A DNA stretch of 45,253 nucleotides from Actinomycetes bacterium (GTDB lineage Bacteria > Actinomycetota > Actinomycetes > Mycobacteriales > Micromonosporaceae). Positions 1-45,253 of the stretch are shown one piece after another. A model generated the notes under the pieces. That model was given only the letters and a program-made list of their open reading frames with translations. It was not told where the DNA came from and searched no databases. The position numbers were made by a program, and so were the translations under genes. Location of the stretch: the NCBI GenBank assembly GCA_021793335.1, contig JAJYSW010000002.1:1-45253 (forward strand), written 5' to 3'. How positions within the stretch are numbered: the stretch's first letter is position 1; each line of letters begins with the position of its first letter.

Positions 1-8
1 CCCGGCCG

Positions 9-1145
9 GTGCCGGTGCGGCTCCTGGCCGACCCGACCGGGCTGCTGTCGCGCTCGGGCATCGACTTTCGCGACCACGCGCTGCTCGTCGGCCTCGACCT
101 GCCCGACCCGGTCGTCCCGGTCCATCCCTGGCAACTCGAACACCGGATCCTCCCGGCCCACCGCAACCTGTTCGACACCGGCCGCCTGCGAGTGCTGGAC
201 ACGGTGATCCCGACCTGGCCGACCGCCGCCGTCCGCACCGTGTGCGGCGCCGACCGGCCCGGCCACCTCAAACTGGCGCTGGGCATCCACATCACCTCCA
301 CCAGGCGCGACATCGCCCCGGCCACCGCACGGCTCGCCCCGGCCTTGACCGCCGCCGTCGCGGCCCTGATCGCCGACGACCACTCGCACGCGATCGCAGC
401 CGACCAGGCCGGCGCCTGGCTCCCGGGATCACGCGACCTGACCGCGATCGCCCGCGCCCCCTTGGCCCAGGCCGCACCCGCCGGCACGGTCGTGATCCCC
501 GCCGCGGCCCTGTGCACCGCCTCACCGGTCACCGGCCTCGCGCTCGCCACCGAATACGCCCACTGGTCCGGCGACCCGGAGACCTGGATCCGCTCCTACG
601 CGGCCCTGGTGTCCCCGCCGGTGCTGCGCCTGGCCTCCCACCACGGCATCGGGCTCGAAGCCCACCTCCAGAACACCCTGGTCGCCTTCGACGGCCCCAC
701 GCCGGTGCGTCTGATCACCCGTGACCTGGGCGGCGTCAGGCTGCACCGCCCCCACCTGGACGTGGACCTGCCGGCGGGCAGCCCCATCGTCGCCGAGGAC
801 CGCACCGCCGTCCTGGCGAAGGTGGCCTATACGCTGTTGCAGAACCAACTGGCCGCGATCGTCGCAGCCCTGGCCCGCGACTGCGGCCTGAACGAGGCCC
901 GGTTCTGGGCCGACCTGGCCGACCTCATCGCCGGCCTCGACCTGCCCGCGGCCGACCGCGACCTGTACCTGGCCGAGCACCTGCCGACCAAGGCGCTGCT
1001 GACGATGCGGCTCCATCCCGGAACGGAGGCCGAAGCATGGGTGGACAATCCCCTGCACCGCGGCGATCGACGACGACCGTGGCCGACTTCGCCCGCCACC
1101 TGCCCTCCCCGGCATCCGCCTGGATCTATTCGCCCGCCCGCCTGA
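9..1145 (+). CDS. NIS siderophore synthetase, IucA/IucC family (5' end probably truncated by window edge)
   Basis: VHPWQ, 'HLKLALGIHITSTRR' and 'GLEAHLQNTLVAFDG' motifs typical of IucA/IucC synthetases plus FhuF-like C-terminal part; the frame runs up to the window start. Confidence 0.9.
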   Translation: MPVRLLADPTGLLSRSGIDFRDHALLVGLDLPDPVVPVHPWQLEHRILPAHRNLFDTGRLRVLDTVIPTWPTAAVRTVCGADRPGHLKLALGIHITSTRRDIAPATARLAPALTAAVAALIADDHSHAIAADQAGAWLPGSRDLTAIARAPLAQAAPAGTVVIPAAALCTASPVTGLALATEYAHWSGDPETWIRSYAALVSPPVLRLASHHGIGLEAHLQNTLVAFDGPTPVRLITRDLGGVRLHRPHLDVDLPAGSPIVAEDRTAVLAKVAYTLLQNQLAAIVAALARDCGLNEARFWADLADLIAGLDLPAADRDLYLAEHLPTKALLTMRLHPGTEAEAWVDNPLHRGDRRRPWPTSPATCPPRHPPGSIRPPA

Positions 1146-2212
1146 CCGACCGGCTCGAACGGCTCCGCGAGGCGCTGGGCGGGCACACCGTCTTGTACGC
1201 CATGAAAGCCTGCGCCAACCCCGCGGTCCTGGCCGCCGCCGCCGAGCACGCCGACGGCATCGAATGCGCCTCGGCCGATGAACTCACCGCCGCCGTCGAC
1301 GCCGGAGCCGACCGCCTGGCCTTCTCCGGCCCGGCCAAGACCGCCCGCGACTTCACCCGGGCCGCCTCACTCGACACGGACCTGTGTGTCCACGTCGAAG
1401 GACTGCGCGAACTCGACGGCCTGGCCGCGGCCGGTTTCACGGGCCCGGTGGCGTTGCGCGTCAACCGCGGCCGTCCCCTACCCGGCAGCCACCGCATGGC
1501 CGGGGAGGCGACCCCGTTCGGCTTCGACGAGGCCGCGGCGGGGGCCGCGGCCGCCCACGCCCGCGACCTCGGCCTGGACGTGATCGGCTTCCACCTGCAC
1601 GCGGTCTCGAACTGCCTGGACGCCGACGCCTACGCCGACCACGTCCGCGACGCACTCGACTGGTCCCGCCGCGCCGCCGCCCGGTGGCGCATCGACCTGC
1701 GGTATGTGAACGTCGGCGGCGGCCTCGGCGCCGACCCGCGCGGCGAAACGATCGACCTGCGCGCCCTGTCCGCCGGACTGGCGGGACTCGACACCACCGG
1801 CATCGAACTCGTATTCGAGCCCGGCCGGTATCTCGCGGCCGCCGCCGGCTGGTACCTCACCGAAGTCGTCGACGTCAAGACCATCGCCGGTCAGGCCTTC
1901 GCCCTCGTCCGCGGCGGCACCCACCATTTCAGGCTGCCGGCGGCATGGGGCTACTCGCACCCGTTCACCGTCATCCCCGTCGACCACTGGCCTCATCCGT
2001 GGCCCCGCCCTCGCCTGACCGAGGTCGAAGTCCGCGTCTGCGGCGAACTGTGCACGCCCCGCGACGTCCTCAACGCCGGCCAGGCGGTCGCATCGCTGGC
2101 CGTGGGCGACCGGCTCCTGTTCGGCAACGCCGGCGCCTACGGCTGGGAGATCTCCCACGACCGGTTCCTGAGCCACCAGCGGCCCCTACAGGTCGTCATC
2201 GACGGCGCCTGA
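1037..2212 (+). CDS. Fold-type III PLP-dependent decarboxylase (ornithine/DAP decarboxylase family; SbnH/AcsE-like siderophore enzyme)
   Basis: 'VLYAMKACANPAVLAAAA' (PLP Lys region), 'GFHLHAVSNC', 'NVGGGLGADPRG', 'FEPGRYLAAAAG', 'CGELCTPRDVL'; directly follows the NIS synthetase. Confidence 0.88.
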   Translation: MGGQSPAPRRSTTTVADFARHLPSPASAWIYSPARLTDRLERLREALGGHTVLYAMKACANPAVLAAAAEHADGIECASADELTAAVDAGADRLAFSGPAKTARDFTRAASLDTDLCVHVEGLRELDGLAAAGFTGPVALRVNRGRPLPGSHRMAGEATPFGFDEAAAGAAAAHARDLGLDVIGFHLHAVSNCLDADAYADHVRDALDWSRRAAARWRIDLRYVNVGGGLGADPRGETIDLRALSAGLAGLDTTGIELVFEPGRYLAAAAGWYLTEVVDVKTIAGQAFALVRGGTHHFRLPAAWGYSHPFTVIPVDHWPHPWPRPRLTEVEVRVCGELCTPRDVLNAGQAVASLAVGDRLLFGNAGAYGWEISHDRFLSHQRPLQVVIDGA

Positions 2213-2414
2213 ATCCGCCTGCCGCGCCCGCGCCCGGGCCTGTGACTACGATGAGGGGCCGGCCGCCGACCGGTGCGCCGCGCCCGAACCGCCACGGCCA
2301 TGCCCGTGGCGACCACCGTCCCCGGGCGCACCGCCACGGGTCGGGTGACGGACACCACGCGTCACATGACAACCTAAGAGCCTCTAAGATCCCCCTCTCC
2401 TTCGAGGAGCCGTC

Positions 2415-3596
2415 ATGCCCAGTAAGCGTCATGCCCGCCGAATGCACCGGGACGCGGCACGGCTGGCCTCCACCGGGAACCACCGGACCGCACTGGCCGG
2501 CTACCGGCGAGCAGCCGCCGAATACCGCGCCTACCTCCAGACCCGAACCGGCGACCACACCGCCCGCACCGAACTGGTCGACCTGCTCGCCGACGTCAGC
2601 ACCGCCGAGCAGGCATTGAACGAGCACGCCCGGTCCGCCGCGGCCCTGACCGAACGCCTCGACCACCTGCGTGAGCTCGACCGGCCCCGCGCCCAGATCG
2701 CCGCCGCCGAACTCGACGTGGCCGAAACCCACTTGCAGTCCGGTCACCTGCTGACCGCCGCCACCCGCGCCGACAGCGCCGTCCGCTCACACAGCCGCCG
2801 CGACGCGGCCGACCCGCACACCGCGGCGTTCTGGGACCTGGCCACCGCCTTGGCGCGCAACGCCCGCATCCTCCACCGCACCGCCGACCCCGACCTCGCC
2901 GTCGGCGCCGCGGACCAGGCCGTCCGCATGCTCCTGGCCGCCCCCGACCGGGACCGAGACCCGCGCGGCCGCGACTATCTGCGAGACGCGCTCGGCCTGG
3001 CGGTCGAACTGCACACGGCCGCCGGCCGCACCGCCTATGCCCGGACCGCCGCCCGACTGTTCGAGTCCCGTTTCCCCGAGGCCGGGCCGGCCGCCGCCGC
3101 GGCGGCGGCGCCGCCGCTGACACTGCGAGCTGCGCTGACCGCAGCCGGGCGGCTCGGCGTCTTCACCGAAGCGAACCTGATCGACCGGCTGTGCCCCGAC
3201 CCGGTCGCCCCCGACGCGCCGCCGGCGGTCACGGCACGCTGCGACCCCGGCTTGGCTCCGATCGCGTTGCATGCGATCGGACCGGCCGTCGTGGATCTGC
3301 GGACGTCGCATCCGAGTCTGGCTTGGCGGATGGCCACCGAGATCCATTACCTGTTGACCGCCGCTGACCGGGAAGGCGAGCGGAACCTGCGGTCGAACTT
3401 CCGTGATCACGGGCCGGTGTGGCTGGGCATGCTCATGGCGCTGACCGAGGGGGTCGCCCGCCGCCCGAACCTCGCGGCCGACCTGTCGGCGGTCGTGACC
3501 GACCTGCTGGGGCGGATGCGGTCGCGTTATGCCGGTGAAGGGCCCCTGGTCGAAGCGGCCCAGAGGTTCGTCAACGCGCACCGACCCTGGCGGTGA
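2415..3596 (+). CDS. Hypothetical protein with TPR-like N-terminal helical repeats
   Basis: Ala-rich helical repeats (GNHRTALAGYRRAAAEYRAYLQ...), upstream GGAG (ttcgaggagccgtcATG); the C-terminal half is unassigned. Confidence 0.7.
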   Translation: MPSKRHARRMHRDAARLASTGNHRTALAGYRRAAAEYRAYLQTRTGDHTARTELVDLLADVSTAEQALNEHARSAAALTERLDHLRELDRPRAQIAAAELDVAETHLQSGHLLTAATRADSAVRSHSRRDAADPHTAAFWDLATALARNARILHRTADPDLAVGAADQAVRMLLAAPDRDRDPRGRDYLRDALGLAVELHTAAGRTAYARTAARLFESRFPEAGPAAAAAAAPPLTLRAALTAAGRLGVFTEANLIDRLCPDPVAPDAPPAVTARCDPGLAPIALHAIGPAVVDLRTSHPSLAWRMATEIHYLLTAADREGERNLRSNFRDHGPVWLGMLMALTEGVARRPNLAADLSAVVTDLLGRMRSRYAGEGPLVEAAQRFVNAHRPWR

Positions 3597-3633
3597 ACCG
3601 CAGGAACGGACACGGTCCGGCCGGGCCGGGCCT

Positions 3634-4395
3634 TCAGCTCACCTGCCGGTCGGCCCACACGTGCATGGCCGCCCGCAAGTAGACGGCGAGGCCGGCGGCG
3701 ACGGCATCGAACACGGCCGCGAACTCGGGACTGTCGACGTACAGATCGCCAAGCCCCCGGTACGCCTGTGCTTCGGGGGCGGCGCCCCACGTCGAGGCGA
3801 CGATCGCATAGTGCTCGGCGACGACCTCCTGCACGGCCGCATCGTCGGCGGCGCAGCCTCGCTCGCGCAGTTCGGCCATGCGCCGGTGGACCGCCTCGAA
3901 CCGCCCGGGGACGGCCTCGCGCTCGGCCTCGCCCATGCGCCGCATCGCGGCCGCTCCGGCGTCGACGGCGGCATCGCCCCAGCGGCGGCGCGCTTCGGCC
4001 TCGTATTCGGAACGGCGGCGGGCATCGAGCCCCGCGAACCAGGTTTCAGGTGCCATCGGTCGGCCTCCTTCGAGTTGTCGGATGGTGTCATCGACGGTGG
4101 CGGCCAGACGGTCGAGCCGTTCACGTTCGGTCTTGAGCTGCTCGGCGTGCCGCCGGAGCGCGGTGACGGCGTCCAGGCCGCCGTCGAGGATGTCGCCGAT
4201 GGTCGCCAGTCCGAGTCCCAACCGCCGCAGCAGCAGGATCTGCTGGAGGCGCAGCAGCTCGGCCTCGCCGTAGCGGCGCAGGCCGCCGTGACCGGTGGCG
4301 GCGGGTTCGAGCAGCCCGATCGCGTCGTAGTGTCGCAGCGTGCGCGCGGAGACGCCGGCCAGCTTCGTCACCTCGGTCATCGGCCAGGTTCGCAT
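3634..4395 (-). CDS. MerR family transcriptional regulator with TipAS-type ligand domain
   Basis: N-terminal 'TEVTKLAGVSARTLRHYDAIGLLEPA' MerR HTH; C-terminal helical domain with 'E.VAEHYAIVA...LGDLYVDSPEFAAVFD', TipAS-like. Confidence 0.88.
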   Translation of the reverse strand: MRTWPMTEVTKLAGVSARTLRHYDAIGLLEPAATGHGGLRRYGEAELLRLQQILLLRRLGLGLATIGDILDGGLDAVTALRRHAEQLKTERERLDRLAATVDDTIRQLEGGRPMAPETWFAGLDARRRSEYEAEARRRWGDAAVDAGAAAMRRMGEAEREAVPGRFEAVHRRMAELRERGCAADDAAVQEVVAEHYAIVASTWGAAPEAQAYRGLGDLYVDSPEFAAVFDAVAAGLAVYLRAAMHVWADRQVS

Positions 4396-4615
4396 GTCGC
4401 TCCTCGGTTCGTCGATGTGTCTTCGACGGTAGGCGCTGACGCCGCGTCAACCGCAACCCCGGAGCTCAGAGACGCGCATCACCGATTCGGGCCGCTACTC
4501 GGGGGCGGTCGCGTCGTTGTTCAAAGTGACTGCTCCCTGCGTGGACGGGGGCCGTCACCGACGGGCCCACCGGCGCGGCCCGGACCATGCTCCCCGCTCA
4601 CGCGGGGCTGGAAGC

Positions 4616-4653
4616 GCGTGCGGCCCCCGGCCGGTGAGCCGGGGGCCGCACGC
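4616..4653 (-). terminator. Factor-independent terminator-like hairpin downstream of sdhB
   Basis: Perfect 16-bp stem GCGTGCGGCCCCCGGC / GCCGGGGGCCGCACGC with 6-nt loop, immediately 3' of the sdhB stop; no clear U tract. Confidence 0.75.
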
Positions 4654-4667
4654 GTAAGGCGAAATCG

Positions 4668-5410
4668 TCAGGCGGCGCGGGTCGCGGCCTTGCGGAAATC
4701 AGCGTTGAGACGGCCGATCACGTCCAGGCCGATCTCCTTGGGACAGGCCGCACTGCATTCACCGGTGTTGGTGCACCCGCCGAAGCCGGCCTCGTCATGT
4801 GCGGCGACCATGCCGAGCACGCGCGTGTGCCGCTCGGGCTGCCCTTGGGGCATCAGCCCCAGGTGCGCGACCTTCGCGGCCATGAACAGCATCCCCGACC
4901 CGTTCGGGCAGGCCGCCACGCAGGCACCGCAGCCGATGCAGGCCGCCGCCGAGAAAGCGGCGTCGGCATCGGGCTTGGGCACCGGCACCGCGTGGGCATC
5001 GGGTGCGGTCCCGGTCGGCGCCGAGATGTACCCGCCGGCCTGGATGATCCGGTCGAACGACGACCGGTCGACCACGAGGTCCTTGACGACCGGGAACGCC
5101 CCGGCCCGCCACGGCTCGATGTCGATGGTGTCCCCATCGGAGTATTGACGCATGTGCAGCTGGCAGGTCGTCGTCGCCCCTTGGGGCCCGTGCGCCTGCC
5201 CGTCGATCATGAGCGAGCAGGCCCCGCAGATGCCCTCACGGCAGTCGTGGTCGAACGCCACCGGGTCCTCGCCCTCGGCGATGAGCTGCTCGTTGAGCAC
5301 ATCGAGCATCTCCAGGAAGGAGGCGTCCTCGGAGATGCCGTCGATCACGTAGGGCACCATCTTGCCCTTGTCTTCGGCGCCGGCCTGACGCCAGATTCGC
5401 AGGCGTAGTT

Positions 5411-5414
<4 letters not shown>
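4668..5414 (-). CDS. sdhB: Succinate dehydrogenase/fumarate reductase iron-sulfur subunit
   Basis: '[15 protein letters not shown]', '[14 protein letters not shown]', '[15 protein letters not shown]' Fe-S ligands; GTG start at 5414 overlaps the sdhA stop. Confidence 0.95.
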
Positions 5415-7351
<1,937 letters not shown>

Positions 7352-7353
7352 GT

Positions 7354-8091
7354 TCAACTCACCAGCCCGAAGGTGACCGCCAGGGGCACGATCGCGAACC
7401 CGGCGGAGACGATGACGGCGACGGCGAGCGCGATGATCTGCGTCCGCTTGCGCCACTTGTGGTCGGGCCCGGCGATGGTCTGCACGGCCGACCAGATGCC
7501 GTGCCTCAGATGGAATCCGAGGGCGATCACGGCGAGCAGGTACAGCACGGTGACCGGCCACCGTTCGGGCGTGAAGGAGGCGACGACGGCCCCGTAGGCG
7601 TCGGGGGCGTCCTTGACGGGGTTGACCGTCCGGAAGGTCAGGTCCAGCAGGTGCCAGACGAGGAAGAAGACGATGACGACCCCGCCCCAGCGCATCGTGG
7701 CCGCGGCGTGACGCGACTCGCCGCGGGCGGGCCGCCGGTGGGCGTAGCGCACCGGGCGGGCGCGGGCGGCGCGGCGGGTGAGCACGATCGCCGAGGCGAT
7801 GTGCGCGACGGCGGCGGCGATGAGGCCCAGGCGCATGATCCACAGCAGCGTCTCGTGCGGCAAGAGCGGCTCGCCGAAGGTCCGCAGTCCGTGGGCGTAG
7901 GCGTTCATCTCCTCGGGGCCTTCGAAGACGTGGAGGTTGCCGGCCATGTGGGCGATGATGAACAGCACCAGCAGCACGCCGGAGACGGCCATGGTGATCT
8001 TCAGGCCGATCGAGGAACGCCATCGTGGCGTGGGGCGGGCGCGTCCGGGGCCGGGGGGCGCGGCCGCGCGCGTTGCAAGTTCCGTAGACAC
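7354..8091 (-). CDS. sdhC: Succinate dehydrogenase cytochrome b subunit
   Basis: Five-TM-like protein, '[13 protein letters not shown]', '[18 protein letters not shown]', '[15 protein letters not shown]'; first gene of the sdhCAB operon. Confidence 0.92.
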
Positions 8092-8139
8092 GGCCCCACG
8101 CTAGACGCGAGACACGTCACGAGTCCAATTCATGGTAGC

Positions 8140-8154
8140 GGCATGTTCCATGCC
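8140..8154. promoter_or_regulatory. Candidate LysR-type regulator binding site between lysR and sdhC
   Basis: Perfect inverted repeat GGCAT-gttcc-ATGCC in the 71-bp divergent intergenic region. Confidence 0.45.
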
Positions 8155-8162
8155 AGTAAGTT

Positions 8163-9095
8163 ATGGACATGCGCATTCAGCAGCTCAACGCTTTCCTCGC
8201 CGTCGCACAAACCAGGCATTTCACGCAAGCAGCCGGAAACCTGGGTGTGACACAACCGTCATTGAGCAAACAAATCCAAGCACTCGAACACGAACTGGGC
8301 GCACCCCTGTTCACCCGAACCCGAGGCCGCATCGAACTGACCGACATCGGCCACACCCTCATCGGCCACGCCCGCCGCATCACCGCCGCCCACGAAGCCG
8401 CCCGAGCCGACATCGACGACGTCCTCGCCGTCCGCGCCGGACGCCTCCGACTCGGCGCCACCCCCAGCCTCTGCTCCTGGCTCATCGCCCCCCTCCTCGT
8501 CCGCTACGCCGAAGCCCACCCCGGCGTCACCGTCACCCTCACCGAAGACGGCTCCGGCCCCCTCACCGAACACCTCAGCGCCGGCGACCTCGACCTCGCC
8601 TTCACCATCGGCGAGACCCCCACCGAAACCGGCCTGGCCGTCCAACCGCTCCTCTCCGAAGCCCTCGTCGTCGCCTCCGCCGCCGACCAGCCCCCACTCA
8701 CCCGCCAGGCGTACATCGGCCTCCCACAACTGCGCGAACAACCCTTCGTCCTCCCCGCACACGGCTACGACCTGCGCAACCTCACCGTCACCACCTGCCA
8801 GGACGCCGGATTCACCCCCATCGTCACCGTCGACGGCGGCGCCACCGACGCCGTCGCCGGCCTCGTCGAAGCCGGCCTGGGCATCGCCCTCCTCCCGGCC
8901 ATGATCGTCGCCGCCAACCCGGGCCTGCGCGCCACACCCCTCGCCCCACCCGGCGCCAGCCGCACCATCGCGCTCACCGCCCGAGCCGACACCCCGCTCA
9001 CCAAAGCCGCGAACGCCTTCGCCGGCTGCCTCCAAACACACCTGACCGACCTCCACGCCTGGGGACGCCTCCCCGAAGGCATGAGCGCCATCTGA
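8163..9095 (+). CDS. LysR family transcriptional regulator
   Basis: 'MRIQQLNAFLAVAQTRHFTQAAGNLGVTQPSLSKQIQALEHELGAPLFTR' HTH; periplasmic-binding-like effector domain; divergent from sdhCAB. Confidence 0.93.
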   Translation: MDMRIQQLNAFLAVAQTRHFTQAAGNLGVTQPSLSKQIQALEHELGAPLFTRTRGRIELTDIGHTLIGHARRITAAHEAARADIDDVLAVRAGRLRLGATPSLCSWLIAPLLVRYAEAHPGVTVTLTEDGSGPLTEHLSAGDLDLAFTIGETPTETGLAVQPLLSEALVVASAADQPPLTRQAYIGLPQLREQPFVLPAHGYDLRNLTVTTCQDAGFTPIVTVDGGATDAVAGLVEAGLGIALLPAMIVAANPGLRATPLAPPGASRTIALTARADTPLTKAANAFAGCLQTHLTDLHAWGRLPEGMSAI

Positions 9096-9247
9096 ACCCG
9101 ACGGGCCCGCACCGACACCACGACCCATCACAGACCTCATAGCCCGAACCCCCACCCCACCGACCGACAGGGCCGCAACGCACCGCCCACTCCCCAAACC
9201 ACGAGGCGATGCATACCGGCTCCCACTCCACGAGGCCCCAGCACCCA

Positions 9248-9628
9248 TCAGCGCTCGCCGGCCACCCCCAAACGACGATCGAACATCGCCGCGACCTGCC
9301 GCGCCGAAGGATCACCCGCATCGGGATCGGCCCCGGCCTCCAACAGCACCGCCACGACCGCCCCGAAATCCTTGAACACCGCCCCGGCCAACGGCGACTG
9401 CCCGCGATCATTGCGCCGCTCCACATCAGCACCACGATCGATCAACGCCCGCACCGTCCCGGCATGCCCGTGATACGCCGCCAGCATCAACAACGAATCC
9501 CCCGACCCGTTGACCAAATCCACCGGCAGCCCCGCCTCAACGAACGCCAACAACCGCGCCGTCTCGCCCTGCCGGGCCAAATCGAACGCGGCCTCACCGA
9601 TCCGACGAAACTCCTCATCATCACTCAT
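9248..9628 (-). CDS. Ankyrin repeat protein
   Basis: 'GDSLLMLAAYHGHAGTVRALIDRGADVERRNDRGQSPLAGAVFKDFGAVVAVLLEAGADPDA' ankyrin consensus; start at MSDDEEF. Confidence 0.88.
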   Translation of the reverse strand: MSDDEEFRRIGEAAFDLARQGETARLLAFVEAGLPVDLVNGSGDSLLMLAAYHGHAGTVRALIDRGADVERRNDRGQSPLAGAVFKDFGAVVAVLLEAGADPDAGDPSARQVAAMFDRRLGVAGER

Positions 9629-9754
9629 GCCCGACAGCTTGGCACACCCCCACAGCACCCGACGAACGAACACGACACTAACGGGTAACCGACACTGCAC
9701 TGTCCTTACCCGCCCTGTCCAGCAGATTCACCCACCGAACCACCGAACCGGGTA

Positions 9755-9784
9755 TTGACATCGGTGCAGCACGAACGCCAAGAT
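9755..9784 (+). promoter_or_regulatory. Possible sigma-70-type promoter (TTGACA -N18- CAAGAT)
   Basis: TTGACA at 9755-9760 and a weak -10 at 9779-9784, upstream of the 9859 ORF. Confidence 0.35.
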
Positions 9785-9858
9785 TGAGCACGAGCGCGAC
9801 CAAGGCGGGACGCTGACACCCCCGCCGGGCATCGCGCCACAACGGTGGGAGCAACACG

Positions 9859-10122
9859 GTGAAGGACTCGCGCATGAACGAGCCGAACATTCTCGGACAA
9901 TTCCAACTCGAACACCGCACGATCCAAGTCAGCGGCGACGGCCGCACCAGCGGCACCGTCTGGCTCGAACGCCTCCACCCCGACCCGCCCATGGCCCTGG
10001 GCTGCGTCGTCGAACTCGACACCCCCACCCCCAGACTGCGCCTCTACCGCGCCGAATGGTCCCCCGACCTCCGCGACGAAGCCAAAGAACGCACCATCGC
10101 CGTCTGGCGCAACTCACAATGA
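9859..10122 (+). CDS. Small hypothetical protein (87 aa; alternative start at 9874)
   Basis: Coherent protein-like composition and a plausible promoter upstream; no recognised family. Confidence 0.55.
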   Translation: MKDSRMNEPNILGQFQLEHRTIQVSGDGRTSGTVWLERLHPDPPMALGCVVELDTPTPRLRLYRAEWSPDLRDEAKERTIAVWRNSQ

Positions 10123-11253
10123 CGACAACGCCCGCACCACACCCGCGGCCTTCGCCTCAGCCTCGGCCACCTCCGCCACCGGATCCGAACGCCACGTGAC
10201 CCCACCCCCGGCCCACACGTGCACCGACTCCGCATCGAACGCCACCGTCCGAATCGTCAACCCCAACCGCAACCGGCCCCCCGAAAGAAACCCGAACGCA
10301 CCCATCGCCGGACCCCGCCCCACCGGCTCGATGCCGCCGACCAGATCCAGCACCGCCGCCTTCGGCGTCCCCGTCACCGACCCCGGCGGACACACCGCCC
10401 GCAACAACGCCGCCAACCCCGCCCCCGGAACCAAGCGACACGACACCGCCGACTCCGCCTGCCACAGATCAGCCCACCGGCGAACGGTGAACAACCCCTC
10501 GACCTCGACACTCCCGGGCACCGCCACCCGCGCCAGATCATTACGCGCCAAATCCACGATCATCACATGCTCGGCCCGCTCCTTGACCGACGCGAGCAAC
10601 GCCGCCCGCCCCGCCACCGTCGCCGGAGCCGTCCCCTTGATCGGAAACGTCGCCGCCCGCCCCGCCCCCGACTCCAGAAAACACTCGGGCGAACCGGACA
10701 CGACCATCCAATCCTCCCCGGCCAACACCCCACCCCACACCGCACCCTCAACACCCATCACCGCCGCAGCCGCACCCGCCACATCCCCCCGCCACGGCGC
10801 CCACCGATGCCCCACCACACACGCCTGATACACCTCACCGCGACCGATCGCCTCCTGCACCACGGCCACCGCCTTCGCATGATCGGCCCGCGACCAAGAA
10901 CGACGCCACCGCCCCACCGAGAACGACCCGGACTCGGTCACCGCCGCAGCCGACCCATGCGCATACGCCACCAGCGCCACATCCGGCACCGCAGACACCG
11001 GCGTAGGCGCCCCCACCGCCCCACCGGCCATCACCGCACCCGCAGCCGCCGACACCAACACCGCCACACCGCACACCGAACCCCGACCCGAACCGTGCAC
11101 ACCCCCGAAACCAGCACAGAACGCATCGACGATCGCAGCCGGATCACCGCCGTCACCGACCCGCCACTCCACCCGATCGACCTCGACCAGACCACCCCGG
11201 CAACCCGCCGGCACCCCCGGCGGCACCGCGCTCACAGCAGCGAACATCGACAT
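10114..11253 (-). CDS. pabB: Aminodeoxychorismate synthase component I-like chorismate-binding protein
   Basis: 'FPIKGTAPAT' (the PIKGT motif of aminodeoxychorismate synthases), 'VDLARNDLARVAVPGSVEV', 'PPGSVTGTPKAAVLDLVGGIEPVGRGPAMGAFGF', 'GGGVTWRSDPVAEVAEAEAKA'. Confidence 0.88.
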   Translation of the reverse strand: MSMFAAVSAVPPGVPAGCRGGLVEVDRVEWRVGDGGDPAAIVDAFCAGFGGVHGSGRGSVCGVAVLVSAAAGAVMAGGAVGAPTPVSAVPDVALVAYAHGSAAAVTESGSFSVGRWRRSWSRADHAKAVAVVQEAIGRGEVYQACVVGHRWAPWRGDVAGAAAAVMGVEGAVWGGVLAGEDWMVVSGSPECFLESGAGRAATFPIKGTAPATVAGRAALLASVKERAEHVMIVDLARNDLARVAVPGSVEVEGLFTVRRWADLWQAESAVSCRLVPGAGLAALLRAVCPPGSVTGTPKAAVLDLVGGIEPVGRGPAMGAFGFLSGGRLRLGLTIRTVAFDAESVHVWAGGGVTWRSDPVAEVAEAEAKAAGVVRALSSL

Positions 11254-11330
11254 CGAACCAGTATGCGCACCACCCGGACCGGACCTCCCGGACCGACCCC
11301 CACCAGTGGGTCAGTTCACGCCCGGCCCGC

Positions 11331-13028
11331 TCAACCGCCCCGCAACCGATCCAACAGGCCACCCGCATCCGGCGCCTCGATATACGAACCCTGCGTCGCC
11401 TCCGCCAACACCGCCAAATTCGCCGCATCGGCCGAACCGAACCCCACCGTGTACACCGACACCGGCACCGACTGCGACGCCGAAGCCTCCGCCAACGCCG
11501 CCGCCGTCTCCTCGACCGTCGGCAACGACACCGCATCGACCCCGCCGTTGGTCAACACCACGATCACATTGTCAGCCCCCTCGACCGCATGCTCGCCCAT
11601 ATGGTCATAAGCCGCCACCACCGTGTCGAACAACGGCGAACCGCCCTCATGCGCCCCCTGCTCCGACAACCCGTACAAATCCATGGTCAACGCCTCACGC
11701 TGATCCCCCGACAACGCACCGATCGCCGTCACCGACCGCCACGGACCACCATCACCCCCCGCACCCACACCGAACTCCCACAACCCCGCCCGCGACGACG
11801 CCCCCAACTCATCGACCAACGCGATCGCCAAACGAATCTGCGCGACCGAAGCCGCCACCGACTCACCGCCGTACTCGACCATCTCCTCATCGCCGGCCTG
11901 CGACCGATCCACCACCAGCAGCAGATTCACATCACGCCGCGTCTCCTGCCAACGCCGCACCGCATCGCGCACCGTCTCACCGGTCACCACCCCATCGGCC
12001 ACCGCATCGGCCTCCACCGACGCCAACCCCGCCTCCGCGAACGCCGCCGCAGCCGCACCCGAACGCAGAAAATCACCGAACAGCAACGCGATCGCCGCAT
12101 CACTGTCCGAAACCCACCCGGCGCCCAACACCATGTACGACGACACCGCATGCACCTGCGCCCCACTGGGCGCAATCGGCACCAACGGCGGCTCGACCTC
12201 CGAACGCCGATTGAAATCCTCGACCTGATAATCCAAGGCCGTGAACACCTCCGCGAACGCCACCGGATCATCCGCAGCCGCATACTCGGCGAACAACGCC
12301 TCCGCGCTCTCACCCACCAGCCCGGCATCCAACGCGGCGACATACCGCCCCATCGCCTCCGCGTCCACACCACCCGAACCGTCGCCCACGGCGTTCAACA
12401 TCGACTGCAACCCCTCGGTCGAAGTACGCGGATTGGCCGCCGCCACCGTCACCTCGCCCGACTCGACCGCCGAAAGCACCTCATCCCACGATGGCGGCTG
12501 CCCCCCGACCCATCCCCGCTCCTCCGCGACCGGCTCCGGCACCGCCAGCACCGTCTTCGACTGCCCCAACACCACCGGATCCGACGAGAAGTAATCCGCG
12601 GTGACCTCCGTGCCGGTCACCCACTCGGCCCACACCCCCGAATCAGGCGCCCACGCGATCGGCCTCGGCCCCAGCGACACCGTGTCCCACTCCCCGGTCA
12701 ACCCCCGCGAAGCGTCCACCGGCGACACCTTGTGCACCGACACGCCCACACAGTTCCCATCGATCTTCGGGTCCTGCGCCTCCCACTCCCGCGCCAAATC
12801 CTCCATCGTCGAGAACACATTCGGCGCCGCCGCCACCGGCACCCGGTAGACGTCACTGCCGCAACCGGCACGCAGCAACATCACGAACCCCGTCGTCAAC
12901 GCCGACGCCACCAACACGGACACCAACGTGAACAAAATCCACGGCGCCACCGGCAGCTTCGAACCACCCTTCCGACGCCGCCGACCCGTACGATGGGACT
13001 TCACAGCCCGCGTGTGCCCGAAAACCAT
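11331..13028 (-). CDS. Membrane-anchored substrate-binding-like plus von Willebrand factor A (VWA) domain protein
   Basis: Single N-terminal TM (APWILFTLVSVLVASALTTGFVMLL), SBP-like middle region, C-terminal VWA-like fold ('VNLLLVVDRSQAG', 'GGSPLFDTVVAAYDHM', 'DNVIVVLTNGGVDA', 'VYTVGFGSADAANLAVLAEATQGSYIEA'). Confidence 0.8.
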   Translation of the reverse strand: MVFGHTRAVKSHRTGRRRRKGGSKLPVAPWILFTLVSVLVASALTTGFVMLLRAGCGSDVYRVPVAAAPNVFSTMEDLAREWEAQDPKIDGNCVGVSVHKVSPVDASRGLTGEWDTVSLGPRPIAWAPDSGVWAEWVTGTEVTADYFSSDPVVLGQSKTVLAVPEPVAEERGWVGGQPPSWDEVLSAVESGEVTVAAANPRTSTEGLQSMLNAVGDGSGGVDAEAMGRYVAALDAGLVGESAEALFAEYAAADDPVAFAEVFTALDYQVEDFNRRSEVEPPLVPIAPSGAQVHAVSSYMVLGAGWVSDSDAAIALLFGDFLRSGAAAAAFAEAGLASVEADAVADGVVTGETVRDAVRRWQETRRDVNLLLVVDRSQAGDEEMVEYGGESVAASVAQIRLAIALVDELGASSRAGLWEFGVGAGGDGGPWRSVTAIGALSGDQREALTMDLYGLSEQGAHEGGSPLFDTVVAAYDHMGEHAVEGADNVIVVLTNGGVDAVSLPTVEETAAALAEASASQSVPVSVYTVGFGSADAANLAVLAEATQGSYIEAPDAGGLLDRLRGG

Positions 13029-13112
13029 CAGCTACTCTCCTGGGGGAACCTCGGCAGCCAGTGTAGAACCCGCAGCACCCGCCGCCGCGCCACCCATCAC
13101 CCCGCCCCGGCC

Positions 13113-15938
13113 CTACGCGCCCCCATACGCCTCGATCGGCGGACACGTACACGCCAGGTTCCGATCCCCCCACGCATTGTCCACACGACCCACCGGCGGC
13201 CAATACTTCGACGCCACCACACCCGCCGGCCACGCCGCCTCCGCCCGCGAATACCCCCGATCCCACACCTCGGCCGTCACCACCGCAGCCGTATGCGGCG
13301 CCGACCGCAACACCGAATCCTCCAACGCCACCACACCCGAGACGACCGCATCGATCTCCGAACGGATCGCGATCATCGCCGCACAGAACCGATCCAACTC
13401 ACGCAGATCCTCCGACTCCGTCGGCTCCACCATCAACGTCCCCGCCACCGGAAACGACATCGTCGGCGCATGGAACCCGTAATCGATCAACCGCTTCGCG
13501 ACATCCTCGACCGTCACCCCGCTCACCCGCGTCAACTCACGCAGATCCAAAACACACTCATGCGCCACCAGACCACGCTCACCGGTGTACAACACCGGAA
13601 ACGCCTCCCGCAACCGCACCGCCACATAATTCGCCGCCAACACCGCCGACGCCGTCGCCGACCGCACCCCCTCAGGCCCCATCATCCGCAGATACATCCA
13701 CGGAATCTGCAAGATCCCCGCCGAACCCCACCGCGCCTGCGAGACCGGCCCCACCGCCCCCGGCTCCTCCGCCAACGGATCCGACGGCAAATACGGCACC
13801 AAATGCTCCGCCACCGCCACCGGACCCACACCCGGACCGCCCCCACCATGCGGAATGCAGAACGTCTTATGCAAATTCAAATGCGACACATCCGCACCGA
13901 ACCGACCCGGCTTCGCCCACCCGAGCAGCGCATTCAAATTCGCCCCGTCCACATACACCTGCCCACCCGCATCATGGACCCGAGCGCACACCTCCACGAT
14001 CGACGACTCGTACACCCCATGCGTCGACGGATACGTCACCATCAACGCCGCCAGATCATCCCCATGCTCGGCCACCTTCGCACCCAGATCACCCACATCG
14101 ATGTTCCCGGCCGCATCGCACGCCACCACGACCACCCGCATCCCCGCCAACACCGCCGAAGCCGCATTGGTGCCGTGCGCACTGGCCGGAATCAGACACA
14201 CGTCCCGACCCCCCTGGCCCCGAGCCTCATGCCACGCCTTGATCGCCAGCAACCCCGCCAACTCGCCCTGCGAACCAGCATTGGGCTGCACCGACACCGC
14301 CGCATACCCGCACACCTCGGCCAGCCAGCCCTCCAACTGCCCGATCAACCCCCGCCACCCCGCCGTCTGATCGGCCGGAGCGAGCGGATGCACATCGGCG
14401 AACGCCGGCCAACTGACCGGCTCCATCTCAGCGGCCGCATTCAACTTCATCGTGCACGACCCCAACGGGATCATGCCCCGATCCAAACCGTAATCGGCAT
14501 CGGCCAACCGCTTGAGATACCGCATCATCGCCGTCTCGGACCGATACGAAGAGAACACCGGATGCCCCAAATACCCCGACGCACGCCGCAACCCCGCCGG
14601 CACCGCCACCGCAGCACCCTCCGCCGACAACCGCACCCCGAACGCATCGCACACCACCCGCAGATCCGCCTCGGTCGTCGTCTCATCACAGGCGACCGCC
14701 ACATGATCCGCATCCACCCGCCGCAGATTCAACCCACCACTCGCCGCCGCCGCGACCACCCGCTCAGCCCGCCCCGGCACCGAAACCACGACCGTGTCGA
14801 AGAACGCCGCACCGGACACCGACACACCCGCCTCCCGCAGCGAAACGGCCAACCGCGCCGCATGCCCCGCCACCCGCTCGGCGATCGCACGAACACCCTC
14901 GGGACCATGCCACACCGCATACGAAGCCGCGATCACCGCAGGCAACACCTGCGCCGTACAAATATTGCTCGTCGCCCGCTCACGCCGAATATGCTGCTCA
15001 CGCGTCTGCAACGCCAACCGCAACGCCGCAGCCCCGCCCGCATCACGCGACACCCCCACCAAACGCCCCGGCAACTGCCGCTGCAAGCCCTCACGCACCG
15101 ACATATAACCCGCATGCGGCCCCCCGAAGCCCATCGGCATCCCGAACCGCTGCGTCGAACCCACCGCGATATCCGCCCCGAACTCCCCCGGCGCCACCAG
15201 CAAAGCCAACGCCAACAGATCCGCGGCCACCGCCACCGACGCGCCACGCTCATGCGCCGCAGCCACCGTGCCCGCCCAATCCAACACCGCACCATCCGCA
15301 CCCGGATACTGCAACAACATCCCGAAGAACGACTCGGGCAGACTCGCCGCATCCGCACAATCGGCCACCACCAACTCGATGCCCACCGGCCTCGCCCGCG
15401 TCCGCAGCACCGCCAACGTCTGCGGCAGCACCCGCACATCCACCACGAACACATCCGCGACGCCCCGCCGCGACACACGGCGGGCCAACAACATCGCCTC
15501 GGCCGCCGCCGTCGCCTCATCGAGCAGACTCGCACCCGCCACCGGCAGCCCCGTCAAATCCGCCACCATCGTCTGGAAATTCAGCAGCGCCTCCAACCGG
15601 CCCTGACTGATCTCCGCCTGATACGGCGTATACGCCGTATACCACGACGGATTCTCCAACACGTTCCGACGAATCACCGCCGGCATGCGCGTACCGTGAT
15701 ACCCCAGCCCGATCATCGACCGCAACGGCCGATTCCGCTCCACCAAAGCCCGCAACTCCGCCTGCGCCGCATCCTCCGAGACCGCAGCCGGCAACGCCAA
15801 GCCATCACTGCGAATGAGCTCCGGCATACAGGCGTCCATCAACGCCTCAAGACTCGAAAACCCCACCGCCTTGAGCATCGCATCGCGATCGGCGGCATCA
15901 ATACCGATGTGGCGCGCAGAAAAAGAACGGTCGGACAC
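13113..15938 (-). CDS. gcvP: Glycine dehydrogenase (decarboxylating), glycine cleavage P protein
   Basis: '[57 protein letters not shown]', '[21 protein letters not shown]'; GTG start at 15938 ([12 protein letters not shown]) preceded by GGAGGG; the annotated ORF extends to 16022. Confidence 0.96.
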
Positions 15939-16052
15939 GGAACCCTCCGGTGACGAATCGACGGCAACTGCAGTCCCCTCGTCTGTCACCGACGCCCCGA
16001 CGGACCCAACCGACCGAGACACACCACCGGCTCCAGAGCGGCCAACCCCGAG

Positions 16053-16157
16053 CAGTCCTGGTACCTGAGAGTTTCAAGCGAGGGAATTGCCCCTTCGGTG
16101 CCGCGCGGCCACAACGGCCCACGGTCTCTCCCGCCCGGTCTTCCGGCTCTAGGACTG
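16053..16157 (-). ncRNA. Glycine riboswitch (single aptamer) in the gcvP leader
   Basis: Minus strand reads ...GGGCGGGAGAGACC...GCACCGAAGGGGCAATTCCC...GAAACTCTCAGGTACCAGGACTG, matching the glycine aptamer core (GGAGAG / CCGAAGG-GCAA / CTCAGG..CAGGAC); outer arms CAGTCCT / AGGACTG can pair; located just upstream of gcvP. Confidence 0.93.
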
Positions 16158-16339
16158 GTTCGAGAACCCCGGACGAGCGCTGCCCGACCCATTTCCCGCT
16201 CGCCGCCTCGCCCGGACCCCCGGACCCGACACCGGGATCTGGAAGGCCCCGCGCCTTGCGAGCGAACAAAACGACTCGGATACCGCCTCGCCCCGAGCTC
16301 TGCAACAAGCCCTAGCGCACATCGTAGGCCACAAGACGA

Positions 16340-16855
16340 CTACCGTCGAGTCGGCACCTCACCGACCCCACGCCGCACCTGCACCGGCGCCTCCACACCC
16401 GGCAACGCCGACAACCGCCCCATCACCTCGGTCACCGTCGACCGCACCGCGATCCCGAACACGCCCTGACCGCCCCGCAGCAACTCGATCACCTCACCGG
16501 CCGACCGACACTCGTACACCCTCGACCCGTCCGACATCAGCGTGATCTCGGCCAAGTCCTTCACACCCCGGCACCGCAGCGCCTCCACGGCCATACGAAT
16601 GTTCTGCAACGACACACCCGCATCCAGCAAACGCTTGATCACCTTCAACACGATGATGTCCCGAAACGAATACAGCCGATTCGAACCCGAACCCGACGCA
16701 CGCCGCACACTCGGCTCGACCAGACCCGTACGAGCCCAATAATCCAACTGCCGATACGTGATCCCGACGACCCGACAAGCGGCCGTACCGCGCCAACCAC
16801 GAATCTGCGCAGCCGGAACCGGGCCACGCCCGACCGCGTCACTCTGGGCATCCAT
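16340..16855 (-). CDS. MerR family transcriptional regulator, Rv1830-like
   Basis: 'GWRGTAACRVVGITYRQLDYWARTGLVEPSVRRASGSGSNRLYSFRDIIVLKVIKRLLDAGVSLQNIRMAVEALRCRGVKDLAEITLMSDGSRVYEC'; likely start MDAQSDAVGRG. Confidence 0.9.
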   Translation of the reverse strand: MDAQSDAVGRGPVPAAQIRGWRGTAACRVVGITYRQLDYWARTGLVEPSVRRASGSGSNRLYSFRDIIVLKVIKRLLDAGVSLQNIRMAVEALRCRGVKDLAEITLMSDGSRVYECRSAGEVIELLRGGQGVFGIAVRSTVTEVMGRLSALPGVEAPVQVRRGVGEVPTRR

Positions 16856-16982
16856 CGCATCCTCCGCACCATGAGGCTCCTGGAAGGTGAGAGTAACGCC
16901 CCAACCCAACACAATGGGCAGAACCAGAATATTGCTCGCCAGGTCACCACATCGACCCGAACGAAGCACGCAACGAACCGAC

Positions 16983-17444
16983 TCAACCGAAATCGTCGGG
17001 ACTGACCTCTTCGAGGAACTCGCGGAACCGCTCCACCTCGTCCTCCTGAGTATCCGGAAGCACCACACCGGCCTCGTCCAGCACCGCCTCCGCACACCAG
17101 ATCGGCGCCTCCGCACGCAACGCCAACGCAATCGCATCCGACGACCGCGACGACACCCGCGTCTGCCCGTCCAACACGAGCTCCGCGTAATACACCGTCT
17201 CCCGCAACTCCGTGATCTCCACCGACGTCAGCGACACCTCCAACGCCTCCAGCACATCACGCATCAGATCATGCGTCAGCGGACGCGACAGCTGCACCTC
17301 CTGCTGCCGATACGCGATCGCCGCCGCCTCCACCGTCCCGATCCAAATCGGCAGATACCGATGGCCCTCGCTCTCCTTGAGCAAGACCACCGGCTGATTG
17401 CTGGGGAGCTCCACGCGGACCCCGACTACGGTCATCATCCGCAC
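16983..17444 (-). CDS. Bifunctional nuclease family protein (DUF151; Rv1829-like)
   Basis: 'VGVRVELPSNQPVVLLKESEGHRYLPIWIGTVEAAAIAYRQQEVQLSRPLTHDLMRDVLEAL'; GTG start at 17444 with GGAGG upstream (ORF extends to 17537). Confidence 0.92.
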   Translation of the reverse strand: MRMMTVVGVRVELPSNQPVVLLKESEGHRYLPIWIGTVEAAAIAYRQQEVQLSRPLTHDLMRDVLEALEVSLTSVEITELRETVYYAELVLDGQTRVSSRSSDAIALALRAEAPIWCAEAVLDEAGVVLPDTQEDEVERFREFLEEVSPDDFG

Positions 17445-17570
17445 CGGTTCGCCTCCAACGCATGCCGTCGTCGCTGATGCCGGACCCGCCACGGGCATAC
17501 CCCACGGCGGGTCCCTTGTCTCCCAGACTACTCGCAAATCACGACGACGTGACGCAAGCGGTCGACGATC

Positions 17571-18008
17571 TCAGGCCGCAGCGGGCTTCGGACCGCTGAC
17601 GAACACCAAGCGGAACTTCCCGATCTGCACCTCGTCGCCATTGCCGAGCGCCGCGGTCTCCACGCGCTCGCGGTTGACATAGGTCCCGTTGAGACTGCCG
17701 ACATCGCGAACCGCGAAACCCGAGGCGTCCCGATGGAACTCGGCATGCCGCCGCGAGACGGTCACATCATCGAGGAAGATATCGGAATCGGGATGGCGAC
17801 CGGACGTCGTCACTTCCGTGTTCAACAGGAACCGAGCGCCGGCGTTCGGTCCACGGCGAACCACCAACAGCGCGGTCCCCGCCGGCAGCGAATCCGCCAG
17901 CCGCGCGGAGTTCAACTCCGCGTCCACCTCGCCGCTCTCCTGCAACGCGGAGAGGTTCATCGTGGCCGTCACATCCGGCGGAGGGAACTCATCATTCGAA
18001 CGCGTCAT
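17571..18008 (-). CDS. FHA domain protein (GarA/OdhI-like)
   Basis: 'LLVVRRGPNAGARFLLNTEVTTSGRHPDSDIFLDDVTVSRRHAEFHRDASGFAVRDVGSLNGTYVNRERVE' canonical FHA; follows gcvH. Confidence 0.92.
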   Translation of the reverse strand: MTRSNDEFPPPDVTATMNLSALQESGEVDAELNSARLADSLPAGTALLVVRRGPNAGARFLLNTEVTTSGRHPDSDIFLDDVTVSRRHAEFHRDASGFAVRDVGSLNGTYVNRERVETAALGNGDEVQIGKFRLVFVSGPKPAAA

Positions 18009-18042
18009 GGATTGCCACCTTCTACAAGTCTGGACCCTCTGG

Positions 18043-18420
18043 TCACTCAGTAAGCTTCGCATACGCCCCTGCGTCGAGCAAAGCAGTGAGCGAGCCGGAA
18101 TCCTCGATCTCCATGTCGAACATCCAGCCCGCCCGATAGGGGTCGCCGTTCACCAGTTCCGGAGATTCCGACAGTTCGTCATTGCATGCCTGAATCTTAC
18201 CGGTCACCGGAGCGTACACGTCAGAGACGCTCTTGGTGGATTCGACTTCACCGATCACGTCTCCCGCCTGCACCCGGGCCCCCACTTCCGGGAGCTGGAT
18301 GAACACGACGTCACCGAGCGCGTTCTGCGCGAAGTCGGTGATGCCCACTCGTATCACGCCCTCACCGCGCGACTCGATCCACTCATGCTCCGCGGTGTAA
18401 CGCAATTGCTCCGGAATCAC
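18043..18420 (-). CDS. gcvH: Glycine cleavage system H protein
   Basis: 'YTAEHEWIESRGEGVIRVGITDFAQNALGDVVFIQLPEVG...VIGEVESTKSVSDVYAPVTGKI' with the lipoyl-Lys ESTKS motif; GTG start at 18420. Confidence 0.95.
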   Translation of the reverse strand: MIPEQLRYTAEHEWIESRGEGVIRVGITDFAQNALGDVVFIQLPEVGARVQAGDVIGEVESTKSVSDVYAPVTGKIQACNDELSESPELVNGDPYRAGWMFDMEIEDSGSLTALLDAGAYAKLTE

Positions 18421-19199
18421 CTGGTCTCCCCTCTGACGCTCCTGCTGCACGAACCCGCAGGTTCGCACGATTCGCCGCGAACGGCGACGGGTCGGACGCA
18501 ATGACCGTATCGCCCAACCGTATCGCGCCGACGGCGGGGCCGCGTTTGCGTACTCACCCGGCCTCGTTGAGCGACGAGCCGCATTCGACGCGGATATAAC
18601 GCGACCGCGTGCGTACGGCCGCTCCGGCCGCGAAGCAACCCGGCAGCCTGACGCAGGTACACGAACGCCGCCAACCAGTACAGGACCAGTCCCCACCAGG
18701 CGAGCGCCCACCCCAGCGGCGCGGCCCAGGACGCGGCGTTGTCCACCAGGCCGGCCACGACGAGCACCGGGAAGGACATGAACATCACGCTGGTGGCGGA
18801 CTTGCCGAGAAAATGCACCTGCGGCGGAGCGAAGCCGTGCCAGCGCAGGACCACCACCGTGGCCACCAGCACCGCCTCGCGGGCCAGGACCGCGAACGTG
18901 AACGGCCACGGCAGCAGGTCGACATAGGTCAGCGCCAGCAGCGCGGTGAGGATGTACAGGCGGTCCACGAACGGGTCGAGGAGCCGCCCGAGTCTGGAGA
19001 CCTGGTTGAGCCGGCGGGCCAGTTGCCCGTCCACCCAGTCGGTGCCGCCTCCGACGGCGAGGACGACCGCGGCCTGCCAGTAGTACTCGGTGGCCAGCAG
19101 TAGATAGCAGAACAGCGGGATTCCCGCCAGGCGTACGGCCGTGACCAGGTTCGGCCACGTCCAGACTCCCCAGCCGGTGGGCGCCGTTGACTTGCTCAA
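18417..19199 (-). CDS. CDP-alcohol phosphatidyltransferase family protein (PgsA-like)
   Basis: 'GGGTDWVDGQLARRLNQVSRLGRLLDPFVDRL' matches D-G-x2-A-R-x8-G-x3-D-x3-D; probable TTG start at 19199 preceded by GAGAGGA; stop overlaps the gcvH start. Confidence 0.85.
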   Translation of the reverse strand: MSKSTAPTGWGVWTWPNLVTAVRLAGIPLFCYLLLATEYYWQAAVVLAVGGGTDWVDGQLARRLNQVSRLGRLLDPFVDRLYILTALLALTYVDLLPWPFTFAVLAREAVLVATVVVLRWHGFAPPQVHFLGKSATSVMFMSFPVLVVAGLVDNAASWAAPLGWALAWWGLVLYWLAAFVYLRQAAGLLRGRSGRTHAVALYPRRMRLVAQRGRVSTQTRPRRRRDTVGRYGHCVRPVAVRGESCEPAGSCSRSVRGETR

Positions 19200-19472
19200 G
19201 ACTGTCCTCTCGACGGCCCCTTGCAGGGCCGTGGGTCTCCTCCCGCTCGGCGGCGGGTGCGAGCCGCATGGTCGACGGGTGTTCGGTGGGTGCAGGCACG
19301 ATTCTAGCCCCAGCGGTACGACACTGTATCGCCGAAATGGCGGGCCCTTGTGGTGTTGCTGACGGGCGAAGCCCGGCGATATTCGGGCCTTGCGATGGAG
19401 ATGACCTGGTTTGACGCGAGGCGTAAAGCCTCGTTGTCGATATATATCTTTCTTGAAGAGTGATAGGAAACA

Positions 19473-19496
19473 ACCCGGGCCGTGCACGGCCCGGGT
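19473..19496 (-). terminator. Terminator-like hairpin downstream of the 19514-20137 gene
   Basis: Perfect palindrome ACCCGGGCCGTGCACGGCCCGGGT followed on the minus strand by TTGTTT. Confidence 0.65.
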
Positions 19497-19513
19497 CATC
19501 GCCTCGCGCGCGG

Positions 19514-20137
19514 TTACTCGGTCGGAGCGCCCGGAATATAGGTGGGCGGCGCCTCCTTGCGGAAGTACGCATTGGAACTCGGCACCGCCAGCAGGATGAT
19601 CACCAGAAGCGAGCCGAGCGTCGCCAGCAGGGCCACGGCCCAATCCACGACGAAACTCCAGGCCGGGAAGGCCCCGTAGGCGGCCTCGACCAGCGCCGAG
19701 GCATCGAGGCCCTCCAGCCGTTCGTCACCGGCATTGTCGAAGCCCCATTGCATCAGCGGGACGGCGAACAGGCTCCCGGCCAGCACGATGCCGCCGCAGA
19801 CGAGTACCAGCGGCTGGAAGACCCACGACAGGATGCGGCCTACGCGATTGCCCACGGCGTTCAGCAGGGCCAGTACCACCATCAAAGCGGCGACGACGAT
19901 CGGGAAGACCAGGTTCGAGGTGCCCTCGAAACCGCCCGAGTCGACCGCGAGCTGCGAATCGCCGGCGCCCTGGGCGGCCAGCTCGTCCTCATACGCCTGC
20001 TGGGCGTCGGCGCCGTACACGAAATTGAGCACCCCGGAGACCACCATCGCGACGGCGAGGAGCAACTGCAGCACGACGGCGAGGGACACCGTGCCGGGCC
20101 GGGACTTCTTCCCCATGGACGGGGGTGATTCTGACAT
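19514..20137 (-). CDS. Four-TM-like hypothetical membrane protein
   Basis: Multiple hydrophobic segments (LAVVLQLLLAVAMVVSGVLNFVYG, VFPIVVAALMVVLALLNAVG, ILSWVFQPLVLVCGGIVLAGSLFAVP, WAVALLATLGSLLVIILLAVP). Confidence 0.78.
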   Translation of the reverse strand: MSESPPSMGKKSRPGTVSLAVVLQLLLAVAMVVSGVLNFVYGADAQQAYEDELAAQGAGDSQLAVDSGGFEGTSNLVFPIVVAALMVVLALLNAVGNRVGRILSWVFQPLVLVCGGIVLAGSLFAVPLMQWGFDNAGDERLEGLDASALVEAAYGAFPAWSFVVDWAVALLATLGSLLVIILLAVPSSNAYFRKEAPPTYIPGAPTE

Positions 20138-20236
20138 GGTTCTCTCCAATGATCGGGGATCTCAAGCTACCAATCGGCGCCTACCTTCGCGCGAGGGAAC
20201 ACCGCTCATACCCGAGCAGGACTCGCCCATCGTCCG

Positions 20237-20824
20237 CTATGAGGAGACCACGCTCCGGCGCCGTCGCACGGCCAGCGCCGCGCCGACGAGGCAGCCGCTC
20301 ATGGGAACGAAGAGCAGCCACAACGCCCAGGTGCACACCGCGAGGACCAGCAGTCCGCCCAGGAGGATGCCGGTCCCGCCGAAGTCCGTCTTGGCCTCCT
20401 CCACCGCCTCGGCCAACAGGGCCCGCCACGGGCGGCCGGGCGCCCAGGCCGCCGCGGCCCGCAACAGCAGCGTCGCCGCCGCACCCGCCACGACCATGGT
20501 CAACAGCGCCATCACCGCCCTGCCGGGGACGCCCTCGATCGTCAACACCGCCAGATCCACGGCGAAGAACAGCGCCGCGCCGATCGTCGCCAGGCCGACC
20601 TTCCAGCCGCCCCGCCAGGCCGCTCGCACCTCCCGGACGAAATCGCCCAGGGTCGAAGGCGTCCCGTCGAGGTACCCCGACAGGTGGCGGGCCGAGGCCG
20701 CGAGCGCGGCCGGGACGGTCACCAGCGGCAGCGCCGCCACCGTGAACCACAAGCCGGTCAGCAGGCACTCGGCGAACAGGGCGAACGGCCGGGTGCCCTC
20801 GATCGTGTACCGCCGGCGGGTCAT
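20237..20824 (-). CDS. DUF624/YesL-like membrane protein
   Basis: 'FALFAECLLTGLWFTVAALPLVTVPAALAASARHLSGYLDG' YesL-like; last gene of the sugar ABC operon. Confidence 0.75.
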   Translation of the reverse strand: MTRRRYTIEGTRPFALFAECLLTGLWFTVAALPLVTVPAALAASARHLSGYLDGTPSTLGDFVREVRAAWRGGWKVGLATIGAALFFAVDLAVLTIEGVPGRAVMALLTMVVAGAAATLLLRAAAAWAPGRPWRALLAEAVEEAKTDFGGTGILLGGLLVLAVCTWALWLLFVPMSGCLVGAALAVRRRRSVVSS

Positions 20825-20847
20825 CCCGGCCGCCTCCTCTCGCATCC

Positions 20848-21735
20848 TCAGCCCTTCACACCCGAGGTCGCGATGCCCCTGATGAGGAACTTCTGGAACA
20901 CCAGGAAGAACAGCACCACCGGGACCAGCGACAACAGCGTCATCGCCATCATGCCACCCCAGTTCGTCACGCCTTCGGTGTTCGAATAGGACTGCAACAG
21001 CCTGGGCAGCGGGAACTTCTCCATGTCGTACAGATAGATCAGCGGCCCGAGGAAATCGTTCCACGACCAGATGAACGTGAAGATCGAAGAAGTCACGACC
21101 GCCGGACGCAGCAGCGGCAGCAGGATCGAGAAGAAGATCCTGAAGTGGCCCGCGCCGTCGATCTTCGCGGCCTGGTCCAACTCCCTGGGGATACCGCGGA
21201 GGAACTGGATGTAGAGGAACACGAAGAACGACTCCAGCGCCAGGAACTTCCCGATCACCAGCGGCACGTACGTGTTCGTCACCTCCAGTTCGGAGAAGAT
21301 CAGGTACTGCGGGATGAGCATGACCTGCCCCGGCAGCAGCAGCGTGGCGATGACGACGCCGAGCATGGCCGAGCGGCCCGGGAAGCGCAGGCGTCCCAAG
21401 GCGTAGGCGGTCATCGAGCAGGAGACCACCACGCCGACGACCGACAGGGCCGCGATCAGGGTGGAGTTCCAGAAGAACCGCCACAGCGGGATGCCCGCCA
21501 GCCCGTCGAAGGCATTGGCGAAATGCTCCCAGGTGATCGCCTTCGGCCACAGCGAGGTGTCGGTGATGATGTCCGTATTGCCCTTGAGCGAGGCGGTGAT
21601 GACCCACAGCAGCGGGTAGAGCACGATCGCCAGGACCGCGAGCATCGCCGCGTGCCATACGGCGCTCTTGGCCCGCTCGGCGGCCGTTCTGCGCTTGCGG
21701 ACGATGACCCGCCCGCCCGCTGTCTTGACGCTCAT
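20848..21735 (-). CDS. Carbohydrate ABC transporter permease (MalG/CUT1 type)
   Basis: 'EVTNTYVPLVIGKFLALESFFVFLYIQFLRGIPRELDQAAKIDGAGHFRIFFSILLPLLRPAVVTSSIFTFIWSWNDF' EAA loop. Confidence 0.93.
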   Translation of the reverse strand: MSVKTAGGRVIVRKRRTAAERAKSAVWHAAMLAVLAIVLYPLLWVITASLKGNTDIITDTSLWPKAITWEHFANAFDGLAGIPLWRFFWNSTLIAALSVVGVVVSCSMTAYALGRLRFPGRSAMLGVVIATLLLPGQVMLIPQYLIFSELEVTNTYVPLVIGKFLALESFFVFLYIQFLRGIPRELDQAAKIDGAGHFRIFFSILLPLLRPAVVTSSIFTFIWSWNDFLGPLIYLYDMEKFPLPRLLQSYSNTEGVTNWGGMMAMTLLSLVPVVLFFLVFQKFLIRGIATSGVKG

Positions 21736-22727
21736 CGGTCCTCCCCTGCGTAGAACACGAGCCGTTTGGCGGCGCGGAACATGATGACGGTGACCAGGCC
21801 GACGGCCAGCACCAGCAGCCAGGCGTACGCCGAGGCGTAGCCCATGCGGAAGTCGGTGAAGGCCAGCGTGTAGATCCGGACGGTGTAGAACAGCGTCGAC
21901 CACGCCGGGGCACCGGACTCGCCGCCGATGATGTAGGCCGGCCCGAACAGCTGGAACGCCCCGACCGTCTCCATCAGCACGTTGAAGAAGATCACCGGCG
22001 AGAGCATCGGCAAGGTGATGCGGACGAACTTGCTCCACCTGCCGGCCCCGTCGACGTCGGCGGCTTCATAGAGCTCCTGCGGCACCTGCATCAGGCCGGC
22101 CAGGAAGATGACCATCGGCGCGCCGAAGCTCCACACCGCCAGCAGCACCAGCATGAGGATCGACACCGATGGGTTGCCGAGGAAACCGCCGCCCTCCCAG
22201 CCGAAGCTGCTCATGATGCCGTCCTGGACGCCGCCGTTGGAGAACAGGGCCTTCCAGATCAAGGCGACGCCGACGCTCATGGCGATCAGCGAGGGCATGT
22301 AGAACGCGGCACGGTAGAACCCCATGCCGCGGCGATGCTGGGACAGCAGGATCGCGACGAGCAGCGAGGCGACGAGTTTGACGGGGACCGCGATGAGCAC
22401 GTACAGCAGCGTCACGCGGACGGTCCGGTAGAACATCGGGTCGTCGAAGATCGCCGTGTAGTTCTGCAGCCCGATCCACTCGCCGCCTCGGATGAGGTGG
22501 TAATCGGTGAACGACAGGTACAGCGACCATGCCATCGGGCCGACGGTGAGCACCGCGGTACCGATGATCCAGGGAATCATGAACGTGTATCCGGCAAGGC
22601 GCTCACCTCCGCGGGACGCCGAGGAACGGCGTTCGGCCGCCCCTCGGGGCCCGCGGACCGGTGGCGCCCCTGGCCCGCTCGCCGTGCCCGCGGCGGGGTC
22701 GGCGGCAGTGGAGGGAGTCGCTGACAC
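21732..22727 (-). CDS. Carbohydrate ABC transporter permease (MalF/UgpA type)
   Basis: 'LAGLMQVPQELYEAADVDGAGRWSKFVRITLPMLSPVIFFNVLM' EAA loop; 4-nt overlap with the next permease. Confidence 0.93.
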   Translation of the reverse strand: MSATPSTAADPAAGTASGPGAPPVRGPRGAAERRSSASRGGERLAGYTFMIPWIIGTAVLTVGPMAWSLYLSFTDYHLIRGGEWIGLQNYTAIFDDPMFYRTVRVTLLYVLIAVPVKLVASLLVAILLSQHRRGMGFYRAAFYMPSLIAMSVGVALIWKALFSNGGVQDGIMSSFGWEGGGFLGNPSVSILMLVLLAVWSFGAPMVIFLAGLMQVPQELYEAADVDGAGRWSKFVRITLPMLSPVIFFNVLMETVGAFQLFGPAYIIGGESGAPAWSTLFYTVRIYTLAFTDFRMGYASAYAWLLVLAVGLVTVIMFRAAKRLVFYAGEDR

Positions 22728-22759
22728 GGCTTGACTTCCTATGCGTTGTCGGTCGATGG

Positions 22760-24055
22760 TTACTGTTCGGCGGCCAAGAGGGTCTCGGCCTCGGTGAAGA
22801 ACGTGTCCACCGCGTCGGCGGTCGCCAGTTCGCCGTAGAGCACCTGCTCGTAGATCTCCGCGAACTTGACCTCGATCGAGCCCGTCGCCGAAGGCGGCGG
22901 CGGAGGCGGGGAGGTCAGGTACTGCTCAACCTCGGCCTCATAGTCGAGCACCTGCTGGGAGACCTCGTCGATCTCGACGTTCTCACGGCCGACGTTGGTG
23001 GCCGGGATGCCTCGGTTCGTGCCGAGGATCGCGATGGCCTCGGGGTCGGTGAGCAGGAAATCGATCAGCTTGGCCGATGCCTCGGGGAACTCGCTGTTGG
23101 CGGCGATGCACAGCTGCATCGAGGGTTTGAGGTACAAGCCGAGGTTCCCCGGGTCCAGGCTCGGCGGTGCGGCCAGGGTCAGGGTGCCGCCGTTCTCGGC
23201 GACGGCCGGGGCGTACCAGGCCAGGAAGTTGTCCCAGCCGAGGTCCGCGCCGATCTTGTCGAGGACGAAACCGTTCTCCGGGGCCCACTGCGAGGACACG
23301 CTGATGGGCGGGACGGCGCCCTCGGCGTGGAGCGGCTCGTTCATCGACCACCACTCAATGAGCCGGGCCTTGTCGAAGTTCAGTGCCGTGCCGTCTTCGG
23401 TGTAGAAGCTGCCGCCCTGCTGACGCAGCCACAGCTCCATGAAATGGTACTGGCCGGCGAAGTCGCCGCCGCCCCACTGCTCGTCGCCCAGGCTCGCGGT
23501 GACGTCCTGGATGGCCCGATGGTAGTCCTCCCAGCTGTAGCCGGCCTCAAGGTCGACCTCGGCCTGCCCATACCAGTCCGAGCGGTAGAGCAGCCCGAGC
23601 GTGTTCCCGGCGATCGGGACGGCGACCAGTTCGTCGTTGACATAGCCGGTGTCGAGGAACCCTTCGAGGAAGTCGGAGGTGTCGACCAGGCCGTCGAGGG
23701 GCATGAGCATGCCGTTGCTGCCGAACTGGAGCAGCCGCGAATAGTCCATGTTGAGCACGTCGGGCAGGTCCTTGCCGGCCATGCGCGTGGTCATCGACTC
23801 CCAGTAGGTCGGGAAGTCGGAGAAGTTGGTGCGGACCTTGATGCCCTCGTGCTTCTTCTGAAAGAGGTCGACGGCCTCCTGCGTGATCTCGGCGCGGGCC
23901 TCATCGCCCCACCACTCGAAGCTGATGTTGATCGGGTCCTCGGCGGTGCCGGCCGGGCCGTCGTCGCCGCAGGCCGCGGTGGCGCCGAGAGCCGCGGCGG
24001 CCGTGGCACCGGTGAGGAGCGTCCTGCGCTTGGCGCGATAGGGATGGCGGATCAT
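22760..24055 (-). CDS. Extracellular sugar-binding lipoprotein (CUT1 family)
   Basis: N-terminal 'KRRTLLTGATAAAALGATAACGDD' with Tat-like RR and lipobox; SBP-type body; adjacent permeases. Confidence 0.92.
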   Translation of the reverse strand: MIRHPYRAKRRTLLTGATAAAALGATAACGDDGPAGTAEDPINISFEWWGDEARAEITQEAVDLFQKKHEGIKVRTNFSDFPTYWESMTTRMAGKDLPDVLNMDYSRLLQFGSNGMLMPLDGLVDTSDFLEGFLDTGYVNDELVAVPIAGNTLGLLYRSDWYGQAEVDLEAGYSWEDYHRAIQDVTASLGDEQWGGGDFAGQYHFMELWLRQQGGSFYTEDGTALNFDKARLIEWWSMNEPLHAEGAVPPISVSSQWAPENGFVLDKIGADLGWDNFLAWYAPAVAENGGTLTLAAPPSLDPGNLGLYLKPSMQLCIAANSEFPEASAKLIDFLLTDPEAIAILGTNRGIPATNVGRENVEIDEVSQQVLDYEAEVEQYLTSPPPPPPSATGSIEVKFAEIYEQVLYGELATADAVDTFFTEAETLLAAEQ

Positions 24056-24108
24056 CGTTGATGCTCTCCTTCTTGCAGAGGGGTCCCGCTCGCGCGGGCC
24101 TTCGGGAT

Positions 24109-25596
24109 CTATTCAGTTGCTCCCAGGTCTCGACCGGGGAAGGATTCCAATCGGGCGGCGGCGCGCCGCCAGGCGGCCGGATCGCCGGCCGGCAGGTACA
24201 TCCGCGGCCGGACCGAGGCGTGCGCGGCATCGCGTCGGGCCTCGGGGCCGGGTGCGATGAGTCCCAGTGCCTGCGCTTGGACCAGCGCGTTGCCGAGCGC
24301 GGTGGCCTCATCGGGGCCGGCCAGGACCGGCCGCCCGGTGGCATCGGCGGTCAACTGGCACAGTAGGCCGTTGTTGGAGCCGCCGCCGATGATGTGGACG
24401 AAGGCGATCGCGGTCCCGCCGAGCCGTTCGAGATCGGTGATGGCGCGGCGGTGGGCCAGCGCGAGGGAGTCGAGGATGCACGCGGTGATCTCGGCGGGCG
24501 TCTCGGGCACCGGCTGGCCGGTCTGGGCGCAGCGGACGCGGATGCGCTCAGGCATGTCCCCCGGGTCGGCGAAGACCGGGTCGTCGGGGTCGACGATGGA
24601 GCGCAGGCGCGGGACGGCCTCGGCCCGGCCGATGAGGTCGACGAGAGCGACTTTGACGCCTGCGCGCCACCAGGCGCGCAGGGACTCCTGGAGGAGCCAC
24701 AGTCCGGCGACGTTGCGGAGGAAGCGGGTCGAGCCGTCGACGCCGCGCTCGTTGGTGAATCCGGCTCGGAGCGCTTCGCGGGTGAGGACCGGTTCGGCCC
24801 GTTCGATGCCGACCAGGGACCAGGTGCCGCAGGAGATGTAGGCGGCGTGCTCGGTCTCGTAGGGGACGGCGGCGACGGCCGCGGCGGTGTCGTGGCCGGC
24901 CGTGGCGATCACTTTAGTGTCGGCGCTCAGACCGGTCTCGGCGGCGACGTCGGCGCTCAATTCGCCCAGGACGGCTCCGGTGGGGGTGATCGGCCCGAGC
25001 AGTTCGGGCCGGATGCCCGCGGCCGCGCACAGCTCCGGGGACCAGGTGCCGGTGGCCTGGTCGATCAGGCCGGTGGTGGAGGCGTTGGTGGCCTCCCAGG
25101 CGAAGCCCCCGCAGAGCCAGTACGCGAACAAGTCGGGGACCAGCAGCAGGCGTTCGGCGGCGGCGAGGGTCGCGGGGCGTTCGGCGGCGAGCTGGAAGAT
25201 GGTGTTGAACGGCTGGTGCTGGATGCCGGTGCGGGCGAACAGGGTCTCGGGGCCGACGGCGGCCAGGACGGTCTCGCGGGCGGCGCGGGCACGGGCGTCG
25301 CGGTAGCACACGGGGGCGGCGATCAGGTGGCCTTCGGCGTCGAGGAGCGCGTAGTCGACCGCCCAGGAGTCGACGGCGACCGCGGCGACGTCGTCCTCGG
25401 AGCCGAGGGTGCGCAATCCTTCGAGGACACCGTTCCAGAGCCCGAAGACGTCCCAGTAGAGGCGTCCGGCGGCGGCGACGGCGCGGTTGGGGAACCGGGC
25501 GGCCTCGGTCAGGCTGATCCGGTTCCCGTCCACGGCGGCGGCCATGACTCGGCCCGAGGAGGCGCCCAGGTCGACGGCGGCCAGCAGTCGTGTCAT
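24109..25596 (-). CDS. rhaB: Rhamnulokinase
   Basis: 'LAAVDLGASSGRVMAAAVDGNRISLTEAARFPNRAV', 'RTGIQHQPFNTIFQLAAE', 'GHDTAAAVAAVPYE' FGGY kinase, RhaB signature; in the rha operon. Confidence 0.93.
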   Translation of the reverse strand: MTRLLAAVDLGASSGRVMAAAVDGNRISLTEAARFPNRAVAAAGRLYWDVFGLWNGVLEGLRTLGSEDDVAAVAVDSWAVDYALLDAEGHLIAAPVCYRDARARAARETVLAAVGPETLFARTGIQHQPFNTIFQLAAERPATLAAAERLLLVPDLFAYWLCGGFAWEATNASTTGLIDQATGTWSPELCAAAGIRPELLGPITPTGAVLGELSADVAAETGLSADTKVIATAGHDTAAAVAAVPYETEHAAYISCGTWSLVGIERAEPVLTREALRAGFTNERGVDGSTRFLRNVAGLWLLQESLRAWWRAGVKVALVDLIGRAEAVPRLRSIVDPDDPVFADPGDMPERIRVRCAQTGQPVPETPAEITACILDSLALAHRRAITDLERLGGTAIAFVHIIGGGSNNGLLCQLTADATGRPVLAGPDEATALGNALVQAQALGLIAPGPEARRDAAHASVRPRMYLPAGDPAAWRRAAARLESFPGRDLGATE

Positions 25597-25645
25597 CGGC
25601 GTTCACTCCGGTCCGGGCGGTGGGCGGGGCCGGTGCGGCGGTGGG

Positions 25646-27682
25646 TCATCGGAGGAATCCTTGCGGGTTGCCCGAGTCGACGGGGAGGTGGATGCCGGTG
25701 GTGAGCCCGAGGTCGGGGCCGACCAGGACGTAGACGGCGTCGGCGACCGACGCGGGCAGGACCTCTTTCTTGAGCAGGGTGCGGCCGGCGTAGTACTGGC
25801 CCAGTTCGTCCTCTTCGACGCCGTAGACGGCGGCCCGCTGGGCGCCCCAGCCGCCGGCGAAGATGCCCGAGCCGCGCACGACCCCGTCGGGATTGACGCC
25901 GTTGACGCGGATGCCGTGCTCGCCGAGTTCGGCGGCGAGCAACCGCACCTGGTGGGCCTGGTCGGCCTTGGCGGCGGAGTAGGCGATGTTCTTCGGGCCG
26001 GCGAACACGGCGTTCTTGGAGACGATGTAGACGATGTCGCCGCCGAGGCCCTGGGCGATCATGTGCTTCGCGGCTTCGCGCGAGACCAGGAACGAGCCTT
26101 TGGCCATGACTTCGTGCTGGAGGTCCCAGTCGGCGGCGGTGGTCTCGACCAGCGGCTTGGACTGGGATAGGCCGGCGTTGTTGACCACCAGGTCGACGCC
26201 GCCGAACGCCAGGGCGGCCTGGTCGAGGGCCGCGGCGACGGCGGTCTCGTCGGTGACGTCGGCGGCGAGGCCGACGGCGAGGTCCGGGCCGCCGATCTGG
26301 GCCGCGGCGCTCGCGGCCCGGTCGCCGTCGAGGTCGGCGATGACGACGCAGGCGCCTTCGGCGGCGAGCCGCTCGGCGGTGGCCTTGCCGATGCCACCGG
26401 CCGCACCGGTGACCAGGGCGACGCGGCCGGCCAGCGGCTTGGGTGCGGGAAGCCGCTTGAGTTTAGCCTCTTCGAGGGCCCAGTACTCGATGCGGAACTT
26501 CTCGGCCTCGTCGATGGGCCGGTAAGTCGAGATCGCTTCGGCTCCGCGCATGACATTGATGGCGTTGACGTAGAACTCGCCGGCGATGCGGGCGGTCTTC
26601 TTGTCGGGCCCGAAGGAGAACATGCCGACGCCGGGGACGAGGACGATCGCGGGGTCGGCCCCGCGCATCGCCGGAGAGTCCGCTTCGGCATGGCGTTCGT
26701 AGTAGGCGCGGTAGTCCTCGCGGTAGGCCGCGTGCCGCTCGGTCAGGTGATCGATCACTTCGTCGAGTGGGGCGTCGGCGGCGGTCTCCAGCACCAGCGG
26801 TCGGACCTTCGTGCGCAGGAAGTGGTCGGGACAGGACGTTCCCAGCGCCGCCAGTCGGGGCATCTTCTCGGCGGCGAGGAAGTCGAGGACGGCCTCGTCG
26901 TCGCGGAAGTGCCCGACCTGGCGGCGGTCGGTCGAGGCCAGGCCGCGGATGACCGGCGCGAGTGCGGCGGCGCGGGCGCGGCGGGCGTCCGCGTCGAGCC
27001 CCGTCCACGCCTCGATGCGGGGCCCGAAGGGCTCGGGCCTGCCGTGCTCGGCGATGAACTGCTCGCAACCGCGGATGATCTCCAGGCTGTTGGCTTCGCA
27101 TTCCTCGGAGGTCTCGCCCCAGGCGGTGATGCCGTGGCCGCCGAGGATGCAGCCGATCGCCCGGGGGTGCTCGCGTTCGATCGCGGCGATGTCCAGGCCG
27201 AGCTGGAATCCCGGGCGGCGCCACGGGACCCACACGACCCGTTCGCCGAAGCACGCTTCGGTGAGCGCCGGGCCTTCGGCCGCGGTGGCGAAGGCGATGC
27301 CCGAGTCGGGGTGCAGGTGGTCGACGTGGGCGGCTTCGACCAGGCCGTGCATGGCGGTGTCGATGGACGGGGCGGCCCCGCCCCTGCCGTGGAGGCAGTA
27401 GTCGAAACGGGCGACCATCTCGTCTTCGGCCTCGACGCCGGGGTAGGTGCCGGTCATCGCGCGCAGCCGGTCGAGCCGGAGCGCGGCCAGGCCCTCGGGC
27501 CGGAGGGTGCCGAGGTCGCCTCCGGAGCCCTTGACCCACAGCAGTTCGACCTGCTCCCCGGTGACCGGGTCGGTGGCTTCGCCTTTGGCGGAGGTGTTGC
27601 CGCCGGCGAAGTTGGTGTTGCGTTTATCGGCGCCGAGCCGGTTCGAGCGGGCGATGAGGTCGTTTACGGTCTCGTTCATCAT
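25646..27682 (-). CDS. Bifunctional rhamnulose-1-phosphate aldolase / short-chain alcohol dehydrogenase (RhaEW/RhaD-type fusion)
   Basis: N-terminal class II aldolase (LGADKRNTNFAGGNTSAKG...LWVKGSGGDLGTL), C-terminal SDR (GRVALVTGAAGGIGKATAERL...VNNAGLSQSKP); ATG at 27682. Confidence 0.94.
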   Translation of the reverse strand: MMNETVNDLIARSNRLGADKRNTNFAGGNTSAKGEATDPVTGEQVELLWVKGSGGDLGTLRPEGLAALRLDRLRAMTGTYPGVEAEDEMVARFDYCLHGRGGAAPSIDTAMHGLVEAAHVDHLHPDSGIAFATAAEGPALTEACFGERVVWVPWRRPGFQLGLDIAAIEREHPRAIGCILGGHGITAWGETSEECEANSLEIIRGCEQFIAEHGRPEPFGPRIEAWTGLDADARRARAAALAPVIRGLASTDRRQVGHFRDDEAVLDFLAAEKMPRLAALGTSCPDHFLRTKVRPLVLETAADAPLDEVIDHLTERHAAYREDYRAYYERHAEADSPAMRGADPAIVLVPGVGMFSFGPDKKTARIAGEFYVNAINVMRGAEAISTYRPIDEAEKFRIEYWALEEAKLKRLPAPKPLAGRVALVTGAAGGIGKATAERLAAEGACVVIADLDGDRAASAAAQIGGPDLAVGLAADVTDETAVAAALDQAALAFGGVDLVVNNAGLSQSKPLVETTAADWDLQHEVMAKGSFLVSREAAKHMIAQGLGGDIVYIVSKNAVFAGPKNIAYSAAKADQAHQVRLLAAELGEHGIRVNGVNPDGVVRGSGIFAGGWGAQRAAVYGVEEDELGQYYAGRTLLKKEVLPASVADAVYVLVGPDLGLTTGIHLPVDSGNPQGFLR

Positions 27683-28848
27683 GCCCCCCATCCGGCGGCC
27701 CGGCCGTCCCGGCGCGCTTCGACGATCTCGGCGGCGTAACCGGAGGCGGCGTAGGCGGCCATCGGGTCGGGGTCCAGGCCCTGTGCTTCGCGAAGTTCTG
27801 CCAGGAGCGGGCGCACGTCGGTGTTGTAGGCGTCCATCAGGACCGCGTTGGCGGCCAGGACGTCGCCGGAGGCCTGGGCCGATTCGAGTGCATCGTGGTC
27901 GACCAGGAGCGCCTTGGCGGTGGCTTCTTGGGCGTTCTGCACCGAGCGGATGACCGCGGGGATCTTCGGTTCGATGTTGTGGCACTGGTCGAGCATGTAC
28001 GCGATGCCCGATTCGGGGCCGATCGCGCCTCGCAGCGCCAGCTCGTGCATGATGCGGAACAGTTGGAACGGGTCGGCCGAGCCGACCATGAGGTCGTCGT
28101 CGGCGTAGAACCGGGAGTTGAAGTCGAACGCGCCGAGCCGGCCCTGGCGCAGCAGGAACGCGACGATGAACTCGATGTTGGTGCCGGGGGCGTGGTGGCC
28201 GGTGTCGATCACGACCTGTGCCTTGGGGCCCAGTTCGACGCAGTGGGCGTAGGCGGTGCCCCAGTCGGGCACGTCGGTGTGGTAGAACGACGGCTCGAAC
28301 AGCTTGTACTCCAGCAGCATGCGCTGTCCGTCGCCGAGTCGGGCGTAGACCTCGGCGAGAACTTCGGTGAGGCGGTCCTGGCGGTCGGCGATCGAGTCCT
28401 GGCCGGGGTAGTTGGTGCCGTCGGCGAACCACAGCTTCAGGTCGTTGGATCCGACCGCGTCCATGATGTCGACGCATTCGAGAAGGTGGTCGGTGGCTTT
28501 GCGTCTGATGCCGGGATCGGGGTGGCAGACGCTGCCGAGCATGAAGTCGGGGTCCTGGAAGGTGTTGGAGTTGATCGTCCCGATCGTGACGCCCTGGTCG
28601 GCGGCGTGGGCCGCGAGTGCGGCGTAGTCGTCGACCTTGTCCCAGGGGATGTGGAGGGCGACCGTGCCGGCGGCGCCGGTGAAGCGGTGGACCTGGGCGG
28701 CGTCGGCGATCTTCTCGTAGGGGTCGCGGGGGACGCCTTGCTGGGCGAACACCTTGAACCTGGTGCCGGAGTTCCCGAACGCCCAGGAGGGGGTCTCGAT
28801 GTTCTGGCCGGCCAGCACTTGTTTGGCGCGTGCGATGCGGTCGGTCAT
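27679..28848 (-). CDS. rhaI: L-rhamnose isomerase
   Basis: 'IETPSWAFGNSGTRFKVFAQQGVPRDPYEKIADAAQVHRFTG', 'LKLWFADGTNYPGQDS', 'VVIDTGHHAPGTNIEF'; start MTDRIARAKQ. Confidence 0.94.
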   Translation of the reverse strand: MTDRIARAKQVLAGQNIETPSWAFGNSGTRFKVFAQQGVPRDPYEKIADAAQVHRFTGAAGTVALHIPWDKVDDYAALAAHAADQGVTIGTINSNTFQDPDFMLGSVCHPDPGIRRKATDHLLECVDIMDAVGSNDLKLWFADGTNYPGQDSIADRQDRLTEVLAEVYARLGDGQRMLLEYKLFEPSFYHTDVPDWGTAYAHCVELGPKAQVVIDTGHHAPGTNIEFIVAFLLRQGRLGAFDFNSRFYADDDLMVGSADPFQLFRIMHELALRGAIGPESGIAYMLDQCHNIEPKIPAVIRSVQNAQEATAKALLVDHDALESAQASGDVLAANAVLMDAYNTDVRPLLAELREAQGLDPDPMAAYAASGYAAEIVEARRDGRAAGWGA

Positions 28849-28850
28849 GG

Positions 28851-29216
28851 TCAGGCTCCGTTTCGTGACGAGGCGTCGGCGGCCGCCAGTTGGTCCTCCA
28901 GGTTGAAGACCTCCGCGATCACGTTGAACGACTCGTCGGCGGCGGCCCCGTCGGCGCCTTCGAAGAAGGGGGCCATCTCGGCTTGCCAGCGGGCGTTGAC
29001 GTCGCGTTCGGCCATGGCGGCCTTGGCGGCCGCGAAGTCCTCGGTTTCGAGGTAGCCGATGAGGAGTCCATCGTCGGACAGGAAGAGCGAGTAGTTGCCC
29101 CAGCCGGTGGCGGCCAGAGCCTGGAGCATGTCGGGCCAGACGGCGGCGTGCCGTTCGCGGTATTCGTCGATCCGGTCGCGCCGCACGCGAAGGGTGAAAC
29201 ACACTCGTTGTGTCAC
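28851..29216 (-). CDS. rhaM: L-rhamnose mutarotase
   Basis: 'RVCFTLRVRRDRIDEYRERHAAVWPDMLQALAATGWGNYSLFLSDDGLLIGYLETEDF' RhaM/RhaU family. Confidence 0.93.
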   Translation of the reverse strand: MTQRVCFTLRVRRDRIDEYRERHAAVWPDMLQALAATGWGNYSLFLSDDGLLIGYLETEDFAAAKAAMAERDVNARWQAEMAPFFEGADGAAADESFNVIAEVFNLEDQLAAADASSRNGA

Positions 29217-29264
29217 GGGGGTTCCTCCTTGAGGTCGTGGTCACGATTATTACACCGGAGGGAT

Positions 29265-29276
29265 TGAATCGTTTCA
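29265..29276. promoter_or_regulatory. Candidate LacI-family operator O1
   Basis: TGAATCGTTTCA, near-perfect palindrome with central CG, about 16 bp downstream of the rha -10. Confidence 0.7.
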
Positions 29277-29291
29277 TGCGGGGGTGTCGAT

Positions 29292-29320
29292 AACATAGAA
29301 CGCGCTGGCCAGCATGTCAA
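29292..29320 (-). promoter_or_regulatory. Sigma-70-type promoter of the rha operon
   Basis: Minus strand TTGACA (29320-29315) -N17- TATGTT (29297-29292), upstream of rhaM. Confidence 0.8.
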
Positions 29321-29384
29321 GACCTGTCCTGCGATAATTCTGTGACGGGCTCGGGATATGATGCGCCGTGCCCCCGACCCGGCG

Positions 29385-29398
29385 TTGATTCGTTTCAA
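29385..29398. promoter_or_regulatory. Candidate LacI-family operator O2
   Basis: TTGATTCGTTTCAA, shares CGTTTCA half-site with O1; upstream of the lacI-type gene. Confidence 0.6.
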
Positions 29399-29470
29399 CC
29401 CTCCGCGCTCGGCACGCAGGCCAGACCTGAGGCTCCCGCAGCGCCCCTCACTACACTCCATGAGGTGACG

Positions 29471-30478
29471 ATGACCACTAGCAGCATGAAGGACGTCGCG
29501 CAGGCCGCGGGCGTCTCGGTCGGCACGGTCTCCAACGTGCTCAACCGGCCCGATGCCGTCGCGGAGGAGACCAGACGACGCGTGCAGGCCGCCATCGCCA
29601 AGCTCGGCTACGTCCGCAACGACTCGGCCCGGCAGCTGCGCGCCGGACGCAGCCGCAACGTCGCGATCGTGGTCCTCGACGTCGCCAACCCCTTCTTCAC
29701 CGATGTGGTGCGAGGCGCCGAGCCGCTGGTCGACTCGGCCGGCGGCGTGGTCACCGTCTGCGACTCGGGCGAGGACGTGCGCCGCGAACAGCGCCACCTG
29801 GAGATCCTGGAGGAGCAGCGGGTCCTGGGCCTGCTCATCACGCCCGTCGACGACTCCTCGGCCGAGCGGATCGAGCGTCTGGCCGCCCATGACATCCCGG
29901 TCGTGCTGGTCGACCGCGGCGCCGGGCTCCACCCGCACTGCTCGGTGGCCGTCGACGACGTCCACGGCGGCCGCCTGGCCGCCCGGCACCTGGTCGAGCG
30001 CGGGCACGGATCGATCGCCTTCGCCGGCGGGCCGCCCTCGATCCCGCAGGTGCGCGACCGCCTGGCCGGGTGCCGGACGGTCTGCGAGGCATCCGGGGTG
30101 CGCTTGGAGGAGTTCACCTCGGTGAGCATGAACGTCGCAGGCGGGCGGCAGGCCGTCGAGCAGATGCTCCGGCTGCCGGAGGCGCCCACGGCGCTCTTCT
30201 GCGCCAACGACCTGGTGGCGCTCGGGGCCTTGCAGGGGCTGACGATGCACGGGATCAAGGTGCCCGAGGAATGCGCGATCATCGGCTATGACGACATCGA
30301 CTTCGCCGCCGCCGCGGCCGTCCCGCTGTCCTCGATCCGCCAGCCGCGGGCGCAGCTGGGGCGCACCGCCGCGCAGCTGCTGTTCGAGGAGATCAGCGAA
30401 GGCAAGGGGCACACGCACCGCAACGTGGTCTTCCAACCCGAACTGGTGGCACGTGCGTCGACGGCCGTCGACCTGTAA
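29471..30478 (+). CDS. LacI family transcriptional regulator (probable rhamnose regulator)
   Basis: 'SMKDVAQAAGVSVGTVSNVLNRPDAVAEETRRRVQAAIAKLGYVRNDSARQLRAGRS' LacI HTH/hinge; divergent from rhaM; ATG 29471. Confidence 0.94.
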   Translation: MTTSSMKDVAQAAGVSVGTVSNVLNRPDAVAEETRRRVQAAIAKLGYVRNDSARQLRAGRSRNVAIVVLDVANPFFTDVVRGAEPLVDSAGGVVTVCDSGEDVRREQRHLEILEEQRVLGLLITPVDDSSAERIERLAAHDIPVVLVDRGAGLHPHCSVAVDDVHGGRLAARHLVERGHGSIAFAGGPPSIPQVRDRLAGCRTVCEASGVRLEEFTSVSMNVAGGRQAVEQMLRLPEAPTALFCANDLVALGALQGLTMHGIKVPEECAIIGYDDIDFAAAAAVPLSSIRQPRAQLGRTAAQLLFEEISEGKGHTHRNVVFQPELVARASTAVDL

Positions 30479-30494
30479 CATGACGCGGGAGTTT

Positions 30495-30561
30495 ACCGAT
30501 AAAGTAATGTATCGGTGAAGCATCGTGACCGATAAGGCACCGTGGCCGGTGAAGCACCACG
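30495..30561 (+). repeat. Imperfect ~33-bp tandem direct repeat containing an inverted repeat, upstream of the GH51 gene
   Basis: ACCGATAAagtaatgtaTCGGTGAAGCAtcgtg followed by ACCGATAAggcaccgtggcCGGTGAAGCAccacg; inner IR ACCGATA-8nt-TATCGGT (30495-30516). Confidence 0.7.
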
Positions 30562-30594
30562 GCCGGCACGGTCGCCGTCCCACGAGAGGCAACC

Positions 30595-32103
30595 ATGTCA
30601 GAACACCGCGCACGCGTCGAATTCGATCCCCGCTTCACCGTCGCCGAAGTGCCCGAGCGACTGTTCGGCTCCTTCGTCGAACACCTGGGCCGCTGTGTCT
30701 ACACCGGCATCTACGAACCCGACCACCCCACCGCCGACGCCGACGGACTCCGCGGCGACGTGCTGGACCTGATCGCCGAACTGGGCCCGACCATGATCCG
30801 CTACCCCGGCGGCAACTTCGTCTCCGGATACCGGTGGGAGGACGGCATCGGCCCCAAGGAGCACCGGCCCCGCCGACTCGACCTGGCATGGCGGGTCACC
30901 GAGACCAACCAGTTCGGCCTCGGCGAGTTCATGAAATTCTGCCGCGCGGCCGACGTCGAACCGAACATGGCCGTCAACCTCGGCACCCGGGGCCTCCAAG
31001 AGGCGCTCGACCTCCTTGAATACGCCAACCACCCCGGCGGCACCCACTGGTCGGACCTGCGCCGCTCGCACGGCGACGAAGAGCCCTACGGCATCGAACT
31101 GTGGTGCCTGGGCAACGAGATGGACGGCCCCTGGCAGATCGGCCAGCGCACCGCCGCCGAATACGGCCGCATCGCCGACCAGACCGCCCGCGCCATGCGC
31201 ATGTTCGACCCCGAGCTCGACCTGGTCGCCTGCGGCTCCTCCAGCCGGGCCATGCCGACGTTCGGCGCGTGGGAGGCCGAGGTGCTGGCCAACTCCTACG
31301 AAACGGTCGACTACATCTCCGCACACGTCTACTACCACCCGGTCGAGGGCGACTTCAAGAGCTTCATGGCCAGCGCCCAGGACATGGAGCTGTTCATCGA
31401 CGGCGTCATCGCCACCGCCGACGCCGTCGGCGCCGAACTCAAGAGCGATAAGAAGATCAACATCGCCTTCGACGAGTGGAACATCTGGTACCAGGACGCG
31501 ACCGGCGAGGAGGCCCCCGAGCCGTGGTCCGAGGCACCGCGCCAGCTCGAAGACCAGTACTCGGCGATGGACGCGGTCGTGTTCGGCTCACTGCTGATCA
31601 CGCTGCTGCGCCGCTGCGACCGTGTCACGGCGGCGTGCCTGGCACAGCTGGTCAACGTGATCGCCCCGATCATGACCGAACCGGGCGGCCCCGCATGGCG
31701 GCAGACGACGTTCTTCCCCTTCGCCGAAGCCAGCAGGTTCGGGCGCGGCACGGTACTGCGCACCGGCACCGCCTCGCATTCGTTCACGACCGAGCGGTTC
31801 GGCGAGGTCCAAGCCCTGCACTCGGTGGCGGTGACCGGCGAGGACGGCTCGGTGACCGTCTTCGCGGTCAACCGTGACCTGGACCGACCGATGACGCTCG
31901 ACATCGACGCCGGCTCCATGCCCGGCATCGGCGAGGTCACGTGCGCAACGCTGACCGATGCCGACCCGCACGCGAAGAACACGCTCGACGACCGGCACCG
32001 GGTGGCGCCGGCGGCGAACACGAACGTGCACACGACTGAAGGGACGATCACCGTCGAACTGCCGGCGATGAGCTGGAACACGATCCGCATCCAGCCGAAG
32101 TAG
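30595..32103 (+). CDS. Alpha-L-arabinofuranosidase, GH51
   Basis: 'LFGSFVEHLGRCVYTGIYEPDHP', 'MIRYPGGNFVSGYRWEDGIGP', 'IELWCLGNEMDGPWQIG' (acid/base NE), 'INIAFDEWNIWY' nucleophile region. Confidence 0.95.
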   Translation: MSEHRARVEFDPRFTVAEVPERLFGSFVEHLGRCVYTGIYEPDHPTADADGLRGDVLDLIAELGPTMIRYPGGNFVSGYRWEDGIGPKEHRPRRLDLAWRVTETNQFGLGEFMKFCRAADVEPNMAVNLGTRGLQEALDLLEYANHPGGTHWSDLRRSHGDEEPYGIELWCLGNEMDGPWQIGQRTAAEYGRIADQTARAMRMFDPELDLVACGSSSRAMPTFGAWEAEVLANSYETVDYISAHVYYHPVEGDFKSFMASAQDMELFIDGVIATADAVGAELKSDKKINIAFDEWNIWYQDATGEEAPEPWSEAPRQLEDQYSAMDAVVFGSLLITLLRRCDRVTAACLAQLVNVIAPIMTEPGGPAWRQTTFFPFAEASRFGRGTVLRTGTASHSFTTERFGEVQALHSVAVTGEDGSVTVFAVNRDLDRPMTLDIDAGSMPGIGEVTCATLTDADPHAKNTLDDRHRVAPAANTNVHTTEGTITVELPAMSWNTIRIQPK

Positions 32104-32110
32104 ACGAGGA

Positions 32111-32149
32111 GCGTGCGGGCCCGGAAACCGATCGTCCGGGCCCGCACGC
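32111..32149. terminator. Bidirectional terminator-like hairpin
   Basis: Perfect 14-bp stem GCGTGCGGGCCCGG / CCGGGCCCGCACGC between convergent genes, followed by ttct. Confidence 0.85.
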
Positions 32150-32159
32150 TTCTGTCGAG

Positions 32160-32912
32160 CTACTGCGCGAACGCCCCGGCCAGGTCATAGAGCGCGCTCG
32201 CCTTCGAGCGGTCCCCGCGAACGGCCACCGCCTCGGCCGGCAGGCGACGCCACAGCCACATGAGGATCGTGCCCGGCGTGCCCGCCACGACGGCCTCGGC
32301 TTCCTCAAGGGTCCCCTCGCTCAGGCCGATGCCCTCGGCGCCGACTCGCAGCGTCCACGACCGCTCCCCCGCGTCGATGCCGACCGTCAACCCCTCGCGT
32401 GCCGTCAGGGTCTCACCGAGCTGCCGGCGGTAGGCGCGGCTGCCCCAAGCGAGCATGACCGTGAGCATCTCCTCGACCCCGTCGAGCGCGAACGCCGCCT
32501 CGACCGGACCGACCTCCTCCCCCGCGGCCAGCTCGGCGTCGACGCGGTGCACGAGCGTCTCGAAGGCCATGCGGCGGATCCAGAACCCCACGGTCTGATC
32601 GGGCCCGTACCAGGTATGGGCCAGGCTCTCGGGACCGCGATCGTCGAACTCGGTGAGCAGCTCGGCCAGGGCCGCATCGAAGCGCTCGGTGGGGCTGCCC
32701 TGGCGCCACAGCGCATCGGCCTCGCCCGGTTCGCGCAGGAGCCGCATGCACTGGATCTTGTGGTCGAAGACCTCGGTGACGTGGCCGAGCAGGTCGGCGG
32801 CGGTCCAATCGGGGCAGGTGGGCACTCGCGCGTTCGGGCCGGCCTGCACGACGGCCGTCTTGAACCGGGCCGCCTCGTCGATGAGGCGGGATCTGAGGGT
32901 GGTCGATTCCAT
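32160..32912 (-). CDS. Maleylpyruvate isomerase/DinB-like (mycothiol-dependent-type) family protein
   Basis: 'VPTCPDWTAADLLGHVTEVFDHKIQCM', 'FWIRRMAFETLVHRVDAELAAG', 'GTPGTILMWLWRRLP'; start MESTTLRSRL. Confidence 0.85.
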   Translation of the reverse strand: MESTTLRSRLIDEAARFKTAVVQAGPNARVPTCPDWTAADLLGHVTEVFDHKIQCMRLLREPGEADALWRQGSPTERFDAALAELLTEFDDRGPESLAHTWYGPDQTVGFWIRRMAFETLVHRVDAELAAGEEVGPVEAAFALDGVEEMLTVMLAWGSRAYRRQLGETLTAREGLTVGIDAGERSWTLRVGAEGIGLSEGTLEEAEAVVAGTPGTILMWLWRRLPAEAVAVRGDRSKASALYDLAGAFAQ

Positions 32913-33021
32913 GCCCGAGATCCTTCCACATCGATGCCGCTGCACCGCCGCTCAGGCGTGCCATCGGAAGAAGGCGGCCCTCGTCCCGCGGAACGGGGCT
33001 TTCAGACGGATCATCACGCGG

Positions 33022-33741
33022 TCACCGGTCATCGCCTACCAGACCGGCCTCATAGGCGATGATCGCCGCCTGCACACGGTTCTGGGTCCCGAGCGTGGCG
33101 AACAGCGCACTGAGATACTGCTTCACGGTGCCTTCCGACAGGCGCAGAGACCTCGCGATCTGGGCGTTCGACCAGCCCTCGCCGACACCGGAGAGCAACT
33201 CCCGCTGGCGCGAGGTGAGCCCGCCGACCACCGACCGGGCCCGGACGCTGCGGTCCAACTGCACCCGGTTCTGGCGGCGAACCAGCCAGCGCCCGACTCG
33301 CGGCGAGAACGCGGCGCCGCCGCCGGCGAGGGCGTGGACACCCGCGATCAGGTGGTGCGGATCGTCGGACTTGAGGAAGAACCCCAGCGCCCCGAGCCTG
33401 ACGGCCTCGGCGATGTAGTGCTCGTCAGAGAACGTGGTGAGCATCGCCACCGGTGCGCGAACACCCTCCCGGTGCAATCGTTCGAGCGTGCCTATGCCGT
33501 CGAGCCGGGGCATCTGGATATCGAGAAGCACGACATCGAGCAGGCGTCGACGGGCGAGATCGACGGCTTCGAGGCCATCGGCGGCCTCGGCGGCGACCTC
33601 GATGCCCGGTGAGGTTGCCAGAATGCCGGCGATGCCCGCGCGCACGAGCCCGTCGTCGTCGGCGAGCAGCACTCGCACCGGCCCGTCACGATCGGGACGG
33701 GGACCGCCGGGAAGCTCGGGCTCGTCGAGTGGAACGGTCAT
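33022..33741 (-). CDS. NarL/LuxR-family two-component response regulator
   Basis: 'VRVLLADDDGLVRAGIAGIL', 'VVLLDIQMPRLDGIGTLERL', C-terminal 'LTSRQRELLSGVGEGWSNAQIARSLRLSEGTVKQYLSALFATLGTQNR'. Confidence 0.95.
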   Translation of the reverse strand: MTVPLDEPELPGGPRPDRDGPVRVLLADDDGLVRAGIAGILATSPGIEVAAEAADGLEAVDLARRRLLDVVLLDIQMPRLDGIGTLERLHREGVRAPVAMLTTFSDEHYIAEAVRLGALGFFLKSDDPHHLIAGVHALAGGGAAFSPRVGRWLVRRQNRVQLDRSVRARSVVGGLTSRQRELLSGVGEGWSNAQIARSLRLSEGTVKQYLSALFATLGTQNRVQAAIIAYEAGLVGDDR

Positions 33742-35171
33742 GGAGGAGGGATCATATCAACGGCGACGACTCGCCCATCGGCGAAGCAGACCCGGTAGAC
33801 GTCGTCACGCTCGAAGAAACTGCGGGACGCCTCGTAATAACGGCACGTCGATCCGACCGGTTCGGGCAGCGCCGCCCGCGGAGGGTCGAGCATCTCCATC
33901 GGCGGCAACGACCGCTCCACCTCGGAACGGGCATCACCGACTTCGATCGCCGCGAAACGCTCGGGCGGCAGGACCGAGGCGAACGTGGCATACACGAAAT
34001 AACCGAACACGACCAGCATGATCATGCCCAGCATCGCCACCGGGATCGACCAGGCCAGACGAGTCGCCCGCCGATTCCGCCGCTCGGCCCCCGCCGCCGC
34101 GGCGGTGAGCGCGCCCAGGCGCGGCGGCCGGTCGCTATCGGCGGCGACCGACGGCATCGACACACAGGGAAGCCGCACGGTGACGGCAAAGACCGCGCCC
34201 CGCTCCACCGTCAAAACGCCGCCCAGGATCGCAACTCGGTGCCGGAGCGCGACCATGCCGTGCCCGGTCGACGCCGACGGCGGCGGCATCTGCGACACCG
34301 GGTTGCGCACGCCAAGAGACACCTCGTCCCCGACGACACCGACCGCGATCCGCACCGCCGCTCCAGGGGCGTGCTTGGCGGCGTTGGTGAGCCCCTCCTG
34401 CAGGGCTCGAAGCAGCGCGGCATGCGTGTACTCGTTGACGGCATCCTCGACTCCGGGCTCGATATCGCTGTGCACCGTGACGCCGGAGGACCGAGCGCGT
34501 TCGATGACCTCCGCCAGACGCAGACCGCTCAGCGACGCCGCGGCGCCGGACGTCCGCTCCGAGAGCAGACGGACGGTCTCGCCGAGTTCCTCGGAGGCGG
34601 CTGCGGCGTTCTCCCGGATGCGCTGCATCTCGGCTCTGGCGTGGTCCGGCAATTGCTCATCGAGGGAGAGTCGGGCGGCCTGAACGGCGATCAGCGTCAA
34701 CCGGTGCCCCAAGCCGTCGTGGATCTCGCCGGCCATGGACTCCCGCTCCCGCGCCACGGCCCGTTCGATGCGCGCATCGTGCTCTCGGGCCTCGGCGAAG
34801 GCGAGGTCCCAGCCTCGCCGAACATAGTCGCGCCTGGTCCGCAGCATGCCGGTCACCAACAGGGCCACCAGGAAGCAGCAGGCATAGGTCATCCCGGTGA
34901 CCAGCCCGAGGACCGCGTCCGACCAGGCGACCTGGCCGACCAGTGCCGCGGTGGGCAGCGCGGCGGCCACTGCGATGGCCGCGGACAGCAGATATCGCTT
35001 CGTGAACGCGAGGAGGACACCGGTGCCGACCGCGGCCGGTACCAGTACCACCGGGCCGAGGCCCGAAGACCAGAGCGAGGCCGTTGCGAAGAGCGCGCCC
35101 GCGAAAGCCGCCGCGACCGGCGACGCCACGCGGACCAGTCGGCTCGATGGCGGGGACTCGTTGTCGAACAT
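33738..35171 (-). CDS. NarL-type sensor histidine kinase with C-terminal TM plus extracytoplasmic domain
   Basis: HisKA_3 'RERESMAGEIHDGLGHRLTLIAVQAARLSL', HATPase 'ALQEGLTNAAKHAPG', 'GHGMVALRHRVAILGG'; then TM 'LAWSIPVAMLGMIMLVVFGYFVYATF' and ~80-aa tail. Confidence 0.92.
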   Translation of the reverse strand: MFDNESPPSSRLVRVASPVAAAFAGALFATASLWSSGLGPVVLVPAAVGTGVLLAFTKRYLLSAAIAVAAALPTAALVGQVAWSDAVLGLVTGMTYACCFLVALLVTGMLRTRRDYVRRGWDLAFAEAREHDARIERAVARERESMAGEIHDGLGHRLTLIAVQAARLSLDEQLPDHARAEMQRIRENAAAASEELGETVRLLSERTSGAAASLSGLRLAEVIERARSSGVTVHSDIEPGVEDAVNEYTHAALLRALQEGLTNAAKHAPGAAVRIAVGVVGDEVSLGVRNPVSQMPPPSASTGHGMVALRHRVAILGGVLTVERGAVFAVTVRLPCVSMPSVAADSDRPPRLGALTAAAAGAERRNRRATRLAWSIPVAMLGMIMLVVFGYFVYATFASVLPPERFAAIEVGDARSEVERSLPPMEMLDPPRAALPEPVGSTCRYYEASRSFFERDDVYRVCFADGRVVAVDMIPPP

Positions 35172-35278
35172 GCCTCCAATTTAGGAAGGCGCAGCGGAAG
35201 CGGACACTCGCTTTCGTTAGGTCTCGGGCTCGCTTTCATCACTGCCGGCGGTCGCCTCGGCGCTCTAGCGTTGCCCGC

Positions 35279-35884
35279 ATGCTCGACCACTTCGTCCACC
35301 TCCTCGATCTCGCCGGTGAACACGGCGCGGCGGTCCTGGCGGTCGTCTTCATCGCCGCGGCGGCGGAAGCGGCGTTCGGTCTCGGCGCGCTCGTGCCCGC
35401 CGAGACCGCCATCGTCTTCGCCGCTCTCGCCCTTGCGCAGAGCCCGCTGCTGATCGCCGCCGTCGCCGCGGCCGCCGCGGGGGCCTTCGTCGGCGATCAT
35501 CTGGGCTTCGCCGTAGGCAGGAGGCTCGGTTCGGGCATCGTGGGCACGCGCGCAGTACGCCGGATCGGCCCCGACCGGTGGCTTGCGGCCACCGGCTTCG
35601 TCGAGCGGCACGGCACTGGGGTCATGATCGTCGCTCGGCTACTGCCCGGTGTCCGTACCGTGGTCGCGGCGGCGGCCGGGGCGGCGCGGATGCGTTATTC
35701 ACGCTTCGCCCTCGCCGCGGCCATCGCGGCCGTCGCATGGTCGTCGCTGTGGGTGCTCGGCGGTGCGGCGTTGGGCTCGGCGCTCCTCGCGTTCGCCGAC
35801 CGGGCGGCGCTGCCGGTCGCGGCGGGGGCGGCGGTCGCCGCGGTGGGCTTCCTCCTCGTCCGCCGGTTGCGGAGACGCACATGA
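35279..35884 (+). CDS. DedA family membrane protein
   Basis: 'LGALVPAETAIVFAALAL', 'GAFVGDHLGFAVGRRLGSGIV', 'FVERHGTGVMIVARLLPGVRTVVAAAAGAARMRYSRFALAAAIAAVAW'. Confidence 0.9.
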   Translation: MLDHFVHLLDLAGEHGAAVLAVVFIAAAAEAAFGLGALVPAETAIVFAALALAQSPLLIAAVAAAAAGAFVGDHLGFAVGRRLGSGIVGTRAVRRIGPDRWLAATGFVERHGTGVMIVARLLPGVRTVVAAAAGAARMRYSRFALAAAIAAVAWSSLWVLGGAALGSALLAFADRAALPVAAGAAVAAVGFLLVRRLRRRT

Positions 35885-36525
35885 ACCGGGCAGGGCCGAC
35901 CTGGCGGACCGTTCCCAACCTCGTCACCGCGATCCGATTCGTGCTCGTCGTACCGGTGGTGTGGCTCCTGCTGAGCGGCGCGCAGCCGCTCGGTGCGGCC
36001 GTGCTCGCGGCGGTCTTCGGCATGACGGACTGGGTGGACGGGTTCCTCGCTCGCCGACTCGACCAGGCGAGCCGGCTCGGGAAGGTCCTCGATCCGCTCG
36101 CCGATCGGGTGGGGATCGGGTGCATCGCGATCGCCTTGGCGTTCGCGGGGGCCGCGCCTTGGGCGGTGATCGCGGTTTTTCCCGTCGTCGACATGGTCGT
36201 CGGCGGGCTCTACCTGGCGCGGCGAAGGGACGCTCGACTGGAGGTCGGCCGGCTCGGCAAGGTCCGTACCGGTGTCACAATGGCGGCGATCTTCGTCCCG
36301 GTGCTCGGCGTGAGACCGGGATTCGATGTGGTGCTCCAGCTCGGGCGGATCGGCTTGGCCGTCGGGGCGGCGCTCCACATCGGCGCCGGCTCAGGGTATG
36401 CGCGTCGGATGCTTCCGTGCGGGGCCCGGCGAGGACCGCTGGGCCGCGAATCGATCGCGTGTCCCGGTGGGGCGGGCGCAGCCGGAGCGTCCCCCACCAC
36501 GGCCGCGCGGCCGCCAAAGTCATGA
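35881..36525 (+). CDS. CDP-alcohol phosphatidyltransferase family protein
   Basis: 'GMTDWVDGFLARRLDQASRLGKVLDPLADRVG'; 4-nt ATGA overlap with the upstream DedA gene. Confidence 0.9.
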   Translation: MNRAGPTWRTVPNLVTAIRFVLVVPVVWLLLSGAQPLGAAVLAAVFGMTDWVDGFLARRLDQASRLGKVLDPLADRVGIGCIAIALAFAGAAPWAVIAVFPVVDMVVGGLYLARRRDARLEVGRLGKVRTGVTMAAIFVPVLGVRPGFDVVLQLGRIGLAVGAALHIGAGSGYARRMLPCGARRGPLGRESIACPGGAGAAGASPTTAARPPKS

Positions 36526-36547
36526 AGAACACTACGGGCGGTGTCCA

Positions 36548-38308
36548 TCATGTATCGGCATGGCGAGCAGTGGTGCCGTCCGGATCGATGCCGTGCTCGG
36601 GGCGATCGAGCGCTGATAGCTCGTTACCGATATATATCTTTGCCTTCAGGGTGTGGCGGCCCGGTTCGAGAACGCCGCGAAGCACCGGCAGCGCCGTCCT
36701 CGGCCAGTACAGGTGCGTGCCCTCCCGAGGGCGGATCACCTCGGCCTCGCGGGAAGCGGTGCCGTCGATGATCTCGCTGCGCAGGCCCTCGCTCGTCACG
36801 ACCGCCCGGCCGTCGGCGGCCTCGACATCGTGGCCGGGAGCCGGGACGCACCAGCCGCCCTCGGCGGTGTACAGCCGCCGCTCGGTGACGATGACGTGGA
36901 CGCGGACGTGCCGGCCGTCCATCGTCCCCTCCAACGAGGTCGTCACCGACACGTCGTCCCAGGGCCGCCAGGCGACGGTCACGGCGCCGTTCTCGTCGAT
37001 GCGCCCCTCGGCACCGCCGTCGCGGCCGCGCCAGTGCCGACCGTCCTCGGAGAACACCAGTTCGCCGTCGGGCACGGCGGACTCCAAGCCGGTGCCCGGC
37101 GAGGCGTGCGAGAACGCCGCGAGCGTCGAATACGCGAACTTCGCGTACGTCGCCTGGGAACCACGGAACCCGCCCCGGTCGGCCTGGCCGTTCAACCGTG
37201 TGACGGTGCCGCCCGTATCGCGGATGTGGACGGCGCGGGCGGCCCGGTCCGGTTCGACGACCGGGCCGGGCTCGCTCGCCTCCTCGGTCCAGAACGGGTG
37301 CGCCGGCTCGGCGAGCAGCCCGGTGAAGACCTTCATCGCCCACCACGGCGAACCGGCGGTCAGGTACTGCTCGACCAGCGCGTCGTTCGGGTAGCCGCAG
37401 CCGACGGTGAGCCGGGCTTCGGGGTCGAGGATCGGACGGTCCCACCACCAGGCGAGGTGGCGGCGGGCGAAACCGGCGGCCTCGCGCCACGGGACGGCCT
37501 CGACATCCGCCGCGGCCAGAGCGCCCCACAGCGACCCCTGCGCGAAGCGGTAGCCGAGGCTGCGGCCGTAGGGCACGGCCGCGCCGTCGGCGGCGAACCA
37601 GGACCGGAACCGGCGGGCGAAGCCGGCGGCCGGCTCCACGTACCGGTCGTCGCCGCACAGCCTGTAGTGCAGGAGGGCGTAGGTGTGGAAGGCGAACGGG
37701 TTGTAGTAGTCGACCCTGCCACCGGGGCCGTCCTCGAACACCGCGTCGTCGAGGAGGAACTCCCCCACGCGGTCCAGGTGCGCGGCCGACACCGACCGGT
37801 CGCGCGCGATGCCGACGCGGTCGAGCCCGTGCCCGGCGAACACCGGGAAGTAATGCCAGTTCATGTCGGCCACAGGAGTGGCGTACGCCGCCCGGAGCCA
37901 GGCGGCGACCTTGTCTTTCGCGGTGGCCGGCAGGGGGTCCCACAGTCGCTCAGGGGCGATCGCCAGGCCCCATCCGAGGGCGGCGGCTTCGACGCAGCGC
38001 TGGCTGGTGCCGTCGGCGTCGCCGACGTACCACGCGTCCTCGGGGTCGAGGGCCCGGGTCAGGGTCGCGGCGAGCACGGCCCACTGGTCGTCGGGCACGG
38101 CGGCGGCGATTCCCGCCAGCCCCCACAGCGGCCGGGTGAGCAGCTCGAACCAGTTCTCCGCGTGGGAGTGGTTCGACATGGTCACCGGCATCAGTTCGGG
38201 ACCGCGCGCGGCCAGGTCGACCGCGGGCCGTCCCAGGGCCACCGCCGCGGTGATCCAGCCGGCGTGGGTCTGGTCCAGCGGTCCGTACATGCGCATCGGG
38301 GAGGTCAC
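36548..38308 (-). CDS. DUF2264 domain-containing protein
   Basis: 'NHSHAENWFELLTRPLWGLAGIAAAVPDDQ', 'DMNWHYFPVFAGHGLDRVG', 'GCGYPNDALVEQYLTAGSPWWAMKVFTGLL' DUF2264-like (glycan-related). Confidence 0.82.
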   Translation of the reverse strand: MTSPMRMYGPLDQTHAGWITAAVALGRPAVDLAARGPELMPVTMSNHSHAENWFELLTRPLWGLAGIAAAVPDDQWAVLAATLTRALDPEDAWYVGDADGTSQRCVEAAALGWGLAIAPERLWDPLPATAKDKVAAWLRAAYATPVADMNWHYFPVFAGHGLDRVGIARDRSVSAAHLDRVGEFLLDDAVFEDGPGGRVDYYNPFAFHTYALLHYRLCGDDRYVEPAAGFARRFRSWFAADGAAVPYGRSLGYRFAQGSLWGALAAADVEAVPWREAAGFARRHLAWWWDRPILDPEARLTVGCGYPNDALVEQYLTAGSPWWAMKVFTGLLAEPAHPFWTEEASEPGPVVEPDRAARAVHIRDTGGTVTRLNGQADRGGFRGSQATYAKFAYSTLAAFSHASPGTGLESAVPDGELVFSEDGRHWRGRDGGAEGRIDENGAVTVAWRPWDDVSVTTSLEGTMDGRHVRVHVIVTERRLYTAEGGWCVPAPGHDVEAADGRAVVTSEGLRSEIIDGTASREAEVIRPREGTHLYWPRTALPVLRGVLEPGRHTLKAKIYIGNELSALDRPEHGIDPDGTTARHADT

Positions 38309-38347
38309 ATCGCAGAACGGTACCGCGGTTGCACCAGCTTGGGTTTT

Positions 38348-38375
38348 CTGTGGGCGTGCCGCGGCGCGCCCACAG
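38348..38375 (-). terminator. Terminator-like hairpin 3' of the second DedA gene
   Basis: CTGTGGGCG ... CGCCCACAG perfect 9-bp stem immediately downstream of the 38378 stop; no U tract. Confidence 0.5.
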
Positions 38376-38377
38376 CC

Positions 38378-38944
38378 TCACCGGGCCGGTGCTTCGACCG
38401 TCCGGCCCTTGAACCACCAGCCCAGGGTGATGCTGCCGGCGGCGATCGAGGTCATGGTCGTGACCACCGACAGCGGCCCGGGGCCGAAGATCCATCCGAT
38501 CAGCAGGCCCATGCCGACCATGTAGCAGGCCCACAGGACCCCGGCCACCGCCGCCATGAGGCCGTGGCGGTAATCGGGGACGGCCGTGGCCGCCCACGCC
38601 AGTGCCGTCCGCCCGGCGGGCAGGAACCGGGCGACCAGCGTGGTCGGCCCCGGGTGGCGCATCAGCGTCGCCCGCAGCCGGGCCTCCAGGGCGGCGACCT
38701 TCGCCGATCCGAAGAACGGCCGCCGCCACTTGACCCTGGTGAGTCGCAGTGCCCGGTAACCGAGGACGTCGCCCAGCCACGAGGCCGTCGCCGCGCAGAG
38801 GACGAGGCCCACGATCAGAGCGGTGTTCCCGACCAGGAATCCGGCCAGCGCCGCGATCGTGGTGGCGCTCGGGAGCATGGGCACGAAGAAATCTGCGATG
38901 ACGAGCGCGGCCAGCAGCAGGGCCACGGTCAGCAGGGGGAGCAT
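38378..38944 (-). CDS. DedA family membrane protein
   Basis: 'MLPSATTIAALAGFLVGNTALIVGLVLCAATASWLGDVLGYRALRL', 'LMRHPGPTTLVARFLPAGRTALAWAATAVPDYRHGLMAAVAGVLWACYMVG'. Confidence 0.88.
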   Translation of the reverse strand: MLPLLTVALLLAALVIADFFVPMLPSATTIAALAGFLVGNTALIVGLVLCAATASWLGDVLGYRALRLTRVKWRRPFFGSAKVAALEARLRATLMRHPGPTTLVARFLPAGRTALAWAATAVPDYRHGLMAAVAGVLWACYMVGMGLLIGWIFGPGPLSVVTTMTSIAAGSITLGWWFKGRTVEAPAR

Positions 38945-38993
38945 CACGGTGCGTTCTCGACGGGGCGGGGCCGGGCGGCCCCGCCCCGGGCCG

Positions 38994-41234
38994 CTATTTC
39001 GCCGCGCCGACGAGCTCGCGCTCGCCGGTCTTCGCATCGTCGGCGAGCCGGTGCTGCAACTGCTCGCCTTCGACGTCCATGTTCGGCAGGATGCGGTCGA
39101 GCCACTTGGGGATCCACCAGCCGGAGCGGCCCAGGATCGACATGACCGCCGGGATGATCACCATGCGCACCACGAACGCGTCGAACGCGACGGCCGCGGC
39201 CAGGCCGAAGCCCATCGAGGCGATCAGGGATTCCCCGCTGAAGATGAACGCGGCGAACACGCTGATCATGATGAGCGCCGCGGCCACGACCACACGGGAA
39301 GAGTGCGCGTAGCCCTCCTGGATCGCGGACTTGGGGTCCGCGCCGTGGACGTACGCTTCACGCACACGGGTGAACAGGAAGATCTGGTAGTCCATCGCGA
39401 GGCCGAAGACCAGGCCGATCATGATGATCGGCATGACCGACATGATCGGTCCGGGCTGTTCGACGTTCATCAGGTCCGAGGCCCAGCCCCACTGGTAGAC
39501 GGCGACGAGCGCGCCGAGGGCGGCGAAGACGCTCAGCATGAATCCGAGCGTGGCCGTGACCGGCACCAGGATCGAGCGGAACACCAGCAGCAGGATCAGC
39601 GTCGCGAGGCCGACGACGATGAGCAGGTACGGCACGAGCGCGTCGTTGAGGCTGTCGGAGATGTCGATGTTGATGGCGGTCGCCCCGGTGACCGACCAGT
39701 CGGCCGCCGCGTCGTCGGCGAGGAGGTCGCGGAGGTCGTGGACGAGCCGGTTGGTCGCCTCGTCGGCCGGAGCGGTCTGGGGGATGACGGTCACCAGGAC
39801 GGTGTCGCCGTCCTCGTTCGGCATGGCCGGGCCGACGACGGCGATGCCGTCGAGGCCGTTCAGGTCCTCGGTGACCTGCTGGGCGGCCGCGAAGGGATCG
39901 GCGGTCTCGGCGAGGTCGCCGACGATGAGCAGCTGACCGTTGAATCCGGCGCCGAAACCCTCGCTGATCAGGTCGTAAGCCTGGCGTTGAGTGGTCTCCT
40001 CGCCGAACGAGCCCGCGTCGGGCAGCCCGAGTTCGAGATCGGCGGCGGGGATCGCGATCACGCTGAGGCCGACGACGCCGAGCAGACCGACGAGGACGGG
40101 GCGGCGCGTGACGAGGCGGCCCCAGCGGCGGCCGCCGTTGGGCTTCTCGTCGTGGCGGCCCTCGGCGATGCGGTTGCGCTGGCGGCGTGTGAAGACGCGC
40201 TTGCCGGCGAAGGAGGCGAACGCCGGGAGCAGGGTCACGGCGATGATCACGGCGATGAGGACGGTGATGGCGGCGGCGACGGCCATCTCGGTCAGGAACG
40301 GGATGTTCACGACCGACAGGCCCAGCAGCGCGACGATGACGGTGAGTCCGGCGAAGAACACCGCCGAACCGGCGGTGCCGACGGCCCGGCCCATCGCCTC
40401 GGCGCGGGTCTTGCGGTTCTCGACCTCGCCGAGGGCGGCGAGTTCATTGCGGTAGCGAGAGAGGATGAACAGCGCGTAGTCGATGCCGACGGCCAGGCCG
40501 ATCATGGTGGCCAGCATGCCGGTGGACTCGCTGACGTTCATGAACGCGGTGGCGGCGGTGATCGCGGCCGTGGTGAGCGCGACGCCCAGGACCGCGGTGA
40601 TGATCGGCAGGCCGGCGGCGATCAGCGCGCCGAAGGTGATGATGAGGACCAGCAGGGCCACGGCGATGCCGATGAGCTCGGTGGAGCCGACCTCGGGGAT
40701 GGCCTGGAGGACGTCGCCGCCGACCTCGATGCGCAGGCCCTGGGCCGCGGCGTCGTCGACGGCGTCCTGAAGGTAGTCGACGGTCCGGTCTTCGAGCTCC
40801 ATCGCCGGGGCGGTGTAGGCGACCTGCATGACGGCGATGGACTGGTCCTCGGGGGAGATCATGCCGATCGGGTTGCCCTCGGGGTCGACTGCGAAGGGGC
40901 TGGTGACGCTGTCGATCTGGGGGGATTCGGCCATGGTCGCGGCCAGCGCCTCGATGAGGGCCGCGTTGTCCTCGTCGAGGACGGTCTCGCCCTCGGCGGC
41001 CTGGAAGACGATGCTCGCGGAGGCGCCGTCGGCGCTCATCTGGGGGAAGCGTTCTTCGAGCAGGTCGAACGCCTCCTGTGATTCGGTGCCGGGGAGGACG
41101 AACTCGGGGTTGGTCTCCTGTTCCAGGGCGGCCGCTGCGGCGGCGACGCCGCCGATGACGAGGACCCAGACGGCGAGGACGAGCCACCGCAGTCTGAATG
41201 ACCCTCTGCCGAGACGGTAGAGGAAGGTTGCCAC
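38994..41234 (-). CDS. MMPL family RND transporter
   Basis: 'MLATMIGLAVGIDYALFILSRYRNEL', 'MPIIMIGLVFGLAMDYQIFLFTRVREAYVHGADPKSAI' paired MMPL motifs; ~12 TM. Confidence 0.95.
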   Translation of the reverse strand: MATFLYRLGRGSFRLRWLVLAVWVLVIGGVAAAAAALEQETNPEFVLPGTESQEAFDLLEERFPQMSADGASASIVFQAAEGETVLDEDNAALIEALAATMAESPQIDSVTSPFAVDPEGNPIGMISPEDQSIAVMQVAYTAPAMELEDRTVDYLQDAVDDAAAQGLRIEVGGDVLQAIPEVGSTELIGIAVALLVLIITFGALIAAGLPIITAVLGVALTTAAITAATAFMNVSESTGMLATMIGLAVGIDYALFILSRYRNELAALGEVENRKTRAEAMGRAVGTAGSAVFFAGLTVIVALLGLSVVNIPFLTEMAVAAAITVLIAVIIAVTLLPAFASFAGKRVFTRRQRNRIAEGRHDEKPNGGRRWGRLVTRRPVLVGLLGVVGLSVIAIPAADLELGLPDAGSFGEETTQRQAYDLISEGFGAGFNGQLLIVGDLAETADPFAAAQQVTEDLNGLDGIAVVGPAMPNEDGDTVLVTVIPQTAPADEATNRLVHDLRDLLADDAAADWSVTGATAINIDISDSLNDALVPYLLIVVGLATLILLLVFRSILVPVTATLGFMLSVFAALGALVAVYQWGWASDLMNVEQPGPIMSVMPIIMIGLVFGLAMDYQIFLFTRVREAYVHGADPKSAIQEGYAHSSRVVVAAALIMISVFAAFIFSGESLIASMGFGLAAAVAFDAFVVRMVIIPAVMSILGRSGWWIPKWLDRILPNMDVEGEQLQHRLADDAKTGERELVGAAK

Positions 41235-41402
41235 TGGTGGGTGCTCCGTTCGTGATCGGTATCCGGTCTCACCGGTGTTCGGGTGTGATGGCGGGGCCGG
41301 ATGAGCGGTGTTCGTCGCCGACGTCGTTGGCGGCGGGTTTCCTGGTGTCGTCGTGTGCCTGCGCTCATCGCCGCGGACCGAGGCCGCGGCGGAGCGCTTC
41401 GG

Positions 41403-42020
41403 TTATGGATAGGGGGGAGTCGTGGGGCCGGTGAGGCCGGATTCGAAGGCCGCGAACGCCCGGGTGATGACCTCGGCGAGCGGGGCTTCGTCGGGGTGGG
41501 CGATCCAGTGGTCGTTGGCGACCTTCATCGCGATGAGGGCCGCGCCGAGGACGAGTCGGGGGTGCATGTCGTCTTCGGCCGCGCCGGTGGCCTCCGTGAC
41601 GATGTCGAGGGCTTCGGTGAAGAACGTGAGGAACTGCGTCGCCTGGTGGGAGATCAGGGAGGGCGAGGCGTGGATCAGTTGCTCTTTGCGCTGCAGTAGT
41701 TCGATGCTGTAGCGCTCGTCGACGCGGACGCTGATGCAGGCGTCGCGCAGGGCCTGCCACACGGGACGGTCGCGGACGCGGTCCCGGAGGGCCGCGAGCG
41801 TCTGCGCGACGACCTCGTTGAAGTCGTGGAGCAGCGCGGCTTCCTTGTTCTGGAAGTAGTTGTGGAAGGTCCGGGTGGACACGCCGGCCTCGGCGGCGAT
41901 GTCGTCGGCGGTGACCGCGTCGAGGCCGCCCTTCTCGACGGCCAGGCGCATGGTCGCGTGGCTGAGGGCCGCCTGGGTGGCGGCCTTCTTCCGTTCGCGC
42001 AGTCCGGATCGGTCGGCCAT
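41403..42020 (-). CDS. TetR family transcriptional regulator
   Basis: 'RERKKAATQAALSHATMRLAVEKGGLDAVTADDIAAEAGVSTRTFHNYFQNKEAALLHDF' TetR HTH; upstream of the MMPL gene. Confidence 0.94.
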   Translation of the reverse strand: MADRSGLRERKKAATQAALSHATMRLAVEKGGLDAVTADDIAAEAGVSTRTFHNYFQNKEAALLHDFNEVVAQTLAALRDRVRDRPVWQALRDACISVRVDERYSIELLQRKEQLIHASPSLISHQATQFLTFFTEALDIVTEATGAAEDDMHPRLVLGAALIAMKVANDHWIAHPDEAPLAEVITRAFAAFESGLTGPTTPPYP

Positions 42021-42055
42021 GGGGCAACGCTAACCGCTGCTGTCGCCGTTCACAA

Positions 42056-42089
42056 CATTCACTGAATGAAAGTTTGCAGAAAGTGCAAA
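42056..42089. promoter_or_regulatory. Two adjacent inverted repeats in the tetR leader (candidate TetR operator)
   Basis: CATTC-act-GAATG (42056-42068) and TTTGCA-gaaag-TGCAAA (42073-42089) in an AT-rich patch. Confidence 0.5.
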
Positions 42090-42093
42090 TTGT

Positions 42094-43137
42094 CTAGGTG
42101 AGTGCTGTCACACAGGAGACGCCGGGGCAGTCCCACACGCGGCTCGACGCCCGCTCCCCCGTCGGGTCGACACGGGTGACGACTCCGCCGAACTGGCAGG
42201 CCACCAGAAGCGACCCGTCCGCGCACCGCACGGCGTCCCGCGGCCAGGAGCCGCCGGCCGGCACCGAGCGGACCAGCGTGGGGCCGGCCGGGTCGACGAC
42301 GACGACCTGATCGGTGCCGCGGACGGTGACATAGACCAGGCCGTGCTCCTCGTCGGCCACCACCGCACCGGGATAGGGGCGCGGGCCGTCCTCGGGCAGG
42401 CCGATGTCCGGCAGCGCCGCGAGGTCGGCGGGTTCGGCGCCCGGCAGCGGCAGCGTCGGGCCGAGCGCGAACGTCCCCGAGGCGGCGTCGAAGTCGCCGA
42501 CGACGACGGTGTTGGACAGCTCCCCGGCGATGAGCGCCCGGTCGCCGACGAATGCCAGGTGCCGTGGACCGAAACCGGGTTCGAGCGAGGTGGACGCGAC
42601 CGGCTCCAGTCGTCCCGCGGCGTCGAGCGCGAAGGCGTGGACCCGGTCCGAACCGAGGTCGACCACGAGGACGCGGCCCGAGTGGCAGACGATCTGGTGC
42701 GCGTGCGGGCCGGACTGTCGGTCCTGGTCGGGGCCCGAACCGACCAGTTCGAAGACCTCCACGGGAGCGTCCAGCGCGCCGTCGACGCCGATCGGCAGCA
42801 CCGCCACCGAACCGCCGCCGCCGCCGTTCCCGTAGTTCGCGACCAGCAGCCACTTCCCCGAGGGGTGCACGACGGCGTGGCACGGGTTGTCGCCGCCGGT
42901 GGCCTGCGCCGTCCCGATCTCCTCGGGTGCGAACGTCGTCCCGATCCTCCAGGCCGCCGCGAAACCCGGTTCGGTCTCGGAGACCGTGTAGACGGCGCCG
43001 GCCGGCCCTCCGGTCGTCACCCATGACGGGTTCGTCGTCGGGGCCGCTTCGCCGAGTCCGTCGGGACCGGCGACCACCAGACCGGGGCCGCCTTCGGAGG
43101 TGTAATCGCCAAGGAGATACCGCATTCGGCCCATCAT
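42094..43137 (-). CDS. Lactonase family (7-bladed beta-propeller, 6-phosphogluconolactonase-like) protein
   Basis: 'GGDNPCHAVVHPSGKWLLVANYGNGGGGGSVAVLPI', 'SGPHAHQIV', 'VDLGSDRVHAFALD', 'GFGPRHLAF' lactonase repeats. Confidence 0.88.
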   Translation of the reverse strand: MMGRMRYLLGDYTSEGGPGLVVAGPDGLGEAAPTTNPSWVTTGGPAGAVYTVSETEPGFAAAWRIGTTFAPEEIGTAQATGGDNPCHAVVHPSGKWLLVANYGNGGGGGSVAVLPIGVDGALDAPVEVFELVGSGPDQDRQSGPHAHQIVCHSGRVLVVDLGSDRVHAFALDAAGRLEPVASTSLEPGFGPRHLAFVGDRALIAGELSNTVVVGDFDAASGTFALGPTLPLPGAEPADLAALPDIGLPEDGPRPYPGAVVADEEHGLVYVTVRGTDQVVVVDPAGPTLVRSVPAGGSWPRDAVRCADGSLLVACQFGGVVTRVDPTGERASSRVWDCPGVSCVTALT

Positions 43138-43187
43138 AGTGCCCCGCGACGCGGACGCCCGACGGCTCGGCGACCTACACTCGACAC

Positions 43188-43595
43188 ATGAGCGAGCTGC
43201 ACATGGACGAGGGCCGGTGGCGCGAGCGACTGACCGACGCGGAGTACCGGGTGCTGCGCGAAGGCGGTACCGAGGCCCCGTGGACCGGCGAGTACGTCGA
43301 CGAGCGACGTAAGGGCGTCTACCGGTGCCGGGCCTGCGGAGCCGAACTGTTCGCCTCCGATACGAAGTTCGACGCCCACTGCGGCTGGCCCTCCTTCTGG
43401 ACGCCGCTGGCGGGCGACCGCGTCGAACTGCTCGAAGACCGCAGCCTCGGCATGGAGCGCACCGAGGTGCGGTGCGCGAACTGCGGATCCCACCTGGGCC
43501 ACGTCTTCTACGGCGAAGGCTGGGACAACCCCGAGGACGCCCGGTACTGCATCAACTCCATCAGTCTGACGCTCGAACCGGACGAGCGGGCCTGA
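43188..43595 (+). CDS. msrB: Peptide-methionine (R)-S-oxide reductase
   Basis: 'YRCRACGAELFASDTKFDAHCGWPSFW', 'VRCANCGSHLGHVF', 'RYCINSISLTL' (zinc CxxC pairs and catalytic Cys). Confidence 0.96.
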   Translation: MSELHMDEGRWRERLTDAEYRVLREGGTEAPWTGEYVDERRKGVYRCRACGAELFASDTKFDAHCGWPSFWTPLAGDRVELLEDRSLGMERTEVRCANCGSHLGHVFYGEGWDNPEDARYCINSISLTLEPDERA

Positions 43596-43652
43596 GACGG
43601 TCCCGACTAAGCTCGGCCCTGACCCTTCCCCTGAAGCGAAGAGAGGGCCGAG

Positions 43653-45167
43653 GTGCAACTCGGGACACTGATCGCGGGCCGGTACCGCCTGGACGACCGC
43701 ATCGCCGCCGGAGGCATGGGCGAGGTGTGGCGCGGTACCGACACCCGCCTGAACCGCGTCGTCGCCGTCAAGCTGCTCCACTCGGGACTGTCGGGCGACG
43801 ACCGGTTCCGCGCCAGGTTCCACCAGGAGGCGCAGGCCGTCGCCGCACTCCAGTCCCCCGGAATCGTCGCTCTCTACGACTACGGCGAGGAGCACGGCCC
43901 CGAAGGGCTCGTCTCCTACCTCATCATGGAACTCGTCCAGGGCCAATCTCTGGCGAACCTGATCCACCGGCGGGGCCGCCTCGCCCCCGGCGAGGTCCTC
44001 AAGATCATCGCCACCGCCGCCGAGGCCCTGGACGTCGCGCACCGCTCGCACATCATCCACCGCGACATCAAACCGGCGAACCTGCTGGTGAACGAGGACG
44101 GCGCGGTCAAGATCGTCGACTTCGGCATCGCCTCGGCCCGCGGCCAGGCCGGCCTCACCGAGACCGGCACCGTCATGGGGACCCTCTCCTACGCCTCCCC
44201 TGAACAGCTCGCCGGGCGCGAGCTGAGCGGTGCGACCGACCTCTACTCGCTCGGGATCGTCGCCTACGAGTGCCTGGCCGGGCGGCCCCCGTTCCCCGGC
44301 GGCGACCCGGCCGCGGTCATCACCGCGCACATGACCGGGCAGCCCGCGCCGCTGCCGCCCGACGTCCCGCAGCCGGTGGCGCAGATCGTGATGCGATGCC
44401 TCGCGAAAGACCCGCACCAGCGGTTCGGCTCCGCCGCCGAACTCGCCCTCGCCTGCCGGGAAGGGCGACCGGGACCGGGAACCGGGACGACGGCGATCCT
44501 GTCGCCGACCGCGCAGGAGACCGCACCGATGACCCGGCCGATGACACAGGGCATGGCCGCCGCACCGCAGCCGACCCAGGCGATGGCCCGAGAGGACTTC
44601 TCCGCACCGCCGGAGGGACGCGACCTGCCGCCGCCGCGCGATTTCGAGAAGCCCGAGCGCAGCAAGACCGTCCCGATCCTGCTCACCGTCGTGGGCGCGC
44701 TGGTGCTGGTGGTCGCTCTGGTCATGTGGCGATCCTGGGGCAGCGCCGAGGCGGACCCGGACGGCAACGCGGTCTCCGAGGGGCCCGCCTCGCAGACGGC
44801 GACCTCTGCCGCGGCGGAGACCGAGGAGGCCGAGGCCGCCGACGAGACCGAGGCGTCCCAGAACGACCGGGAGGAGTCCTCGAACGAGGACACTCCCGTC
44901 GAGGACGAGGCGCCCGAGACTTCCGAGGCACCCAGCCAGGCCACGGTGCCGAACGTGCTCGACAGGCCGCTCGTCGACGCGATCGGCGCTTTGGAGGAGG
45001 CCGGCTTCCTCAACATCGACGCGGCCGTGCAGGAGGGCGAGATCCCGGCCGGGCAGGACCCCTGCATCGTGACCTCGCAGGACCCGGCCGGGAACGGCGA
45101 CGAGCACGCCTACGAGACCACGATCCGCATCCAGTACTGGGACGACGGCACCGGCTGCGGGCGCTAG
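43653..45167 (+). CDS. Serine/threonine protein kinase, PknB-like, with TM and single PASTA-like domain
   Basis: 'IAGRYRLDDRIAAGGMGEVWRGTD', 'IIHRDIKPANLLVNEDGAVKIVDFGIA', 'GTLSYASPEQL'; TM 'VPILLTVVGALVLVVALVMW'; 'VPNVLDRPLVDAIGALEEAGF' PASTA; GTG start. Confidence 0.95.
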   Translation: MQLGTLIAGRYRLDDRIAAGGMGEVWRGTDTRLNRVVAVKLLHSGLSGDDRFRARFHQEAQAVAALQSPGIVALYDYGEEHGPEGLVSYLIMELVQGQSLANLIHRRGRLAPGEVLKIIATAAEALDVAHRSHIIHRDIKPANLLVNEDGAVKIVDFGIASARGQAGLTETGTVMGTLSYASPEQLAGRELSGATDLYSLGIVAYECLAGRPPFPGGDPAAVITAHMTGQPAPLPPDVPQPVAQIVMRCLAKDPHQRFGSAAELALACREGRPGPGTGTTAILSPTAQETAPMTRPMTQGMAAAPQPTQAMAREDFSAPPEGRDLPPPRDFEKPERSKTVPILLTVVGALVLVVALVMWRSWGSAEADPDGNAVSEGPASQTATSAAAETEEAEAADETEASQNDREESSNEDTPVEDEAPETSEAPSQATVPNVLDRPLVDAIGALEEAGFLNIDAAVQEGEIPAGQDPCIVTSQDPAGNGDEHAYETTIRIQYWDDGTGCGR

Positions 45168-45253
45168 CTCTGCGCAAGCACCCGGGGCGGAGCGGTACCC
45201 GAGTCCATTCGTTCGCTCGCCGGGCGGAGGACCTCCTCGACCCCGTTGTCGGA

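Follow-up and report, generated by a model that had tools for sequence, protein, structure and literature searches.

A BamE-like domain anchored at the C-terminus of an AbsA1-like histidine kinase, a candidate sensor of cell-envelope stress in actinobacteria

The window analyzed here, a 45,253-nucleotide stretch of DNA from an actinomycete of the Micromonosporaceae (assembly GCA_021793335.1, contig JAJYSW010000002.1), contains a kinase-regulator gene pair facing away from two genes for membrane and lipid functions (Table 1). The kinase ORF is an intact gene encoding a sensor histidine kinase of 477 aa, and its stop overlaps by 4 bases the start of the gene for a NarL/FixJ-type response regulator. 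On the divergent side, the gene for a DedA-family protein is likewise joined, through a stop-start overlap of 4 bases, to a gene for a probable CDP-alcohol phosphatidyltransferase. The presence of the DedA gene next to the kinase is conserved in the genus of the window, and the CDP-alcohol phosphatidyltransferase Pfam family also occurs among the neighbors of related kinases. A second DedA-like (VTT) membrane protein is encoded elsewhere in the window, at 38378-39037.

Table 1. Features of the kinase locus and its divergent neighbors (window coordinates)
Feature	Position	Strand	Basis or remarks
NarL/FixJ-type response regulator (Response_reg + GerE)	33022..33741	-	Pfam
Sensor histidine kinase	33738..35171	-	4 TM - HisKA_3 - HATPase_c - TM5 - extracytoplasmic tail (predicted)
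BamE-like tail domain, predicted extracytoplasmic, aa 396-477	33741..33986	-	Tail model, Foldseek
Cys462, invariant, second tail strand	33786..33788	-	Homologue conservation and tail model
Cys443, invariant, first tail strand	33843..33845	-	Homologue conservation and tail model
Fifth TM helix (TM5), aa 375-393	33993..34049	-	Hydropathy and AlphaFold model
HATPase_c domain, aa 252-334	34170..34418	-	Pfam; DesK-like fold
HisKA_3 dimerisation/phosphoacceptor domain, aa 142-205, H151	34557..34748	-	Pfam
Four N-terminal TM helices, aa 15-33, 38-56, 61-79, 87-105	34857..35129	-	Hydropathy and helices in AlphaFold model
Direct repeat CTCGCTTTC-N13-CTCGCTTTC, perfect	35207..35237	+	107-bp kinase/DedA divergent region
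DedA-family (VTT domain) membrane protein, divergent from kinase	35279..35884	+	Pfam VTT_dom, E 8.3e-18
Probable CDP-alcohol phosphatidyltransferase	35881..36525	+	Motif DxxDGxxAR-x8-GxxxDxxxD in translation

The catalytic core of the kinase is of the NarL/DesK type. HisKA_3 was detected with an E-value of 1.4e-10 (42 bits against a Pfam cut-off of 24), HATPase_c with 4.6e-5, just under its cut-off, and Foldseek ranked DesK first among the structures similar to the core. No Pfam domain was found beyond aa 334, the region in which the initial annotation, made from the sequence alone, had placed a C-terminal membrane segment; hydropathy analysis located this segment as TM5, which is followed by 82 residues that include C443 and C462, and assigned a marginal extra segment (aa 313-331) to the interior of the ATPase domain. 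In the full-length AlphaFold model (pLDDT 86.5, pTM 0.57), the basic cytoplasmic linker and TM5 form a single continuous helix spanning aa 351-398. We hold this architecture with high confidence. It had been interpreted as inverted sensing from the C-terminus, and the C-terminal module is indeed real, but the inversion was overstated, since the protein retains a four-helix N-terminal membrane part that went unmentioned. The module is an addition to an ordinary NarL-type membrane kinase, in which the N-terminal part is not replaced. A frameshift or fusion artefact was ruled out by the occurrence of the complete architecture in more than 100 distinct proteins, and a random hydrophobic C-terminal extension by the control HisKA_3 kinases parsed from the same and related genomes, none of which (0 of 36) has a C-terminal TM segment.

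The orientation of the tail was predicted from the charges flanking TM5. On average, the 15-residue stretch preceding TM5 contains 5.4 lysines and arginines and the one following it 0.7, and the number before exceeds the number after in 64 of 65 kinases with such a tail (tail kinases). According to the positive-inside rule, the tail of the window kinase should face outward, as also expected because the number of N-terminal helices is even and the kinase domain is cytoplasmic. The prediction agrees with the extracytoplasmic tail of about 80 residues originally proposed.

Modelled alone with AlphaFold (pLDDT 92.4), the tail shows the TM helix followed by two short helices and three strands, which is the helix-helix-three-strand order of the BamE fold. 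Using Foldseek against the PDB, we obtained Neisseria BamE (5wam) as the first match (probability 1.00, E 0.0096), followed by BLIP (probability 0.94-0.99 for the best entries) and OsmE, with E-values of only about 0.01 and TM-scores of 0.42-0.48 for a query that contained the TM helix; folds ranked lower were unrelated, with E-values near 1. The SmpA/BamE-like character suggested for the tail at the outset is thus supported at the level of predicted structure. At the sequence level, neither Pfam nor NCBIfam contains a family matched by the tail, none of the 63 tails scanned reached the PF04355 cut-off (one member gave E 0.11) or matched BLIP (PF07467), and a search of PDB sequences with the tail profile gave no match. 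The tail profile did match, with E 7.5e-9, a DUF2510-TM-tail protein (L136, 1144-1743, minus strand) that in turn aligns with Pfam BamE at E 0.0076 and BLIP at E 0.021, both under cut-off; judged by these similarities, this protein is a sequence bridge from the kinase tail to the BamE and BLIP families.

The two tail cysteines had been noted as potential disulfide partners, and the model is consistent with this. In the full-length model they lie on strands 442-447 and 458-464, and if residue 447 pairs with 458 in an antiparallel hairpin, then C443 would be opposite C462, in a position to form a cross-strand disulfide. The pair was present in all 65 distinct tails first examined and in 116 of the 119 eventually collected, the three exceptions being pieces of broken or truncated genes. 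Among 62 full-length homologues, the invariant tail positions are L401, G412, P423, C443, and C462, and the remaining invariant positions, including H151 and D152, are catalytic. Two invariant cysteines on adjacent strands, in register under the modelled pairing, could also constitute an extracytoplasmic redox sensor, in which C443-C462 would open and close with the thiol-disulfide state, as the initial annotation had suggested. We consider redox sensing very improbable, because the pair is invariant in every intact copy irrespective of the neighborhood, for which a structural disulfide is the better fit; moreover, redox enzymes are not conspicuous among the genes commonly found near tail kinases.

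Of the 201 genomes searched from the GTDB family of the window, 86 contain the TM segment and tail; a profile search detected them in 48 of 200 order-level genomes and in 54 of 395 at the class level. All of these counts are lower bounds, as few candidates were scored per genome. At the phylum level, the search yielded 8 of 397, nearly all matches again falling within the class. In total, 119 distinct tails were collected in actinobacteria; with 108 of them carrying a kinase motif in the same ORF, the search for further kinase-TM-tail proteins, advised at the outset, revealed a recurrent architecture. In a tree of the catalytic core, one branch (SH-aLRT 100) separates 63 tail kinases from 37 controls, with one label change compared to a mean of 30 after shuffling, a strong though not exhaustive contrast, as the controls were chosen among the highest-ranked HisKA_3 matches in the same or related genomes. 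The tree, in which the tail kinases form one group, does not support the view that different kinases acquired the tail separately. The domain was also observed without a kinase: in ~115-aa single-TM proteins of Streptomyces-like genomes that contain the two-cysteine tail domain (L120, L121, and L124), in the DUF2510-TM-tail protein described above, and in one multi-TM protein.

The family also bears on which part of the protein is the sensor. An alternative to the tail is the N-terminal four-helix domain, which would sense within the membrane in the manner of DesK or LiaS, while the tail would tether the ATPase domain or dock an accessory protein. This alternative is consistent with the DesK-like core, with the retention of about 3-4 N-terminal TM segments by most members, and with the stand-alone membrane-anchored tail domains, which indicate that the domain is used outside kinases. 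However, the mean pairwise identity of the N-terminal TM region is 0.27, close to that of the linker (0.26) and far below that of the tail (0.41; the core reaches 0.49), and one minimal tail kinase (L126, 2172-3305, minus strand) has a single N-terminal TM and yet keeps TM5 and the tail. The conservation of the tail and the minimal kinase both point to the tail as the sensor, neither being proof. We regard sensing by the tail as moderately likely and sensing by the N-terminal domain as unlikely.

The divergent region between the kinase and DedA genes contains a perfect direct repeat that is kept in seven of the eight loci of the genus that were compared. The repeat was absent from the shuffled window and had no occurrences in the loci examined from outside the genus, and a search of the genome that tolerated three mismatches gave no second site; a genome-wide regulon defined by the repeat was therefore rejected. 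The repeat is a good candidate for a binding site of the response regulator, through which the kinase-regulator pair would be autoregulated together with the DedA gene, although it could be a promoter element instead.

To characterize the gene company of the family, neighbors within 6.5 kb were compared between 87 tail-kinase loci (one contig being represented twice) and 40 control kinases from the sampled genomes. A PAP2 phosphatase was found at 26 of the 87 loci and at none of the 40 controls (25/86 vs. 0/40 with the duplicate contig removed, Fisher p 2.3e-5), the cases being spread over several families and plasmids. DedA/VTT proteins were found at 14 of 87 loci vs. 0 of 40 controls (p 0.005), counts that are not independent, as 8 of the 14 come from the genus of the window. 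One ABC-2 permease family was modestly enriched (27/87 vs. 5/40, p 0.03), whereas ABC ATPases showed no enrichment (32/87 vs. 15/40). The neighbors vary by clade, and many loci have no PAP2, DedA, or ABC gene. On the Corynebacterium plasmid pLEW279a from poultry litter (L144), genes for a PAP2 protein, an ABC ATPase, and a permease are divergent from the kinase-regulator pair, a set of genes matching that of bcr-type bacitracin resistance. The Glutamicibacter plasmid pGnB68 (L143) carries the pair in a mobile context, next to IS6100, integron resistance genes, and tet(33). At four other loci in two genera (L086-L089), a P-type ATPase gene is divergent from the tail kinase.

PAP2 proteins include phosphatases of undecaprenyl pyrophosphate. 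DedA proteins have been reported as undecaprenyl-phosphate flippases in three papers (PMC9876793, PMC10127716, PMC12893004). The neighborhood thus favors envelope sensing, the other possibility named in the initial annotation, and we tentatively put forward, at slightly less than an even chance, that the theme shared by the neighbors is the recycling of the cell-wall lipid carrier. A different reading of the same loci is that the tail detects one particular compound, either a peptide antibiotic or a product of the cell itself (of the lipopeptide or bacitracin type), and serves as a switch for resistance or production, without general envelope sensing. The Streptomyces coelicolor kinase AbsA1, which according to PMC9739842 controls antibiotic production, would suit an antibiotic detector, as would the plasmid copies lying with bcr-like PAP2-ABC or resistance genes and the modest enrichment of the ABC-2 permease. 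On the other hand, an NRPS signature was found in none of the tail-kinase loci scanned, so that an NRPS or antibiotic cluster context was dropped, and the window copy adjoins the DedA and lipid-synthesis genes rather than a transporter gene. We consider a dedicated antibiotic detector improbable. The mobile copy beside bcr-like genes on the Corynebacterium plasmid nevertheless suggests that the family is relevant to resistance to cell-wall antibiotics.

The obtained results are consistent with an AbsA1-like histidine kinase whose tail would sense cell-envelope stress, specifically undecaprenyl-lipid stress, and we judge this reading as a whole to be as probable as its opposite. In the proposed mechanism, the C-terminal TM helix would carry the disulfide-stabilized domain of BamE/BLIP fold on the outer face of the membrane, where it would detect an envelope disturbance, most likely the exposed undecaprenyl-phosphate or -pyrophosphate carrier or compounds binding it. 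From there, the continuous helix formed by TM5 and the linker may transmit the signal to the ATPase domain, shifting the balance between kinase and phosphatase activities. The target of the NarL-type regulator would be its own divergent promoter, from which the DedA-type transporter would also be expressed, while in other clades the output of the regulator would be the PAP2 phosphatase or the PAP2-ABC set. A broader and rather doubtful proposal is that the tail is the first example of a class of extracytoplasmic sensor domain not described before, in which a BamE/BLIP fold, anchored by a TM helix and containing an invariant disulfide, would monitor the state of the exposed undecaprenyl carrier or agents bound to it; such a class could explain the signal of AbsA1 and its relatives and would couple sensing to DedA/PAP2/ABC recycling. 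The described role of AbsA1 in antibiotic production, rather than in lipid-carrier recycling, would count against a lipid-carrier signal.

The window kinase can be compared with several known systems. NarL-family kinases of the DesK/LiaS type share the HisKA_3 and HATPase_c domains and a short N-terminal membrane sensor, but are without a C-terminal TM segment or external tail. BLIP (PF07467), which is secreted by actinobacteria, shares the tail fold by Foldseek; it consists of two repeats in a free protein, and its sequence match to the tail domain never exceeded the cut-off. The BamE/SmpA-OmlA and OsmE lipoproteins (PF04355), among them the top Foldseek match, have the same two helices followed by three strands, whereas the tail is not a lipoprotein but is TM-anchored at the C-terminus of a kinase, has no outer-membrane assembly machine, scores under the Pfam cut-off, and contains the invariant cysteine pair. 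Membrane-anchored BamE-like immunity proteins act against Lipocone toxins (PMC12419801); in these too, a BamE-like fold is held by an anchor on the external side of the cytoplasmic membrane and is tied to lipid head-group chemistry, but they have no kinase, and their immunity role evolves rapidly.

Direct literature searches on C-terminal sensor kinases gave no match, and a search on MadS, to which a weak NCBIfam match pointed, gave no papers; AbsA1 surfaced through a Streptomyces review. In AbsA1, four TM segments lie at the N-terminus and one near the C-terminus, which is extracellular, as determined experimentally (McKenzie and Nodwell, 2009, via PMC9739842), and PMC9739842 describes AbsA1 as a self-regulated repressor of antibiotic production with a paired response regulator, whose extracellular C-terminal part is thought to contain the sensor. 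The window kinase likewise combines a HisKA_3 and HATPase_c core and a paired regulator with 4 + 1 TM segments. The two were compared through the published topology. They differ in that AbsA1 acts as a repressor of antibiotic production, while the window copy has DedA and lipid-synthesis genes as neighbors. AbsA1 probably belongs to the tail-kinase clade, because none of the controls has a C-terminal TM segment and all kinases seen with one are members of this clade. The review consulted names no signal for AbsA1-type kinases, and the predicted fold, the candidate disulfide, a family of more than 100 members, and the PAP2/DedA link together offer a concrete hypothesis. The initial annotation had treated the topology as a novelty that an already described architecture would refute, and AbsA1 does so in part: the 4 + 1 layout was already known, and what is new is the fold, the cysteine pair, the extent of the family, and its gene company.
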